Shown: piece after piece, positions 1 to 64,000 of the stretch
Numbering within the stretch: position 1 is the stretch's first letter
How the letters are laid out: each line of letters begins with the position of its first letter
Assembly: GCF_003703975.1 (NCBI RefSeq)
Contig: NZ_QTJY01000004.1
Span: 124,001-188,000 of the forward strand
DNA: 64,000 bases
Source of the DNA: Larkinella soli
GTDB lineage: Bacteria > Bacteroidota > Bacteroidia > Cytophagales > Spirosomataceae
Reading direction: 5' to 3'
Position numbers and translations under genes: made by a program
The notes under the pieces: generated by a model
Told to the model about the DNA's origin: nothing
Seen by the model: only the letters and a program-made list of their open reading frames with translations
Database searches by the model: none

Positions 1-43
1 GTGTTTGCTGCCCGTCACGGTGCGGGCGGCCCCAAAAAACTGA
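1..43 (+). CDS. possible 3' end of an upstream gene
   Basis: Frame 2 is open from the window edge and ends with a TGA at 41-43, giving a short hydrophobic tail (CLLPVTVRAAPKN). A strand-like tail just before pbpC would fit the alpha-2-macroglobulin gene that often precedes pbpC, but 13 residues cannot establish this. Other frames are also open at the edge, so this is only a candidate. Confidence 0.25.
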   Translation, partial: CLLPVTVRAAPKN

Positions 44-91
44 AGTTTCATCGTCTTAAATTAGAGTCCGGGAAAGGTAAGGGACTGCATA

Positions 92-2473
92 TTGGAAAAA
101 TTACTTCATATCGCCAAACGGATCGGCCGGCGCCGGTGGGTCAGCGTACCGGCCGGTCTGGTCCTCCTCTTCATTACCCTGAACCTTCTCTTTCCCTTTC
201 ACGTCCAGCCCCGGTATTCCACCATCCTGACGGCGGCCGACGGCACGATCCTGCACGCTTTCCTGAACGACCGGGACCGCTGGCGCATGGTGACCGAACT
301 GGACGAGATCACGCCGGTGCTGCGGAAAACCATTCTGCGGAAAGAGGACCGTTATTTTTATTTCCATCCCGGCTTCAATCCGCTGGCGATGGCCCGGGCG
401 GCTTTCCGAAACCTGACCACCGGCCGCCGGACCTCCGGCGCGTCGACGATCACGATGCAGGTGGTCCGGCTGCTCGAACCCCGGGAACGCACCTACGGCA
501 GCAAGCTGATCGAGTTGTTCCGGGCGGTTCAGCTGGAGTTATTCTATTCCAAGGACGAAATCCTTCAGTTGTATGTCAACCTGATCCCGTACGGCGGGAA
601 CGTGGAGGGCATCAAGTCGGCCTCGCTGCTCTTTTTCGGTAAACCGCCCCAGCTGCTCAGTCTGGCGGAAGTGACAACGCTGACCATCATTCCCAACCGG
701 CCGTCGAGTCTGCGGCTGGGGAGCAACAACGCCCGGATCGTACAGGAGCGAAACCGCTGGCTGAAACGCTTTGGTCAGGCCGGCCTGTTTACGGCTTCCG
801 AGGTCGCCGACGCCCTTACCGAACCGCTGAACGCCCACCGGCGGGCGGCGCCCCGACTGGCTCCGCACCTGGCCCTTCGGCTGAAAAGCCAGTATCCCGA
901 CCAGCCGGTCATTCATACCGCCCTGCGGCCGGGCCGGCAGGCGCAGGTGGAGCGGCTGGTTGCCAATTATGTCGGCCGTATCCGGAGCCTGAACATCCAC
1001 AACGCGGCCGTGCTGGTGGTGAACAACCAGACCATGCAGGTGGAGGCCTACGTCGGCTCGGCGGATTTCAACGATGCCGCCGACGGCGGACAGGTCGACG
1101 GGGTGCGGGCGGTTCGTTCGCCGGGCAGCACGCTGAAACCGCTGCTCTACGCCCTCGCCTTCGACAAGGGTCTGCTGACGCCCAAAACCGTCCTGAACGA
1201 CGTGCCGACCAACTTTTCCGGCTATGAACCTGAAAACTATGACCGCCAGTTCAACGGCCCCGTCACCGTCGAAGCCGCGCTGGCCAATTCCCTGAATGTT
1301 CCGGCGGTGAAAGTGCTCCAGCAGATCGGCACCCCGGCTTTGGTGGACCTGCTGAAAAAGGCGGAGTTCGAAACCGTGAAGAAGCAGTCGAAAGTCCTCG
1401 GCCTGTCGATGATTCTGGGCGGCTGCGGGGTGACGCTCGAAGAACTGACCCGTCTCTTTGCGGCTTTTGCCAACGAAGGGCGGCTGCAGCCGCTGCTGTA
1501 CCACCCCCCGGCCCCCTCCTTGGCAAGGAGGGGGAGTGCTCCGCCACTTCCACGTACCGCAGAGCCACCCCCTCCTTATCAAGGAGGGGGCCGGGGGGTG
1601 GTTTCTCCCGAAGCCGCCTTTCTGATTACCAATACGCTGACCCAAATCACCCGCCCGGACCTGCCCAATAACTTCGACAACAGCTACCATCTGCCCCGGA
1701 TCGCCTGGAAAACCGGCACGTCCTACGGCCGGCGGGACGCCTGGAGCATCGGGTATAACCGGCATTACACGATCGGGGTTTGGGTCGGCAACTTTTCCGG
1801 GGAGGGCGTACCGGAGCTGAGCGGGGCCAATATCGCTACACCCCTGCTGTTCAGCATTTTCAATGCCGTCGACTACAACTCACCAAAGGGCTGGTTCCGG
1901 GCGCCGAAAGGGCTGACGATGCGGCAGGTCTGCGCCGGTACGGGCGACGTTCCGGGTGATTTTTGTGAACACACGATCGTCGATTACGCCATCGGCGGCA
2001 TTTCGCCCTACCGGCGGTGCAGCCACCGGAAAGCCGTCTGGACGGATGCCGCCGGGGCGGTTTCCTACTGCGCCCACTGTTTGCCCGACAGCGGGGCCGT
2101 CCGCCGGTTTTACCCCAATCTGGCGCCTGAACTGATCGCGTTTTATCGAAGCCGACGGATTCCGTATGCCGAAATACCGCCCCATCATCCCGCCTGCACC
2201 CGCGTCTTTGCACGGCAGGGACCGCAGATCGTCAGCCCGAACGACGGGAGCGAATATTTTATCAACCCCCATCGGCCCCAGCAGCTTCAGCTAAGCTGTC
2301 AGACCGAGAATGAGGTGCGGCAGGTATACTGGTACGTGAATGATAGACTGTACCGAAAAGCCGCACCGACCGAGGCCGTCTTCTTCCAGCCGCAGGCCGG
2401 ACCGGTCAAGATTTCCTGCGCCGACGACAAAGGCCGGAACACCAATATCCGGATTCTGGTCCGTGCCGAGTGA
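92..2473 (+). CDS. pbpC: penicillin-binding protein 1C (bifunctional glycosyltransferase/transpeptidase)
   Basis: Class A penicillin-binding protein that polymerises and cross-links peptidoglycan in the periplasm, anchored by one membrane segment at about residues 16-36. The glycosyltransferase domain shows EDRYFYFH (85-92) and TSGASTITMQ (114-123). The transpeptidase has the SxxK nucleophile motif at S346-K349, SLN in the middle, and KTG at 540-542. The tail resembles the BiPBP_C domain of the PbpC family. The start is a TTG: an in-frame TAG lies at 62-64 and no ATG or GTG lies between. A palindromic repeat inserted at 1500-1602 adds about 34 Pro/Gly/Arg-rich residues just before the SPEAAFL segment of the transpeptidase domain, without breaking the frame. 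Confidence 0.93.
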   Translation: MEKLLHIAKRIGRRRWVSVPAGLVLLFITLNLLFPFHVQPRYSTILTAADGTILHAFLNDRDRWRMVTELDEITPVLRKTILRKEDRYFYFHPGFNPLAMARAAFRNLTTGRRTSGASTITMQVVRLLEPRERTYGSKLIELFRAVQLELFYSKDEILQLYVNLIPYGGNVEGIKSASLLFFGKPPQLLSLAEVTTLTIIPNRPSSLRLGSNNARIVQERNRWLKRFGQAGLFTASEVADALTEPLNAHRRAAPRLAPHLALRLKSQYPDQPVIHTALRPGRQAQVERLVANYVGRIRSLNIHNAAVLVVNNQTMQVEAYVGSADFNDAADGGQVDGVRAVRSPGSTLKPLLYALAFDKGLLTPKTVLNDVPTNFSGYEPENYDRQFNGPVTVEAALANSLNVPAVKVLQQIGTPALVDLLKKAEFETVKKQSKVLGLSMILGGCGVTLEELTRLFAAFANEGRLQPLLYHPPAPSLARRGSAPPLPRTAEPPPPYQGGGRGVVSPEAAFLITNTLTQITRPDLPNNFDNSYHLPRIAWKTGTSYGRRDAWSIGYNRHYTIGVWVGNFSGEGVPELSGANIATPLLFSIFNAVDYNSPKGWFRAPKGLTMRQVCAGTGDVPGDFCEHTIVDYAIGGISPYRRCSHRKAVWTDAAGAVSYCAHCLPDSGAVRRFYPNLAPELIAFYRSRRIPYAEIPPHHPACTRVFARQGPQIVSPNDGSEYFINPHRPQQLQLSCQTENEVRQVYWYVNDRLYRKAAPTEAVFFQPQAGPVKISCADDKGRNTNIRILVRAE
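1500..1602. repeat. palindromic repeat family A, in-frame inside pbpC
   Basis: The ends are a perfect 22-base inverted repeat (1500-1521 and 1581-1602). Each end carries an inner hairpin of the form CCCCCTCCTTnnnAAGGAGG. The roughly 40-base centre is related to the copy at 31874-31977. Inserted into the pbpC reading frame, it is translated as a Pro/Arg/Gly-rich peptide. Related copies lie at 29234-29367 and 31874-31977. Confidence 0.9.
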
Positions 2474-2523
2474 AATTACCGCTAAATCGTACGCTGTGGC
2501 CTTTTAAAACAGAAGCACTTCAT

Positions 2524-2531
2524 TAGCTTTG
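2524..2531 (+). promoter_or_regulatory. Bacteroidota -7 promoter element
   Basis: TAGCTTTG is an exact match to the Bacteroidota TAnnTTTG core, 35 bases before the ATG at 2567. The GTG at 2531 is the last base of this element, which argues against using it as the start codon. Confidence 0.6.
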
Positions 2532-2566
2532 TGACAGTTACTTATTTTCCTATACCTGTAAATGAT

Positions 2567-3730
2567 ATGAATGCTTCACGACGTAGTTTTTTAGAGAAAC
2601 TATCCGCAGGACTGGGGGCGTCGGCCCTGTCGCTGCCGATGGGAGCCTATGCGGAAACGCTGGCCCAGCAGGAAATCTATTCCGGCGTTTCCTCCCTGGT
2701 TTCGCCCACCGGGCGGCCGCTGTATCAGGGCCGTAAACTCGGCATCGCGCTGGTCGGGCTGGGCAGTTACAGCAAAAATCAGCTGGCCCCGGGCCTTCAG
2801 CAGACGCAGTATGTCCGGCTGGCCGGGATCGTTACCGGAACGCCGTCGAAGGCTGAAGAGTGGATGAAGAAGTACGACATCCCGAAACAGAACGTGTACA
2901 ATTACCAGAACTTCGACCAGATTGCCGACAACAAGGACATCGACCTGGTGTATGTCGCCCTGCCGAACTCGATGCACGCGGAGTATGTCATCCGGGCCGC
3001 CAAAGCCGGCAAACACGTGATCTGCGAAAAGCCGATGGCCATTACGGTAAAGGAGTGCCAGTCGATGATCGATGCCTGTAAGAAGGCCAATCGTCAGCTT
3101 GCCATCGGTTACCGGCTTCATTACGAACCCTATACCAATGAAATGATCCGGCTGGCGCGGGAGAAGGTGTTCGGGAACATCAAATTTCTGGAAGCCAGCG
3201 ACGGTTTTAAAGCCGGCGACCCGAACCAGTGGCGGCTTAAAAAAGCTATGGCCGGCGGGGGGCCGCTGATGGACGTCGGTATCTATGCCATTCAGGGGGT
3301 CCGGCTGCTGACGGGCGAGGAGCCGGTTTCGGTCACCGCCCAGTTCGGCCCGAAAACCGACCCGCAGAAGTTCAGGGACGTGGAAGAGACGCTCTACTGG
3401 CAGTTTCAGTTTCCGAGCGGCATCACTTCCACCTCGACGACCAGCTACGCGGCCGGGGTCGAGCGGTTGTATGCATCGGCCGAGAACGGCTGGTTCGAGC
3501 TTCGGCCGGCGTTCGGGTATGGCCCGCTGAAGGGAATGACCAGCAAAGGCCCCATCGAAAAGCCGATCGTACACCATCAGGCCAACCATATGGACGCCAT
3601 CTGTAAGGACCTGATCGACGGAAAACAACTGCCGAAGCACATCACCGGAGAAGAAGGGATGCAGGACGTCAAAATCATGCAGGCCATCTATCAGGCCGCC
3701 GAGAACGGCCGCAAGGTGACGATCAGCTGA
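2567..3730 (+). CDS. secreted Gfo/Idh/MocA family oxidoreductase
   Basis: NAD(P)-dependent sugar oxidoreductase of the glucose-fructose oxidoreductase type. The N terminus (MNASRRSFLEKLSAGLGA) is a Tat-type signal with the RRxFL motif, so the protein is probably exported folded with its cofactor. A Rossmann motif follows (ALVGLGSYSK), then the family EKP signature (HVICEKPMAITVKEC) and a C-terminal substrate domain with GGGPLMDVGIYAI. The ATG at 2567 is chosen over a GTG at 2531 because the GTG overlaps the predicted promoter core. The substrate cannot be read from sequence. The gene stands alone between its own promoter and a terminator. Confidence 0.9.
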   Translation: MNASRRSFLEKLSAGLGASALSLPMGAYAETLAQQEIYSGVSSLVSPTGRPLYQGRKLGIALVGLGSYSKNQLAPGLQQTQYVRLAGIVTGTPSKAEEWMKKYDIPKQNVYNYQNFDQIADNKDIDLVYVALPNSMHAEYVIRAAKAGKHVICEKPMAITVKECQSMIDACKKANRQLAIGYRLHYEPYTNEMIRLAREKVFGNIKFLEASDGFKAGDPNQWRLKKAMAGGGPLMDVGIYAIQGVRLLTGEEPVSVTAQFGPKTDPQKFRDVEETLYWQFQFPSGITSTSTTSYAAGVERLYASAENGWFELRPAFGYGPLKGMTSKGPIEKPIVHHQANHMDAICKDLIDGKQLPKHITGEEGMQDVKIMQAIYQAAENGRKVTIS

Positions 3731-3755
3731 TCAGGGCAAACCATCCATAGAAACG

Positions 3756-3787
3756 AAAAGACCGGGTCTTCGGCCCGGTCTTTTTTG
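3756..3787. terminator. bidirectional intrinsic terminator
   Basis: The stem AAGACCGGG/CCCGGTCTT with a short TCTTCGG-type loop is followed by TTTTTT on the plus strand and preceded by AAAA, so it can also end the convergent ThuA gene. Confidence 0.85.
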
Positions 3788-3805
3788 TTTAATTATGTAG
3801 GATTG

Positions 3806-4549
3806 TCAGATACTTGCCTTCTTTTTGCCCATCGAGTAGAGAATGCCGCCCAGGACGTGCTGCATGAAAAGCGGTTCGCTGTATGACTCGTCCGTATGGC
3901 CTCCGCCGGTGTAGAACGTGCGGCCGCCGTCGAACTCCCGGTACCAGGCAAAGGGGTGATTGGCGCCGTTTTTGCCGCCTTCGTAGGTGCTTTCATCGAG
4001 CGTCATCAGCACCTTGATGCCCATCACGATGCTTTTGTAATTGTATAGTTCGTCGAACCGTTTCCAGCGGTCGGGCAGCATTTTGGTCGAAATGTGCTTT
4101 TTGTCGAGCACCTGAATCTCGACGTTCTGCTGCTTGGGATGACTCAGAAAGTAGGCTCCGCAAAGCTGGTTGTACCACGGCCATTCGTATTCGGTATCGG
4201 CCGCAGCGTGAATGCCCACAAAACCGCCCCCTTTTTTAATGTATTGCTCGAAAGCCGCCTGCTGCGTGTCGTCCAGCACGTCGCCCGTGGTGCTCAGGAA
4301 TACTACCGCCTTGTAGTTTTTCAGATTGTCGGGCGTAAAGGCGGAGGCATCCTCGGTCGTGTCGACGGCAAAGCCGTTCTCCTGCCCCAGCTTCATCAGG
4401 GCCAGCTTGCCCACCGGGATGGATTTATGCCGAAATCCTTTGGTTTTGGAGAAGACCAGAACCGCGTCTTTGGGCTTGGCTGGGCTGGTGCCCGCTTCCG
4501 CGCAGGCGATCAGACAAAGGACACTCAGTAAGGTTATGATTGCTTTCAT
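3806..4549 (-). CDS. ThuA-domain secreted protein
   Basis: ThuA family (trehalose-utilisation-like, class I glutamine amidotransferase-like fold). A signal sequence (MKAIITLLSVLCLIACAEAG) contains a possible lipobox LIAC, so it may be a lipoprotein. Typical segments are KTKGFRHKSIP near the start, STTGDVLDDTQQAAFEQYI, GGGFVGIHAAADTEYEWPWY and the late HPFAWYREFDGGRTFYTGGGH region. In Bacteroidota such proteins are linked with extracellular sugar metabolism, but the biochemical reaction is not established. The neighbouring secreted oxidoreductase belongs to the same general context. Confidence 0.88.
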   Translation of the reverse strand: MKAIITLLSVLCLIACAEAGTSPAKPKDAVLVFSKTKGFRHKSIPVGKLALMKLGQENGFAVDTTEDASAFTPDNLKNYKAVVFLSTTGDVLDDTQQAAFEQYIKKGGGFVGIHAAADTEYEWPWYNQLCGAYFLSHPKQQNVEIQVLDKKHISTKMLPDRWKRFDELYNYKSIVMGIKVLMTLDESTYEGGKNGANHPFAWYREFDGGRTFYTGGGHTDESYSEPLFMQHVLGGILYSMGKKKASI

Positions 4550-4572
4550 AGCCGGGTTTAGTTGCTTGTTAT

Positions 4573-4580
4573 CAAAAGTA
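4573..4580 (-). promoter_or_regulatory. Bacteroidota -7 promoter element
   Basis: On the minus strand the sequence reads TACTTTTG, an exact TAnnTTTG match, 23 bases before the ThuA start codon. No clear -33 TTG was found at the usual spacing. Confidence 0.5.
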
Positions 4581-4629
4581 TCGGTTTTGTGTTATTTTAC
4601 CGATCACCCCAATCATTTTCTTTTACGGC

Positions 4630-5082
4630 ATGAAAGTTCGTCCCGCGATTCTCCTGATTGAAAACAACCACCTGTTGCTGATGCAGTACCGGTACGGCGA
4701 TACCGACGTGTTCGCCCTGCCCGGCGGCAACCCCGAGCCGGGTGAAACGATGGACCTGACCCTGATCCGTGAGCTGCAGGAGGAACTGGGCGTCGAGGTG
4801 GAGATCGGACCCATTGCCTTCGTCGGGGAAGTAATCCAGCCGCAGACCGGCGAACCGGAGGGAAAGGAGGATGTGCTGCACGTCGTGTTTCTGGGGCAGG
4901 TGATCGGCGGCATTCCCCGGCTCAACCCCACCGAAACGACCGCTCTGGCCGTGAGCTGGAAACCGGTCGGCGAGCTGGCCTCCCTGAATCTCTATCCAAA
5001 CGTGGGACGGCAGATACAGCGCTGGCTGACGACGCAGATCCAGCAGGAATACATCGGCAAAATCGACCAGAAGTTCTTCTGA
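4630..5082 (+). CDS. Nudix hydrolase
   Basis: A 150-residue single-domain Nudix protein. The Nudix box is complete: G in GNPEPGE, seven residues, then RELQEELGV, with the glutamates that bind the divalent metal. It would hydrolyse a nucleoside diphosphate linked to another moiety in the cytoplasm. The substrate cannot be told from sequence. It faces a convergent symporter gene with only 4 bases between the stop codons. Confidence 0.9.
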   Translation: MKVRPAILLIENNHLLLMQYRYGDTDVFALPGGNPEPGETMDLTLIRELQEELGVEVEIGPIAFVGEVIQPQTGEPEGKEDVLHVVFLGQVIGGIPRLNPTETTALAVSWKPVGELASLNLYPNVGRQIQRWLTTQIQQEYIGKIDQKFF

Positions 5083-5086
5083 GACG

Positions 5087-6499
5087 TCAGCGGCCCGGAC
5101 CTTCCGATGCCACCGCCACCGGCGAGGAAGGGGAACGGTCGGAAACGAGCGAACCGACGACCATCCCGGCCGTGCTGGCCAGCAGGCCGTAGATCATGGG
5201 CGGATACTCGGTTTCGGCCCACAGGCAGACCAGCCAGACCAGCAGCCCGCCCACCATCGCCAGCAGGCAGCCGAGGTTGGTAGCGCGTCGCCAGTAGAGT
5301 CCCGCCGTCAGCGGAATGAACAGCGAAACCAGGCTGAAAGCCGACGATTCGCCGACCAGCTCGAAGATGTTGACGTCGCGGGTGGCCGTCATCCAGACGC
5401 AGATGAGCGTGATCACCGCAATGGCCAGCCGGATGATGCGGAGCAGCGTGCGGTCGTCGATGTCGGGCCGGAAAAAGCGGTAGATGTTTTCACCGAAGAC
5501 CGTAGCCGGAGCCAGAATCGCCCCGCTCGACACGCTCAGAATGGCCGACAGCAGCGCCCCGAAAAACAGAATCTGCAGCGGCATACTGCCTTCCCGCAAT
5601 ACCATGTTCGGAATCAGCATCTGGTTATCCTTGTTCAGGCCGGGGTAGAGCATATTCCCGGCCAGACCGATGAACAGCGGCAGCATGGCGATGGTGATGT
5701 ACATGAACGAAGCCATATAGGAGGCCCGGACGGTGGTCCGCTCGGTTTTGGCGGCCATCACCCGCTGGAAGATGTCCTGCTGCGGAATGGAGCCGAGGCC
5801 GATGGTCATCCAGGCGGCCATCCACTCGACGCCGTCTTTCAGGGTCGGATGGGGCAGAAACCGGAAGAAACCGGGCCGGGTTCGGGCGGCAATGGCCTCG
5901 AAACCGCCGATGCGGTTGTAGAGCAGTACGGCAATGACGATGAGGGCGACGATGATGACGAGGTTGTGGAAAAAGTCCGTGATGGAGATGGACCACATCC
6001 CGCCCATCATAGTGTAGATCATGACGATGGTGGCGCTGGAGGCAATGCACCAGAAGGTGGGCAGTCCGGTGACGACGTTCAGCACGATGCCGATCGCGAC
6101 GAACTGGGCCGCGATCCAGCTGAAATACGACGGAATGATCAGGAGGGCGGAGATCAGCTCGGCCGAGCGCCCGAACCGGATCCGGAAATAATCGCAGAAG
6201 GTGGTGATGCCGAGCCGGTACAGCGGCCGGGCATAAAACGCGCCGACCAGAAACAGGCACAGCGCCGAGCCGAACGGCTCCTCGATGATGGCCGGCAGAC
6301 CGCCCTCCACGAAGATGGCCGGTGCGCCCATGATGGTCTCCGAGCCGAACCAGGTCGCGAAGGTCGCCGAAGCGGCCAGCACCAGCGGCAGACTCCGCCC
6401 GGCCAGCACGAAATCCTGGCTCGTGGTCACTTTCCGGGCCGCCCAGGCCCCGACGGCGATGTTGGAGAGCAGGTAAAGGGCAATTGCGGCAAGAAGCAT
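5087..6499 (-). CDS. sodium:solute symporter (SSS family)
   Basis: Polytopic inner-membrane protein of the SSS family with about 13 predicted hydrophobic segments. The early segment TTSQDFVLAGRSLPLVLAAS is typical. The frame is open to a TTG at 6526, but that codon lies in the predicted promoter core TAGTTTTG, so the ATG at 6499 is preferred (470 residues). It follows myo-inositol oxygenase across a terminator and has its own promoter. Inositol or a uronate is therefore a possible substrate by context only. Confidence 0.87.
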   Translation of the reverse strand: MLLAAIALYLLSNIAVGAWAARKVTTSQDFVLAGRSLPLVLAASATFATWFGSETIMGAPAIFVEGGLPAIIEEPFGSALCLFLVGAFYARPLYRLGITTFCDYFRIRFGRSAELISALLIIPSYFSWIAAQFVAIGIVLNVVTGLPTFWCIASSATIVMIYTMMGGMWSISITDFFHNLVIIVALIVIAVLLYNRIGGFEAIAARTRPGFFRFLPHPTLKDGVEWMAAWMTIGLGSIPQQDIFQRVMAAKTERTTVRASYMASFMYITIAMLPLFIGLAGNMLYPGLNKDNQMLIPNMVLREGSMPLQILFFGALLSAILSVSSGAILAPATVFGENIYRFFRPDIDDRTLLRIIRLAIAVITLICVWMTATRDVNIFELVGESSAFSLVSLFIPLTAGLYWRRATNLGCLLAMVGGLLVWLVCLWAETEYPPMIYGLLASTAGMVVGSLVSDRSPSSPVAVASEGPGR

Positions 6500-6523
6500 C
6501 GAAAAACCGGCTTTTGGTCGGTC

Positions 6524-6531
6524 CAAAACTA
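6524..6531 (-). promoter_or_regulatory. Bacteroidota -7 promoter element
   Basis: TAGTTTTG on the minus strand lies 25 bases before the symporter ATG at 6499 and directly after the terminator of the upstream gene. Confidence 0.6.
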
Positions 6532-6533
6532 CG

Positions 6534-6564
6534 AAAAAAGCCGATGTGGGAACACACCGGCTTT
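6534..6564 (-). terminator. intrinsic terminator after myo-inositol oxygenase
   Basis: On the minus strand AAAGCCGGTGTG, loop TTCC, CACATCGGCTTT is followed by a T-run. It separates the inositol oxygenase transcript from the downstream symporter. Confidence 0.8.
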
Positions 6565-6587
6565 CGGAAGCGGAAGAACGGGGCCGG

Positions 6588-7460
6588 TTATAACCGGATA
6601 GTGGCCGGCAGGTATTTGGCGATCAGGTCTTCGTAATACGGCTTCAGTTCCGACACGACCGGCGGCTTCGGGCTTTTCGAGTACAGGTCGTACGGGTTGA
6701 ATTTCTTCACCCATTTGAACATCTCGCGGTCGTGGTCGTCCATGAGGTGATCGTAGGCATTTTCGCGGTGCTGGGCGTAGAACGAGTGGTACCGGATCAT
6801 GTACAGCGCCGGTTCGGGCAGATGGTTTTTGGTCATCTGGTACAGATACTCGTCGTGGCCCCACGACATATGGACGTTTTTCAGCCCGCAGTTGGGTTCG
6901 TAAACCCCGTATTTGGTGTTATAACGCTCGTCTTTCGAATCGGGGTTGGCGTCGAAGAACTCCGGGTACACGATCCGGTCGGAATGCGCGCAGCCCACCG
7001 GGAAGGTGTCGCCCACGACGGCCCACTGCGGCTCACCGAACAGACAGAGGACCTTGCCCATGTCGTGCAGGAAGCCCGTCAGCACGAACCAGTCGGGATG
7101 GCCGTCGGCGCGGATGGCCTCGGCGGTCTGGAGCAGGTGCTGGAGCTGGTCGAGTTCGATGTCCGGGTCGGAATCGTCGACGAGGGTGTTCAGAAACTCC
7201 ATGGCGCCCCATACCGGCATTTCTTTCTTGTCGAATTTCAGAAACTCGGCTTCTTTCTGCCGGACGAAATCATACGTCTGGTAGGTATGATTGAGCCGGT
7301 AGAACTCGCGGACGGTGTCGCGGGCCGGGTTGTCGTAATTGCGGTATTCGTCTTTCGCCTTGTGTTCGGGCTCAGGATAACGGACCAGCAGATCATCCTC
7401 CCACTGCTCAAGGCTGTCGAGGGGATTCAGTTCGTTTTCCGTCAGGGGTAACTCTCTCAT
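6588..7460 (-). CDS. myo-inositol oxygenase
   Basis: MIOX oxidises myo-inositol with O2 to D-glucuronate at a di-iron site. The 290 residues match the eukaryotic enzyme in length. All six iron ligands known from the mouse enzyme have counterparts: H108 (QHLLQTAE), H122 and D123 (GFLHDMGK), H182 ([10 protein letters not shown]), H205 (IRYHSFY) and D238 (FNPYDLYSK). The GDTFPVGC and [13 protein letters not shown] segments are also family-specific. It starts 10 bases after a PIN toxin gene on the same strand, so it may be read through from the toxin-antitoxin promoter. It is followed by a terminator and a symporter gene. Confidence 0.95.
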
Positions 7461-7469
7461 GTTTTTGAA

Positions 7470-7874
7470 TCAGTTTTGAAATAATTTCAAACCACACTGA
7501 ACATAAAAAGGAAAATTCTGGTCCGAACTAATCACCGTCATTTTTTCCACGATTGCCTGACAGATAATCATGTGGTCGAATGGGTCGCGGTGGTGAGCCG
7601 GAAAATCCAGCTGATGTAATTTTAATAAATGACTAACTCGGATTGGCAGCAGTTTAATACCGCCTTTCAATCGTATTTTTGTTACTACTTCTTCAAAGTC
7701 ATCCGGTATCTGCAATTTGCCGCTCCGGCTTTTTATGGCTATTTCCCGAATGCTCTCCGTGCTCAGATAAAATTCGTTGCCCGGATCGGAAAACACCTGT
7801 AGCGTACTGGCGGTTAGCCGTAAATCATTTGTCAAAGTCCAGATGAAGATGTGGGTATCGAGCAAATACCTCAT
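7470..7874 (-). CDS. PIN-domain toxin (VapC-like)
   Basis: A 134-residue PIN ribonuclease. The N terminus YLLDTHIFIWTL holds the first acidic residue, SIREIAIKSRSGKL is typical of this PIN group, and the late HRDPFDHMIICQAI supplies the further acidic residues, ending with SSDQNF. It overlaps the preceding gene by ATGA (7871-7874), the usual antitoxin-toxin arrangement. In VapBC systems the toxin cleaves RNA; the target here is unknown. It is intact. Confidence 0.88.
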   Translation of the reverse strand: MRYLLDTHIFIWTLTNDLRLTASTLQVFSDPGNEFYLSTESIREIAIKSRSGKLQIPDDFEEVVTKIRLKGGIKLLPIRVSHLLKLHQLDFPAHHRDPFDHMIICQAIVEKMTVISSDQNFPFYVQCGLKLFQN

Positions 7875-8020
7875 TCTTCAATGGTCTTTTTTAGATCGTC
7901 GTTCCAGCAGTCGGGGCTTTCGGTGATCTTACCCTTCATACTACCCAGTATCGAGAGAAGACCGGATTTGCCAACGATTGGTGGTTTTTTAGTATATGGT
8001 TTTATTGTCCTGGTTTTCAT
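7871..8020 (-). CDS. antitoxin of the PIN pair (DUF2281-like)
   Basis: A small protein of 49 residues when started at the ATG at 8020. The frame is open to 8086, but a perfect promoter core (TAGCTTTG at 8035-8042) lies inside that extension, so the shorter form is preferred. The segment GLLSILGSMKGKITESPDCWNDDL resembles the toxin-binding tail of DUF2281/VapB antitoxins. With the short start there is little room for a DNA-binding domain, which leaves the start and autoregulation uncertain. Confidence 0.65.
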   Translation of the reverse strand: MKTRTIKPYTKKPPIVGKSGLLSILGSMKGKITESPDCWNDDLKKTIEE

Positions 8021-8034
8021 ATCCTTTTCTGTAA

Positions 8035-8042
8035 CAAAGCTA
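8035..8042 (-). promoter_or_regulatory. Bacteroidota -7 promoter element of the first PIN pair
   Basis: TAGCTTTG on the minus strand, 14 bases before the ATG at 8020. It could drive antitoxin, toxin and possibly myo-inositol oxygenase. Confidence 0.5.
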
Positions 8043-8096
8043 ACGAAAAAAGTATTCGTATCGTCAGCGTATTCGATTAAACGCAATCTAAACGGC

Positions 8097-9158
8097 TCAG
8101 CGGGTCAGGCGGTGAAGGGGCCAGACGTCGGCGGGGACGCGGGTTTGTGAGCGCACGCCCTGAAGAATGTCTTCGAACGGCCGGTGGTAGTCGGCCAGAT
8201 TCGAGAACAGCACGATCAGGGTCTGCGTCTCCGAAATCCGAACCACGCAGTTGCTGAAGCCGCAGGTGCTGCCGGAATGAAAAAACGTCGGCGGTCCGTC
8301 CTTTGTTTCGGTGACGAACCAGCCCAGGCCGTAAGCGCTGCCGGTTAGTCCTTCGATGGGGCGCTGAATCCGGCGAAACGGTTCCTGCCGATCGATCAGC
8401 CGGTTGGTAGTCAGCGCGTCGGCCCATTTCCGGTAATCCGTCAGGGAGGTATAGAGGCAGCCGTCGCCTTTGGTGCCGCTCGTTATGCTCTGGTCGGAAA
8501 GCCGAATGCCGCCTTTTTCATCCAGGGCGTAGCCTATGCTCCGGTTCAGGATCGGTTTTCCCGGTTCATAGAAGGTGGTCCCGGTCATACCCAGCGGGGT
8601 GAAAACCGCTTCTTCCATCCATTCGGCATAAGGCCGGCCGGAGACTTTTTCAACGATCTGTTCGAGCAGGCAGAAGCCCGAGTTGCTGTACTGAAACCGG
8701 CTTCCAGGCTCGAAATAGGTGGCGTCCTGCGGTTTCAGCAGCTCGACGACCTCCCGGTCGAAAATCTGGTCTTTCCGCTCCGGCGCCTGCAGCGTTTCGT
8801 AGTCCCGAATACCGGAACTGTGCGTGAGCAGATGCCGGAGTTTTACTTTGCGGCCCACGGCGGGATTGAAATCCGGAAAAAACCGCAGCAGGTTGTCCTC
8901 CACCGACAGTTTGCCCTGCTTTTCGAGCAGCAGAATAGCCATCGCCGTAAACTGCTTCGACACGGAGGCCATGCGGAAGTTGGTTTCCGGCGTCACCGGC
9001 GTTTTCGTCTCCGGATTCGCCAGCCCATAGCCCCGCCGGAACACTTCCTTTCCGCCGATCATGACCAGCAGCGCCCCGCCGGGCCGGTCGGCCGGGAAGG
9101 CCCGACGCATGACGGCATCCAGAGCGGTTTCGAGGGGCTGTGCGGAGGCCGTCGGCAT
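8097..9158 (-). CDS. class C beta-lactamase-like serine hydrolase
   Basis: Serine hydrolase of the beta-lactamase/penicillin-binding fold (PF00144). SxxK is in MASVSKQFT, the tyrosine motif in QYSNSGF and the third motif in FHSGSTCG. Such proteins include esterases, D-aminopeptidases and beta-lactamases; the activity is not assignable here. The open frame starts MPTASAQ, which looks like the end of a signal peptide. The missing front lies just upstream: an ATG at 9193-9195 reads as MKRPERFFLLIT joined to MPTASAQ if one A of the A4 run (9189-9192) is removed. The gene is therefore either frameshifted in its signal peptide or affected by a one-base sequence error. Confidence 0.85.
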   Translation of the reverse strand: MPTASAQPLETALDAVMRRAFPADRPGGALLVMIGGKEVFRRGYGLANPETKTPVTPETNFRMASVSKQFTAMAILLLEKQGKLSVEDNLLRFFPDFNPAVGRKVKLRHLLTHSSGIRDYETLQAPERKDQIFDREVVELLKPQDATYFEPGSRFQYSNSGFCLLEQIVEKVSGRPYAEWMEEAVFTPLGMTGTTFYEPGKPILNRSIGYALDEKGGIRLSDQSITSGTKGDGCLYTSLTDYRKWADALTTNRLIDRQEPFRRIQRPIEGLTGSAYGLGWFVTETKDGPPTFFHSGSTCGFSNCVVRISETQTLIVLFSNLADYHRPFEDILQGVRSQTRVPADVWPLHRLTR

Positions 9159-9207
9159 GGTAATCAGCAGAAAAAACCGTTCAGGGCGTTTTCATAATAC
9201 TCGCAAG

Positions 9208-10845
9208 TCACCAGAACACCAAATATAGAACCGTCAGGATGCCGACGATGACGGCGGAACCGGCCACGAAGGAGGGCGTCACCCTAAACATCCGCTGGTC
9301 GACGTCGAGGCCTTTTTCATTCCGGTGGCTGGCCGGGTCGGTCAGCGTGACGATCACCATGAGGGCCACGTCGAGGCAGAACACCCACATCGTGCGGTGC
9401 AGGAAGGGAATCTCTGCGGCCTGAATGCCAAAACCGCCCAGCACCTCGGGCCAGAATTTCAGCAGCGTCGAGAGGGGAATGCTGATGATCGCAACGGTCA
9501 GGGCCGCCCGGGTAGTGGTCCGTTTCCAGAAAAAGCCCAGCAGGAAGATGGCGAACACGCCCGGCGTGATGAAGTTGGTGTATTCCTGAATGTATTGATA
9601 CACCTGATCGAACGACCGCAGCATGGGGGCGATGAGGATGGCGATGATGAACGACACGATGACCGCATACCGCCCCACCCGCACCAGCTTCCGCTCCGAG
9701 GCATCCTTGTCGAAGAACTTCTTATAAATGTCGAGGGTGAAGATAGTGGAGATGCTGTTGCACTTCCCGGCCAGCGAAGCCACCACGGCCGCCGTCAGGG
9801 CCGCGAACGCCAGCCCCTTCATGCCGCTCGGCAGCAGGTTCATCAGCACCGGGTAGGCGTTGTCGGGCCGGACGACGCCGTTAGCGCCGGTCATGGCGTC
9901 CTGAAAGGTGCCGTTCTGGTACAAGACGTAGGCCGAAATGCCCGGAATCACGACGATCAGCGGAATGAACAGTTTCAGGAAAGCCGCGAAGAGAATCCCA
10001 CTGCGGGCGGTTTTCAGGTCGGCTCCCAGCGCCCGCTGCACGATATACTGGTTACAGCCCCAGTAGTAGAGGTTGTTGATCCACATCCCGCCCAGCAGCA
10101 GCGACAGGCCCGGCAGGACGTTATACTGCGGGTGCCCTTTCTCGAAATACATGTGAAAATGCGTGTCGGCTTCTTTCCGCAGTGACAGCAGCCCGTTCCA
10201 GACCCCGCTGACGCCCACCTTGGTCGCCACCAGATCGAGCGCGAGATAGGTGACCACCAGGCCGCCACAGATCAGCACGACCACCTGAATCACATCGGTA
10301 TAGCCGATTACCTTCATACCGCCCAGGGTAATGAAAATGGCAAACACCGCCAGCCCGATGGTGCAGGCCGTGAACGAAATACCGGCCAGCGACTCAATGG
10401 CGATGGCTCCCAGGTAGAGAATGGAGGTCAGGTTGACGAGCACGTAGACGACCAGCCAGAAAATGGCCAGAATCGTGCTGACGGTGTCGTTATACCGCTG
10501 CGCCAGAAACTGGGGCATGGTATAGATTTGGTTTTTCAGGTAGATCGGGATGAAGTAGACCGCCACGATGATCAGCGTGGCTGCGGCAATCCATTCGTAG
10601 GACGAAATGGCCAGCCCCATCGCAAAACCGGAACCGGCCATGCCGATAAAATGCTCGGCGGAAATGTTGGAGGCAATCAGGGAGGCTCCGATGGCCCACC
10701 ACGTCAGCGACCCTTCCGCCAGGAAGAAATCTTTGGTACTCGTTTCCGCCCGTCGCCGACGGCGATAAATCCAGTAGCCATAGCCGGAAACGATGATAAA
10801 ATAAAGCAGAAACACCGCGTAATCGGCGGGCTGAAGGTGGTTCAT
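9208..10845 (-). CDS. SGLT-like sodium/solute symporter (SSS family)
   Basis: A 545-residue inner-membrane symporter with about 14 hydrophobic segments. FFLAEGSLTWWAIGASLIASNISAEHFIGMAG matches the sodium/sugar branch of the family (vSGLT-like). It precedes the serine hydrolase gene on the same strand with a 49-base gap. A sugar or polyol is the likely solute from the subfamily; the exact one is unknown. Confidence 0.9.
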   Translation of the reverse strand: MNHLQPADYAVFLLYFIIVSGYGYWIYRRRRRAETSTKDFFLAEGSLTWWAIGASLIASNISAEHFIGMAGSGFAMGLAISSYEWIAAATLIIVAVYFIPIYLKNQIYTMPQFLAQRYNDTVSTILAIFWLVVYVLVNLTSILYLGAIAIESLAGISFTACTIGLAVFAIFITLGGMKVIGYTDVIQVVVLICGGLVVTYLALDLVATKVGVSGVWNGLLSLRKEADTHFHMYFEKGHPQYNVLPGLSLLLGGMWINNLYYWGCNQYIVQRALGADLKTARSGILFAAFLKLFIPLIVVIPGISAYVLYQNGTFQDAMTGANGVVRPDNAYPVLMNLLPSGMKGLAFAALTAAVVASLAGKCNSISTIFTLDIYKKFFDKDASERKLVRVGRYAVIVSFIIAILIAPMLRSFDQVYQYIQEYTNFITPGVFAIFLLGFFWKRTTTRAALTVAIISIPLSTLLKFWPEVLGGFGIQAAEIPFLHRTMWVFCLDVALMVIVTLTDPASHRNEKGLDVDQRMFRVTPSFVAGSAVIVGILTVLYLVFW

Positions 10846-10932
10846 TCAGGTATAGGTTTAGACTTAAAGCTGCCAAAATAGAACTATTTCCACTTGGTTT
10901 CAACAGGCCTTCCGTTCCTTCTCCGATTTTCG

Positions 10933-11787
10933 CTACCTGTATACGAGGCAACCCCGTTGCTCCAGAGGCAAAAGCCAGTGGGGGTGGTTTAGATTTTTAT
11001 TCCAGCGAAGATCGAGCTTTTCCAGAAAGGGAAGGTGAAAAACGCCGTCGGGCAACACCTTAAGGTCGTTTCCCCGCAGATCGAGGTGAGTCAGGGCCGT
11101 TAGCCGGTCCAGGGTTTCGGGCAGCGTCGTCAGCCGGTTGTTTCGCAGGTTGAGTTCACGAAGTTGACTGCAACTGCCGAGGGACGCAGGCAGTTCGGCC
11201 AGCCGGTTGTTGGAGAAGTCGGCCTTTCGCAGGCCGATGAGTCGGCCGATGGTTTCCGGCAACGCGGTTAACCGGTTGCTCTGAACATGCAGTTCCCGCA
11301 GGTTGCCCAGATCGCCGACGGATTCCGGCATACGGCTCAGGGTGTTGTTATAAAGCCGCAGTTCCCGCAGACCGGCCAGATTGCCCAGCGTCTCCGGTAA
11401 GGTGGTCAGTTGATTGTCGCTCAGGTTCAGGTAGGCCAGCCGGGTCAGATAGCCCAGTGAATCCGGAACGGCCGTCAGCCGGTTATGGCTCAGATACAGG
11501 AAATACCGCAAAGCAGGCAGTTGGCCGAGGGCTTCGGGAAGCGCCGTCAGGGCATTATGTCCCAGATCCAGCGTATGAAGATGAACCAGTTGCCCGATGG
11601 CTTCCGGAATGCCGGTCAATCGGTTATCGCCCAGATTAAGAAATTCAAGGGCCGTCAGCTGCCACAGCGAATCAGGCAGGCTGGTCAGCCGGTTCCGGAA
11701 GGCGCTCAGGACCGTCAAATCGTTTGTTTGGGTAACCCATTCGGGTAATTCAGTAAGTTGCTGGTGGTCGAGATCGGCGGTTTTCAT
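10933..11787 (-). CDS. leucine-rich-repeat protein
   Basis: Nearly the whole protein is a run of about ten 23-residue leucine-rich repeats with the pattern LxxLxLxxNxLxxLPxxLGxL, including AVPDSLGYLTRLAYLNLSDN. One repeat (LPALRYFLYLSHNRL) has one extra residue. No signal peptide or membrane segment was seen, so the protein is probably cytoplasmic. The frame is open to 11847, but a promoter core at 11817-11824 falls within that extension, so the ATG at 11787 is used (284 residues). The repeats form a protein-binding surface; the partner is unknown. Confidence 0.85.
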   Translation of the reverse strand: MKTADLDHQQLTELPEWVTQTNDLTVLSAFRNRLTSLPDSLWQLTALEFLNLGDNRLTGIPEAIGQLVHLHTLDLGHNALTALPEALGQLPALRYFLYLSHNRLTAVPDSLGYLTRLAYLNLSDNQLTTLPETLGNLAGLRELRLYNNTLSRMPESVGDLGNLRELHVQSNRLTALPETIGRLIGLRKADFSNNRLAELPASLGSCSQLRELNLRNNRLTTLPETLDRLTALTHLDLRGNDLKVLPDGVFHLPFLEKLDLRWNKNLNHPHWLLPLEQRGCLVYR

Positions 11788-11816
11788 CGGGCGGTCGGTC
11801 CAATCAGGGGCAGATT

Positions 11817-11824
11817 CAAAGATA
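11817..11824 (-). promoter_or_regulatory. Bacteroidota -7 promoter element
   Basis: TATCTTTG on the minus strand, 29 bases before the ATG at 11787 of the leucine-rich-repeat gene. Confidence 0.5.
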
Positions 11825-11944
11825 GACGCCTTTCCCTTCCTGTTCAACTATGGTCCGGCGATCCGGCGATCGGATAGTAGGATAAACCAGTCCAGCCCGT
11901 ATCTTTAATGCGTTGAAACGAACCGATTTCTAAACCGCTTTCTC

Positions 11945-12742
11945 ATGAATTTATCCGCCCGCAAGCCTCTCGAAGGACTTCCCGTTCTTACCCTGATTGC
12001 CTTATTATTGAGTATTTACACCAGCGTTCGGGCGCAGGCCCAGGTGGGCGTCGGCACCAAACCGCCAAAAGATGCCCAGGTGCTGTTCGACGGCTCGCGA
12101 AAGATGCTGGACGAAAAATGGACCTACTGGGAAGGCCCGCGCTTTGCCGCCACCCCGCCTATCAAATGGACCATCGTGCCGGACCCGGTCGACAAAGGCA
12201 CTGTCCTGAACAGCAACGACCCCACGGCGGCCGGCGGCAAGTACGGTTCCGCCGACATCGTGACCAAACAGGCCTTTCGTGATTTCCGGCTCCACGTGGA
12301 GTTTCTGATCAGCAAGCCGGGGGGCAATAGCGGGGTGTATCTGCAAAACCGCTACGAAATTCAGGTGCTGGACGGCGATACCACCTCGCACGGCCTCGGG
12401 GCAGTCATCAACGAAACGCCTTCGCCCTACTATGCCTATAACGGCGTCGGAAAGTGGAACGCCTACGACATCGTGTTCCGGGCGGCCCGCTTCAAAGACG
12501 GCAAACGCGTCGAACCGGCCCAGGTGACGATGTATTTCAACGGGAAAAAGGTTCATACGAACCAGCCGATCAGCCAGGTCTGGGGTGGCCCTAACTCGGG
12601 CATCGACGGCGGGAACAACGGCGGCAAAGGCATTACCGATACCCCCGGCGGCCTCAAACTCCAGGCCGAAGGTCACGACGTGCTTTACCGCAACCTCTGG
12701 ATCAAAGAGTTGGACCTGAAAGAAAACAAAACGGATTTCTAA
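11945..12742 (+). CDS. secreted DUF1080 (3-keto-disaccharide hydrolase-type) protein
   Basis: A signal peptide (about residues 1-31, ending VRAQA) precedes a DUF1080 jelly-roll domain. Characteristic segments are VLFDGSRKMLDEKW, FRDFRLHVEFLISKPGGNSGVYLQNRYEIQVLD and the late GLKLQAEGHDVLYRNLWIKEL. Members of this family hydrolyse 3-keto-glycosides; related proteins are common in Bacteroidota beside Gfo/Idh/MocA enzymes. The weak core TATCTTTA at 11900-11907 may be its promoter. Confidence 0.88.
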   Translation: MNLSARKPLEGLPVLTLIALLLSIYTSVRAQAQVGVGTKPPKDAQVLFDGSRKMLDEKWTYWEGPRFAATPPIKWTIVPDPVDKGTVLNSNDPTAAGGKYGSADIVTKQAFRDFRLHVEFLISKPGGNSGVYLQNRYEIQVLDGDTTSHGLGAVINETPSPYYAYNGVGKWNAYDIVFRAARFKDGKRVEPAQVTMYFNGKKVHTNQPISQVWGGPNSGIDGGNNGGKGITDTPGGLKLQAEGHDVLYRNLWIKELDLKENKTDF

Positions 12743-12779
12743 CGGTGCCTATCCGAAACGCTGGGCAGGACCGGGCGGC

Positions 12780-13658
12780 TTACCGGAAGCTTTGGGTGAT
12801 GAACTCCAGCGCGGCCGGCAGGCCCGTCCGCCAGTACTCCCAGGTGTGGCCGCCGTCGCGGACGCGGTATTCATGCGGGATGTTCAGGTCGCGCATGAGG
12901 TTGTGAAGCAGCGAGTTACCCTTGTAGAGCAGTTGGTCGTCGTCCCCGCAGTCGAGGTAGAAACGGACGGCTTTCTTCCGGTTTTCGGGGAGTTTCTGCA
13001 CCAGATTCAGGATGCTGTTCTGGTTCCAGAAATCCGTGATCCGGTTGTCGCCCTCCTTCAGGTCGCCCATGGCCGAGCGATAGCGTCGGAGGTAGTCGGC
13101 AAGCGGCATCTCCCGGATCTGGTCATCCGTTCGGACGGCCGCGCTCAGGGCCGCGCAGGACCCGAACAGGTCCGGGTGATGCAGTGAATACAGCAGCGAC
13201 CCAAACCCGCCCATCGACAGGCCGGCCACCGCCCGGTAGTTCTTCTCGGTCCGGCAGCGGTAGTTCTTTTCAATGAACGGGATGAGTTCTTTGATGAAAA
13301 AGTCTTCGTACTGATACTTTCCGGCTGCGTTGTTCATGTAAAAGGTCATCTCCGCATCCGGCATTACCACGATCATCGGGGCGGCTTTCCCTTCCGCAAT
13401 GGCCTTATCGAGAATCTGTTGCAGGTTACCCGACTGAAGCCAGGCGATCTGCGTGTCGCCACCCCCGTGCAGCAGGTACAGGACAGGATAGCTTCGCCGG
13501 GAGGTTTCGTAGCCGGCCGGCAGATACAGGGCAAACTTCTTCTCCTTCTTCAGAATCGTGCTCGGAAGGCTCAGATCGTCGAATACCCGGCTTTCCTGCG
13601 CAAGGGCAGGGAGGGCGAGTAACAGAAAAACGAAAACACGGAATACGGCAGGCAGCAT
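12780..13658 (-). CDS. secreted esterase (esterase D/feruloyl-esterase-like alpha/beta hydrolase)
   Basis: Putative esterase family (PF00756). A signal peptide MLPAVFRVFVFLLLALPALAQ is followed by YPVLYLLHGGGD, the nucleophile elbow GLSMGG, an acid in the DCGDDD segment and the late histidine in DGGHTWEYW. The frame is open to a TTG at 13670; the ATG at 13658 puts the signal peptide at the start and is preferred. It starts 15 bases after the TonB-dependent receptor stop, so the two are probably co-transcribed. A role in removing ester groups from an imported glycan is possible from context. Confidence 0.88.
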   Translation of the reverse strand: MLPAVFRVFVFLLLALPALAQESRVFDDLSLPSTILKKEKKFALYLPAGYETSRRSYPVLYLLHGGGDTQIAWLQSGNLQQILDKAIAEGKAAPMIVVMPDAEMTFYMNNAAGKYQYEDFFIKELIPFIEKNYRCRTEKNYRAVAGLSMGGFGSLLYSLHHPDLFGSCAALSAAVRTDDQIREMPLADYLRRYRSAMGDLKEGDNRITDFWNQNSILNLVQKLPENRKKAVRFYLDCGDDDQLLYKGNSLLHNLMRDLNIPHEYRVRDGGHTWEYWRTGLPAALEFITQSFR

Positions 13659-13673
13659 AGTTACTCTCAAGGG

Positions 13674-16145
13674 TCAATAATCACTTTCGCCGACGTCCTT
13701 CGTCTTTTTCTTGGCTTGCCGCAGGCGGTAATTGAACGTCAGGTTCACCTGGCGGAGCCGGCCCTGGGAGTTGCTGTAAGTATAAAAATTCGGCCCTTCC
13801 GTGATGGTCCGGAACCGCCGGGAGTTGAATACGTCCAGGACGTTGAGCGTCAGCGTGGCATTGTTCTTCAGGATATCCTTGCTGACCGACAGGTCGAGCG
13901 TGGCCAGGGCTTTACGACGGCCCTGGGGCGTTTGCTGGGGCGCTTCGTAGTTGGCGCGGAGCTGTCCGTCGGTATTTTTCCAGAACGTAAACCGGTTCGT
14001 GGCCCGGACAAACCAGCTATAGGTGTCGGCCTTGAAGCTGTCGTCCAGGTTGTCGCCGTTGGTGATGGCCCGGAAGAAGTTGAAACTGCCGTCCATTTTC
14101 CACCAGCGGTAGAGGGAATATGAACTCGTGAATTCAGCGCCGTAGGAGTTCTCGGTCGCCAGGTTCTCCGGGCGGGTATTGGAGAAACCGTTTTCGTCGA
14201 CGCGCCGGATGCGGATGATCTTGCCCGTCGTATAGCGGTAATACAGCGACGAACTGATGGAGCCTTTTTCGAGGTATTTGATATGCCCCAGCTCGAAGGC
14301 GTCCGTAAATTCCGGGTTCAGGTCCGGGTTGCCGCTGAAGAAGTTGCGGTTATCGCTGAACGTCATGAACGGACTGAGGTCGTTGTACTGCGGCCGCCGT
14401 ACCCGCCGGCTGTAACTCACCTGCAGGGCGTGTTTGTTGGGCAGGTCGTAGGTGGCATGGACGCTTGGGAACAGATTGGCGTACTTGCGCGGGTTAACCT
14501 GATTGGTCTGTTTGAGCGTCGTCGTAACGCCCGTCCATTCGGCCCGGAGGCCGGCCTGGTACGAAAACCGGCGCGATTTGTTTCCGATAATCCCGTAGGC
14601 GGCATTGATGTTTTCCTCGTAAACGAAGTTGTTCGTCAGGCCGGGAATCGGCGTCCATCCGCCCCCGGCGATTTGCTCCCGCACCCAGTAGTCGTTGGTC
14701 ATGTCGCGGCTGCTGCTGCGGACACCGGCTTCGAACTTCCCTTCTTTCGCAAAGGGCTGCACGTAATCGATCTGTACCAGAAACTGCTTCTCTGTTTCGT
14801 CGTTGACCGAGCGCTGCAATACCGGCGGGATGCCCGACACGCCCCCGTCGGGCAGCAGGGTTTTCTGATTGAAATACTGATCGGAGCTTTCCCAGTTGTC
14901 GAGATACCGGACGTCGGCGTTCAGTTCATGGCCTTTGCGGGCAAAAGTACGCCGGTAACTGATGGCGTATTCGGAGTTCGGCTCGGTTTCGGTTTCGTCC
15001 TGCGTCCGGTAGGTGATGGTCTTTAAGTTGTCCAGCGAATTCAGGTAATCCCGGTAGCGGATGTCGGAAAACCGTTTGCCCTTGCTGATGCGCCAGGTGT
15101 AGGAGCCGGTCAGGATGTTGTTATCGTTGAAATAATAGTCGATCCCGGCCCGGGCGTTGTTGTTTTGTCCTTTGAGTTTGTTGTTGAAAGTCTGTTCGGT
15201 CAGGAAGGTCGAGTCGTTGCGGTATACCTCCTGGTACAGCGAACTGCGGCCGGGCGTATTGCGGTACGAAGCCGTGTAGTTGACGAAAAAGTTCAGGTTC
15301 TTCCGGCGGTAGTTGACGTTGGCGGCCGCCCCGAAGTTGGCCGGGTTACCGGTGATGATGTCGAAGGAGCCGTTGAAGCCTTCCTTCCGTTCTTTCTTGA
15401 GGATGATGTTGATGACCCCGCCCATGCCTTCGGCCTCATAGCGGGCGGAGGGGTTGGTGATGACCTCGACGCTTTCGATCATGCTGGCCTGCAACTGCTG
15501 CAAACCGCTGCCGCCCTTGAGGCTGACCAGCCCCGACGGCTTTCCGTCGATCAGGATGCGGACGCTGTTGCTGCCCCGCAGGCTCACGTTGCCCTCCACG
15601 TCGACGGCCACCGACGGCACGTTGCTCAGGATGTCGGCGGCTGTCCCGCCCGCGTTGGCGAGGTCTTTCCCGACGTTGAATATTTTCTTGTCCAGCGTAA
15701 ACTCCACCGAGCTTTTTTCGCCCTGCACCACCACCTCGTCGAGGGTTTTGCTGGAGGCCGAGAGCTTGATGGTCCCCAGATTCAGCGGGGCGGTTTCGGC
15801 CGCCAGCCGGATGTTCGATTTTTTGACGGATTTATAGCCGATGGATTCGAGCAGGGCGTAGTAGGTGCCGCCCGGAGCCTCGACGGTGAACTCCCCGGTT
15901 TCGGTCGTAATACCGCCGGCCACGAAAGAGCTGTCGGTCTGTTTGAACAGCCGGACGCCGGCGTAGACCACCGGCGAGTCGTTCTGAGCGTCGAGCAGCT
16001 TTCCGGTTACTTTAAATTTACCCCCGGTTTGGGCAAGGGCTGACGCGGCCGCGAGCAGCAGGACAAATAAGGCCGGCAGTGGTCGGGAACGCCCGCACGG
16101 AGGAAAGCCTGTAATAAGCGTTGAGCAGGTAAAACGTATTTTCAT
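13674..16145 (-). CDS. TonB-dependent outer-membrane receptor
   Basis: An 823-residue protein with a signal peptide ending SALAQ, an N-terminal carboxypeptidase-regulatory-like beta-sandwich (about residues 42-130), a plug domain (VQGEKSSVEF through GGVINIILKK) and a C-terminal barrel of the outer membrane beta-barrel protein 3 type. Unlike SusC proteins it has no SusD partner nearby. It lies between a glycosidase-like gene and an esterase gene on the same strand, which suggests uptake of a carbohydrate product; the ligand is unknown. Confidence 0.92.
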   Translation of the reverse strand: MKIRFTCSTLITGFPPCGRSRPLPALFVLLLAAASALAQTGGKFKVTGKLLDAQNDSPVVYAGVRLFKQTDSSFVAGGITTETGEFTVEAPGGTYYALLESIGYKSVKKSNIRLAAETAPLNLGTIKLSASSKTLDEVVVQGEKSSVEFTLDKKIFNVGKDLANAGGTAADILSNVPSVAVDVEGNVSLRGSNSVRILIDGKPSGLVSLKGGSGLQQLQASMIESVEVITNPSARYEAEGMGGVINIILKKERKEGFNGSFDIITGNPANFGAAANVNYRRKNLNFFVNYTASYRNTPGRSSLYQEVYRNDSTFLTEQTFNNKLKGQNNNARAGIDYYFNDNNILTGSYTWRISKGKRFSDIRYRDYLNSLDNLKTITYRTQDETETEPNSEYAISYRRTFARKGHELNADVRYLDNWESSDQYFNQKTLLPDGGVSGIPPVLQRSVNDETEKQFLVQIDYVQPFAKEGKFEAGVRSSSRDMTNDYWVREQIAGGGWTPIPGLTNNFVYEENINAAYGIIGNKSRRFSYQAGLRAEWTGVTTTLKQTNQVNPRKYANLFPSVHATYDLPNKHALQVSYSRRVRRPQYNDLSPFMTFSDNRNFFSGNPDLNPEFTDAFELGHIKYLEKGSISSSLYYRYTTGKIIRIRRVDENGFSNTRPENLATENSYGAEFTSSYSLYRWWKMDGSFNFFRAITNGDNLDDSFKADTYSWFVRATNRFTFWKNTDGQLRANYEAPQQTPQGRRKALATLDLSVSKDILKNNATLTLNVLDVFNSRRFRTITEGPNFYTYSNSQGRLRQVNLTFNYRLRQAKKKTKDVGESDY

Positions 16146-16220
16146 CTACAGTCAAAAGGGCTTAGGAGCAATATGGATAAAAACGTGAAAATTGGGTTGT
16201 TATACTCTTTTCATCCGAAG

Positions 16221-18365
16221 TTAAATGAAAGATTTCAGCGGTCCATCACCACGGCTTCGTAGGCTTCCAGCCGCGGCAGTTCGAACTCCACATAACCGTC
16301 TTTCCAGCGAAACGGAATCCGCTTCTCCGAAGTCAGGGCAAAGAGTCGCGACGGCCGGAAGTCGGATTTGACCCGGAACGTCAGGTCGGCCACCGGAAGG
16401 GGGGGGGAAGTAGGTGTTGCCGCTGAAACCGGTCAGGTTGACGAGGTGCAGGATGGTGCCGTCGCCGGCCGTGCGCCCGACGTTGGCGGGGGTGTTCCGG
16501 GTATAGTCCTGCAGAATGACCTCTACCCGTTCGGGGGCGTTGGTGCTTAACAGCCGGCCGGTTTCCGGATAGACGTAGTCGAGTACGTCCAGCAGCAGGT
16601 TTTTATGCTGCTCGTAGCCATGCAGGTAGTAGAGTCGGCCGAGGTTCATCGGCAGAATCACGTTGACGCTCTTCCCCAGCCGTTTGACGCCCATGGCCTG
16701 ATACCCCGACGGCTCATGGCCGCCGATGATCTCGGGTGGGCCGGGGCGGCCTTTGGTCAGAATGGGCAGGAACACGTCATCGGCCGCTTTCAGGTCGTAG
16801 AGGCCAAGGTTGAACTTCCAGAAGAGCATTTTCTGCTTCGTGAAGCGTTTGAAAACGTCTCTGTTTTCGGGGCTGAGGTAGAATCCGGCGCCGTCGTGAT
16901 CCTTGTTCACGATCCGGGCGCCGAACAGTTCAAGGAGGTTTTCCGGGCTGTCGAACATCGTCCGGTTGGTGGCGATCAGGTTCGTGCCCTGCCGGTTCGC
17001 TTCCTTCAGCGCCTGCAGGGCTTCCGGGCTGAGGTAGGTAATCTCGGGCAGAATCAGCACCCGGTATTTTTTAATCTTGTCGGCCAGCGCCCCGATCTGG
17101 GCGTCTTCAATCAGGTCGAACGGAATGTGAGCCTCCTTCAGCATCAGCTGAATGCCGCGGTATTCCTGCATCGGCTCTCCGCTCGGCCAGGAGCCGGGCG
17201 CAATCACGGCGATGTCGGCTACGGAGCGGTATTTCCCGAAATAGGGTTCGTTCTTCTTATGGAGGGCATAGATTTTCCGGACCACGTCGAAGTTACGTTC
17301 GTCCTCATAGCCCCGCAGGTCGCCCATCAGGCTGATGTCCAGCCCCGACCCGTTGGCGATATTTTCGTACAGCCGGATGCCGACCTCCTCCGGCTCGACG
17401 GCGTTATAGCGCGACTGAAACGAAATCTGCTGGATGCTGCTGTTGCTGATGATGTGGTCCGGGAAGGAGTTCACGGCGCTGCCGACGTTGTCCGACGACA
17501 CATATGGCCAGTAAGGCAGGCTGTTGGTCTGCGACTCGTGCCGGATGATGTCCACGTATTTGTCCATGTAGGTGCAGATGGCGATCTGCGGGTTTTTCGA
17601 CTTCACCAGCGTGTGCAGCCGTTTGGACCAGTCTTCGACGGTAGCTTTTTTGAAAGCAAGGTATTTCTGAAAAACCGGGTCGGCCTTGTTTTCGACGGTC
17701 GGCAGGGTCAGGCCGTCGCTGTATTCGGCGAAGCGTTTTTTATCGTACTCGTTCTGATCGATGCCGTGGTATTTGCCCTCGTAGGGATTGTTGACCTGAT
17801 AGCCGGGCATATTCAGAAAGATGCCGTCGATGGGATAGTTGTCGATCACTTCCCCGATGATCTGAAAGGCCCGGTCCTGAACGTAGGGCGCGTTGATCGA
17901 CACCACGTACATGTCGGTATTGATGATCCGCTCGCCCTTCGGGGAGATGTAGCACCAGTCGGGATGGGCTTTGAAGATGCTTTCATGCACCCGGCTGAAG
18001 TCGAACCGCACCATGACCCGGATGCCGCGTTCGTGGCACTTCCGGATCACGTCGCCCAGCATTCCGGGCTTCATGTAGGGGTTCGTATACTGAAAATCCA
18101 GTTTGGTCGGGTAAAAGGCCATGATGCCGCCCGCGTTGATCAGCAGCGTGTTGGCGGAAAAGTCCTGAAGGTCTTTGAGCAGGGAATCCGGGTGGAGGGA
18201 AGCCGCTTCGTAGGCGGGCAGGTTCGTCTGAATGACGCGCAGATTATTGGCCTTCCACCAGGGCATGGTTTCCGGCCATTTTGCCGATTCGCCGGTTTTC
18301 TGGGCAACGGCGGTTTGGACCCATACGGCGAGTGCTGCCAGCAGCAGGGGGAAGGTTCTTTTCAT
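16221..18365 (-). CDS. secreted glycosidase-like protein (hypothetical GHL6/beta-galactosidase-trimer type), frameshifted at the C terminus
   Basis: A signal peptide (ending TAVAQ) precedes a TIM-barrel resembling hypothetical glycosyl hydrolase 6, with GIRVMVRFDFSRVH and IDGIFLNMPGY, and then a beta-galactosidase-trimerisation-like region (VLILPEITYLSPEALQALKE). The frame as read ends in an unrelated low-complexity tail after TYFPPP. At that point is a run of nine G (plus strand 16399-16407). With eight, the frame continues as LPVADLTFRVKSDFRPSRL to EAYEAVVMDR and stops at 16235-16237, which looks like the normal C-terminal domain. Either a sequence error or real slippage explains this. The substrate is unknown. 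It heads the operon with the TonB receptor. Confidence 0.8.
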   Translation of the reverse strand: MKRTFPLLLAALAVWVQTAVAQKTGESAKWPETMPWWKANNLRVIQTNLPAYEAASLHPDSLLKDLQDFSANTLLINAGGIMAFYPTKLDFQYTNPYMKPGMLGDVIRKCHERGIRVMVRFDFSRVHESIFKAHPDWCYISPKGERIINTDMYVVSINAPYVQDRAFQIIGEVIDNYPIDGIFLNMPGYQVNNPYEGKYHGIDQNEYDKKRFAEYSDGLTLPTVENKADPVFQKYLAFKKATVEDWSKRLHTLVKSKNPQIAICTYMDKYVDIIRHESQTNSLPYWPYVSSDNVGSAVNSFPDHIISNSSIQQISFQSRYNAVEPEEVGIRLYENIANGSGLDISLMGDLRGYEDERNFDVVRKIYALHKKNEPYFGKYRSVADIAVIAPGSWPSGEPMQEYRGIQLMLKEAHIPFDLIEDAQIGALADKIKKYRVLILPEITYLSPEALQALKEANRQGTNLIATNRTMFDSPENLLELFGARIVNKDHDGAGFYLSPENRDVFKRFTKQKMLFWKFNLGLYDLKAADDVFLPILTKGRPGPPEIIGGHEPSGYQAMGVKRLGKSVNVILPMNLGRLYYLHGYEQHKNLLLDVLDYVYPETGRLLSTNAPERVEVILQDYTRNTPANVGRTAGDGTILHLVNLTGFSGNTYFPPPSGGRPDVPGQIRLPAVATLCPDFGEADSVSLERRLCGVRTAAAGSLRSRGDGPLKSFI

Positions 18366-18429
18366 CGTGGGTCAGGACTCAGGGCGGAAGAACATGAATA
18401 CGGCTGTACAGACCAATTCGGCCTCATTA

Positions 18430-18437
18430 CAAAGGTA
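18430..18437 (-). promoter_or_regulatory. Bacteroidota -7 promoter element
   Basis: TACCTTTG on the minus strand, 64 bases before the glycosidase-like gene, the first gene of the three-gene operon running to 12780. Confidence 0.45.
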
Positions 18438-18489
18438 AAGGGCAAAGATTTAGGAAAATAGAGTTTAGAGGAAAACAAGCTGAATAGGA

Positions 18490-18879
18490 CTACCAGATCG
18501 TTTCTACAAAGGAAGACGCCTGAATAATGGGGTCATTGGTTATCAACTTTGCTTAAAGAAAACAGGAGGTGCCGGCAATGAGCCGGTCGTGAAGTTCAGG
18601 GATATCGGTGATTTGGAAAGCGGTTTCAATGATAGCAACAGTCAGGTCCTGAACAGTGTAGGAAGGGAACTGGTCGATATACAGCTTCAGTTCGGTCGGT
18701 AAAAGGTCAATTCGATTTCTTTCGGAGAGGTAACTTACTTCAACAATAACAATGGCTGGGATAAGAATTTTGCAAAGTCCCACGTCGGCCATCTGAAAAA
18801 TTTGCTTGACGGAAGGCGGCAGACGACGTTTTCCTACATACGACACTACCGCCATTGTATCCGCAACATATTGATTCAT
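18490..18879 (-). pseudogene. PIN-domain toxin cut by a premature stop
   Basis: The frame from 18879 reads 108 residues of a PIN domain (YVADTMAVVSYVG, the middle IVEVSYLSE, and IPELHDRLIAGTSCFL) and stops at a TAA at 18553-18555. The same frame continues beyond this stop as AKLITNDPIIQASSFVETIW to a TAG at 18490-18492, which is exactly the normal end of a PIN toxin. The lost part carries the LITND acidic residue of the active site. A single nonsense change therefore most likely inactivated the toxin. Full length would be 129 residues. Confidence 0.85.
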
Positions 18880-19109
18880 TCTTTAGGAAACTGCTGATCG
18901 AAATTTTCAAATTCATCTTCAAGATGCTGCCGTTCGCGGGTGTCCAACTGGCTTAATTCTTTCCGAATTTCATCCAGATTGTAATCCTCTCTGCTTAGAG
19001 CTTTCCTGCGAATGAAGACCACAAAATCAGCCACTTCACTTAAATATCTTTCCGGAAGGCCTTTTATCCCCTCTTTGATAAGCTCTTCCCAATTAACACC
19101 CGTGTTCAT
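18876..19109 (-). CDS. antitoxin partner of the truncated PIN toxin
   Basis: A 77-residue, charged, largely helical protein. VNWEELIKEGIKGLPERYLSEVADFVVFIRRKAL resembles DUF2281-type antitoxins, and the acidic tail (RQHLEDEFENFDQQF) would bind the toxin. It overlaps the toxin gene by ATGA (18876-18879). A degraded copy of the shared 60-base upstream element lies just before it. The antitoxin is intact although its toxin is broken. Confidence 0.75.
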   Translation of the reverse strand: MNTGVNWEELIKEGIKGLPERYLSEVADFVVFIRRKALSREDYNLDEIRKELSQLDTRERQHLEDEFENFDQQFPKE

Positions 19110-19121
19110 CGCATCAGTCGC

Positions 19122-19157
19122 TTAGGCATCGGCAAGATAACAAAATTCCGGCGACGT
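19122..19157. repeat. degraded copy of the toxin-antitoxin upstream element
   Basis: Keeps GGCAAGATAACAAAA and the flanking GGCGACG, but lacks about 16 internal bases compared with the copies at 26021-26080 and 26840-26899. It lies 12 bases before the antitoxin start codon. On the minus strand the shared core reads TTTTGTTATCTTGCCG, which contains a TATCTTG resembling a weak -7 promoter. Confidence 0.65.
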
Positions 19158-19174
19158 TCGTCCCTGCCAGACCA

Positions 19175-20503
19175 TTACCACCGCACCGCCTGGAACCGCC
19201 AGCCGGGCTGGACTTTCTGCATTTCGATCTCGTCGTCGCGCTTCGTCAGCCCGCAGGCGAGGTAGTTGCGGTGCAGGGCGGCCAGGGCCTCGCGGTCCAG
19301 CTCGACGCCCAGACCCGGCCCTTCCGGCACGGCCACCGACCCCTCCTCAAACCGGAACCGCCCGGCCGTAATCACCTCGTCCGACTGCCAGGGATAGTGC
19401 GTGTCCAGCGCGTAAGTGAGCTGCGGGAGGGCAGCGCCAAGGTGGACCATGGCCGCCAGCGAGATGCCGAGGTGGCTGTTGGAATGCATGGAAAGGCCCC
19501 GCCCGAACGTCTCGCAGATGCCTGCCAGCGTCATCGACGACCGCAGACCGCCCCAGAAGTGATGGTCGCTCAGGATGATGTCTTCCGACCCGAGCGCAAT
19601 GCTGTTCGGAATGTCCTCGAACGAAGTGGTACACATGTTGGTTGCCAGCGGGGTTTTCAGCGCCTTCCGGACGGTCGCCATGTTCTCCTGACCGCGGACG
19701 GGGTCTTCGAGATATTCCAGAATCGGCTCCAGCTGTTTTCCGTAGTTCAGGGCGGTTTCCAGCGTCCAGATCGCGTTGGGGTCGATGCGCAGCGGCACGT
19801 CGGGGCCGAAGGCTTCGCGCAGGGCAAACATGGCGTCCACTTCCTGCTGCGGTTCGAAAACGCCCCCCTTCAGCTTGATCGACTGGAAGCCGAACTCCCG
19901 GCACATGGCTTCGGCCTGAGCCACGATGCCGGCCGGAGTCAGGGCCTCGGCCTGCCGGGCGGCCGCCCAGCCCGTGGCGGCCGGGTCGGTTCCGAAGGCC
20001 AGCGGCCCGCCCGCACCCTTGTATTTGTAAAACAGATAGGCCGCAAACGGCACCCGGTCGCGCATTCGGCCGCCCAGCAGATCGACGACCGGCCGCCCGA
20101 CGACCTTCCCGATAATATCCAGGCAGGCCACCTCGACGGCGCTGAAAATGTGGACCAGTTTGCGCTGGTCCCAGGGCGTCAGTCCGCGTTCGGCGGCCGT
20201 TTCCTTCCCGAAATTCTGCGTCAGCACCTGCCGGATTTCGCTCAATTGAAACACGTCCCGCCCGACCAGCAGCTTCCCGGCGGCTTCCAGAGCCTCATCG
20301 GTGCTGCGGTTGCCCGGAATCTCGCTGATGCCCGAAATACCGTCGTCCGTGATCAGCTCCAGGATGGTGCGGAGGGCGTACGGCGCGTGCAGCCCGGCCG
20401 CATTGAGCAGGGGCGGGTCGACGACCGCAATGGGGGTGACGATGAATTCACGGATGCGGGGACCGGCTTTGGCGAAATGGGCAGGAGTGGGGTTAGACGT
20501 CAT
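19175..20503 (-). CDS. gudD: glucarate dehydratase-like enolase-superfamily enzyme
   Basis: Mandelate racemase/muconate lactonising superfamily, glucarate dehydratase branch: converts D-glucarate to 5-keto-4-deoxyglucarate. Catalytic features are K210-L-K212 in SIKLKGGVF, metal ligands D241 and N243 (RIDPNAIW) and E266 (LEDPVRG), the SDHHFWGG loop with D313, and H340 in MHSNSHLGIS as the general base. The ATG at 20503 overlaps the previous gene by 11 bases, suggesting translational coupling; the longer frame to 20551 lies mostly in that gene. The neighbours (aldolase, GntP permease) support sugar-acid breakdown. Confidence 0.9.
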   Translation of the reverse strand: MTSNPTPAHFAKAGPRIREFIVTPIAVVDPPLLNAAGLHAPYALRTILELITDDGISGISEIPGNRSTDEALEAAGKLLVGRDVFQLSEIRQVLTQNFGKETAAERGLTPWDQRKLVHIFSAVEVACLDIIGKVVGRPVVDLLGGRMRDRVPFAAYLFYKYKGAGGPLAFGTDPAATGWAAARQAEALTPAGIVAQAEAMCREFGFQSIKLKGGVFEPQQEVDAMFALREAFGPDVPLRIDPNAIWTLETALNYGKQLEPILEYLEDPVRGQENMATVRKALKTPLATNMCTTSFEDIPNSIALGSEDIILSDHHFWGGLRSSMTLAGICETFGRGLSMHSNSHLGISLAAMVHLGAALPQLTYALDTHYPWQSDEVITAGRFRFEEGSVAVPEGPGLGVELDREALAALHRNYLACGLTKRDDEIEMQKVQPGWRFQAVRW

Positions 20504-21599
20504 CGGATACGGTTTGCAGGAGGCCCTTGATATAACCGTAACAGAAAGCAAAAGCCTGAAGCTGGCTACTGCTGTCGGCGTGGGAGGGAACGTGGTCGGG
20601 CATGACCATGCCGTCGTAGCCTACGTCGCGAAGCGCCCGGACGACATGGAGAAAGTTCATATCGCCGTTATCGGGATAAACCTCCTGGAAGTTGTTCCAG
20701 CCGCCTTTGATGTTGCGCAGGTGAACATTGAAAATCTGTTTGCGCTCGCCCACCCACTTGATGATCGGAAAAATCTCGGTTTTCGGGTCTTTTAGACCCT
20801 CGGCGATGGAGCCGATGCAGAAGTTGAAGCCGTGATATTCGCTGTCGTACAGCTTGGCAAACCGCTTGATGCCTTCGAAAACGTTCGGGCTGTTCCAGCG
20901 GGTGATGCCGCGGTAGCCGACGGGCGTCGGGGGGTCGGCGATGTGGTTGGCGAGTTTCACCTTATACTCCTTCGCCACGGGCAGCAGCCGGTCCAGCAGG
21001 TAAGTGATCCGCTCGAACATCTGGTCGATGGACACGTCGCCGGCGACGGTTTTCGGGTCATTGCGCTTCAGGGCTTCCTCGTAGTTCCAGGTGCTGTAGG
21101 ACGCATTGCCGCGTTTGGGGTCGACGGTTTTGCCCGTTCGTAACACCGGCAGGATGGTCGTGTTGTAGTTCAGCACCTTGATCCCGGTTTTTCCGGCCAC
21201 CTGAATCATCTGCTGAAGAATCTCGATCTCGCGGTCGCGCTCGGGGCTTTTGCCGAGCATGATATTCGGGTATTCGGCCCGGTCAATGCCGGAAGACGCC
21301 AGCGGGAAGTGGTAGGCGTCCAGAGCGATGCCGTATTTCTCGCAGGCTTCCTTTTTTGCCAGCGAATCCTGAAGGTCCCAGCCGACGCCCGCGATGGTTT
21401 TGGGCGCACCCCCGTCGAGGTTGTAGACGCCATGCCGGGCCTTGAATTCGAGATTTTCCTTGCTGGTGCCGCCCGACTGGCAGCCGACTTTCATGAGTAC
21501 CTTCCTGGGTTTGGCCGCCGGGGCGGCTTCACCGGAACCGAAGGCGGCCGTGCCTACCGAACCGGTCGTCAGGACTTTGATAAAGGTTTGGCGTTTCAT
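20493..21599 (-). CDS. exported mannonate-dehydratase-like TIM-barrel protein
   Basis: The TIM barrel has signatures of the UxuA (D-mannonate dehydratase) family: the late FNVHLRNIKGGWNNFQEVYPD and VGYDGMVMPDHVPS near the end. Unusually, it begins with a Tat-like signal (MKRQTFIKVLTTGSVGTAAFGSGEAAPA), so it is probably exported, whereas UxuA is cytoplasmic. A substrate other than mannonate, or an isomerase role in the periplasm, is possible. A TTG at 21635 overlaps the permease stop; the ATG at 21599 places the signal peptide first. Confidence 0.78.
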   Translation of the reverse strand: MKRQTFIKVLTTGSVGTAAFGSGEAAPAAKPRKVLMKVGCQSGGTSKENLEFKARHGVYNLDGGAPKTIAGVGWDLQDSLAKKEACEKYGIALDAYHFPLASSGIDRAEYPNIMLGKSPERDREIEILQQMIQVAGKTGIKVLNYNTTILPVLRTGKTVDPKRGNASYSTWNYEEALKRNDPKTVAGDVSIDQMFERITYLLDRLLPVAKEYKVKLANHIADPPTPVGYRGITRWNSPNVFEGIKRFAKLYDSEYHGFNFCIGSIAEGLKDPKTEIFPIIKWVGERKQIFNVHLRNIKGGWNNFQEVYPDNGDMNFLHVVRALRDVGYDGMVMPDHVPSHADSSSQLQAFAFCYGYIKGLLQTVSDDV

Positions 21600-21631
21600 G
21601 GGAATACGGGTTTCATTCTGTTCAGGATCGT

Positions 21632-23077
21632 TCAAACCAGCGGAAAAAGCCGGGCAGCTATCAGGATCACCACCAGACCCGTGAGGCCCATGACCACGAG
21701 CAGGGGGGAGATGGTTTTCAGGGCCTCCTGCTCGGTCAGGTTGCTCAGCTTGCAGAGAATCCAGAAACCGGCGTCGTTCATCCAGGGCACCAGCTTCGAG
21801 CCGCAGCCGATCGCCAGGCCCAGATAGACCGGATTGAAAGCCAGACTGGTGCTGGAAGCCATGCCCGAAAGAATACCGGAAGCCGTAATCAGGGCCACCG
21901 TGGCCGAACCCTGGGCCGTCCGGACCACGGCCGCGATCAGAAACGCCATCGGGATGAGAGCCAGCTGGTAGTCCTGCGTCATGGCGGCAATGCGGGCGCT
22001 GATGCCCGTCTGCTGAAGCATTCCGCCGAAAGCGCCCCCGGCCGAGGTGATCAGGATAATGCCTCCTCCGCTCAGCAGGGCCGTCTGGACAAAGGCCGTC
22101 AGCCCTTCTTTCGTAGTCTTTTTCTGCGATACGACCAGCAGCAGGGCAATGATGCCCCCGGTCAGCACGGCGATGTTCTTATCCCCGAAAAACTGCACCC
22201 CTTCCACCACCACGCTGCCGAACGTCGATCGGGTGATCGGAGCCTCCGGCACCGCCAGGGTGTCCAGATAGGTGTCGATGCAGATGACTACCAACGGAAA
22301 CAGAATCGGCAGCAGAGAGACGCCCAGGGACGGCAGATTCCGGTCGTCGCGGTCGGCAATGGCTTTGATGTCTTCCAGTTTGGCATCCACCGAATCCCGG
22401 AGCGGAATCGGCCAGCGTCGGTTGGCCCAGAGCGCAAACAGATAGCCGGCCGAGATAGTGATCAGCCCGACGATCGTGCCGGCCACCATCATCAGACCGA
22501 TGGGAATGTGCATTTCTCCAACCAGAAACAGCGGCCCGGGTGCCGGCGGCACCAGCGAATTCGCCATGGCGGCTCCGGCCATGATGCACAGCACCAGCAG
22601 AAGATAATTCCGGCCGAGCCGCATCGTCATCACTTTCGCCAGCGGCATCATCAGGAAGATCACCGTATCGAAAAAGACCGGGATACCGATGAAGAAGCTG
22701 CTGATCAGAAACGCGATGGGGGCCTTGTCGGTGCCGGTCAGCCGGAGCATCGACCGCACAATCCGCTCGGCGGCCCCGCTTTCGAGCATACACTTGCCGA
22801 TAATGGCGGCCATGGCGATCAGGATGCCGATCTTGCCGGCGGTATTGCCGAATTCGGTGGCGATGCGCTCGCCGATGCTTTTTTTCGCCAGGGCGGCCGC
22901 TGCGGCCGGGGCGGTGCCTTTCGCCAGCGCATACTGCTCGACGGCCGAAGCCGGCGTCATCAGGGCCACGACGAACGCACCCACCAACAGCGCCAGAAAC
23001 GGATGCAGCTTCAACCCGATGATACCGCCGACCACAATCAATATGCCGACAGCCAGAATTACGAGAGGGTCATTCAT
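21632..23077 (-). CDS. GntP-family gluconate/sugar-acid permease
   Basis: A 481-residue inner-membrane H+ symporter of the GntP family with about 12-14 hydrophobic segments. Family motifs include FFIGIPVFFDTVIFLMMPLA and SLVPPAPGPLF in the first half and QGSATVALITASG in the second. It lies directly upstream of the mannonate-dehydratase-like gene and in the same direction as gudD and the aldolase gene, so uptake of a sugar acid such as glucarate, gluconate or a uronate is likely. Confidence 0.92.
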   Translation of the reverse strand: MNDPLVILAVGILIVVGGIIGLKLHPFLALLVGAFVVALMTPASAVEQYALAKGTAPAAAAALAKKSIGERIATEFGNTAGKIGILIAMAAIIGKCMLESGAAERIVRSMLRLTGTDKAPIAFLISSFFIGIPVFFDTVIFLMMPLAKVMTMRLGRNYLLLVLCIMAGAAMANSLVPPAPGPLFLVGEMHIPIGLMMVAGTIVGLITISAGYLFALWANRRWPIPLRDSVDAKLEDIKAIADRDDRNLPSLGVSLLPILFPLVVICIDTYLDTLAVPEAPITRSTFGSVVVEGVQFFGDKNIAVLTGGIIALLLVVSQKKTTKEGLTAFVQTALLSGGGIILITSAGGAFGGMLQQTGISARIAAMTQDYQLALIPMAFLIAAVVRTAQGSATVALITASGILSGMASSTSLAFNPVYLGLAIGCGSKLVPWMNDAGFWILCKLSNLTEQEALKTISPLLVVMGLTGLVVILIAARLFPLV

Positions 23078-23190
23078 GAAAGAAAGGTTTAGGAATTGGT
23101 TTCGGACTTTACCCCTAACCGCATCGGCGGCCCGGCCCCTGAAAGGGGGTTTAGATTCGCAAAGCCTGGTTAGCAGCGCAAAAGCCCCTT

Positions 23191-23346
23191 CAGAGGTTGT
23201 TTGGGGAAGGATTTTTGCCCTTCCGGGCGGTTTGTCATCCCGAGGAACGAGGGATCTGGTGGCTGAATGACCCGCCCTCTGGAGCGTCGAGCCCCAAGAT
23301 CCTTCCTGCGTCGGGATGACAAACCGCTTCCCCAGACAACCTCTCA
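23191..23346. repeat. palindromic repeat family B
   Basis: Nested inverted repeat. The inner arms are a perfect 17-base pair (GCGGTTTGTCATCCCGA at 23227-23243 and its complement at 23311-23327). Outer arms pair at 14 of 15 bases (23195-23209 with 23327-23341). The TGTCATCCCGAGGAACGAGGGATCT core resembles interspersed repeats known from many Bacteroidota. One end touches the stop codon of the aldolase gene. The remaining sequence between 23078 and 23190 shows no gene. Confidence 0.8.
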
Positions 23347-24150
23347 GGACGCGGGCGGTTGAGATGAAAAGTCGGAAACCGCCCGGCTTTCGCGCAGACC
23401 GGTCAGCCGTTTTGCCAGCTGCCGGGCGCCGTCGGCCACGAAGGTCGCATCGGAGCCGCAGGCCAGCATTCGGATGCCCAGGTCGTGGTACAACTGATAA
23501 TCATCCGGGTTGAAAAACAGGATGCCGGTGGCTTTTCCGGCTTTCTGAGCGGCATTGACCGTTTCCCGGAGGGCTTCCCGGAATTGCGGATGGTCGAACT
23601 GCCCGAAAATGCCCAGTTCCATCGACAGATCGGCGGGGCCGATGAACAGCACGTCGACGCCGTCGATGGCCGCGACCTCATCCAGATGGTTCAGCACCTC
23701 GACGGTTTCGATCTGCACCACGCCCAGAATCGTATCCCGCGACTGCTCGTAATACGTATTGAAATGCTGCCCGAAGCCCGTCGCCCGCACCATCTTGGCC
23801 ACACCCCGATTACCGTGGGGCGGGTAATGCAGACCGTTCACCACCTTCCGGGCGTCTTCCGGCCGGGTAATCTTCGGGCACATGATGCCTTCGGCACCCA
23901 GGTCCAGCACCCGGTGGATACGCTGGCTCTCCGAACTTTCGACCCGGACGATGGCGGCCGTCGGGGTGTGTTCGAGGGCCTGGAGCTGGGCCAGGACGTC
24001 GCGCTCGCCCCCGGCACCGTGTTCAAGGTCGATCAGCACCCAGTCGAAGCCCGCCAGCCCGACGATCTCGGCCGTGAGCGAACTGCCCAGATTCAGCCAG
24101 CAGCCGTTGACCGCTTCGCCCCGTTGTAGTCTCTGTTTCAGATTCTTCAT
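23344..24150 (-). CDS. HpcH/HpaI-family aldolase (2-dehydro-3-deoxyglucarate aldolase-like)
   Basis: A class II, metal-dependent pyruvate aldolase. It shows FDWVLIDLEHGAG, IVRVESSESQRIHRVLDLGAEGIMCPKI, the nucleotide/phosphate-type loop GNRGVAKMVRATGFG, VVQIETVEVLNHLDEVAAIDGVDVLFIGPADLSMELG. In the GarL reaction 5-keto-4-deoxyglucarate is split to pyruvate and tartronate semialdehyde, which would follow GudD here. The frame is open to 24207; the ATG at 24150 (MKNLKQRL) matches the family start. Its stop codon directly abuts repeat family B. Confidence 0.88.
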   Translation of the reverse strand: MKNLKQRLQRGEAVNGCWLNLGSSLTAEIVGLAGFDWVLIDLEHGAGGERDVLAQLQALEHTPTAAIVRVESSESQRIHRVLDLGAEGIMCPKITRPEDARKVVNGLHYPPHGNRGVAKMVRATGFGQHFNTYYEQSRDTILGVVQIETVEVLNHLDEVAAIDGVDVLFIGPADLSMELGIFGQFDHPQFREALRETVNAAQKAGKATGILFFNPDDYQLYHDLGIRMLACGSDATFVADGARQLAKRLTGLRESRAVSDFSSQPPAS

Positions 24151-24229
24151 GTCCCGTAAAGACGGAATCCCGGCGGCTTTACTTCTTATCCGGTCAGAAG
24201 CCGGCAAAGCGGGGTGGCCCTACCGCTTT

Positions 24230-24382
24230 TCAGGAAAGTTTTTCAATGCTTTTGTAATAAAACCGCTCACGGACGATTTTGCCGCCCTGCCAGTGCTGCA
24301 CGGAAACTTCTTTGAGTTTGTAGGGAATTCCTTCCTGACCGGTGAAGCGTAAAATCCACTCGGTAAAGACAATGCCCCGGTA
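24230..24382 (-). pseudogene. C-terminal remnant of a SnoaL-like (NTF2-fold) protein
   Basis: This 153-base frame reads YRGIVFTEWILRFTG, then KEVSVQHWQGGKIVRERFYY and KSIEKLS before a TGA at 24230-24232. That is the typical end of a SnoaL-like polyketide-cyclase/NTF2-fold protein. No start codon lies in frame before an in-frame TAG further upstream, so the N-terminal half is missing. It appears to be a deletion remnant between the aldolase and universal stress genes. The rest of 24151-24572 holds no other gene. Confidence 0.65.
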
Positions 24383-24572
24383 TGGAGGGAATTCAGAAGT
24401 TTGTCGGTCAGGGTGTCCGGGAGTTATCGATAGGATTAGCCCGTAAAGCTACGGGATTCATAAACAGGAAAATAACCCGCCAGGCAGCCGGATTGCCGGA
24501 AGCGCCGGGGCGGCCCGGGCTAAACATTCCGTTCATTCGACGGTTTGGCTACTAACAACCCCTTCAGCCGTT

Positions 24573-25295
24573 ATGAGAAACATCGTATTCGCCACCGATT
24601 TTACGGAAACCAGCCCCTATGCCCTCGACTGGGCCCGGCTTTTCGCCCGACAGTTTGGTGCCACCCTTACCCTCCTTCACGTGTACCAACCCATGGTACC
24701 CGACACGACGCTGCCCGTTCTGAACGACCCCGGCGAAGGCCTAACGGCCTCCCAGGACATCGAGCGGCTTTCGCAGCAGCGTCTGGAGCAGCTGGCCGCT
24801 CAGCTGACGGCGGAAGGGCTTGTCGTTCAGACCGATTGGCGGGCGGGCGAGGTGAAAGATGAAATTATGAAGGCCATCGCCGACCATACGGCCCATCTGC
24901 TGATCATCAGCCGCCACCAGGCCGATACGTTCTTCGACCGGCTGGCCGGCGATAAGGCCACCGCCGTGGCCCACGATGCGCCCTGCCCGGTGCTGCTGAT
25001 TCCCGGCGATGAGGACGCGGTCCGCACGGCCCCCCAACAGATCCGGTCCATCAACTATGTGATGCAGCAGGCGACGACCCAGGCGGAGGCTTCCCGGCAG
25101 ACGAGCGATCTGGCCGACGCCTTTGGGCTGGCCATCCATTTCGTCACCGTGGAGCAGTTCGAGCCGAAGGCGGCCGACCTGGTCATCGTTACCGACTATC
25201 GCCCGACCGGTCTTTTTACCACCAACCCCGCCGATACCGTCCTGCGGAAGGCGGAGGGGCCCGTGCTGGTGTTTCATCCGGTAAAAGAAAGCTGA
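24573..25295 (+). CDS. universal stress protein (tandem UspA domain)
   Basis: A 240-residue protein. The first UspA domain is clear (IVFATDFTETSPYALDWARLFARQFGATLTLLHVYQP, then LLIISRHQADTFFDRLAGDKATAVAHDAPCPVLLIPG, the ATP-binding-type end). The second half is a shorter, degenerate UspA-like domain ending GPVLVFHP. Such tandem proteins bind nucleotide and respond to stress in the cytoplasm; the role is not known more exactly. It stands alone on the plus strand. Confidence 0.88.
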   Translation: MRNIVFATDFTETSPYALDWARLFARQFGATLTLLHVYQPMVPDTTLPVLNDPGEGLTASQDIERLSQQRLEQLAAQLTAEGLVVQTDWRAGEVKDEIMKAIADHTAHLLIISRHQADTFFDRLAGDKATAVAHDAPCPVLLIPGDEDAVRTAPQQIRSINYVMQQATTQAEASRQTSDLADAFGLAIHFVTVEQFEPKAADLVIVTDYRPTGLFTTNPADTVLRKAEGPVLVFHPVKES

Positions 25296-25353
25296 CGGGG
25301 CCGGCGGGCGGGTAATATCCGGCTTTTGGCTGGACGGAGTCTCGCGCCTGCGG

Positions 25354-25758
25354 TTACAGGATGGTAATTTTCAGAGAGGTAAATTTTTGTATTCGGCTAA
25401 AGTCCGACCGGTTATAGGTATAAAGCTCATCACAATAGGCCTCGGCAACAGCCGTATGAAGACAATCCCCGATGTGATGAAAACCCACTTTATCGGCAAG
25501 TTTGATCGCCCGTTGGGTATGCTGGAACGTGAGTGAAACCGGTTGAGCGGGATACAGATCACTTACTTTTTGAACGATCTCCCGGTGCGAAAAACGCATC
25601 TTGGCAAATACAAAAGCCAGCTCGTTGAGAGAGTGTACGGAAATAAGAAACAGGCCATTGTGAGTGGCCTGCCGGTATAATTCGATTGCCTGTTGGTGTT
25701 TGGTATCGTCCTGATTGATGCGGTAATGGACCAGGACATCGGTATCGAAGTAGATCAT
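25354..25758 (-). CDS. PIN-domain toxin (VapC-like)
   Basis: A 134-residue PIN ribonuclease: YFDTDVLVHYRI at the start, SVHSLNELAFVF with the conserved glutamate, HHIGDCLHTAVAEAYCDELYTYNRSDF with later acidic residues. The ATG directly follows the antitoxin TGA with no gap (TGAATG), consistent with translational coupling. It is intact. Confidence 0.87.
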   Translation of the reverse strand: MIYFDTDVLVHYRINQDDTKHQQAIELYRQATHNGLFLISVHSLNELAFVFAKMRFSHREIVQKVSDLYPAQPVSLTFQHTQRAIKLADKVGFHHIGDCLHTAVAEAYCDELYTYNRSDFSRIQKFTSLKITIL

Positions 25759-26010
25759 TCAATGATTATTTTCTCCGTACATCTGATCGATCAGGGCATT
25801 GATATCGATGTCGGGTGAAATCTTCTGCGGTGGATATTTTTTATTAGTCTTCTCTGATTTTAGAAACATTTCCCTTTGCAGGGAAACACGTTCTCCGTCC
25901 GGCACTTCTTCAACGGTGACCTTCACTTTCCGGCCGGCAAATTGGCGGAGCATCTGCCTGAAAATCGGATTTTGCCCATCCTGTGGGTCTCCTACAAACG
26001 TCGCTTCCAT
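25759..26010 (-). CDS. antitoxin of the third PIN pair
   Basis: An 83-residue protein from the ATG at 26010 (MEATFVGDPQDG). The frame stays open to 26091, but that extension is the translated 60-base repeat, so the shorter start is chosen. FRQMLRQFAGRKVKVTVEEVPDGERVSLQREMF and the acidic tail PDIDINALIDQMYGENN suggest a small DNA- and toxin-binding protein. No named antitoxin family is assigned. Its role is inferred from its position before the PIN gene. Confidence 0.72.
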   Translation of the reverse strand: MEATFVGDPQDGQNPIFRQMLRQFAGRKVKVTVEEVPDGERVSLQREMFLKSEKTNKKYPPQKISPDIDINALIDQMYGENNH

Positions 26011-26020
26011 CACTAATTCA

Positions 26021-26080
26021 GTTAGCATCCGGCAAGATAACAAAAATGAAACGGCTTTTGTCGCCGGACGTTTTTTGTTG
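26021..26080. repeat. 60-base toxin-antitoxin upstream element, copy 1
   Basis: Identical over all 60 bases to 26840-26899. It contains a hairpin (CATCCGGC with GCCGGACG) and ends in a run TTTTTT. It lies 10 bases before the antitoxin start of the third PIN pair. On the minus strand it contains GTTATCTTGCCG, also conserved at 19122-19157. Confidence 0.9.
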
Positions 26081-26136
26081 TTATCGAGCAACCGATTGCT
26101 GATTTCTTTTCAAAGTGGAAAGTTACAATGGCGGTC

Positions 26137-26553
26137 TTAGGGCTCTTCCCGTTTCAATACATCCAGAAACTCCTCGGCGCTGATTATTCTGATAGAAGGA
26201 AAAGGGCTGTTTTTCACTTCGTTGAAGTGCGCATCGTTGGTTACGATGAAATCGGCTCCGGCAATCAGGCCGGCGTCCACAAATTTATTATCGTCCCAGT
26301 CTTTCGTAATGATCTGCCAGGAATAAGGAGTTCCCACTCGAACCAAACCCGGCAGTTTGGTCAGAAACTCCAGAAAGTTTGTGGCAACCAGTATGTTTGT
26401 TTTATTAGTAAGTACCTCCTGATATTCGAGCAGGATGGCCGTGCTTACGACCCATTCTGCTCTGCCGGTTGCGAGTGCGTCGATGATTGGGCGGTAGCGC
26501 GAAAATTTCGGGAGGGACGCCAGCAGAACGTTGGTGTCCAGAACAATCCTCAT
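26137..26553 (-). CDS. PIN-domain toxin, COG1569-like
   Basis: A 138-residue PIN protein: RIVLDTNVLLASLPKFSRYRPIIDAL at the start, VSTAILLEYQEVL with the conserved glutamate, and DWDDNKFVDAGLIAGADFIVTNDAHF with the remaining acidic residues. This pattern matches the group named putative toxin-antitoxin system toxin component, PIN family. It overlaps the preceding gene by ATGA (26550-26553). It is intact. Confidence 0.9.
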   Translation of the reverse strand: MRIVLDTNVLLASLPKFSRYRPIIDALATGRAEWVVSTAILLEYQEVLTNKTNILVATNFLEFLTKLPGLVRVGTPYSWQIITKDWDDNKFVDAGLIAGADFIVTNDAHFNEVKNSPFPSIRIISAEEFLDVLKREEP

Positions 26554-26780
26554 GGCTGCGGCCGGTAGGGCGTGCGCTCATGGGCCTGCGCCCACTGTTC
26601 GACCGTTTTTTCATTCCAGCCGTTTTCCTGCCTGAGCCGGTCCATCTCCTGATCCGCCTTGTCGAGGAAATATTGAGTCAGCAATTGCCGGATCTCCCGA
26701 ATCTGCTCTTCAGGAAGCTGGTAGGAAAAGGTTTCCAGTAATTCGAGCTGGAGGTTGGTCAGCTTATTTTCGGTAGCCAT
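26550..26780 (-). CDS. antitoxin of the fourth PIN pair
   Basis: A 76-residue helical, acidic protein (LQLELLETFSYQLPEEQIREIRQLLTQYFLDKADQEMDRL) with a tail (WNEKTVEQWAQAHERTPYR) of the type seen in small antitoxins before COG1569 PIN toxins. It overlaps the toxin start by ATGA. An exact copy of the 60-base element lies 59 bases before its start. Confidence 0.78.
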   Translation of the reverse strand: MATENKLTNLQLELLETFSYQLPEEQIREIRQLLTQYFLDKADQEMDRLRQENGWNEKTVEQWAQAHERTPYRPQP

Positions 26781-26839
26781 AACAAAGCCATTTAAAAAGT
26801 TGCCATTCCGGCCCCGGTTTTACCTTAATTGCATAACCG

Positions 26840-26899
26840 GTTAGCATCCGGCAAGATAACAAAAATGAAACGGCTTTTGTCGCCGGACGTTTTTTGTTG
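26840..26899. repeat. 60-base toxin-antitoxin upstream element, copy 2
   Basis: Exact duplicate of 26021-26080, 820 bases away and in the same orientation. It lies upstream of the fourth PIN pair. Perfect identity between copies flanking unrelated toxin-antitoxin genes suggests recent duplication or a moving element. Confidence 0.9.
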
Positions 26900-27250
26900 C
26901 CATTCGGCACTTTTTGCGTCCCGGCTCTTGCCGGGCTTGATTTCGATATACAAGCGTCTTACTTTTAGACCGCGAACCTTACTTTTTGTTAACCCCATTC
27001 CCATAGCTTTATGTCGGATGAACTGAAACCAGGAACAGGCAGGCGAAAGGTTGAAAGTACCTAGTTCTTCTCGGCGCTTTGGGCAATGAGTGGGGTTCGC
27101 AGCGACCTGCCCTTTTTTCACTTAATCCTCCTTGGTATGCGAACCCCAAAGGACGCCCGGGCCGGAACTGCCGAAAAGCATTCCGGCCCAAACTTGTGTG
27201 CTCATGCACGCGATATTGTCCGGGCTTCACCGGACAACACCGTTATTTAC
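26900..27250. other. intergenic region without a recognisable gene
   Basis: No frame here gives a convincing protein. It includes a 10-base inverted repeat (GGGGTTCGCA at 27092-27101, TGCGAACCCC at 27138-27147) with a 36-base spacer holding TTTTTT, and a second inverted pair TTGTCCGG/CCGGACAA near 27217-27238. No function can be assigned. Confidence 0.5.
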
Positions 27251-27601
27251 ATGGAATACCGGCCCCCGCTAACCTGGACAGAGGTGGCGACGCACCGGTT
27301 CTACCGGCTGCGCGAGGTCCGGATGGCCCCGACGCTGATCTGGAACGAGATGGTCGTCTGTATTCCGCTCCTCCCCGACTACTGGAAACCCGGCCCCGAT
27401 GTTGTGCTGATCGAGCCGTTGAACGGGGCCCCACTCTGCGGTCGGCTCGACGCCGTCGACGCCGACCACCTTCGGCTGCGCTTCGACAACCCGCACTTTC
27501 GCCCGCTTTCGTTTCCAAGAGCCGAAATACGGGTGCTGTATGAGGTGTATCAGGTGCTGCCCGTCGAAGAGCCGCTGCCCGAATGCCCCGGATGTGGTTA
27601 A
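27251..27601 (+). CDS. hypothetical protein
   Basis: A 116-residue protein of unknown family. It begins MEYRPPLTWTEVATHRFYRLREVRM and has a compact beta-rich centre (IEPLNGAPLCGRLDAVDADHLRLRFDNPHF), which is similar in style to small barrel domains, but no family is recognised. It ends in CPGCG, though two cysteines alone do not make a zinc site. The frame is open further upstream, but codon usage becomes atypical and the ATG at 27251 is preferred. No operon partner is apparent. Confidence 0.6.
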   Translation: MEYRPPLTWTEVATHRFYRLREVRMAPTLIWNEMVVCIPLLPDYWKPGPDVVLIEPLNGAPLCGRLDAVDADHLRLRFDNPHFRPLSFPRAEIRVLYEVYQVLPVEEPLPECPGCG

Positions 27602-27696
27602 AAATCAATTATAAATGGCCTTTTTACCGGGGTGACCACAACCAACCGGCCCGTTAAGCGTTACAAAGAAAGTCAGTCTAAAACGCGCTTATCGGT

Positions 27697-28335
27697 ATGC
27701 TGCCAACCGGAGTTAAAACGGAAACGAGTGAAACGGCTTCCGATCTGGAAGAATACGGGAAGAACAAACACATTCCGGCGGTGATCCGGAAAAACGCGCT
27801 CATTGCCCTGTCCTTCTATCCCGAACTGAAAGACACCTGCATTCACTTCTGTTTCAAACGCCGGATCAAGTCGTCGGTGATGCAGGCCCAGCCGGTTTTC
27901 CGGACGATCCTGAAACCCCGGAAAAACCGGGTTTACCGGATCAACATCAGCGCCATGTTCCGGCTCACCCACTCGGTTCTCCCGATCCACCAGCTTCCCG
28001 ACGATATCATGATCGGCTGGATCGGCCATGAGCTGGGCCACATCATGGATTACGAATGCCGCAGCAATACCGGGCTGGTTGGTTTTGGACTTTCCTATCT
28101 GTTCGATCCTTCCTACGTGAAAAAAGTGGAGCGGATCGCCGACTTTTACGCCGTCTCGCACGGCCTCGGCCCGTACATCGTCGCCACGAAACGCTTCATC
28201 CTGAACCACGCCGAACTGCCCCAGGCCTACAAGGACAAGATCGCCCGGCTGTACGTCTCGCCCGAGGAGATTGTCGAGCAGGTAAAAAAGCTGGAAGAAG
28301 AGAAGCTTCAGCAGCAGAAAAAGGCGTTAGGCTGA
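27697..28335 (+). CDS. HExxH zinc metallopeptidase-like protein
   Basis: A 212-residue protein with the zinc-binding helix GWIGHELGHIMDYE (HELGH) about residues 107-120 and a possible third ligand in VERIADFYAVSHGLG, where E-x-x-A-D follows the pattern of M48-like and related gluzincins. No membrane segment or signal peptide was seen. The C terminus is a charged helix (EEIVEQVKKLEEEKLQQQKK). The substrate is unknown. It stands alone upstream of an SDR gene with its own promoter. Confidence 0.75.
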   Translation: MLPTGVKTETSETASDLEEYGKNKHIPAVIRKNALIALSFYPELKDTCIHFCFKRRIKSSVMQAQPVFRTILKPRKNRVYRINISAMFRLTHSVLPIHQLPDDIMIGWIGHELGHIMDYECRSNTGLVGFGLSYLFDPSYVKKVERIADFYAVSHGLGPYIVATKRFILNHAELPQAYKDKIARLYVSPEEIVEQVKKLEEEKLQQQKKALG

Positions 28336-28376
28336 GCCGGCGATGGTTTCCGCTCCCGACGGTCACGATAAAACAG

Positions 28377-28384
28377 TAGCTTTG
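28377..28384 (+). promoter_or_regulatory. Bacteroidota -7 promoter element
   Basis: TAGCTTTG, exact match to TAnnTTTG, 45 bases before the SDR start codon at 28430. Confidence 0.55.
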
Positions 28385-28429
28385 GGGCAAAATTTCTCCT
28401 TTTAAACCAACGGGTTTAGTATAGCTGCT

Positions 28430-29233
28430 ATGTCGAAAGTCATCCTGATTACGGGAGCGTCTACGGGTCTGGGCGAAGCCATCGCTTCTTACCTGGTCCA
28501 GCGGGGTCATATTGTGTACGGGACGTCGCGGCACGCGGAGGTTTCGAAGAAGAGTTACACCATGATCACGATGGATGTAACCCATGCCGAAAGCATCGAG
28601 CAGGGCATCGAACACATCCGGCAGAAAGAGGGGAGGCTGGATGTGCTGATCAACAATGCCGGCCTCGGCATTGCCGCCCCCATCGAACTGCTCTCGCTCT
28701 CCGACGTGCAGAAGGTGTTCGACACCAACGTGACGGGCGTCATCCGGACCATCCAGGCCGTGCTGCCGATCATGCACCGTCAGCGGTCGGGCCTGATCAT
28801 CAACATCAGTTCCATTGCCGCCGAAGCCGGGCTGCCGTATCGCGGGGCCTACAGTGCCTCCAAGGCCGCCCTCGAACGACTGACCGAAGCCCTGCGGCTG
28901 GAAATCAGTCCGTTCGGCATCAAAGCCTGCACGATTCAGCCCGGCGGCACCCAGACCGACATCAACAAAAACCGCCTGCGGGCGTCCATCCCGGCCGACA
29001 GCGTTTACAAAGCCACCTTCGACCGCACCTACGAACTGATCGACCAGAGCGTCAGTGAAGGCATTTCCCCGGCGGTATTCGGCCCCCTGATCGAGTCCAT
29101 CATGAACGCGCCGGAGGTCAAACGGCTCTACCGGGTCGGGAAGCCGCTCGAAAAAGTGTCCGTCCTGCTGAAGCGCATCCTGCCGGTCAAAATGTACGAG
29201 CGCATGATCCGGCGGCATTACGGCATGGAGTGA
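28430..29233 (+). CDS. short-chain dehydrogenase/reductase
   Basis: A classical SDR of 267 residues. It has the NAD(P) motif TGASTGLG (residues 8-15), NNAG in VLINNAGLG, the catalytic serine in NISSIAAEAG and the YSASK pair (YRGAYSASKAAL). The tail (RVGKPLEKVSVLLKRILPVKMYERMI) resembles SDRs related to retinol/steroid dehydrogenases. The substrate cannot be assigned. The stop codon is immediately followed by repeat family A. Confidence 0.9.
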   Translation: MSKVILITGASTGLGEAIASYLVQRGHIVYGTSRHAEVSKKSYTMITMDVTHAESIEQGIEHIRQKEGRLDVLINNAGLGIAAPIELLSLSDVQKVFDTNVTGVIRTIQAVLPIMHRQRSGLIINISSIAAEAGLPYRGAYSASKAALERLTEALRLEISPFGIKACTIQPGGTQTDINKNRLRASIPADSVYKATFDRTYELIDQSVSEGISPAVFGPLIESIMNAPEVKRLYRVGKPLEKVSVLLKRILPVKMYERMIRRHYGME

Positions 29234-29367
29234 ACCACCCCCCGGCCCCCTCCTTGGTAAGGAGGGGGGCTTCGTTTCTGGCGGCCAATTTCTAAAGGGA
29301 GTTGCCAGCCGGTGTGCATGCAAGATCAAGCAAAGCCCCTCCTTGGTAAGGAGGGGTTGGGGGTGGT
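29234..29367. repeat. palindromic repeat family A between convergent genes
   Basis: Starts ACCACCCCCCGGCCCCC, then CTCCTTGGTAAGGAGG, and ends with AAGGAGGGG followed by TTGGGGGTGGT. The centre (about 29273-29334) differs from the other copies and is longer. It fills the whole gap between the stop codon of the SDR gene (29231-29233) and that of the convergent GH3-like gene (29369-29371). Confidence 0.88.
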
Positions 29368-29368
29368 T

Positions 29369-30892
29369 TCACACCGACAGCCCTTTGATATACTGCTCGA
29401 ATTCCTGAAAGTCTTCTTCCTTCATCACTCGCGGAATTTTGGTCTGCCCGCCCAGTTTTTTGAATTCTTCGCTCCAGCGGTAAAACTGCTCGACCGGAAT
29501 CACTTCGGCCTCCACGGCTTTCAGCGCGCGGCTGCGGGCCACCTTGTAGTTCTTGTTCGCTTCGCAAAGTTCAGCGTCGAGGGCCTCCGCAAACCGCTGG
29601 TGGTCCACCTCCTTGTCGGCACCGATGTACCACCGGTTGATATGCTGCCCGTCCTTGCGGATGGAAGCCACCACGAACTCCCGGATTTCGAGGTCGAACT
29701 GCTTCTGCATCTTCTGCATGGCCTTGTTCATCTGGTGGACCGACAACTGCTCACCCACTACGTTCAGGAAATGCTTGGTACGGCCCGTAATCCGGATTTC
29801 GGACCGCTGCTTGTCCGTGATCATCACCGTGTCGCCGATCATATACCGCCACGTGCCCGAAACCGTCGAGATCAGCAGCACGTAATCGGTATTTTCTTCG
29901 GCTTCTTCCAGCGTCAGCACGCGGGCACTGGGCCGGACGCGACCGTCTTCGTCCATGTTTTCGTCCGTAAACGGCACAAACTCAAAGAAAATACCGTTGT
30001 CCAGAATCAGCGCCATCGACGAGGTGCCGGGTCGTTTCTGGGTTGCCATGTACCCTTCCGACGCCAGGTACGTGTCGAGGTAGATCAGCGGCCGGGCAAA
30101 GAGTTTTTCGAGGCTTTTACGGTACGGCTCGAAGGCCACCCCGCCGGTGGTGTACACCTGAAGGTTCGGCCAGAGGTCGTGGATGGTCTGCACGCGGTTG
30201 TACCGGATGACTTCTTCGAGCATCATCTCGACCCAGGACGGAATGCCGCTCAGGCTGCCGATGTCCCATTTGGGAGCTTCCTGCGCAATCCGGCGCACTT
30301 TTTCGTCCCAGTCTTTGATGGATGCGATTTCGATACCCGGCTTATAGAAGCTTCGGAACCAGGTGGGAAGGTTGGCTGCGCTGATACCGCTGATCTCGCC
30401 CTCTTCATGGTCGTCTTTCTGGATGAGACTCACGCTGCTGCCGAGCATCATGATCTGCTTCGTGAAAAAGTCCGCCGGGAGGTCGAAGTTCTTCAGGCTC
30501 ATCACCTGCTGCATCCCCGACCGCCGGATGGAGTCGAGCATGTCGTCCGTGACGGGGATGGATTTGCTGTTGCTGGTGGTGCCGCTGCTAAGGGCGAAAT
30601 ACCGCTGCCCGCCCGGCCAGGTGACGTTCTGGTGCCCTTCCAGCAGGTAATGCCACCAGTCGTTAAACATCTTATCGTAGTCGTGCGTCGGTACCTCCTG
30701 CTGGAACGCCCGGACGAAATGGTCGCTTTCCAGAATCCGGCCGAAGTTGTATTTCCGGCCGAAGGCAGTCCCTTTTGCTTTATTCAACAGGTTCCACAGA
30801 ACGTCCGCCTGGGCTTTCACCGGATCGGGTTCGGAGGTGATGGAACCGTATACGTCAATCGCTTTGCGGATGAATTCACCAATTACTGCCAT
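29369..30892 (-). CDS. GH3-family acyl-adenylate-forming protein
   Basis: A 507-residue protein of the GH3 (auxin-responsive promoter) family, whose plant members join amino acids to hormones through acyl-adenylates. Motifs are the phosphate-binding loop ALSSGTTSNSKSIPVT, the YTTGGVAFEPYR region, YLASEGYMATQ, and YMIGDTVMI with RITGRTKHFLNVVGEQLS, matching the ANL-type fold. The bacterial substrate is unknown. The frame is open to 31015, but the ATG at 30892 (MAVIGEFIRKA) matches the family start and avoids overlap with the M23 peptidase gene. Confidence 0.9.
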   Translation of the reverse strand: MAVIGEFIRKAIDVYGSITSEPDPVKAQADVLWNLLNKAKGTAFGRKYNFGRILESDHFVRAFQQEVPTHDYDKMFNDWWHYLLEGHQNVTWPGGQRYFALSSGTTSNSKSIPVTDDMLDSIRRSGMQQVMSLKNFDLPADFFTKQIMMLGSSVSLIQKDDHEEGEISGISAANLPTWFRSFYKPGIEIASIKDWDEKVRRIAQEAPKWDIGSLSGIPSWVEMMLEEVIRYNRVQTIHDLWPNLQVYTTGGVAFEPYRKSLEKLFARPLIYLDTYLASEGYMATQKRPGTSSMALILDNGIFFEFVPFTDENMDEDGRVRPSARVLTLEEAEENTDYVLLISTVSGTWRYMIGDTVMITDKQRSEIRITGRTKHFLNVVGEQLSVHQMNKAMQKMQKQFDLEIREFVVASIRKDGQHINRWYIGADKEVDHQRFAEALDAELCEANKNYKVARSRALKAVEAEVIPVEQFYRWSEEFKKLGGQTKIPRVMKEEDFQEFEQYIKGLSV

Positions 30893-30935
30893 AAAAATCG
30901 TTTGCTGCTTAAAGAATGAACAGAAATAACCCGCT

Positions 30936-31799
30936 TCATTGCACCTGCGGCAGGTCCGAGGGGTCGACCAGCAGGAAACCGGGATTGATGCAGGCGCCGT
31001 GCCAACGCACACCAAAGTGCAGGTGCGGCCCCGTTACGCGGCCCGTCTCGCCCACCGCACCGATCTTCTGCCCTTTCGTCACCGTTTGATCGTCTTTTAC
31101 CGCGATGCTCTGGAGGTGAAAATATTCGGTGACGAGGCCGTTGCCGTGGTCGATGTACACCGCCTTGCCGCTGTAAAAATGATCGGCGACCAGCACCACC
31201 CGGCCATTGCCGACACTCAGCACCGCCTTGCCCGCGCCGACGGGATAATCCTGCCCGGTATGCCGGTCGCGGGGCTGGCCGTCGAAGGTCCGGCAGGCCC
31301 CGAAATTGCCTTCTCCTTTCGGCAGCGGGTTCACCGGCTTCCCGACGGGCAGGTCGAACACCGCCGGCCGCACCTCATCTTTGTAACGGATCACGGCGTT
31401 GACTTCGGTGCCTTCGCTGGCCGCCCGGGCCTGATTCTGCGGAGAGACGTTCACGTATTCCTTCTTGGGGAAGTTTTTGATGTCTTCCTGCACGCAGGGT
31501 TTTTCCGTGACAGTCAGCCGGGCCGTTTCGAGTTTGCCGCCCGTGGTCCGGCGCGAGATGGTGTATTCGCCCGCCTTCATTTCCATATCGACCGGGTAGT
31601 AGCAGGTGCCGTTGACGGCCGGCCAGGCCCGTTTTTCAAGTGCGCAGCGCCGGCAGTTGCCTGCCCAGCGGGCCACTTCGCCCTGGGCCACGGTCACGGC
31701 TTTGGCCGGTGTGTCGGAAGCCGGCCTGCGGGTTTGCGCCGTCACCGGCAGCAGGCCGAGACAGAAGCCGGCCAGCGGCAATAGGAAAAAAGCCTTCAT
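30936..31799 (-). CDS. secreted M23-family metallopeptidase (LytM domain)
   Basis: A signal peptide (MKAFFLLPLAGFCLGLLPVTAQ) is followed by an N-terminal region of unknown fold and a C-terminal M23 domain. Zinc ligands fit HTGQD (H and D), and HLHFG; the middle ADHFYSGKAVYIDHGNGLVTEYFHLQ is typical. All catalytic motifs are present, so it may cut peptidoglycan cross-links in the periplasm. The frame extends to 32009, but that part is translated repeat family A, so the ATG at 31799 is used. It precedes the GH3-like gene by 43 bases. Confidence 0.9.
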   Translation of the reverse strand: MKAFFLLPLAGFCLGLLPVTAQTRRPASDTPAKAVTVAQGEVARWAGNCRRCALEKRAWPAVNGTCYYPVDMEMKAGEYTISRRTTGGKLETARLTVTEKPCVQEDIKNFPKKEYVNVSPQNQARAASEGTEVNAVIRYKDEVRPAVFDLPVGKPVNPLPKGEGNFGACRTFDGQPRDRHTGQDYPVGAGKAVLSVGNGRVVLVADHFYSGKAVYIDHGNGLVTEYFHLQSIAVKDDQTVTKGQKIGAVGETGRVTGPHLHFGVRWHGACINPGFLLVDPSDLPQVQ

Positions 31800-31873
31800 C
31801 GGTTGCGGATGGGGTGTTGATGCGTTTGAAGTAACAACCGAAGCGGGGCGGAGGGTGTTTGAAAACCTATCGA

Positions 31874-31977
31874 ACCACCCCCCGGCCCCCTCCTTAGCAA
31901 GGAGGGGGAGAGTGCGCTGCCCCTTTTCAGTCCTGCGGAGCCACCCCCTCCTTAGCAAGGAGGGGCCCGGGGGTGGT
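31874..31977. repeat. palindromic repeat family A upstream of the M23 gene
   Basis: Ends ACCACCCCCCGGCCCCC and GGGCCCGGGGGTGGT, each with an inner CTCCTTAGCAAGGAG hairpin. The centre is related to that of the copy in pbpC. One end sits 1 base after the TGA of the HNH gene (31979-31981). Confidence 0.9.
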
Positions 31978-31978
31978 T

Positions 31979-32932
31979 TCATGCCCGGAACCGCATCTCC
32001 AGATGCCACCGGAAGTTCTCCCGGGCCGGGTAATGCATTTCCCCGAAAGGCAACCGCAGCGGCCGACCATGAAACTGGCGGAGGTTGTACGGGCTTTGCG
32101 GGTTTTCGGCCAGCGAAGGCGAAACGACGACCCGCAGCCGTTCGTCGATCCCGATCATGCCCCGGTCGAAGGCCGTGTGCAGCGTTGGGCAGAGGGCGAT
32201 GCCGTTGGTGACGATGTCATCACCTTTTGCACTAATAGGTTTTATATGGCAGGCTTCAACTAAAGAAGAACTATCAGCAGCTATTACTTTCATTCCCGAA
32301 ATAGCACAGGTGTAGTCGTACACTTTGGGGACTAACTTCTTGAATAATCCACCCCGGATAAACCGCGTTTCCTCGTCGTCTGCCTGAAGCACCGGTTTAG
32401 TGTAAGATGCGTCCTTTTCGTTCAGCAGGTGTTTTTCAAGTTCATCCAGGTAGCTTCGGCCGTTGTTCCTGACGCTTAAAAAAACGGCTTTCGTGTCCGG
32501 AAAATACCGGTCGAGCAATACGGTTTTCAATTGCAACCGCGCAGACGGCTGAGTCAGCAATGAAAATAGATCGCCGGCGAAATAACCGTAGTCAAGGCGA
32601 TCGCTGAGGACTTGTACGCTACGGATATAGGTGTCGATGGCAACACCGTCTTTCGGTTTCAGAAACCAGTAGCCTTCTGACTTCAGGTAATAGAAAGGCT
32701 GGGTAAAAACGTCTTTGTGAGCGGTTTTCACCAGAAGGGCAAAATTTTCCCTGAAAGTAGCCACCAGTTCCGGCGAAATCGGGAAGCGGTTTTCGGTCAC
32801 CCAACCCTTTTCGATCAGTTCGATCAGGGTCAGTAGCAGAACGGGTTTGTGCGGTGCCTTGCCGTAGGCTGTGCCGCCCTGTTTCAATTTCTGAAAAGCA
32901 GGCAGATACTTTTCAATCGATTCTAAGCGCAT
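31979..32932 (-). CDS. HNH endonuclease, possible DNA-sulfur-dependent type IV restriction enzyme
   Basis: A 317-residue protein. The C-terminal half has an HNH_2-type nuclease: YDYTCAISGMKV, EACHIKPISAKGDD with the catalytic histidine, NGIALCPTLHTAFDRGMIGID. The N-terminal region (GKAPHKPVLLLTLIELIEKGWV and FYYLKSEGYWFLKP) resembles the sulfur-binding domain of ScoMcrA-like enzymes that cut phosphorothioate-modified DNA. That assignment is from memory of the family and is less certain than the HNH domain. No methyltransferase or dnd genes are nearby, as expected for a type IV enzyme. Confidence 0.78.
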   Translation of the reverse strand: MRLESIEKYLPAFQKLKQGGTAYGKAPHKPVLLLTLIELIEKGWVTENRFPISPELVATFRENFALLVKTAHKDVFTQPFYYLKSEGYWFLKPKDGVAIDTYIRSVQVLSDRLDYGYFAGDLFSLLTQPSARLQLKTVLLDRYFPDTKAVFLSVRNNGRSYLDELEKHLLNEKDASYTKPVLQADDEETRFIRGGLFKKLVPKVYDYTCAISGMKVIAADSSSLVEACHIKPISAKGDDIVTNGIALCPTLHTAFDRGMIGIDERLRVVVSPSLAENPQSPYNLRQFHGRPLRLPFGEMHYPARENFRWHLEMRFRA

Positions 32933-33159
32933 CCGGTAAAACTGAACAGAGTGTAGGAAAGTCCAAATTAACTAAAAATGCATCATGTTTTATTTTTGGT
33001 TACTTCAAGGCTGCCTTTCCTTCCACTCAGACACCTAAAAAACCATCCCTGTAAATTTTCGTCCTCATTCCGGCCGTGGGCCCGTATCTTCCTGCTTCCG
33101 ACCCGGTTAGCGGCCCTGCCCGCCGGTTCGGGTTCACCTCACTCTTGCCGGATTTGCTT

Positions 33160-34329
33160 ATGTTCAAATGGAAGAAGTCGGGGGCTGCCAAAGCGCCCCG
33201 CCCGAAAAAATCGCCCCTGCGGGAATGGTTCGACTCGATGGTGTTTGCCGTCGTGGCGGCAACGCTCATCCGGTTTCTGACCGTCGAGGCCTTCGCCATC
33301 CCGACGCCTTCCATGGAAAACAGCCTGCTCGTAGGCGACTTCCTGTTTGTCAGCAAGCTGCATTACGGCATCCGGACACCCAAAACGCCCCTACAGATTC
33401 CGCTCACGCACCAGAAGATATGGGGTACCGACATTCCGTCTTTTCTCGACTGGGTTCAGTTGCCGCAATACCGCCTGCCCGGCTTCACGCACGTCAAAAA
33501 CGGTGATGTGGTGGTGTTCAACTACCCCCCGCCCAAACCCGGCGAAGAAGACTACCCGACCGACCTCAAAACCTACCTGATCAAGCGGTGCATCGGCATT
33601 CCCGGCGACCGCGTCGAGATCCGGCAGGAGCAGGTGCTGGTCAACGGAAAGGCGTTTCCGCGGCCCGTCCGCTCCCAGACCAGCTATTTCATCCGCACCG
33701 GCGAGGTGCTGAATGAGCGGTTTTTCCGGAAATACGGCATCGTCAACGACTACAATTCGGCCGAAGGGCCGTTCATCAACTGGCAGCCGGTGGAAGAATT
33801 CAGCAAAGCCGCCCGGGCCAACGTGCTGGTCGGCTACCAGATCAATGCGACGCAGGAAGCCGTCGAAGCGCTGAAAAAACTCGACTGGGTGAAAGCCGTC
33901 GAACCGACCACCGAACCGGCGGGCCAAGCCGGACCGGGCATCTACGGCAGCACGGCCTTTGCCTGGAATCTGGACAACTACGGGCCGCTCACCATCCCGA
34001 AAGAGGGTGCCGCCATCCCGATCAACCGCCGGACCATTGCCGTCTACGGCACGATCATCAGCCGGTATGAAGGCAACGAAAACGTGCAGGTGACGCCCTC
34101 CGAAATCCGCATCGGCGGCCAACCGATCCAGTCATACACCTTCCGCCAGAACTACTACTTCATGATGGGTGATAACCGGCACAACTCCGAAGACTCGCGC
34201 TACTGGGGCTTCGTGCCGGAAGACCACGTGCTGGGCAAGGCGGTGTTCGTCTGGATGTCCGTCGATCCGGCTCCGGCCGACGTCTGGAATAAAATCCGCT
34301 GGAATCGTCTGTTCCGCATCATCGAGTAA
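33160..34329 (+). CDS. lepB: signal peptidase I
   Basis: Cleaves signal peptides at the outer face of the inner membrane. One membrane segment lies at about residues 26-40. The catalytic serine is S51 in PTPSMENSL and the general-base lysine is K142 in TYLIKRCIGIPGD; the GDNRHNSEDSRYWG box is near the end. With 389 residues it is longer than many homologues because of insertions between the boxes, which is common in Bacteroidota. The frame is open to 33076, but the ATG at 33160 (MFKWKKS) fits the family. It is followed by a methyltransferase gene at 12 bases. Confidence 0.94.
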   Translation: MFKWKKSGAAKAPRPKKSPLREWFDSMVFAVVAATLIRFLTVEAFAIPTPSMENSLLVGDFLFVSKLHYGIRTPKTPLQIPLTHQKIWGTDIPSFLDWVQLPQYRLPGFTHVKNGDVVVFNYPPPKPGEEDYPTDLKTYLIKRCIGIPGDRVEIRQEQVLVNGKAFPRPVRSQTSYFIRTGEVLNERFFRKYGIVNDYNSAEGPFINWQPVEEFSKAARANVLVGYQINATQEAVEALKKLDWVKAVEPTTEPAGQAGPGIYGSTAFAWNLDNYGPLTIPKEGAAIPINRRTIAVYGTIISRYEGNENVQVTPSEIRIGGQPIQSYTFRQNYYFMMGDNRHNSEDSRYWGFVPEDHVLGKAVFVWMSVDPAPADVWNKIRWNRLFRIIE

Positions 34330-34341
34330 CGAAAGCCGCCT

Positions 34342-35079
34342 ATGGACGCTCCGAACGGCCGGGATTTTTATGACCAGCATGGGGTTTTCGAGCGGTATAT
34401 GAACCATCGGAGCTGGGTGGAAAACCCGAACGAAACCATCGAAAAACCGGTTGTGCTGGCACTTCTGAACGCCCGGCTGGAAGGCCCGGTGCTGGACCTC
34501 GGCTGCGGTTTCGGCGATCTGGCCGGGGAGGTGCTCCGCCGGGGTGCCGACGGCTATACCGGCATCGATTCATCCCGAAAAATGATTGCGCTGGCTCAGA
34601 CCCAGGGCCTGCCGCCCGAAGCCGTCTTCATCCGGGCCGACATCCACGAATGGACCTACCCGGAAGGCAGGTATCACACCGTCCTGGCCCGGCTGGTGTT
34701 TCACTACACCGCCGATCTGGAGGGGCTTCTCCGCAATATTCATTCAAGCCTGCGCGCTGGGGGTGAACTGATCTGCTCCGTCGAACATCCCCTGCTGACC
34801 TCTTCTTTCGGTGTTTTCCGGCCGGAAGGTAAAAAAGGCCATTGGGAGGTCGACCGGTATTTTTATTCGGGGAGCCGATTGCAGGACTGGCTCGGCGGGC
34901 AGGTCGTCAAGTATCACCGGACGCTCGAAGATTACTGGCAGCTCTTCATGACCGCCGGTTTCACCATCGAAGTCCTGAAGGAGGGAAAGCCCGAGCGGTC
35001 GGCTTTTCGGAGCGAGGAAGAGTTCGAGCGCCGGAATCGAATCCCGCTGTTCCTGATTCTGAAGGCCGTAAAACGGTAA
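34342..35079 (+). CDS. class I SAM-dependent methyltransferase
   Basis: A 245-residue methyltransferase. Motif I is VLDLGCGFGDLAGEVL, with the acidic motif II in YTGIDSSRKMIALA and a motif near FIRADIHEWTYPEGRYHTVLARLVFHY. The second half (ICSVEHPLLTSSFG) is typical of small-molecule methyltransferases. It lies 12 bases downstream of lepB and may be co-transcribed. The substrate cannot be assigned. Confidence 0.88.
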   Translation: MDAPNGRDFYDQHGVFERYMNHRSWVENPNETIEKPVVLALLNARLEGPVLDLGCGFGDLAGEVLRRGADGYTGIDSSRKMIALAQTQGLPPEAVFIRADIHEWTYPEGRYHTVLARLVFHYTADLEGLLRNIHSSLRAGGELICSVEHPLLTSSFGVFRPEGKKGHWEVDRYFYSGSRLQDWLGGQVVKYHRTLEDYWQLFMTAGFTIEVLKEGKPERSAFRSEEEFERRNRIPLFLILKAVKR

Positions 35080-35085
35080 TTCCGC

Positions 35086-35931
35086 TCAATAAAACCGCCC
35101 GGATGGGCTGACGCAGACCCCGCCCCCGGCCAGTTGCCGCAGAAACCGCCGGGGCGTCAATCCCACGTAATACCGGAAATCCCGGATGAGGTGGGGCTGG
35201 TCGTGATAGCCGAAACGTTCCACCAGCTGCACCCAGTCGACCGGCGCGTCCGGCCCCGGCTTCCCCAGTTCCGCCAGCACCCGCTTGAACCGAAGAAAGC
35301 GGACCATTTCCTTCGCCGTAAAGCCCAGTTGAATTTGAAACCGCTGCTGAACGCTCCGGGCCGTGAGTCCGTGCGTCCCGGCTACGCCCTTGACCGGCTC
35401 CAGCGAAGGATTCCGAAAATACGGGATCGTGTCGAGCAGGGAGCAGGCGGCTTCGTCAATCGGGGCGACGGACGTCTGCAGATAGTCGCTGATACGGTTC
35501 AGGCGGTCGCTGCGGTTTGGGCTTTCGGCCAGTTGGGTCCACAGGTCACCGAAACCGGCTTTGTCGAGGAGCAGGTCGGGGTGGTGGAGGTCGTCCGCCC
35601 GGAACTCGTGCATCGGCACCCGCATCAGCCGGTAAAAGCCGTTGAGCGTGAAGTTGACGATGATCAGCTCCGCTCCGCCCGGGAGGTCGTAGGTCAGCGT
35701 TTTCTGGAGCGGACCCAGTACGGCCGTCCGGCGGATCCGGTATTCGTGGTTGCCCAGCTTCACCGGCACCTCCGGCCCGAAATTGAACACCAGCAGCATC
35801 TCGTAATTCGGCATCAGGTGCCGGCGCAGGGGCGGAGCATCGGCCGGCCGTTCGATGCAGTAATAGTGGCTGAATACCATCGCCAGCCGGTCGTCGGCTT
35901 CGATCAGCTGCCCGTCTGGGAGAGCCTCCAT
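35086..35931 (-). CDS. AraC-family transcriptional regulator
   Basis: A 281-residue regulator with an N-terminal cupin-like sensor region and a C-terminal AraC DNA-binding domain (GLTARSVQQRFQIQLGFTAKEMVRFLRFKRVL followed by FGYHDQPHLIRDFRYYVGLTPRRFL). It is divergently placed with a 67-base gap to the quinone reductase gene, so that gene is its likely target. The effector is unknown. Confidence 0.88.
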   Translation of the reverse strand: MEALPDGQLIEADDRLAMVFSHYYCIERPADAPPLRRHLMPNYEMLLVFNFGPEVPVKLGNHEYRIRRTAVLGPLQKTLTYDLPGGAELIIVNFTLNGFYRLMRVPMHEFRADDLHHPDLLLDKAGFGDLWTQLAESPNRSDRLNRISDYLQTSVAPIDEAACSLLDTIPYFRNPSLEPVKGVAGTHGLTARSVQQRFQIQLGFTAKEMVRFLRFKRVLAELGKPGPDAPVDWVQLVERFGYHDQPHLIRDFRYYVGLTPRRFLRQLAGGGVCVSPSGRFY

Positions 35932-35998
35932 TTCGTTTTCTTACAATTTTAAGGCGTCGGTCTGCGGGACCTTTGTCCCATCCAAACACAAAAGACCG

Positions 35999-36565
35999 AT
36001 GAAAAATCTCATTATTTATGCACACCCCGACGCCGGCAGTTTCAATCATTCCATCAAGGAAACGCTGGTGCGCAAACTGGAACAAAATGGGGACGAGGTC
36101 GTTGTCCGTGACCTGTACGCCCTCGGCTTCGACCCGGTGCTGACCACCGCCGACCTGCTGGCCTCCCGCACGGGCCGGATGCCGGAAGAAATCGCCGTCG
36201 AACAGGCGTATCTGGCCTGGGCCGAGGTGGTAACGTTCGTCTACCCGATCTGGTGGACCGGCCTGCCCGCCGTCATGAAGGGTTACATCGACCGGGTGTT
36301 TTCCTACGGTTTCGCGTACCGTTACGTGGAGGGCGTTCAGGAAGGGCTTCTGAAAGGAAAAAAAGCGGTGATTATCAACACCCAGGGCAAGTCCCACGCC
36401 GAATACCGGGCCGGTGGCATGGACCAGGCGCTGCGGCTCACCTCCGACCGTGGTATTTTCGAATACTGCGGCTTCGAGATCCGGCACCACCTCTTTCTGG
36501 AATCGGTCCTCCGAGCCGGCCCGGAGCAGAAGGCGCAATGGCTGGAAGACATTCGGAATCTGTAA
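35999..36565 (+). CDS. NAD(P)H quinone oxidoreductase, flavodoxin-like fold
   Basis: A 188-residue flavoprotein of the NQO1/KefF type: IIYAHPDAGSFNHSI for FMN/FAD binding, VTFVYPIWWTGLPAVMKGYIDRVFSYGFAY at the isoalloxazine site, and the late HHLFLESVL. It probably reduces quinones by two electrons in the cytoplasm. The divergent AraC gene is the likely regulator; the shared gap has CTTTGT and ACAAAAG as an inverted pair. Confidence 0.9.
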   Translation: MKNLIIYAHPDAGSFNHSIKETLVRKLEQNGDEVVVRDLYALGFDPVLTTADLLASRTGRMPEEIAVEQAYLAWAEVVTFVYPIWWTGLPAVMKGYIDRVFSYGFAYRYVEGVQEGLLKGKKAVIINTQGKSHAEYRAGGMDQALRLTSDRGIFEYCGFEIRHHLFLESVLRAGPEQKAQWLEDIRNL

Positions 36566-36577
36566 GTGCAGAAACGG

Positions 36578-36615
36578 CAGCGCCCGAACCGGTCGGCTCG
36601 GGCGCTGTTTTTTTA
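36578..36615 (+). terminator. intrinsic terminator
   Basis: The stem CAGCGCCCGA/TCGGGCGCTG is followed by a run of seven T. It lies 12 bases after the quinone reductase gene. Confidence 0.85.
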
Positions 36616-36626
36616 TTCTGAATTCC

Positions 36627-37970
36627 TTAAAGCGACTTGAAATCGAAATTGTCCAGGAAGGCGGTGGTGAACTGACCGGATCGGAACTTGGGGTCGTCCA
36701 TCAGCCTGATATGGAACGGAATCGTCGTCTTGATGCCTTCGATGACAAACTCCTGCAGGGCGCGTTTCATCCGGGTAATCACCTCTTCGCGCGACTGGCC
36801 CGACACGATCAGCTTGGCGATCATCGAGTCGTAGTTCGGCGGGATGGTGTAGCCGTCGTAGACGTGGCTGTCGATCCGGACGCCGTGCCCGCCGGGAAAA
36901 TGCAGGTTGGTGATCTTGCCGGGCGACGGCCGGAACCCGTTGGCGGGGTCTTCGGCGTTGATGCGGCATTCCATCGAGTACACCTTCGGCGTATAGTTTT
37001 TACCGGAGATGGGCACGCCCGCGGCCACCTTGATCTGTTCCTTGATCAGGTCGAAATCCGTCACTTCTTCCGTAATCGGGTGTTCTACCTGAATCCGGGT
37101 GTTCATCTCCATGAAGTAGAACTGGCCGTGTTTGTCGACCAGAAACTCGATGGTGCCGGCGCCTTCGTAGCCGATGGCCGAAGCCCCTTTGATGGCGGCA
37201 TCGCCCATGCGCTCGCGCAGTTCGGCGCTGATGATGGGCGAGGGCGTTTCCTCAACCAGTTTCTGGTGGCGTCGCTGGATGGAGCAATCCCGTTCCGACA
37301 GGTGACATACCTTGCCGTACTGGTCGCCCACGATCTGGATTTCGATGTGACGCGGTTCTTCGACGAATTTTTCCAGGTAGAGTCCGTCGTTGCCGAAAGC
37401 GGCCCCGGCTTCCATCCGGGCGTCGTACCAGGCCTTCTCGAAGTCCTGTTCGCTCTTGATGATCCGCATCCCGCGGCCACCGCCACCGGCCGTGGCCTTG
37501 ATGATGACGGGGTAGCCGATGCCGGCCGCCAGGCGCTTGCCTTCCTCGACGGATTCGAGCAGGCCCTCGGAGCCGGGAATGACCGGTACGCCGGCGGCTT
37601 TCATGGTGGCCTTGGCCGTGGCCTTGTCGCCCATGGCGTTGATCTGCTCGGCCGTGGCACCGATGAACTTGATGCCGTAGTCGGCGCAGATCTGCGAAAA
37701 TTCGGCGTTTTCGGACAGGAAGCCGTAGCCCGGGTGAATGGCGTCGGCGCTGGTCACCTCGGCGGCCGAAATGATGCTGGGGATGTTCAGGTAAGACTGA
37801 CGGCTGGGCGGGGGGCCGATGCAGACGGCTTCGTCGGCAAACCGCACGTGCAGACTGTCACGGTCGGCCGTCGAGTAGACGGCTACGGTCTTGATGCCCA
37901 TCTCCCGGCAGGTCCGTATGATTCGAAGTGCAATCTCCCCCCGGTTGGCAATGAGTATTTTTTTAAACAC
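36627..37970 (-). CDS. accC: acetyl-CoA carboxylase, biotin carboxylase subunit
   Basis: ATP-dependent carboxylation of biotin on AccB, the first step of malonyl-CoA synthesis. The 447 residues match the family. It begins [26 protein letters not shown], has the ATP-grasp loop [27 protein letters not shown] and the active-site [16 protein letters not shown]. It is 6 bases after accB and is the last gene of a seven-gene run. Confidence 0.97.
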
Positions 37971-37976
37971 GGCGCG

Positions 37977-38453
37977 TTAGATTGGTTCTACGAGGAACAG
38001 CGGCTGATCGTATTCGACCGGGCTGGCGTTTTCGACCAGGACCTTGACGATGCGCCCGGTTACTTCCGACTCGATTTCGTTGAAAAGTTTCATGGCCTCG
38101 ATGATGCAGACCACCTTGCCCGCCTTCACTTCGTCGCCGATCTCCACGAACGCTGCGGAGTCCGGACCCGACGAGCGGTAGAAGGTTCCGATCATCGGTG
38201 ACTTGATGGTGAGGTAATTGGAGGTGTCGGCTTTGGCCGCAGCCGGAGCGGCCGGGGTCGGAGCGGGGGCCAAAGCCGCCTGCTGGGCAGGCAGCGCGGG
38301 CGGGGCCTGAACGGCTGCAGGGACCGGGCCGGCCGCCGGTGCCTGGCCGTAACGCTTCACGCTCAGCTTCAGCTCGTTGGTTTCGATATTGACTTCATCC
38401 AGGCCTGACTGTGCGATGAAATCAATCAATTTCTGAATGTCTTTCGTATCCAT
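37977..38453 (-). CDS. accB: acetyl-CoA carboxylase biotin carboxyl carrier protein
   Basis: A 158-residue carrier. A short N-terminal domain, an Ala/Pro-rich flexible linker (about residues 38-80) and a biotinyl domain with the biotinylated lysine in [10 protein letters not shown]. The thumb region [15 protein letters not shown] is present. It works with AccC downstream. Confidence 0.96.
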
Positions 38454-38488
38454 GGGTATGGGTGTTGGTCTGTGAGCAGGCGGCTTCT

Positions 38489-39052
<564 letters not shown>

Positions 39053-39109
39053 TTGATTTTTAGGATGATTAACAATGAACAATGGATGAAAAATAAATCA
39101 TCCATTCGT

Positions 39110-40099
39110 TTAATAAGCCCATTTCACGTACAGTGCGCCCCAGGTGAACCCTCCGCCGAATGCGGCCAGGATAAGGTTATCCCCTTTGTGCAGTTGCGCT
39201 TCGTAGTCGAACAGGCAGAGCGGTATGGTCGCTGCGGTGGTGTTGCCATACCGCTGGATGTTTATCATGACTTTCTCCATGCCGATGCCCATGCGGTTGG
39301 CAGTGGCCTCGATAATGCGCTTGTTGGCCTGATGAGGGACCAGCCAGGCCACGTCCTCGCTTTTCAGATGGTTTCGCTCCATTACTTCGGCGGATACGTC
39401 GGCCATGTTCTTGACGGCGAATTTAAAGACCGACGGGCCGTCCTGGTAGACGTAGTGCCACCGTTTCTCGACCGTATCGCGGGTGGACGGGTAGCGGCTG
39501 CCGCCGGCTTTCTGAAACAGATGGTGCTGTCCGACGCCATCCGAACGGATGATCGAGTCCAGGATGCCGTTGCCATCCGGATCGGGTTCCAGCAGGACTG
39601 CCCCCGCCCCGTCGCCGAACAGGACGCAGGTGGTCCGGTCGGTGTAGTCGACGATGGCCGACATCTTATCCGCCCCGACCACGACGATTTTCTTATACTT
39701 ACCGGTTTCGATAAACTGCGAACCGATCGTGAGCGCGTACAGGAAGCCTGAACAGGCCGCCTGAATATCAAAACTGCCGATGGCCCGAATCCCGACCATG
39801 TCGCAGATCAGGTTGGCCGTCGACGGAAAAACGTAATCCGGCGTCGTGGTAGCACAGATCAGCAGATCGACGTCCGAGGGTGCCGTGCCGGTTTTCGACA
39901 GCAGACCCTCCACGGCCCGGGCGGCCATATGGGACGTACCGAGGCCCTCTCCTTTCAGAATGCGCCTTTCTTTGATACCGGTACGGCTCGTAATCCATTC
40001 GTCGCTGGTATCGACCATCTTCTCCAACTCGGCATTGGTCAGAATATACTCTGGTACGTACCCGTTGACTCCGGTAATCGCTGCTCTGATGGTGGTCAT
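39110..40099 (-). CDS. fabH: 3-oxoacyl-ACP synthase III
   Basis: Starts fatty-acid synthesis by joining acetyl-CoA and malonyl-ACP. Catalytic cysteine C116 in [13 protein letters not shown], histidine in [12 protein letters not shown] and asparagine in [10 protein letters not shown] are all present. The start [16 protein letters not shown] at 40099 matches the family (329 residues). It is 16 bases after plsX. Confidence 0.96.
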
Positions 40100-40115
40100 A
40101 ATTCGGTGGTACAAT

Positions 40116-41054
40116 TCAACTCAGCGCCTGGGCTATTTTCGTATAGGCATTGGATTCTACCTGTTTCCTGGCCAGACTGAGCATATTTTTGATTGCCAGG
40201 GGAGACGAGATCCCGTGGGCAATGATCACATTGCCGTTGACACCCACGATGGGGCTGCCGCCGACCGATTCGTAATTGGTTTTGTCGATAAACGCGTTGC
40301 TCAGCCCCAGCTCCTGGGTGACGTCGTAAATCGACTCACCCATTTTGAAGAGGATGTTGCCCGTAAAACCGTCGGTAACGATCACGTCGGCCTTGTTGCG
40401 AAACAGGTCTCCGCCTTCCATATTGCCGACGAAGTTGATTTTACGGCTGTTCTGCAGCAGCTGATAGGCAGCCTGGGCCACCAGCGAACCCTTCTGCTCT
40501 TCGGAGCCGATGTTCATCAGCGCCACGCGGGGCTTATCGATTCCAAACGTGTACTGAGCATAGATGGAGCCGATTTCGCCGAACTGCAGGAGCATTTCCG
40601 GTTTGCAGTCGGCATTGGCACCGATGTCGACCATAACGGCGAACCCCCCGTCGAGCTGCGGCACGAAGCCGGCGATGGCGGGGCGCATCACGCCTTCAAT
40701 GGCCTTGATGCTGAACAGGGCACCGACGTGCATGGCTCCGGTATTGCCGGCACTGCAGAAGGCGTCGACCTGCCTGTCGCGTAAAAGTTTAAACCCAACT
40801 CCGATGCTGGAATTGGGTTTCTGAGAGAGAGCCTTGGTCGGGTGCTCCCCCATTTCAATGACTTCTTCGGCATGGACAAGCTCCACACCAGTACCTGTAT
40901 AAGCGTATTTCTGAAGAAGTTCCTCAACTACCGGCTGTTTTCCCACCAAAACGATGGTTACATCATCCGGTAATTCTCGGGCGGCCATCACAACTCCTTC
41001 CACGATTGCTTCCGGAGCGAAATCACCACCCATCGCGTCGACTGCAATTCTCAT
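40116..41054 (-). CDS. plsX: phosphate acyltransferase
   Basis: Makes acyl-phosphate from acyl-ACP for phospholipid synthesis. It begins [20 protein letters not shown] and has [43 protein letters not shown] and [16 protein letters not shown]. The frame is open to 41117, but the ATG at 41054 is the family start. A terminator lies between rpmF and this gene, so it may have its own promoter; TATTTTTA upstream is a weak candidate. Confidence 0.96.
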
Positions 41055-41118
41055 TGAATCAGGTTTGGGAGCGCTGAAATGGTAAACGAACGTGTAAAAA
41101 TAGTAGTTGCCGGGCAAT

Positions 41119-41164
41119 AAAAAAGTATTTCACGTTCATCCGATTCAGATTCCAGTGAAATACT
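41119..41164 (-). terminator. intrinsic terminator between rpmF and plsX
   Basis: On the minus strand AGTATTTCAC, a 21-base loop, GTGAAATACT, then TTTTTATTG. A second weaker inverted pair (CCTCAACCTGAAGG with CCTTCAGGCGATTGAGG) lies just upstream. It would reduce read-through from yceD-rpmF into plsX. Confidence 0.75.
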
Positions 41165-41236
41165 CTTCGCCCTCAATCGCCTGAAGGAGTCTTTTCCGAA
41201 CGGTCAAAAATACCCTTCAGGTTGAGGGTAACGTGA

Positions 41237-41431
41237 TCAGGCCGTCGGCGCGTAGTTTTCGATCACTACTTTGCCTTTGTAATACAAATTACCTTCGAAA
41301 ACGTGCGCTTTGTGGCGGATGTGAACCTCGCCGGTCGTTGCGTCTACGGAAAGCGTCTTGCCCGTCAGTTTATAATGCGTTCTACGCTTGTCACGGCGGG
41401 AGCTTGAGTGTCTGCGTTTGGGATGTGCCAT
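41237..41431 (-). CDS. rpmF: 50S ribosomal protein L32
   Basis: A 64-residue ribosomal protein beginning [20 protein letters not shown]. It has no cysteine, so it is the zinc-free form of L32. It follows the DUF177 gene, the usual partner in this operon. Confidence 0.97.
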
Positions 41432-41534
41432 AACTTAGTCTTCTTGATCAGTGAATTTTCCGCCATTCCTGCGTACCGGACCTCTCCGGCTTTTCCGCCG
41501 GATGCCCTGAGGCTTTCGAATGACAACGTGTATG

Positions 41535-42077
41535 TTAATTATTGTTCAGTTTTTTCAACGCTTCCCAGCGTGGGTCGACGGGCGGCTCGCCGGCATCGTC
41601 CGTGCCTTCCGGCTCCGAGCGATAAATGACCTTGCCTTCCTCCTCGGTATCGCTCTCTTCCTCGTTCCGGAAGCGCGGATGCAGCTTCTTCATCGGGAGC
41701 GACAGGGCAATGAAATCGAACATATACCGGGCCACGTTGATCTGGTGCGTGTCCCAGGGAATCAGTTCGATCTCGTCGGTTAATTCTTCGGCGTGGTCGG
41801 AAAATTTCAGAAACAGCTGCTCCCGGAGGTCGATCGACTCATCGAAAGGCTCCAGAGTGCGGTCGCAGGTCAGACCGACGGTGCCGTGGATGTGAAAATC
41901 CAGCTGGATCATCGTCGCCGATTTGGTCAGCACCAGATGCGTCCTGAAGGATCCGCTCTGGATCAATTCCTGCTCCATGGCCGCAAAAAACGCGTCGTCC
42001 GATTCAAAATCGTATTCGTACGCCCGGTTTTCCAGACCAACAATCGAGATGTCGTATTTCTGTAACTCCTTCACCAC
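41535..42077 (-). CDS. DUF177 (YceD-like) protein
   Basis: A 180-residue member of the YceD/DUF177 family, which is linked to 23S rRNA or large-subunit maturation and usually precedes rpmF. TCDRTLEPFDESIDLREQLFLKFSD is the core; the family's usual second cysteine in the core is not present in this protein. It ends DPRWEALKKLNNN, the typical C terminus in Bacteroidota. Confidence 0.9.
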   Translation of the reverse strand: MVKELQKYDISIVGLENRAYEYDFESDDAFFAAMEQELIQSGSFRTHLVLTKSATMIQLDFHIHGTVGLTCDRTLEPFDESIDLREQLFLKFSDHAEELTDEIELIPWDTHQINVARYMFDFIALSLPMKKLHPRFRNEEESDTEEEGKVIYRSEPEGTDDAGEPPVDPRWEALKKLNNN

Positions 42078-42140
42078 CGTTCCAAAATAGTCCGCAAAGT
42101 TACGAATCTATTTCTGAACCGCAAAAGATTGCTTTACAAT

Positions 42141-43694
42141 TTAAGGGGTATCGCTCAGCCGATTAGGCGGAGTTTCGCGATGGTAAAAGGTGAAATTTTC
42201 CAGATGAACGTTCATTGGCCGGTAACCGGCGGCTATGATTTGCCCGCGCAGGCCCTGGTCGCAGTCGCTCTGCGTCAGCAGATACGCCGGCCGGGCTTTG
42301 AGATCCGCCAGGGCAATCCGGTAATACCGCTGGAAATACGTATGCAGCCTATAATCCGGCATCATGTCCGGACAAACGCCCAGACGCTCCCGCTGCGGCA
42401 CGATTGGCCCGACCTTATGCACATCCGACAAAATGGCCTCCTGACTCGCATACGGCGTGCCGGCAATCCGGAAGGCATAAACCACCACCGCCAGACAGGC
42501 CGCGGCCCCCACCGTCGTCCATACCGGGAGCGCCCGCTGCAAACCGGGCCACGAAGCCAGGAGCCGCAGCAGTTGCGGACCGATCCAGATCGCCAGCCCG
42601 AGCGCCAGATAAGGCAGAGCCGGAACGATATAATACTCGATCTGCTTTACGCTCACCATCATCGGCAGGGTCGTTGCCAGGGCCATGGCGATAAAAAACA
42701 GCCCCGCCCGGGGCAGCGCCGGAACTGCCTGTGCCCGGGCCGCCCGTCGGAGGTTGATCAGCCCCAGCAACCCGAACAGCGCCAGGGCCGGGGTCACGTT
42801 CCGGGCCAGAATCCACATGATCAGCAGGCGGCCCATACCGGTCGAATGCGCAAAATTCTCGCGCTTGTTGGCCAGAGCCGCCATCACCTGCTGCCGGTAA
42901 TACGTCTGCATGAAATGCAGGGCGGGCGCGTAGGATAAAATCAGAAGGAACACGAGCAGAAACCCGGCCGTCAGAAAGGTGGTCCGCCGGAAAACCGGCC
43001 CGATTTGAAAAGGCCGGACCATCAGCAGGCCGTACAGTGCCGGAGCCGCCAGCACGTGCAGCGCCACCGGCCCCTTGGTCAGCACGGCCGCCAGCAGGGA
43101 CGGCACCGCCGGAAGCAGATTTACCCAGTAACGTTGCGGCTGCTGCCAGCCCCGGATCGTGAACACCAGCGTCAGGAGGCAGAAAAGGCTCATCGTACAG
43201 TCCAGATAATTCTGCGAGTAGGTCCACTCGGCGGTCCGGAAGCTAAAGAGCAGCAACACCGGCAGCCAGTCGAAGGCGCGGAGCGGATGACCGGCCGGGA
43301 CCATCTGCCGCCACAGGACGAGCATTAGCCAGAGGATCAGCGCCAGCACGGCGAAGCAGTAAATCCGCTCGGTGGCGTAGCCGTCGCCGAACAGCCGGAA
43401 AAACCACGACTGGAGCAGGAACATCAGGGGCGGATGCTCGTAAAACGTATGGGTCGTGTTGTAGGGAAGCCAGAAGGACTCGGAGAAAAACGGCGCCCAG
43501 AACGTTCCCCGGCCGATCGCCAGATTCCGGGCGATGGACGCGTAGGTCAGGCCGTCGCCCCCCATTCCTTCCCGCAGCAGCCGGCGGAACAGAATGAACG
43601 CACCCCACGCCAGTGTGAACAGCCAGCCGGTCCGGCGGTATGATGCGGCAACCTTTGATAGTGAGGAACTTTCCTGCGGGGAAATCGCAATCAT
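42141..43694 (-). CDS. GT39-like membrane glycosyltransferase
   Basis: A 517-residue polytopic inner-membrane protein of the ArnT/PMT (GT39, PF13231-like) group. The first loop has GMGGDGLTYASIARNLA with the acidic residue expected for polyprenyl-phosphate-sugar use, and YEHPPLMFLLQSWFF. About 10-11 membrane segments are seen. It could add a sugar to a lipid or protein in the periplasm; the acceptor is unknown. Confidence 0.85.
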   Translation of the reverse strand: MIAISPQESSSLSKVAASYRRTGWLFTLAWGAFILFRRLLREGMGGDGLTYASIARNLAIGRGTFWAPFFSESFWLPYNTTHTFYEHPPLMFLLQSWFFRLFGDGYATERIYCFAVLALILWLMLVLWRQMVPAGHPLRAFDWLPVLLLFSFRTAEWTYSQNYLDCTMSLFCLLTLVFTIRGWQQPQRYWVNLLPAVPSLLAAVLTKGPVALHVLAAPALYGLLMVRPFQIGPVFRRTTFLTAGFLLVFLLILSYAPALHFMQTYYRQQVMAALANKRENFAHSTGMGRLLIMWILARNVTPALALFGLLGLINLRRAARAQAVPALPRAGLFFIAMALATTLPMMVSVKQIEYYIVPALPYLALGLAIWIGPQLLRLLASWPGLQRALPVWTTVGAAACLAVVVYAFRIAGTPYASQEAILSDVHKVGPIVPQRERLGVCPDMMPDYRLHTYFQRYYRIALADLKARPAYLLTQSDCDQGLRGQIIAAGYRPMNVHLENFTFYHRETPPNRLSDTP

Positions 43695-43791
43695 GTACGA
43701 TTTGGCTCGGTAAAAGCAGCCTTAAAGTTACGCCGAATATTTGTCACTACCTGTCCCGATCTGCTATAATTGCACCTTGATCCCCGAAAAG

Positions 43792-44439
43792 ATGCGTCTG
43801 ATAGCGTTGAACCGGTCTTTCTTTCTGGTCTATACGGCGGTGCTGGTCGTCGTCGGTGTGCTGATGCTGCTGTTCAGTAAACAGGAGTTGATGCAGTGGG
43901 TCAACCGGCATCATGCCCCCGCGGCCGACCTGCTTTTCAGGAACATCACCTACCTCGGCGACGGGGCCTTTTCCGTCATCGTCGTCCTGATACTGGCCTT
44001 TAGATCGGTCCGGTATGCGGCCATGGGCGCGGTTTCCTTCCTGCTCTCGACCGGCATTGCCCAGTTGCTGAAGCATTTCGTATTTCCCGACGCGCTCCGG
44101 CCCATCCGGTATTTCGAGCATTCGGCGCTTGAATTCCGGGTCATCGAAGGACTGGACATCCACAGCTACAACAGTTTTCCGTCGGGCCATTCCACCACCG
44201 CCTTTGCCGTCTTCTGCCTGCTCGCCCTGCTGGACGAGCGTAAGGGGCGGGGCTGGTTTTTTGCGGTGATGGCCGTCATCGTGGCCTATTCGCGGGTGTA
44301 TCTGTTTCAGCACTTCGTCGAAGACGTCTACGTCGGCTCGATCATCGGCACGGTTTCCTCCGTGGCCGTGTACCTGGGGCTGAGTCGTTACTGGGAACGG
44401 AACCCGCGCCACTGGCACACCCGGCGCATCCGGTTTTAA
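43792..44439 (+). CDS. PAP2-family phosphatase
   Basis: A 215-residue membrane phosphatase with the three PAP2 motifs: KHFVFPDALRP, SFPSGHSTTAF and SRVYLFQHFVEDV. It may act on phosphatidic acid or undecaprenyl pyrophosphate. The ATG at 43792 (MRLIALNRSF) is preferred over an earlier frame start at 43741. The stop codon overlaps that of the convergent rubredoxin-like gene by TTAA. Confidence 0.9.
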   Translation: MRLIALNRSFFLVYTAVLVVVGVLMLLFSKQELMQWVNRHHAPAADLLFRNITYLGDGAFSVIVVLILAFRSVRYAAMGAVSFLLSTGIAQLLKHFVFPDALRPIRYFEHSALEFRVIEGLDIHSYNSFPSGHSTTAFAVFCLLALLDERKGRGWFFAVMAVIVAYSRVYLFQHFVEDVYVGSIIGTVSSVAVYLGLSRYWERNPRHWHTRRIRF

Positions 44440-45854
44440 CGTTCCGGCCGGTATTGCTCCGTAAATTCCGACTTCGGCGCGTCGCAAAGGCCGCAGGTGT
44501 ACTCCTCCGGCAGCGACCCGAACGACCGGCCCGCTTCAAAGCCGCGGTGCGGTTCGCCATACTCGGGATCATATACCGTCAGACAGTGGGGGCATTGATG
44601 CACGGTCCGCAGCGGCCGTTCGGCGCCGGTTTCCGGTTCGGGCCCCGGCGGTTCGGGCAGGAAGGCGTGCTGTCGTTCGTAGTAGGACTGCGCCAGGTCA
44701 CGGATGACGTCACCCAGGGCGTCGGCCGGGCGGCTTTTCGCCACCAGCACGAACGGCGCATTCGGGTTGCCCGACAGGGCTTTCTGATACACGTCGAAGC
44801 GGTCCGGCGCGCCGTTGACCTGAATCGCCACCGATGCGGCCACTTCCGAGAAGGGTACTTTCACCGAAAAACTCAGCTCGTCCGTCCGGACGTCGGCTTC
44901 TTCCAGTTGCAGCAGCAGGTTGTTTTTGAGAGATACGGCCTCCGGATCGGCGTTGGGCAGCTGCCAGTTCAGATACCAGGAGGGTACGTGGGTCCGGATG
45001 CCGAAGCGGCCCAGCAACTGCCGCCAGCCGGGCAGGTCTTTTTCCTGAATGTCTTTGACGAGAAAGGTTTTCCAGGGCGTCAGGTAGAGTTTTCCGGCGC
45101 GGGTTTGCAGGGCCAGTTCGCACAGGGCCTCCACGAACGCCAGCGGAAAGGCGTAGGTCTTGCGAAACAGCCCCAGCCAGTAACTGCCGCTCCGGGTCTG
45201 ATGGAATCCCTCATAGACCGGCGTCGGGGGCGGCACCGGGTTCCACTCCGCTTCCGCCTTGCGCGTGCGGCCCCGGAACACGGACATGACGTTCCGGTAA
45301 AACGTTTCCAGGTCGGTGATCGGACGTTCGAAATAAAGCCGCTCCACCACCTCCGCAAACGCGCCGATCGACTCGGTTTCGATCAGGACCGGCCAGCCAT
45401 ACCGCCGGACTGCCCCCGAAGGCCGCAGAAAGACATACCAGTAGTGAGGTTCGGGCGAAGCCACAAAGTTGATGTTTCCCGAGAACAGGGGTACGAGCGA
45501 CTGGGCGGGGTCGCCGAGGTTGATCTTCAGCCGGGTCGGGCGGCTCAGCTGCGCCAGCACGTCCAGGTACACCCCGGTCGTCAGCCAGGGCGTATCGGGA
45601 AACACATCGGTAGCCGGCAGCGAGGAGACGACGTTCTGCACCGACGGGTCGGCGGCATCCGTCGGTCGGCCGATGGCCTCGATGCGCCGGGCCAGGTCTT
45701 CCCGGAGCAGCGCCTTCGGAACCGGCAGCAGCATCTCCTGCCGGTTGCTGATCTCCAGCGTCTCGACGCCGTATTCCCGCGCCAGAACCACGATCCGGCG
45801 CAGATCCCCGGGCGAAACCGTGCCGCCCTGCGTAAGAATCCTTAGTGTATTCAT
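44436..45854 (-). CDS. nitrite/sulfite-reductase-fold protein with C-terminal rubredoxin domain
   Basis: The first 400 residues resemble the ferredoxin-like halves of siroheme nitrite/sulfite reductases (start MNTLRILTQGGTVSPGDLRRIV, with PLFSGNINFVASPEPHYWYVF). The C-X5-C and C-X3-C cysteines that bind the 4Fe-4S cluster and siroheme are missing. The end is a rubredoxin-type domain: C421-P-H-C424 and C454-G-L-C457. A role as electron carrier or assembly partner for the fused nitrate reductase, 7 bases upstream, is inferred. It is co-transcribed with the nitrate reductase. Confidence 0.8.
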   Translation of the reverse strand: MNTLRILTQGGTVSPGDLRRIVVLAREYGVETLEISNRQEMLLPVPKALLREDLARRIEAIGRPTDAADPSVQNVVSSLPATDVFPDTPWLTTGVYLDVLAQLSRPTRLKINLGDPAQSLVPLFSGNINFVASPEPHYWYVFLRPSGAVRRYGWPVLIETESIGAFAEVVERLYFERPITDLETFYRNVMSVFRGRTRKAEAEWNPVPPPTPVYEGFHQTRSGSYWLGLFRKTYAFPLAFVEALCELALQTRAGKLYLTPWKTFLVKDIQEKDLPGWRQLLGRFGIRTHVPSWYLNWQLPNADPEAVSLKNNLLLQLEEADVRTDELSFSVKVPFSEVAASVAIQVNGAPDRFDVYQKALSGNPNAPFVLVAKSRPADALGDVIRDLAQSYYERQHAFLPEPPGPEPETGAERPLRTVHQCPHCLTVYDPEYGEPHRGFEAGRSFGSLPEEYTCGLCDAPKSEFTEQYRPER

Positions 45855-45861
45855 GTGACAA

Positions 45862-48800
45862 TTAAGCCTGGTCAGCCACGACCGCCTGTTTTTTCCCCAC
45901 TCGCTCCAGAATCGCTTTCACCTCCGGGCGGCAGCTGCCGCAGCCGGTTCCGGCGCCCGTTGTCCGGCACAGCTTGCCCAGTTCGTTGGCCCCGGCGCGG
46001 ACGGCTTCCGTCAGGTTGCCTTCTCCGACGTTGTTGCAGGAGCAGACGAGCCGGCCCAGCACCGGCGCGGGTGCCTGGCCCGACCGCAGCAGGGCCAGCC
46101 GTTTTTCCGAAAGCTCGGCACGGCTGTGAATCAGTTCCTTATACTCCTGAAACTCGGCCTTGTCGCCCATCAGGATCGCCCCGACCAGCCGGTCTTCGTG
46201 GATGATGCATTTTTTGTAATACCGGTGTGCCTTGTCCAGAAAAACCACTTCCTCGTAACCGGCGGCCCCGGCGGGCGCTTCCGACAGACCGATGGAACAC
46301 AGCTGAAGACCTTCCATCTTCAGAATGTTCATCGACAGCGAACCGGTGTAATAACTCAGCAGATCGCCGTTCAGATACCGGGCGATCACGTCGGCCTGCT
46401 CCTCGGCGGCTGCCGTGATGCCCCAGAGCTGCCCGTTCAGTTCGGCCAATTCTCCGGCGGCAAAAATGGCCGGGTCGGCGGTCTGGAGGTATTCGTTCAC
46501 CACCACGCCCCGGTTGACCGGCAGGCCGGCCGAGCGGGCCAGTTCGGTGTTGGGCGTGGTGCCGATGGCGAACACGACGGCTTTGGCCGCGACCGTCTGA
46601 CCGTTCGAGAGGTGGACGCCCTCGACGGCTTTTTCCCCGACATAATACCGGATGCTTTCATTATACAGGATTTCGACGCCCCGGTCGGTCAGTTCTTCGT
46701 GCAGCAGGGCGCTGGCAACGTCGTCCAACTGCCGGGTCATCAGGCGGTTTTCGCGCTGAATCACCGTGACGCCCATGCCGATCTCCCGCAGGGAAGCCGC
46801 CAGTTCAAGGCCGAGCAGCCCCCCGCCGACGATCACCACCGGGTCGCCGGTCTGCAATTGACTGCGCAGGGTATCGGCGTCGGTGCGGGTCCGCATGGTC
46901 ATGACGCCCGTGAGGTCGGTGACGTAGTCGCGGGGCATGAAGGCCCGGCTGCCCATCGTCAGCAGCAGCACGTCGTAGGAGTGCGTTTCGCCCCGGTCGT
47001 CGATAATAGTCCGGGCCGCCCGGTCGATCTGCCCGACGGAAACGCCGATGTGGAGGTGAATGCCGAGCGCAGCGGTTTCTTCCGCGCTCATCTTCAGAAG
47101 CTTTTCCCAGGTCTGCGTCCCGCTGATGTAGTCGGGAAGCATGACGCGGTTATAGAAGGGATAAATTTCCCGGCTGAAGACGTGGATTTCGTCGGTGTCG
47201 TTCAGGGGCCGGTAGGTAGTCAGAAACCGGGTGGCGGCCGCTCCTGCGCCGATCACGACGATCTTCTGCTTCGGCTTTACGTATTTCCGCACCTGCACGG
47301 CCGAGAACTTGAAATCCGGCTCCTTCGACAGCGGGTCGATCAGCGGCTGGGTCAGGTTGTTGGTGCGCCCGAAATCCTGCCGGAGAATTTTGCCCCAGTG
47401 CATCGGCAGAAAAACTACCCCGCGCCGGATGTCCTTCGTGATCTTCGCATTGACGCGCACCTCGCCCCGTTTCCCCGACACGATCACCGGATCGCCCTCC
47501 TTCAGCCCGCGTTCTTCGGCGTCTTTCGGATGAATTTCCAGAAACGGTTTGGGAATGTGCCGGTTCAGTTTGCTGACCTTGCCGGTCCGGGTCATCGTGT
47601 GCCACTGGTCGCGGATGCGGCCCGTCGTCAGGATCAGCGGAAAGTCGGTTGACAGTTCCTCCGAGTGATTTTCGTCGGAAACCGTATGGATGCGGGCCTT
47701 TTGGCTGGGGGTATAAAACCGGTGGTCGGCAAACAGGCGCGGGGTGCCGGTCGAGTCGGCATCGGGTACCGGCCACTGGATGGTACCGGCGGTTTTCAGC
47801 CGCGTGTGGCTCAGCCCGCTGATGTCGATGCGGGTGCCTTTGGTCAGGCCGATGTGTTCGTCGTAAACTTCCGATACGTTCCGGTAGGGAAAAGCGTCGC
47901 CGAAGCCCATTTTGCGGGCAAAGCTCCAGATGATTTCCGCATCCGGTCTGGCTTCACCGGGAGGCTGCGTAAAGGCGTTGAGGTAGCTGATCCGGCGTTC
48001 GGAATTGGTCATCGTGCCGGACTTTTCGCCCCAGCCGGCCGCCGGCAGCACGAGGTCGGCATAGGCCAGCGTATCGGAGCGGCCCGAAATATCCTGCACC
48101 ACCACGAAGCGGGCGTTTCTGAGAGCCTCCTCCACGAGCCGGGAGTCCGGCAGGCTGACCATCGGGTTCGTGCAGACGATCCAGACGGCTTTCATGCGGC
48201 CGTCGCGCAGGGCTTCGAACATCTCCGTGGCCGTGTAACCCGGTTTGGGGGCCAGCGCCGGAACGCCCCAGTATTCGGCGACCTCCTGCCGGTGGGCCGG
48301 GTTGTTCAGATCGCGGTGAGCGGGCAGCAGGTTACTCAGCCCGCCCACTTCCCGGCCGCCCATGGCGTTCGGCTGACCGGTCAGCGAGAGCGGCCCGGCG
48401 CCCGGTTTGCCGATCTGTCCGGTGATGAGCGACAGATTGAGCAGTGCGAGGTTCTTGTTGACCCCAATGACGCTCTGATTCAGGCCCATGGCCCACATGG
48501 TCATGAAGCCTTTCGAGCGGCCGATGTATTCGACGGCCCACTTGATGTCTTCCGCGCTGACTCCGCAGTGGACGGCGGCCTGGGCGATGGTGCGGCCCCG
48601 CACTTTGTCGCGGAACGCTTCGAAACCTTCCGTATGCTGATCGATAAATGCCTGGTCCACCAGCCCCCGGTCGATCAGGCCCCGGGCGATGGCGTGATAC
48701 AGCACGATGTCCGTACCCGGTTTGATCTGGAAGTGCAGGTCGGCCATGACGGCGGTCTGCGTCCGGCGCGGGTCCACGACGATGATCTTGTAGTCCGGAT

Positions 48801-49383
48801 TCTGCGCCTTGCGGGCTTCGACCCGCCGGAACAGGATCGGGTGGCACCAGGCGGGGTTGGCGCCGGCAATCAGTAAACAATCCGATAAATCGAGGTCCTC
48901 GTAGCTGCACGGCACGCTGTCCTCGCCCAGCGCCATTTTATACCCCACCACCGCCGAGCTCATGCACAGCCGGGAGTTGGTGTCAAGGTTGTTGGTGCCG
49001 AGAAAGCCCTTCGTCAGCTTGTTGATGAGGTAATATTCTTCGGTCAGGCACTGGCCGGACGCATAGAACCCCACCGAATCCGGCCCGAACCGGGTAATCA
49101 GCGACCTGAAAACGGCGGCTGCCCGCTCGAGGGCGGTATCCCAGCCGACGCGCTCCAGCGGCATGCTGCGATTTTCGCGCATCTGCGGATACAGGAGCCG
49201 GTCGGAGGTGTCCATGACCGTGTAATGCAGATTCATGCCCTTGGAACACAGCTGCCCCCGGTTGACGGGGTGCGACGGGTCGCCCTCCACCCGGAGCCGC
49301 CCGTTGCGGTCCTGATGAACGAGGATGCCGCAGCCGACACCGCAGTACGAACAGGTCGATTTAATGGGTTGTTGAGTCGTCAT
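45862..49383 (-). CDS. assimilatory nitrate reductase fused to FAD/NAD oxidoreductase and BFD modules
   Basis: A 1173-residue multidomain enzyme for nitrate to nitrite in the cytoplasm. Residues 1 to about 690 form a molybdopterin oxidoreductase with an N-terminal 4Fe-4S site (C11, C14, C18, C46) and no signal peptide. From about 700 to 1010 comes a NirB-like pyridine-nucleotide-disulfide oxidoreductase (KIVVIGAGAAATRFL; VVIVGGGLLGLELAAS; IFAAGELAELNGQLWG). The end, about 1095-1150, is a BFD-type [2Fe-2S] domain with LVCSCNNVGEG and GAGTGCGSC. It may take electrons directly from NAD(P)H. Assimilatory reductases of this layout occur in other bacteria as separate NasC/NasB-like subunits. Confidence 0.92.
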   Translation of the reverse strand: MTTQQPIKSTCSYCGVGCGILVHQDRNGRLRVEGDPSHPVNRGQLCSKGMNLHYTVMDTSDRLLYPQMRENRSMPLERVGWDTALERAAAVFRSLITRFGPDSVGFYASGQCLTEEYYLINKLTKGFLGTNNLDTNSRLCMSSAVVGYKMALGEDSVPCSYEDLDLSDCLLIAGANPAWCHPILFRRVEARKAQNPDYKIIVVDPRRTQTAVMADLHFQIKPGTDIVLYHAIARGLIDRGLVDQAFIDQHTEGFEAFRDKVRGRTIAQAAVHCGVSAEDIKWAVEYIGRSKGFMTMWAMGLNQSVIGVNKNLALLNLSLITGQIGKPGAGPLSLTGQPNAMGGREVGGLSNLLPAHRDLNNPAHRQEVAEYWGVPALAPKPGYTATEMFEALRDGRMKAVWIVCTNPMVSLPDSRLVEEALRNARFVVVQDISGRSDTLAYADLVLPAAGWGEKSGTMTNSERRISYLNAFTQPPGEARPDAEIIWSFARKMGFGDAFPYRNVSEVYDEHIGLTKGTRIDISGLSHTRLKTAGTIQWPVPDADSTGTPRLFADHRFYTPSQKARIHTVSDENHSEELSTDFPLILTTGRIRDQWHTMTRTGKVSKLNRHIPKPFLEIHPKDAEERGLKEGDPVIVSGKRGEVRVNAKITKDIRRGVVFLPMHWGKILRQDFGRTNNLTQPLIDPLSKEPDFKFSAVQVRKYVKPKQKIVVIGAGAAATRFLTTYRPLNDTDEIHVFSREIYPFYNRVMLPDYISGTQTWEKLLKMSAEETAALGIHLHIGVSVGQIDRAARTIIDDRGETHSYDVLLLTMGSRAFMPRDYVTDLTGVMTMRTRTDADTLRSQLQTGDPVVIVGGGLLGLELAASLREIGMGVTVIQRENRLMTRQLDDVASALLHEELTDRGVEILYNESIRYYVGEKAVEGVHLSNGQTVAAKAVVFAIGTTPNTELARSAGLPVNRGVVVNEYLQTADPAIFAAGELAELNGQLWGITAAAEEQADVIARYLNGDLLSYYTGSLSMNILKMEGLQLCSIGLSEAPAGAAGYEEVVFLDKAHRYYKKCIIHEDRLVGAILMGDKAEFQEYKELIHSRAELSEKRLALLRSGQAPAPVLGRLVCSCNNVGEGNLTEAVRAGANELGKLCRTTGAGTGCGSCRPEVKAILERVGKKQAVVADQA

Positions 49384-49408
49384 AGGAAAAGGCTTTCCAG
49401 CCTCATGG

Positions 49409-50704
49409 TTAGACCAGATCAGGAACGGCCGCCAGCTCGGGGGTCGGTTTTTTGTCGAAACGGGTCAGCACGACGAACGCGGCCACAAGGGCTACGGCCA
49501 TGCCGATATACAGGAAGGCCTGCTCGTAGGTGATGGATTCGGATTTGAACAGCAGACCGGCCAGCACCCCGCCGACGTTGCCACCCGCCCCGACGATGCC
49601 GCTGACCACGCCCACACCCCGCTTGTTTACGAAGGGCACGATGGCATAAGTGGCCCCGTTCGCCATTTTCAGGAAGAAAGCAAACAGGAGCATGGCTCCG
49701 ACGGCGATCACGAGGTTACCGGTCTGGGAGAAGAGCATGATGCCCACGCCTTCGAGCAGAAGCAGACCGGCCAGCAGCAGCCCCTTGCCCCGAAGTCCGA
49801 ACCGGCTGCCGACGCGGTCGGCCACGATGCCGCCCACCGCCCGGGCGAAAATGTTCATGAATCCGAAAATGCCGGCCAGCAGCCCGGCCGTGGGCAGATC
49901 GACCTTGAAGGTGTCGACGAAATACAGGGCCGCCACCCCGTCGAACGTGATCTCGATGCCGAAGCAGGCGCCGTAGGCCAGGAAGAGCGCCCAGACGCGC
50001 CAGTCGGCGGAGGCCGCCCAGAAACTGACCGGGGCACCTTGGCCGGCGGCTTTCTGCCATTTGATGTCGGCGAAGTTGCCTTCCGGGGTATCCTTCGTAA
50101 AGCGGTAATAGACGAAGGCCATGATGAGCAGGATCACGCCCGGAATGAGCATCGCCAGCCGCCAGGCCTCCGGCTTCGTGTATCCCAGCCCGACGAATCC
50201 GGCCAGAATCAGCGGCATAAGCATATTGGTGATGCCCCCGCCGAGGTTCCCCCAGCCGCCGGCTACCGCGTTGGCGGTTCCCTTGATGTTGTCGGCGAAC
50301 ATGGCCGAGGTGTGGTACTGGGTGATGACGAACGACGCCCCGATGACGCCGATGCCCAGCCGGAACAGCAGGAAGGTTTCGTAGCTGTTCGCCAGACCGA
50401 TACCCAGCACCGGAATGGCGCTCAGGACGAGCAGGAGCGTATACGAAAGCCGCGGGCCGACGGTGTCGCAGAGCCGCCCGATGATGAGCCGGGCGAAGAT
50501 GGTCATGGAGACGGCGGCTACGATGGCGTTGCCGATCTGCGGTTTGGTCAGACCCAGGTCTTCCCGGATCACCGGCATCAGGGGCGCAATGCCGAACCAG
50601 CCGAAGAAGCAGAAGAAAAACGTCAGCCAGGTGATGTGGAACGTCCGCATCTGAACGCCCCGGAAGGAGAAGATATCGAGTTTCGTGAGTTTTCCGGTTT
50701 TCAT
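49409..50704 (-). CDS. nitrate/nitrite transporter, NarK/NNP type
   Basis: A 431-residue MFS protein with 12 membrane segments. Nitrate-porter signatures are present: GGWGNLGGGITNMLMP in the first half and GIVGAGGNVGGVLAGLLF in the second, with HITWLTFFFCFFGWFGIAPL near the start. It imports nitrate for the reductase 25 bases downstream. It lies between the porin and the nitrate reductase in one operon. Confidence 0.94.
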   Translation of the reverse strand: MKTGKLTKLDIFSFRGVQMRTFHITWLTFFFCFFGWFGIAPLMPVIREDLGLTKPQIGNAIVAAVSMTIFARLIIGRLCDTVGPRLSYTLLLVLSAIPVLGIGLANSYETFLLFRLGIGVIGASFVITQYHTSAMFADNIKGTANAVAGGWGNLGGGITNMLMPLILAGFVGLGYTKPEAWRLAMLIPGVILLIMAFVYYRFTKDTPEGNFADIKWQKAAGQGAPVSFWAASADWRVWALFLAYGACFGIEITFDGVAALYFVDTFKVDLPTAGLLAGIFGFMNIFARAVGGIVADRVGSRFGLRGKGLLLAGLLLLEGVGIMLFSQTGNLVIAVGAMLLFAFFLKMANGATYAIVPFVNKRGVGVVSGIVGAGGNVGGVLAGLLFKSESITYEQAFLYIGMAVALVAAFVVLTRFDKKPTPELAAVPDLV

Positions 50705-50759
50705 GGTCGTATGGGTTGGGGCCGGCAGTCGGTAACGGGCCGGCCGGAACGGAGAAAGA

Positions 50760-52151
50760 TTATTTCAGGAAATCGGGGCGGATGTTGATCATCAGATACG
50801 CCCAGGTTGCGTTCTTTTTCGCGTTGGTCACGTTCTTGACGGCCGCCGACGCCAGCGTTTCGGTGCCCAGAAAGGCGCAGTAGCCGCCTTCCAGCCCGAT
50901 GCTTTTGGTCAGGGTATGGCTGTAGATCAGGTCAAGTTCGGTGCCGAATCGGTTGCTCATCGCGGAGCGGCCGTCGGTTTTATAAATGGCATTGGGCGAG
51001 CTGAACTGGTGCAGGTCGAACGTCAGCAGGCTTTTTTCTCCGGCTTTGTAGCGCGTCCGCAGATAAACGTCCTTCAGCCCTGCCCGGCCGAAGCCGTCGG
51101 CTACGTAGAAGTAATCCATGTAGCCCCAGTGTTTATGCGGGGTGCCGTACAGGGGGTCGAACTTATGGTTTCTGGTCAGCGGGCCGGTGGTATTGTTGCC
51201 GGAGGTATAGTCGAAGCCGGGGCCGATGCTGAAGCGTTTACCGGCATTGTACAGCGCCTGAATCGAAAACATCCAGGCACTGATCGGCAGACCGTCGCGG
51301 TCCTTCCCGAACTGATAATAGGCGTTTCCGATAAAGGAAGCCCGTTTGAAGGCCGTGCCGGTCAGGAAGAAGCCGGTCGTATAGCGGCTCCAGGTGCCGT
51401 TGCCGTAGACCCGGTTCACGACGGGCGGTTTGCCGGTCGTGTCGGTCACCGTGCGGTATTTGTTGAAATCGTCTTTGATCAGCAGGAAGGAGCCGTTGCC
51501 GAAGGCGGTTTTTTTGCCGATATACAGAAATTGAAGCGATTTATACATCGTGCCGATGCCGTTGGTACCGGCCGTATACCCGGTTGGAACGCCGTTGTAC
51601 ACCGTGCCCGTTTTCAGCTCCCGGTTCTGGTTATACGCCAGCCCGAGGTGCGCGATCCAGCCGGTCGGGGTAGTGTATTTCAGGAGCGCCATATCGTGCC
51701 GGCGGCCCTGCTGGAGCCAGTCGAGGTTGCCGAGCAGCCGCACGTCGTCGTAGACCAGTTCCTGGCGGCCGATCTTCAGGGCCAGTTCGCCGGCTTTGTA
51801 GGAAGTGTCGGTCAGGGCGATTTCGGCCCAGGCTTCATGGATCATCAGGCCGTTCAGGTCCGCATGGGTCGTGCGGTTGATGGTGGAGGCATCCTGCCCC
51901 CAGACCCGGACATCCTGAAGCGTCGTGAAGAATTTGACCCGGTAGCCGCCGTATCCGGCCGAGAGCCGGGTGCGCTGGGAGGTAAAGAAGGCCGGTTGGT
52001 CGCCGGCTTTGAGAAGGGTGCCCTGGCCGTTTCGGAGTTCGGTTCGGGTCCGAAGCTGCCCCGACAGGGTAAATTGTGCGAAGCCCGATTGGCTAAGCAA
52101 AAATAATCCGTAAAAACCCAATAGGAATTTGGAATGTATGAGCTTTTTCAT
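50760..52151 (-). CDS. outer-membrane porin, alginate-export-like
   Basis: A signal peptide (MKKLIHSKFLLGFYGLFLLSQSGFA) is followed by a barrel of the alginate export family (PF13372): FTLSGQLRTRTELRNG, QDVRVWGQD, LKIGRQELVYDDVRLLGN and a GPGFDYTSGNN strand. At the head of the nitrate operon it is probably a porin for nitrate or small anions across the outer membrane. The ATG at 52151 is used although the frame is open to 52292. A shared motif lies 13 bases before the start. Confidence 0.88.
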   Translation of the reverse strand: MKKLIHSKFLLGFYGLFLLSQSGFAQFTLSGQLRTRTELRNGQGTLLKAGDQPAFFTSQRTRLSAGYGGYRVKFFTTLQDVRVWGQDASTINRTTHADLNGLMIHEAWAEIALTDTSYKAGELALKIGRQELVYDDVRLLGNLDWLQQGRRHDMALLKYTTPTGWIAHLGLAYNQNRELKTGTVYNGVPTGYTAGTNGIGTMYKSLQFLYIGKKTAFGNGSFLLIKDDFNKYRTVTDTTGKPPVVNRVYGNGTWSRYTTGFFLTGTAFKRASFIGNAYYQFGKDRDGLPISAWMFSIQALYNAGKRFSIGPGFDYTSGNNTTGPLTRNHKFDPLYGTPHKHWGYMDYFYVADGFGRAGLKDVYLRTRYKAGEKSLLTFDLHQFSSPNAIYKTDGRSAMSNRFGTELDLIYSHTLTKSIGLEGGYCAFLGTETLASAAVKNVTNAKKNATWAYLMINIRPDFLK

Positions 52152-52164
52152 ACATTTGAAGAGG

Positions 52165-52181
52165 TTTAAGGTGGAACACGT
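52165..52181 (-). promoter_or_regulatory. shared nitrate-operon motif, porin side
   Basis: On the minus strand ACGTGTTCCACCTTAAA lies 13 bases before the porin ATG. It matches the motif before nirB (55450-55466) at 16 of 17 bases, at almost the same distance from the start codon. It may be a regulator site, or part of the leader. Confidence 0.65.
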
Positions 52182-52199
52182 CTTAAACAGTAGTCTTGA

Positions 52200-52236
52200 C
52201 CCTGCCGAGCCGCCACTTGGCAGGGTTTCTTTTTTC
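52200..52236 (+). terminator. terminator-like hairpin upstream of the porin
   Basis: CCCTGCC, 12-base loop, GGCAGGG, then TTTCTTTTTT on the plus strand. No plus-strand gene ends here. It may terminate antisense or leader transcription, or be a leftover. Confidence 0.6.
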
Positions 52237-52646
52237 TTCCGGGACGGACCGCCATCCGTTTTCCGAAAGTCCTCTTCGCAGCAATCCGCCAATCACCGGA
52301 AGAGTACCGGGCGCAAAACTTCAAAAAATTATAAATAACCGGTAAATATTTTAATTCCCTGTCTTTGGCCTCGTATAGCCCTTATCGGGGCATTTCACGT
52401 GGAATTGAACTATTTGGATAATTTGATTCCCATTTTTTATAGAGTAGATTTACTAAGTAATGCTACTTAGATGCTGAGCGAAAATTAGGTATAATTATTT
52501 ATTTTCCAAAAGATAGGTTGCAAAAATGAGCGTAGATCAAAAAATATTTGGTAAATGCTCAAAAGTTCGTTTAAAAGTAAAGGTGTTTGCCGGAAAATCT
52601 GTCCCTTTTCGTAATTTCAGGTTAAAATACAAAGTTCAATCGCATC
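52237..52646. other. AT-rich intergenic region between the divergent porin and TrpD2-like genes
   Basis: The 410 bases are much richer in A and T than the surroundings. They hold a near-palindrome TTCACGTGGAA at about 52392-52402, which shares ACGTGG/CCACGT content with the nitrate motif. No gene is convincing. Promoters for both flanking genes are expected here. Confidence 0.5.
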
Positions 52647-53936
52647 ATGACTCAGGTACACTCCGTCGCTGACCCCACTGCGACTCCGTTAGGCCGGGGC
52701 ATCCAGTTCATAGGTATCGGCAAACACGGCAGCAAGCCGTTGCCGCCCCAGTTGCTGGAAGAGTGCAGGCAGGTGCTGTTGAGCGGAGATGCGGACCCGC
52801 TGCAGAAAGGAGCTTTCCTGGGTGCCCTGCTGGCGAAGGGTCCGACGGCGGAGGAGATGATCCTGGAGTCGGTGTTTGGGAAGGGTGCTTTCTCACATGC
52901 CAGCTATTTTATTAATAAGGTATGTCCGGATCTGCCGGGCAGCCTTTTTCCGATTGCCACCAAGTTACTGAGGGGGCACACGCTGCGGCCCAGCGAAGCC
53001 CACCAGCTGGGGGCTTTTCTTTTTTCGGACGAACCGTGCGAGACGTTCAAAGGCATGGCGGCCAGCATTCTGCGGGTCCGGCATGAAACGAACGACGAAT
53101 ATAAAGGGCTGTATGATGCGGCCATGGACACCATTACGCCCGGTTTCCGCCAGCTGAGCTGCGTGGAGCGGCCGCTGGTGCAGCTGGCCGAGCCGTTCGA
53201 TGGGGTGGAGCATTCGTACCTCATTACGCCCCTGCTGGCTCACTTCTTCGAGCAGCGCGGCTATGGGGCGCTGTCGGTCGTCGGGCGGACGCCCGGGCCG
53301 AAATTCACCCTCAATGCCCATGACCTCTATCTCTACCTGGGCTGCCCGATGCTTCAGAGCAACCACGAGATCAGTTCACCGCCGGAGCCTTTCGGCTGGG
53401 TACTCGACCAGAAAGCCCTTTCTCCGGCGCTCAACCGCTGGGTCGACCGCCGGCGGATGATCCTGAAGCGGCCTTTCCTCTCAACGCTGGAAAAGGTATT
53501 GAACCCGTGCAGCGCCCGGATTCTGGTCACCTCCGTTTTTCACATTACGTATCAGATGAAAATGGCCGAACTGGCCCTGATGGCCGGATTCGATGCCGCT
53601 ATCGTGTTGAAGCGGGGGCTGGAAGGCAGCCTGAGCCCTTCCACCGGCCGCGCGAGCGGCATTCTCTGTGCCGTCCGGACCACCCGCGGGCACCTGTTCT
53701 ACCAGCACTTCGACGTCAGCCTTCCGGCTTTCGCCGACTTCCGGACCGACAGCGACGAAATCGTGACCAGCCTGGAGGTGGGCGACAATGCCCGGCTGGT
53801 GCGTGCCTTCCTGAACGAGGGCGAAACCGACAACGAAGCCTTCGATAACCGGGTCCGGTTTGCCCATGCTCTGCTCGAACGGGGGATGGAGTGGATCGAA
53901 GGACAGCTCGGCGGCACGGGCGCGCAGTGGTCGTAA
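52647..53936 (+). CDS. TrpD2-like (anthranilate phosphoribosyltransferase-fold) protein
   Basis: A 429-residue protein with the fold of anthranilate phosphoribosyltransferase, close to the YbiB/TrpD2 group. The helical N-terminal domain (QLLEECRQVLLSGDADPLQKGAFLGALLAKG) and the catalytic-type domain (VFHITYQMKMAELALMAGFDAAIVLKRGLEGSLSPS) can be recognised. The GTGGD and KHGNR-type substrate motifs of true TrpD are replaced (GRTPGPKFTLN), so it is probably not a tryptophan enzyme. YbiB binds nucleic acid. Its place in the nitrate block suggests a regulatory or cofactor role, which is inference. Confidence 0.8.
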   Translation: MTQVHSVADPTATPLGRGIQFIGIGKHGSKPLPPQLLEECRQVLLSGDADPLQKGAFLGALLAKGPTAEEMILESVFGKGAFSHASYFINKVCPDLPGSLFPIATKLLRGHTLRPSEAHQLGAFLFSDEPCETFKGMAASILRVRHETNDEYKGLYDAAMDTITPGFRQLSCVERPLVQLAEPFDGVEHSYLITPLLAHFFEQRGYGALSVVGRTPGPKFTLNAHDLYLYLGCPMLQSNHEISSPPEPFGWVLDQKALSPALNRWVDRRRMILKRPFLSTLEKVLNPCSARILVTSVFHITYQMKMAELALMAGFDAAIVLKRGLEGSLSPSTGRASGILCAVRTTRGHLFYQHFDVSLPAFADFRTDSDEIVTSLEVGDNARLVRAFLNEGETDNEAFDNRVRFAHALLERGMEWIEGQLGGTGAQWS

Positions 53937-53943
53937 AAGCCGG

Positions 53944-54480
53944 TCAGGTGGTTTTTGGCCGGAAGACCTTCATCACGTTTTCGTGCGTGGTCAGGAAAGG
54001 CCCGCCGATCAGGTCGATGCAGTAGGGGATGGCCGGAAAAATTACCGACAGGCATTGCCCGATCGCAGTCGGTTTGCCGGGCAGATTTACGATCAGCGTC
54101 CGGTTCCGGATGCCGGCCGTCTGCCGCGACAGGATGGCCGTCGGCACATATTTCAGGCTTTCCTGACGCATCAGCTCCCCGAAACCCGGCATCATCTTCC
54201 GGCAGACGGCTTCCGTGGCTTCCGGCGTCACGTCGCGCGGGGAAGGACCGGTGCCGCCGGTCGTCACCACCAGGCAGCAGCCTTCCGCGTCGGCCAGTTC
54301 CTTCAGGGCGGCTTCGATCTGATCCTGCTCGTCGGGGATGACGCGGTAGACCGGTTCCCAGTCACAGCTCAGGTATTCGGTCAGCAGGCCGACGACGGCC
54401 TTGCCGGGGATGTCCTCGTAGATACCGGCGCTGGCCCGGTCCGACACATTGATGATTCCGATACGGATGGCATTGCTCAT
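53944..54480 (-). CDS. mog: molybdopterin adenylyltransferase
   Basis: Adenylates molybdopterin so that molybdenum can be inserted; needed by the nitrate reductase. 178 residues. It has RIGIINVSDRASAGIYEDIPG, the signature TTGGTGPSPRDVTPEAT, MPGFGELMRQESLKYVPTAILSRQTAGIR and LPGKPTA. Convergent to the TrpD2-like gene and 18 bases downstream of cobA. Confidence 0.93.
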   Translation of the reverse strand: MSNAIRIGIINVSDRASAGIYEDIPGKAVVGLLTEYLSCDWEPVYRVIPDEQDQIEAALKELADAEGCCLVVTTGGTGPSPRDVTPEATEAVCRKMMPGFGELMRQESLKYVPTAILSRQTAGIRNRTLIVNLPGKPTAIGQCLSVIFPAIPYCIDLIGGPFLTTHENVMKVFRPKTT

Positions 54481-54498
54481 GACGGCAAAGATACGCTC

Positions 54499-55260
54499 CT
54501 ACCGCACGACCGCCAAGTGAGCCGCCCGGTTCAAGGCCGCCGGATGCAGTCCGACCACCTCACCGATGATGATAATGGCCGGGTTGCTCAGCCCCTTCCG
54601 TTCCACTTCCTCACAGAGCGTACCGACGGTGGCGACAGCGACGGCCTCCGTTTCCCAGCTTCCGTTCTGGATGACGGCCGCGGGCGTATCGGTTTTTCCT
54701 TCCGACGCCAGAATCTCCACAATTTCGGGTAAGTGTTTCATACCCATCAGGATGACCAGGGTGGCCTTCGTCCGGACGGCGGTGCGGATATCATCAGAGA
54801 GACGATGGTCTTTGGTCGTGCCCGTCAGTACCCAGAACGACTCGCTCAGACCCCGGCAGGTGAGCGGAATTCCGGCCAGCGCCGGCACCGAATAGCTGCT
54901 CGACAGGCCGGGAACCACGGACACCTCGACGCCACAATCCTGCGCAAAGGCCATTTCCTCAAACCCGCGCCCGAAGATAAACGGATCTCCGCCTTTCAGC
55001 CGGACCACATGGCCGTGGCTGTGAGCATACCGGACGATGAGGTGATTGATGTCGTGCTGCGCAAATTCGCAGCGGCCCCGCCGTTTTCCGACAAAGACCA
55101 ACTCCGCCGTCGGGGGGGCGAATGATTTTAATAAGTCGTTGTGAACCAGCGCATCATACAGGATGACGTCGGCGCTTTGCAGGGCACGTACGCCCTTGAG
55201 CGTGATCAGTTCAGGATCGCCGGGGCCGGCCCCGACCAGGGTAAGTTTGGGTGTCTTCAT
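54499..55260 (-). CDS. cobA: uroporphyrinogen-III C-methyltransferase
   Basis: Two SAM-dependent methylations of uroporphyrinogen III to precorrin-2, the route to the siroheme of NirB. 253 residues: LVGAGPGDPELITLKGVRAL, VLYDALV-type segment VILYDALVHNDLL, VVRLKGGDPFIFGRGFEEM, VVPGLSSSYSVPALAGIPLT. The start MKTPKLTLVG at 55260 fits the family. No CysG-type dehydrogenase/ferrochelatase domain is attached, so these steps must be encoded elsewhere. Confidence 0.94.
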   Translation of the reverse strand: MKTPKLTLVGAGPGDPELITLKGVRALQSADVILYDALVHNDLLKSFAPPTAELVFVGKRRGRCEFAQHDINHLIVRYAHSHGHVVRLKGGDPFIFGRGFEEMAFAQDCGVEVSVVPGLSSSYSVPALAGIPLTCRGLSESFWVLTGTTKDHRLSDDIRTAVRTKATLVILMGMKHLPEIVEILASEGKTDTPAAVIQNGSWETEAVAVATVGTLCEEVERKGLSNPAIIIIGEVVGLHPAALNRAAHLAVVR

Positions 55261-55377
55261 ATTCGCAGAACGGTCCGCCAACAATTCCACATGGTAATTT
55301 TACTCAACAATTTTACGAAAGAAAACTTGACTTTTCAATACATTTAATAACTTTAAGCATCATTTGCACAAATAACC

Positions 55378-55403
55378 TTTGGCAAAAAGGCAAAAATGCC
55401 AAA
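55378..55403. promoter_or_regulatory. inverted repeat between cobA and nirB
   Basis: TTTGGCA, 12 bases, TGCCAAA in the AT-rich divergent gap, 75 bases before nirB and 118 bases before cobA. A candidate operator site. Confidence 0.5.
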
Positions 55404-55449
55404 TTTTAAAAAATATATAGAAAATATGTAATTTTTCATAGAGAATAAA

Positions 55450-55466
55450 ACGTGTTCCACTTTAAA
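55450..55466 (+). promoter_or_regulatory. shared nitrate-operon motif, nirB side
   Basis: ACGTGTTCCACTTTAAA lies 11 bases before the nirB ATG and matches the motif before the porin gene. Confidence 0.65.
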
Positions 55467-55477
55467 TCCATCTGACA

Positions 55478-58018
55478 ATGACAAACATTGTGGTGGTCGG
55501 TAACGGGATGGCAGGCTTCAAGTTCTGCGAAAAGTTACTGGCCCGGACAGAGGGGATAGCAACCGATGGCGGTCGGTTCTCCCTGACGGTGTTTGGCGAG
55601 GAGCCCCGACCGGCTTACGACCGGGTGCATCTGAGTGCCTATTTTTCCGGAACCCCGGCCGACGAGCTGACCCTGGCTCCGGCCGGCTGGTATGCCGACC
55701 ACGGCATCCGGCTTTTTACGGGCGAGTGCGTCGTCCAGATCGACCGCGACGCCCGCACAGTTACCACGCATTCCGGGCGCTGCGTTCCCTACGACGTGCT
55801 GGTGATGGCGACCGGCTCGGCCCCCTTTGTGCCGTCGGTGCCGGGTATTCACAAAGACGGTATTTTCGTGTACCGGACCATCGAAGACCTCGAAGCCATT
55901 ACGAACTGGGGCCGGCAGGCCACCCGGGCGGCCGTGATCGGGGGCGGTCTGCTGGGCCTCGAAGCCGCTAAAGCGGCTCTGGACATGGGCCTGGAGACGC
56001 ACGTGGTCGAGTTTGCACCCCGGCTGATGCCCCGGCAGCTCGATTCGGCCGGTGCCGGGATACTCAAAGCCAAGATGGAAGCCATCGGCGTCTCCATCCA
56101 CCTCAGCAAAAACACCACGCATTTTGAAGGATACGACCGCGTCGCCGGTCTGCGCTTCGCCGACGATACGGTGCTGGATGCCGACATGGTGATCATCTCG
56201 GCCGGGATCAAACCCCGCGACGAGCTGGCCCGCAAGATCGGGCTGGCGATCGGCCCGAGGGGCGGCATCGTCGTCAATGATGCCATGCAGACCTCCGATC
56301 CGGCCATCTATGCCGTCGGGGAATGTGCCCTGCACGGCGGGATGATCTACGGACTGGTTGCTCCGGCGTATGAAATGGCCGATGTGGTGGCCTCGGCGAT
56401 TGCAAAACATGCGGATTTAGAATCCGAACGAGCAGCCGGACCGACGAAACTGTTTACGGGCTTCGACATGTCGACGAAGCTGAAACTGATCGGCGTCGAC
56501 GTGGCCAGCTTCGGCGATCCGTTCTGCGAAACGACGAAACACCGCTCGCTGGTCTGGGAAGACCGGCTGAACGGAATCTATAAGCGGGTCAACATCAGCG
56601 AAGACGGCAAATATCTGCTGGGCGGTATTCTGGTCGGGGAAGCGGAAGCATACAACATGCTGCTGCAGACCTGCAAAAACCGCATCCTGCTGCCGCCCAC
56701 GCCCGAAGACCTGCTGTTGCCCGCCCGCAAAGGCGAGGGCACCGCGGCCGGTGCCGGTGTCATGAGCTTGCCGGACGAGGCCCTGATCTGCTCCTGCGAA
56801 GGCATTTCCAAAGGCGACATCTGCTCCTCCATTACGGAAAAGGAACTGGGCGACGTGGCCGCCATTAAAAAATGCACCAAAGCCGGAACCGGCTGCGGAG
56901 GCTGCGTGCCGATGCTCGGCGACCTGCTGACCGAAACCCTGAAAGCGCAGGGTAAGATCGTCCGGAAGGTACTCTGCGAGCATTTCGACCACACGCGGCA
57001 GGAACTCTATGACCTGGTCCGGATCAACGAAGAGGAAACGTTCGACGAAGTACTGGCCCACTACGGCAAAGGCCACGGCTGCGAGGTCTGCAAACCGGCG
57101 GTGGCTTCCATCCTGGCCAGCGTTCACAACGATCTGATTGCCCGGCACTCCGTTATTCAGGATACCAACGATCGCTATCTGGCGAACATCCAGCGGGGCG
57201 GAACCTATTCCGTCGTGCCGCGGGTGGCCGGCGGGGAGATCACGCCCGACAGGCTGATCGCCCTGGGTCAGGTCGCGCAGAAATATAATCTCTACTGCAA
57301 AATCACGGGCGGGCAGCGCATCGACCTGTTCGGGGCGCGCGTCGACCAGCTTCCGATGATCTGGGAAGAACTCATCGAAGCGGGATTCGAGAGCGGACAC
57401 GCCTACGGCAAAGCCCTGCGGACGGTGAAAAGCTGCGTCGGGTCAACCTGGTGCCGGTTTGGGGTTCAGGATTCGGTCGGCTTTGCCATCGAGATCGAAA
57501 ACCGCTACAAGGGCCTTCGTGCTCCGCACAAACTGAAAAGTGCCGTGTCGGGCTGCGTCCGGGAATGCGCCGAAGCTCAGTCGAAGGACTTCGGGATCAT
57601 CGCTACCGAAAAGGGCTGGAACCTATATGTCTGCGGCAACGGCGGAGCCAAACCGCAGCACGCGCAGCTGCTGGCGTCGGACATCGACCGCGAGACCTGT
57701 ATCCGCTACATCGACCGGTTTCTGATGTTCTACATCAAAACCGCCGAGCCGCTGGCCCGCACCGCCACCTGGCTGAACAAGCTGGAAGGCGGCATGGGGT
57801 ATCTGCGGAGCGTGGTGATCGACGATGTGCTGGGCCTGAACGAGCAGTTCGAGCAGGAGATGCAGCGGCTGGTCGACGCTTACCAGTGCGAATGGAAATC
57901 GGTCGTCGAAAGTGATGATCTGCGGAGCGAATACCGCCATTTCATCAACACCAGCGACCCCGACCCTACGCTGGCGTTTGTCGAGGAACGCGGACAGAAG
58001 CGCCCGGCGGGATGGTAA
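55478..58018 (+). CDS. nirB: nitrite reductase [NAD(P)H] large subunit
   Basis: An 846-residue siroheme enzyme that reduces nitrite to ammonium. N-terminal FAD/NAD domain (IVVVGNGMAGFKFCEKLL; AAVIGGGLLGLEAAKAA), two BFD-type regions (LICSCEGISKGD with AGTGCGGCVP; YGKGHGCEVCKP), then the siroheme/4Fe-4S domain with SCVGSTWCRFG and SGCVRECAEA. A short palindromic sequence at 56412-56435, like family C in the GT39 gene, encodes an extra ADLESERAAG stretch between the FAD domain and the following FTGFDMSTKLKL. It is followed by nirD. Confidence 0.95.
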   Translation: MTNIVVVGNGMAGFKFCEKLLARTEGIATDGGRFSLTVFGEEPRPAYDRVHLSAYFSGTPADELTLAPAGWYADHGIRLFTGECVVQIDRDARTVTTHSGRCVPYDVLVMATGSAPFVPSVPGIHKDGIFVYRTIEDLEAITNWGRQATRAAVIGGGLLGLEAAKAALDMGLETHVVEFAPRLMPRQLDSAGAGILKAKMEAIGVSIHLSKNTTHFEGYDRVAGLRFADDTVLDADMVIISAGIKPRDELARKIGLAIGPRGGIVVNDAMQTSDPAIYAVGECALHGGMIYGLVAPAYEMADVVASAIAKHADLESERAAGPTKLFTGFDMSTKLKLIGVDVASFGDPFCETTKHRSLVWEDRLNGIYKRVNISEDGKYLLGGILVGEAEAYNMLLQTCKNRILLPPTPEDLLLPARKGEGTAAGAGVMSLPDEALICSCEGISKGDICSSITEKELGDVAAIKKCTKAGTGCGGCVPMLGDLLTETLKAQGKIVRKVLCEHFDHTRQELYDLVRINEEETFDEVLAHYGKGHGCEVCKPAVASILASVHNDLIARHSVIQDTNDRYLANIQRGGTYSVVPRVAGGEITPDRLIALGQVAQKYNLYCKITGGQRIDLFGARVDQLPMIWEELIEAGFESGHAYGKALRTVKSCVGSTWCRFGVQDSVGFAIEIENRYKGLRAPHKLKSAVSGCVRECAEAQSKDFGIIATEKGWNLYVCGNGGAKPQHAQLLASDIDRETCIRYIDRFLMFYIKTAEPLARTATWLNKLEGGMGYLRSVVIDDVLGLNEQFEQEMQRLVDAYQCEWKSVVESDDLRSEYRHFINTSDPDPTLAFVEERGQKRPAGW
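56412..56435. repeat. palindromic repeat family C-like sequence inside nirB
   Basis: CGGATT, TAG, AATCCG followed by AACGAGCAG. The GT39 copy has CGGATT, ACA, AATCCG followed by GACGAGCAG. It is in frame and falls at a domain boundary. Confidence 0.6.
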
Positions 58019-58100
58019 TTGTTGAATGATTGAATAATTGAATGATTGAACGGGCTCCGCAGTGCTAAAAATGGCAGCGCCCCATTCAATCATTCAACAA
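58019..58100. repeat. long inverted repeat between nirB and nirD
   Basis: A perfect 17-base inverted repeat (58019-58035 and 58084-58100) encloses an inner GGGCTCCGC/GCAGCGCCC hairpin. The left arm is also built of TGAATGATTGAA-like direct repeats. It could alter the ratio of NirB to NirD, or be a small mobile repeat. Confidence 0.8.
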
Positions 58101-58124
58101 TTCTACAACTCAAAAATTGAAACC

Positions 58125-58481
58125 ATGGTGTCTCAGAATATATCCATCGAAAATACCCGGCAGTGGTACCGGACGGCTCCGGTGACGGCTTTTCCGGCCG
58201 ACGGCGGGGGGTGCGTAAAGATTGGGGAGCGGCAGATTGCCGTCTTTCACTTTAAGGCGACGGGCGAGTGGTATGCCTGTCAGAACATGTGTCCGCACAA
58301 GGCCCAGATGATCCTGGCGCGCGGGCTGATCGGCGATTGCCAGGGTGAGCCGAAGGTGGCCTGCCCGTTTCACAAGAAAACGTTTTCGCTCAAAACCGGC
58401 CAGAACCTGAACGGCGAGGAATACGCCATCGAGACCTACCCGGTTCGGGTTGAAGATGGGTTTGTCTACATTGCTTTGTAA
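58125..58481 (+). CDS. nirD: nitrite reductase small subunit (Rieske-type NirD)
   Basis: A 118-residue Rieske-fold subunit of the assimilatory nitrite reductase. It keeps both Rieske motifs: C-P-H in CQNMCPHKAQ and C-P-F-H in VACPFHKKTFS, so a [2Fe-2S] cluster is likely; some NirD proteins lack these residues. The ATG at 58125 is used although the frame is open to 58062, which lies in the inverted repeat. Confidence 0.92.
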   Translation: MVSQNISIENTRQWYRTAPVTAFPADGGGCVKIGERQIAVFHFKATGEWYACQNMCPHKAQMILARGLIGDCQGEPKVACPFHKKTFSLKTGQNLNGEEYAIETYPVRVEDGFVYIAL

Positions 58482-58513
58482 TTCAATAGTTTAACTGTTA
58501 AATACGATTTGTT

Positions 58514-59971
58514 ATGACTGGTTCGATTGCTCAAAGATTTACCCGTCAGTACTCCATCGCCCTGGCGCTTGTGGCCGGGCTGACCATGGCCGGACAATGG
58601 TTGATTCAGCGACAGATTCAGGACCAGTTGAACGATTCGTGGCTGGTGAATCACGCCGGCCGGCAGCGGTTCCAGAGCCAGCAGATCGCCAAGGATGCCC
58701 TGCTGCTGGTCAGTCAGCCGGCGGAGCGGGCCTTTTACGTCGAAGACCTGCGACAGGTGCTGGGCAGCTGGGAACATTATCATCAGGAACTGAAAACCGG
58801 CCGGCTGGCGGAATTACATGCGACCGTGGAGAACAGTGAAACGCTGGAAAAATTGTTTGTCGGTCTGGAGCCGCCGTTCCGGTCCGTCAGCCGGTCGGCC
58901 CATGCCCTGATCCGGTGGTCGGATCAGGGCGGCTATCCGGGCGCACCCGAGGCCCGGGCGGCTTTGCAGTCGATTATTACCAACGAAAAGGTATTTCTGC
59001 GGCAGATGGATCGGATCGTGGCTCAATATGAAGCCGAAGCCCGGTCCAAAGTGGAACGGCTGCGGGCCATCGAACAGCTGCTGATGGCGCTGACGCTCAT
59101 CGTGCTGGTGCTGGAAGCCCTGTTTATTTTCCGTCCGGCCGTCCGGGCTATTGAGAAAACCATGTCACGGCTAATCGCTTCCGAGCGCCGGGCCGTTCAG
59201 ATCAGCCTGGAGTTGCAGGATACCAGCACTTCGCTGCGCTCAACCCGTGCCCAACTGGTCGAACAGCAGCTCAACGAGCAGAAAATCCGGCTGGCTTCCG
59301 TCATGCAGGGACAGGATGAAGAGCGTCGCCGGATCTCGCGCGAACTCCACGACGGTATCGGCCAGATGCTCACCGGCCTGAAACTCGGGGCCGAGCAGCT
59401 TCAGCCGACCGCTTTCCGCACCCCGACGGCATTGCGTCAGTTTACGGACCTGAAAGACCTTATCTTACGGACCATTCAGGAAGTACGGAACGTCTCGAAC
59501 GAACTGATGCCGACCGCCCTGAACGACTTCGGGCTGGAATCGGCCCTGCGCCAGCTTGTGGACCTTCAGCAGAAGCAGACCACCACCCTGATCACGTTCC
59601 ACTCCGGGCTCAAAAACCGCCGGCTCGACAAGGCCATGGAAATGGGCCTGTACCGCATTGCGCAGGAAGCCATTCACAATGCCGTCAAGCATGCCGATGC
59701 CGACCATATCGATCTGGAAGTGTACGAAAAGCACGGACGCATCCGGCTGCGGGTGGAAGACGACGGCATCGGTTTCGTTAGCCGCACCGACTCGGCCCTC
59801 GACCTGCGCAGCACCGGCACACCCTCGCAGGGGCTGCGCAACATGCAGGAGCGGACGCGGCTGATGAAAGGCACCTGGCAGATTGAATCCGAGCCGGGCG
59901 AAGGCACCGTCATCGAGGTCAGCGTACCGGCGCTGTCGCTCTCCGCGAAACAGTACGCGACCCACGTTTAA
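58514..59971 (+). CDS. NarX-like sensor histidine kinase
   Basis: A 485-residue membrane sensor. The periplasmic part starts after a first membrane segment and has WLVNHAGRQRFQSQQIAKDAL, which resembles the P-box of NarX/NarQ-type and PilJ-type nitrate sensors. After a second membrane segment (LLMALTLIVLVLEALFIF) come a coiled-coil region, a HisKA_3 dimerisation helix (RRRISRELHDGIGQ, H279) and an HATPase_c domain (EAIHNAVKHADADHID; DDGIGF). The sensed molecule is probably nitrate or nitrite by position. No response regulator gene is within the window. Confidence 0.87.
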   Translation: MTGSIAQRFTRQYSIALALVAGLTMAGQWLIQRQIQDQLNDSWLVNHAGRQRFQSQQIAKDALLLVSQPAERAFYVEDLRQVLGSWEHYHQELKTGRLAELHATVENSETLEKLFVGLEPPFRSVSRSAHALIRWSDQGGYPGAPEARAALQSIITNEKVFLRQMDRIVAQYEAEARSKVERLRAIEQLLMALTLIVLVLEALFIFRPAVRAIEKTMSRLIASERRAVQISLELQDTSTSLRSTRAQLVEQQLNEQKIRLASVMQGQDEERRRISRELHDGIGQMLTGLKLGAEQLQPTAFRTPTALRQFTDLKDLILRTIQEVRNVSNELMPTALNDFGLESALRQLVDLQQKQTTTLITFHSGLKNRRLDKAMEMGLYRIAQEAIHNAVKHADADHIDLEVYEKHGRIRLRVEDDGIGFVSRTDSALDLRSTGTPSQGLRNMQERTRLMKGTWQIESEPGEGTVIEVSVPALSLSAKQYATHV

Positions 59972-60001
59972 GCGGAAGACGGGCGTATCGGGGAGTTTCC
60001 G

Positions 60002-60009
60002 TACTTTTG
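60002..60009 (+). promoter_or_regulatory. Bacteroidota -7 promoter element
   Basis: TACTTTTG, an exact TAnnTTTG match, 19 bases before the GT39 start codon at 60029. Confidence 0.6.
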
Positions 60010-60028
60010 CGGAATCAATTTTAACGTT

Positions 60029-61783
60029 ATGCCTCGAATACCGTCGCGTTTTATCCCTCTGCTGATCGTTCTGGCCGGGGCGCTGTTCTATTTTCCCTTT
60101 CTGGGACGGGTTCACCTGTTCGACTGGGACGAGATCAACTTCGCCGAATCAGCGCGGGAGATGATCGTAACGGGCAACTATACCCGCGTACAGATCAATT
60201 TTCAGCCGTTCTGGGAAAAACCGCCCCTGTTTTTCTGGATGCAGGTGCTGGCGATGAAAACCTTCGGGATCGGGGAGTATGCCGCCCGGTTTCCGAATGC
60301 GGTGGTCGGTGTCGTTACGCTCGTGGTACTGTTCGGCATCGGCCGCCAACTGGTCGACCGGCGGTTTGGCCTGCTCTGGGCGCTGGCGTATTTCGGTTCG
60401 CTGACGCCCCACTTGTATTTCAAGTCGGGCATCATCGATCCGACGTTCAATCTCTTCATCTTTCTGGGCGTCTGGTTCATCAGCCGGGCCGTGGCGGCCT
60501 ACGGCAGCGCTTCAGCCACGCGGTTAGCGGCCCTGTCAGGGTTGTTCGTCGGGCTGGCCGTGTTGACGAAAGGGCCGGTCGGCGGGTTGCTGGTGGGCCT
60601 GACGTTCCTGATCTACTGGGGTTTCCGGCGGTTCCGCCCGATTCTCGGCTTCGGCAACGGCGCGCTTTTTTTTCTCTGCGCGCTGGCGGTGGCCTCGGTA
60701 TGGTTCGGGCTGGAGCTGATCAAGAACGGGTTCTGGTTCTTCGAAGAATTTCTGCGGTATCAGGTCCGGCTGTTCTCGACACCCGACGCCGGGCATCAGC
60801 AACCGTTTTATTATCACTTTCTGGTGGTGCTTCTGGGTTGCTTTCCAATGTCGCTGTTTGCCATTCGCGGCTTTCGGCATCGGTTTCGGCCGGTGGTTGC
60901 GGGTGACCGCTCCGAACGCGCAACCGGAATGGCGGATTACAAATCCGCGGCAGGGGGAGGAGCGACTGCCGGCGGTTCGGATTACAAATCCGGACGAGCA
61001 GTCGAACGGGCGGAGGATTTTCGATTCTGGATGGTCATTCTGTTCTGGGTGGTGATGATCCTGTTCTCCATTGTGAAGACCAAGATCGTGCATTATTCCT
61101 CGATGGCCTGGTTTCCGGTTTCCTTTCTGGCGGCCACGGTATTGTACGCTTACCTGAACGGAGAACTGAAATGGAACCGCTGGCTGACCGTCGGCATTGC
61201 CCTCATCGGCGGGGTACTGGCCCTGGCCATTGCCGCCCTGCCGGTGATCGGCCTTTATACCGACCAGTTGATTCCCTACGTTAAAGACCGGTTTGCGGCC
61301 GCCAACCTGACGGCCCCCGTCGAGTGGGACGGCTGGGAGTGGGTCATCGGACTGGCCTACGGGCTGCTGATTGCCTGGGCGCTATGGTTCCGGTCCCGGC
61401 GGCCGGTGCTGGGGACGGTGGCTCTCTTTCTGGCGACTCCGCTGCTGCTCTGGTTCGTTCTGCCGGTGATCGTGCCGAAAATCGAGCGCTATACGCAGGG
61501 CGCCGTCATCGACTTCTACGAAGCCAAGCAGGAGCAGGACATTTACATCGAGCCAATCGGCTACAAAAGCTACGCCCATCTGTTTTACTTCCGCAAGCAG
61601 CCCCAGACCAACCCGAACAGCTACCGGGAAGACTGGCTCATCAACGGCCCCGTCGACAAACCGACATTTTTCGTGACCCGCAACATCAACCTCGACCAGT
61701 ACCGCTATAACCCCAACCTCGAGGTGATCGGCGAGGAAAGCGGGTTCGTGTTCCTGCGTCGAAAGCCGTCTTTCATCAAGTAA
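60029..61783 (+). CDS. GT39-family membrane glycosyltransferase (ArnT-like) with inserted repeat
   Basis: A 584-residue polytopic protein. The first loop has FDWDEINFAESAREMI with the acidic pair of the ArnT/PMT group and NFQPFWEKPPLFFW, and the later KTKIVHYSSMAWFP is typical. It likely transfers a sugar from a polyprenyl phosphate carrier in the periplasm. A palindromic repeat at 60909-61004 adds about 32 residues, with two ADYKS/SDYKS copies, in a loop between membrane segments (after GFRHRFRPVVAG). The frame is intact. Confidence 0.9.
   Translation: MPRIPSRFIPLLIVLAGALFYFPFLGRVHLFDWDEINFAESAREMIVTGNYTRVQINFQPFWEKPPLFFWMQVLAMKTFGIGEYAARFPNAVVGVVTLVVLFGIGRQLVDRRFGLLWALAYFGSLTPHLYFKSGIIDPTFNLFIFLGVWFISRAVAAYGSASATRLAALSGLFVGLAVLTKGPVGGLLVGLTFLIYWGFRRFRPILGFGNGALFFLCALAVASVWFGLELIKNGFWFFEEFLRYQVRLFSTPDAGHQQPFYYHFLVVLLGCFPMSLFAIRGFRHRFRPVVAGDRSERATGMADYKSAAGGGATAGGSDYKSGRAVERAEDFRFWMVILFWVVMILFSIVKTKIVHYSSMAWFPVSFLAATVLYAYLNGELKWNRWLTVGIALIGGVLALAIAALPVIGLYTDQLIPYVKDRFAAANLTAPVEWDGWEWVIGLAYGLLIAWALWFRSRRPVLGTVALFLATPLLLWFVLPVIVPKIERYTQGAVIDFYEAKQEQDIYIEPIGYKSYAHLFYFRKQPQTNPNSYREDWLINGPVDKPTFFVTRNINLDQYRYNPNLEVIGEESGFVFLRRKPSFIK
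60909..61004. repeat. palindromic repeat family C, in-frame inside the GT39 gene
   Basis: Two hairpins of the form CGGATT, ACA, AATCCG (60932-60948 and 60978-60992). The second sits inside a longer pair CGACTGC (60963-60969) and GCAGTCG (60998-61004); the first lies inside GCTCC (60909-60913) and GGAGC (60959-60963). It is read through in frame. Confidence 0.8.
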
Positions 61784-61799
61784 GCGCCGGAACTACGAT

Positions 61800-62738
61800 T
61801 TAAGATTGGAAAGCCAGTTGGATGAAAGCCGCCAGTTCCATCAGCCAGGCCACGCCGAGGTGGATGATGATGCCGCCCCAGATGCTGCGCGTCCGGAGGG
61901 CGATGACGCCGAGGATGTAACCGCCGAAGATGGAGCTGATCGTTTCGCCGGGCGGCTTCCCGAAGTGGATGAACGCATACGTGACCACCATCGGCAGAAC
62001 GGCCCCGCGGCCCAGAATCCGGCTCATGCCGATCACCAGAAAGCCCCGGAACATCAGCTCCGTCGGGACGAAATCCCAGCCGTAGGCCAGTTCATAAATG
62101 ACGGCCGTTACCCAGGTCGGTACGTTGAAAAACTCGTCGGCTTCGGTGTCCCGGTAGGTAGGGTAGGTTTCCAGAAAGGAGGGCTGGAAAGAGGCATAGG
62201 TGATCAGCGGAGCCATGCAGAGCAGCAGGATGAAGTAGATCCGCAGCCCCTTCCATTTGGGCCGCATCCCATAGAAGCCGTTTTTCTCCTTTTCCGCAAA
62301 CCAGTAAAACAGCAGCAGCGGCAGCAGCACCGTCACCAGCGAGTGCAGGTTGCGCAGGCAGTAGAAGGCGAAACGGTAAATCGCGCCGTCCAGTAGCCGG
62401 TGACTCCAGTCGTTGAATCCGTAGAACCCGGCATAGACCGCATACACCGCCAGCCCGAACAGGCTATACAGCCAGAAATCCCGCGATTGCCAGACCTCCG
62501 TCTGCCCGTGAAACCGGGTCCAGAGGCCCACACCGGTATAGTAGGCGAAGGCATAGAGGAGAAAATAATAGACAATCCGGATGTTTTGGCCCCGGTAGGC
62601 GTCGATGTAGGAATCCTCGAAATCGAGGTAGTAATTCAGACCGATGCAGGCGGCCAGAAAGACCGCAGTCACGGCATACAGGTCCGGGCGGAAATCGGCT
62701 TTCAGGTAGTCACGGAGGTAACGGATGATCGTACGCAT
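61800..62738 (-). CDS. CPBP-family intramembrane protease-like protein
   Basis: A 312-residue polytopic membrane protein of the CAAX/CPBP (PF02517) family. The motifs are PTELMFRGFLVIG (the usual EExxR motif is TELMFRG here, with T in place of the first E), TYAFIHFGKPPGE with the metal-binding histidine and IIIHLGVAWL. Loss of one glutamate leaves activity uncertain. The ATG at 62738 (MRTIIRYL) is chosen over 62759. It is convergent with the GT39 gene. Confidence 0.82.
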   Translation of the reverse strand: MRTIIRYLRDYLKADFRPDLYAVTAVFLAACIGLNYYLDFEDSYIDAYRGQNIRIVYYFLLYAFAYYTGVGLWTRFHGQTEVWQSRDFWLYSLFGLAVYAVYAGFYGFNDWSHRLLDGAIYRFAFYCLRNLHSLVTVLLPLLLFYWFAEKEKNGFYGMRPKWKGLRIYFILLLCMAPLITYASFQPSFLETYPTYRDTEADEFFNVPTWVTAVIYELAYGWDFVPTELMFRGFLVIGMSRILGRGAVLPMVVTYAFIHFGKPPGETISSIFGGYILGVIALRTRSIWGGIIIHLGVAWLMELAAFIQLAFQS

Positions 62739-62840
62739 GGCGGCCCGAAATTGGCACAATCCGGACAGGAAACCAACCAGCCCACGCTTGTAAGGATCAG
62801 ATGGTTGGCTGAATTGCGGATTCGGTTCGATGAAGCGGTT

Positions 62841-63773
62841 TCACTGCCCTTCGGCCAGCTGGTTCACCAGCGCCGGCACTTCGGGTTCTCCTTTGAAAAA
62901 CGCGCCTTTTTTGCCGCGCGTCAGCGCCCAGCGGTGCAGCCAGGAAATGCCGCCCCGGCCCACATACCGGTCTTCCGAGCGGTACGCTTCGTCTTTCAGG
63001 GCATCTTCTAAAGAGATAAACGAATAACCCCGGTTTTTCAGCCGGCGCAGCAGCTCACCGAAATAATGGGCGTTGATGCTGTTGGCATGAATCAGCAGCG
63101 TCTGCGGAATCTGCCGCCCGAACAGCGAGTCGGTCTGCGCTTCGTAATACCCGACCACAGCCGTCATATAGTCCAGATACTGCCGCCCGACTTCTCCGGC
63201 CGTTGCCGTATCCCCTTTCAGCAGGGCTTTGTCGAAGGCCAGCGAAAACAGGTAATCGGAGTTATCGACCGTGACGGGCGCTTCGCGGTATTGGTGCTGC
63301 ACCAGAAAGCGTTCCAGCGAATCTTTCTTACCGGGCGTGTCGCCTTTCCGCAGAAAGGGGTGCCGGAAATACCGGAACGGTTTTCCCTGCCGGCTGACTA
63401 AATCCCGCGTGATCTTCTCCCCGCCGGAAACGTCGTCGAGGTATTCCCGAATCGATATCCGGTTGAGGTCTTTATGCGCGAACGTGTGGTTACCCAGTTC
63501 ATAGCCGGCCTCCAGCCACTGCTTCAGGATGGCAACCTGGTCCGGGTCGGGCGCGCCGTCGCGGTAAAGCCACTGCGAAACTACGAAGCCGATGGCCGGA
63601 ACCTGGTACTCCCGGAAGTGATGCAGCAGCCGCCGGGTCATGGCCATCCGGTCGGCGGGTGTCCGGTAAAATCGGGAAACCGTGGGCAGATCGTCGACCG
63701 TGACGACGATTTGTTTCTGGGCCTGGAGGGAAAAAGCCGTCGGCAGGCAGAGGAGGAGAAGCCAAAAGCGCAT
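62841..63773 (-). CDS. secreted polysaccharide deacetylase
   Basis: A NodB-like deacetylase with a signal peptide (MRFWLLLLCLPTAFSLQAQ). Motif 1 is VVTVDDLPTVS with the catalytic/metal aspartates, motif 2 is GYELGNHTFAHKDLN with the two histidines, motif 3 is FRYFRHPFLRKGDT and motif 4 holds LLIHANSIN. It removes acetyl groups from an N-acetylated sugar polymer in the envelope; the substrate is unknown. The frame is open to 63908, but the ATG at 63773 places the signal peptide first. Confidence 0.9.
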   Translation of the reverse strand: MRFWLLLLCLPTAFSLQAQKQIVVTVDDLPTVSRFYRTPADRMAMTRRLLHHFREYQVPAIGFVVSQWLYRDGAPDPDQVAILKQWLEAGYELGNHTFAHKDLNRISIREYLDDVSGGEKITRDLVSRQGKPFRYFRHPFLRKGDTPGKKDSLERFLVQHQYREAPVTVDNSDYLFSLAFDKALLKGDTATAGEVGRQYLDYMTAVVGYYEAQTDSLFGRQIPQTLLIHANSINAHYFGELLRRLKNRGYSFISLEDALKDEAYRSEDRYVGRGGISWLHRWALTRGKKGAFFKGEPEVPALVNQLAEGQ

Positions 63774-63849
63774 CGGTTTTCGGGCGGAGGTTTGGCGCAA
63801 AGATGGGCAAACTATTTCAAATGTTCCGGCAATCGCTATACTTGTAACC

Positions 63850-64000
63850 ATGTTACTGTTTATCATCACGCTTACCACCCTGGCCGTAATCATCCGGATC
63901 GTGGCCAATCCGCTTTCGAACGTTTTTCAGAAGCAGCTCACCCAGCGGTCGGCCGAACCGCTCTTCGTAACCTCGGCCACCTACGGTTTTCTGAGCCTGC
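63850..64000 (+). CDS. N-terminal part of an EamA-like (DMT) transporter
   Basis: The first 50 codons read MLLFIITLTTLAVIIRIVANPLSNV, QKQLTQRSAEPLFVTSATYGF, SL and then leave the window. The early NP-x-SNVFQKQL layout fits the first helix of drug/metabolite-type transporters, but the assignment rests on the N-terminal fragment. TATACTTG at 63837-63844 resembles a promoter core but lies only 5 bases before the ATG. Confidence 0.55.
   Translation, partial: MLLFIITLTTLAVIIRIVANPLSNVFQKQLTQRSAEPLFVTSATYGFLSL

Follow-up and report, generated by a model that had tools for sequence, protein, structure and literature searches.

The Rickettsia palindromic elements (RPEs) described by Ogata and colleagues are dispersed palindromes that lie in frame in unrelated genes and are readable as protein segments; a review puts nearly half of the R. 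conorii copies in genes (PMC10969869, PMC3733652). GTAG- and CGTC-tagged REPs are small stem-loops arranged as inverted dimers, mostly intergenic with some copies within genes, and the CGTC type is defined by a CGTC (TGTC, CCTC) tag and a stem of 8-9 bp (PMC3733652). Bacterial MITEs are of comparable size and have terminal inverted repeats (PMC10969869). Both RPEs and intragenic REPs are already on record (PMC10969869, PMC3733652, PMC2694212). For palindromic repeats of this sort in Hymenobacter or Larkinella we found no account in the open-licence literature, and an earlier publication may exist elsewhere.

The window analysed here, a 64,000-nt stretch of Larkinella soli DNA, holds a palindrome within pbpC (Table 1). 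The first-pass annotation had described perfect 22-base inverted ends and two inner hairpins, and both were found again; it had also placed copies near 29 and 32 kb between genes, which the flanking frames bear out for both. The palindrome arms are 35 nt long and 94% complementary; the inner stem has 10 bp (by reading), and the 12-nt outer arms pair with one another. Within the window, the 22-nt end had four matches at up to three mismatches, as against 0 in 100 shuffles. Single-strand folding of the palindrome was far stronger than that of shuffles (DNA z -9.6; RNA -89.7 kcal/mol, z -10.6). An Rfam search of the window gave no match at the gathering score. Its length of 103 nt is not divisible by three, and it is therefore the two junctions jointly, not the element alone, that preserve the frame. 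Five of the six frames through the pbpC copy are free of stops, and among 35 full-length copies the number ranges from 1 to 5 of 6.

Table 1. Coordinates of the element, its parts, its host gene and its intergenic copies in the window
Feature	Position	Strand	Remarks
pbpC	92..2473	+	793 aa; Pfam Transgly, Transpeptidase, BiPBP_C; insert = residues 470-504
Palindromic element	1500..1602	.	103 nt, in frame within pbpC
Left terminal inverted repeat, 22 nt	1500..1521	+	end search of window
Left inner hairpin	1512..1534	.	CCCCCTCCTT-ggc-AAGGAGGGGG
Asymmetric spacer, 33 nt	1535..1567	.	resembles spacer of other copies
Right inner hairpin	1568..1590	.	CCCCCTCCTT-atc-AAGGAGGGGG
Right terminal inverted repeat, 22 nt	1581..1602	-	perfect complement of left end
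Intergenic copy	29234..29367	.	spacer longer; flanking frames read
Intergenic copy	31874..31977	.	flanking frames read; 31906-31973 vs 1530-1597 = 81% identity over 68 nt

Other repeats were seen in the window. An inverted repeat at 23227-23327 has TTTGTCATCCCGAG arms and resembles CGTC/TGTC-tagged REPs, and another at 58017-58118 is AT-rich and similar in kind to the AT-rich inserts that some Hymenobacter carry in the PbpC loop. At 26021-26080 and 26840-26899 stands a direct repeat of 60 nt, identical in both places, with starts 819 nt apart.

The 22-nt end was then counted across the whole Larkinella soli genome. At up to three mismatches it occurred 171 times (89 on the forward strand, 82 on the reverse) and its reversed control 0 times, showing that the repeat is abundant outside the window. 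The hairpin pattern was matched 175 times in this genome and 0 times in each of eight congeneric genomes. Stretches fetched round copies among the matches listed gave at least 95 clusters, pbpC included; a looser grouping gave 97 clusters, pbpC excluded, with one stretch (L180) yielding none. Full-length copies have their ends and spacer in common. None of the 35 full-length copies showed a target-site duplication of four or more bases. Nesting within larger palindromes was discarded as a general rule, with strongly pairing flanks at 1 of 70 two-ended elements as against 2.0% under permutation and 0.5% at random places. A TGTC-type REP word lay within 90 nt of 13 of the 70 C-rich elements. Six stretches (L197, L165, L168, L176, L177 and L190) carried a variant arm with an extra CCGGAGCGCCGGTCC-type hairpin, which makes the family a mosaic.

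Intragenic copies numbered at least three in the 95 clusters, and all three were in frame: in pbpC, in lpxK (Pfam match of the product, 8.4e-69) and in an EgtB-like gene whose product has DinB_2 and FGE-sulfatase domains (Pfam). In 3/3 of these proteins the left arm is translated as YHPP(A/T)PSLxRRG. At the corresponding sites congeners have a short native loop, both in LpxK (8 rows) and in the EgtB-like protein (4 rows; three of the eight congeners had no match, and match L289 fell outside the alignment). The element occupies the place of native loop residues in all three proteins, so a simple insertion does not suffice; residues must have been deleted along with the insertion, or the ancestral loop must have been different. 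A coding-score test recovered the PbpC and EgtB-like copies and missed the one in LpxK, where the element boundary had been set too short; that copy was found by reading frames, and a few further intragenic copies may have escaped. The same test flagged L153, a call that is wrong or doubtful because the same frame has two stops. L123, L126, L145 and L169, same-strand cases with differing frames, were ascribed to neighboring genes, for L123 alone with an ORF listing as a check.

The pbpC frame stays open across the whole element, in agreement with the first-pass claim of read-through without a stop. Positions 346-349, 400-402 and 540-542 of PbpC, which we take to be the SxxK, SxN and KTG motifs, are all present. 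An AlphaFold2 model from 22 sequences had a mean pLDDT of 86.3; the insert scored 37-50 (residues 476-498 below 50), between bordering ten-residue blocks of 92 and 94, so that the domain is predicted to be intact and the insert to form a disordered loop on it. The insert had been said to add about 34 residues. The element does cover about 35, but the loop segment as a whole has 69 residues as against 50-51 in congeners, a net gain of just 18-19, so that about 16-17 native residues are gone. In all seven congeners that have an orthologue, the element residues are absent and the native loop is shorter, and in the eighth (G001) no full-length PbpC was found. Of the two outcomes that would have refuted the first-pass annotation, the residues present in close relatives without the repeat and the repeat missing from the rest of the genome, neither came about. 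In the PbpC tree Larkinella soli falls outside the group of the seven other Larkinella, and for this reason none of the empty pbpC sites seen belongs to a near-identical strain.

The genome is a draft of 82 contigs and is rich in this repeat, so an assembly or contamination artefact in pbpC was considered. However, the copy sits well within one contig, of 446 kb, with the frame open on both sides, and many Hymenobacter genomes, each assembled separately, have similar inserts; we regard an artefact as extremely improbable.

At least one match to the hairpin pattern was present in 20 of 150 genomes of the family (Larkinella soli counted), belonging to 9 of 36 genera. Of 390 genomes from the order, 74 (Larkinella soli counted) had the wider half-site ACCCCCYNRCCCCCTC, and these belong to 21 of 130 genera, some of the 74 having a single match where the reversed control reached at most 1 per strand per genome. 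The highest number of half-sites among the 390 genomes was 158, in G436 (genus g47). These counts are consistent with a C-rich family that is patchily scattered through the order and would have multiplied in this Larkinella lineage, chiefly outside genes.

Frames were also read in 20 + 14 loci, some common to both sets, for in-frame hosts in related genomes. A peptide query against 12 Hymenobacter genomes gave matches in nine, many of the matches having stops or lying in short frames. Besides pbpC itself, a methylmalonyl-CoA mutase has the frame open through the element, inside the mutase domain match, and in an ACR_tran transporter an open frame likewise crosses the element. Two Hymenobacter species have it in PDDEXK_1 nuclease proteins, before the nuclease domain, and one further protein, in which two CoA_transf_3 stretches were matched, has it before the best of these, again with open frames. 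In Hen1 the element, with an open frame, lies between the two parts of the protein, in a species whose PbpC has no C-rich insert (L215). Outside Hymenobacter, a hydrophobic protein without a Pfam match (L074, in G084 of the same family as Larkinella soli) has a frame open through the element.

PbpC was compared at 79 loci (71 + 8), in which five Larkinella species appear twice and two fragments lack the loop, leaving 77 loops. A loop was called palindromic when no more than two in 100 codon shuffles reached its inverted repeat, and 19 of the 77 passed. Fifteen of these 19 are C-rich elements, in Larkinella soli and 14 Hymenobacter; L217 and L222 are AT-rich, and L219 and L258 are short palindromes without a gain in length like that of the other inserts. 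L258 is a PbpC of the Desulfovibrionaceae with a short perfect palindrome at the same loop. Three further Hymenobacter loops (L208, L218 and L233) carry what are, by resemblance, degenerate C-rich inserts, and fail the test. Of five Hymenobacter loops labelled AT-rich by eye, the test backs L217 and L222 and does not back L220, L229 and L230. Related C-rich inserts were thus seen in the same loop of 17 of the 38 PbpCs of the Hymenobacter clade (14 clear palindromes and three degenerate). Half-sites were more numerous in Hymenobacter genomes with a C-rich PbpC insert (median 36, n = 16, pbpC copy included) than in those without (median 11, n = 19), medians that leave out L219, L222 and L237 and have exceptions in both directions (e.g., L224 = 2, L230 = 74).

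A quick PbpC tree was built with the loop excised, from the 68 rows that remained once the five repeated Larkinella, both fragments and four distant rows had been removed. The C-rich insert required 10 changes on it, or nine with degenerate inserts uncounted, a parsimony count that does not tell gains from losses. Eight of the 10 changes are forced by well-supported branches and nine fall inside the 38-row Hymenobacter clade. The label is also clustered (0/500 shuffles needed as few changes; mean 16.2), so the Hymenobacter pattern is partly inherited. Supported sisters differ nevertheless, as in L212 with the insert and L211 without (support 99), and L233 with and L213 without (97). Reading phases were scored over 18 inserts, with at least two phases found: the left C-run is read in a CAC-CCC-CCG-type phase in L035, L208, L216 and L263, and by the C-run in L233 and L238, and in a CCC-CCT-AAC-type phase in ten rows, with L218 and L261 left unassigned. 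The two phases would not easily be derived from one ancestral insertion.

The PbpC segment might instead be a selected part of the protein, its palindromic DNA being kept for a useful peptide or mRNA hairpin, as related inserts at one loop in two families and their clustering on the tree could suggest. We consider this quite improbable, since the differing phases give differing peptides, the low-confidence prediction is what is expected of disorder, and supported sisters such as L212 and L211 differ. The preference for the loop before SPxAAFL of PbpC could, on the other hand, be partly a matter of targeting and not of survival alone; the C-rich family would then have made an entry of its own in Larkinella and several more in Hymenobacter, in two phases or more. 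We hold this stronger form to be unlikely, at about the level of a one-in-four wager; if it were true, pbpC would offer palindromes a natural safe harbour within a gene and would give rise to new protein loops.

How the element is mobilized was approached through Y1 transposases. In a REP/BIME of a RAYT system, a Y1 tyrosine transposase moves hairpin pairs in trans via single-stranded DNA, an origin that hairpins paired in inverted order without target duplication would fit. Y1 genes are present in Larkinella soli (two: L033, on G000:C16, and L034, on G000:C6) and in 26/27 and 15/16 of the genomes covered by a first and a second search, G350 and G173 of the second looking like one genome. Yet both Larkinella soli genes adjoin other palindromes, and the element was at none of the 64 Y1 loci fetched (about 61 distinct; many matches of the first search and nine of the 39 of the second lie outside the set). 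In addition, G084 has the hairpins and no Y1 match, and the GTAG tag is absent. The sole pattern match among the Y1 loci (L349) was a different sequence. The palindromes near L033 and L034 differ from each other (gtcgctaaagcgac and cccccggttgaaaccggggg, respectively) and sit by their Y1 genes, by reading, as those of RAYT genes do. A RAYT link was not supported by these searches and locus inspections, and we view it as possible but doubtful.

The length of about 103 nt and the 22-nt terminal inverted repeats would also suit a MITE of a DDE-type transposon that has retained its terminal inverted repeats. Against this stand the 35 full-length copies without target duplication, as well as the one neighboring copy pair inspected (L123), which has ordinary genes and no transposase between its members; a MITE of this kind therefore seems rather unlikely. 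The searches made found no transposase or donor element.

Taken together, we favor, with a probability of roughly 0.78, a non-autonomous palindromic element that survives in tolerant loops, with pbpC as a recurrent landing site. It would be a REP- or MITE-like palindrome of two inverted hairpin units, a spacer and 22-nt terminal inverted repeats. As neither transposase, donor element nor target duplication was found, it is from the distribution of copies only that we infer movement as DNA. In pbpC the copy would replace a variable loop native to the transpeptidase domain and, being open in five frames, be translatable as a loop rich in Pro, Gly and Arg, probably disordered and tolerated by the enzyme; the peptide is presumably made and harmless, and survival of the element would reflect tolerance, not benefit. 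The same loop would be a repeated landing site for the related Hymenobacter palindromes.

Beyond the first-pass annotation, the analysis adds the absence from eight congeneric genomes, two further in-frame host genes and the related inserts in the Hymenobacter PbpC loop. Rickettsia is the best-known source of palindromes that code for protein, and the same habit is seen here in free-living, culturable bacteria. Repeated entry into one enzyme loop offers natural replicates that could distinguish mere survival where tolerated from aiming at sites, and that bear on whether repeats seed new protein segments. Annotators should be wary of Pro/Gly/Arg-rich inserts like this one, which can be repeat DNA.

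Among the described systems, the element is like MITEs in size and terminal inverted repeats, and unlike them in lacking target-site duplications; no parent transposon was seen at the one neighboring copy pair inspected. It is like the tagged REPs in consisting of inverted dimers of small stem-loops that are mainly intergenic, with some copies in genes. Unlike them, its 35 full-length copies carry GTAG, CGTC, TGTC or CCTC tags at 0/65 inner feet and 1/70 outer ends; its stem is 10 bp by reading, as against 8-9 bp in CGTC REPs, and has pairing 12-nt outer arms, and it flanks a Y1 gene, as a GTAG REP with its RAYT would, at none of the 64 loci fetched. The likeness to RPEs proposed by the first-pass annotation holds for the way of working, a many-copy palindromic DNA repeat inserted in frame in genes of unrelated function (PbpC, LpxK, the EgtB-like protein and the Hymenobacter genes), and, being a likeness of description, does not by itself make the element a member of an RPE family. 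The Larkinella and Hymenobacter hosts are free-living and of another phylum, and 3/95 examined copies are intragenic here as against nearly half in R. conorii. Unlike RPEs as the available portions of PMC10969869 and PMC3733652 describe them, these palindromes have made recurrent use of one PbpC loop.
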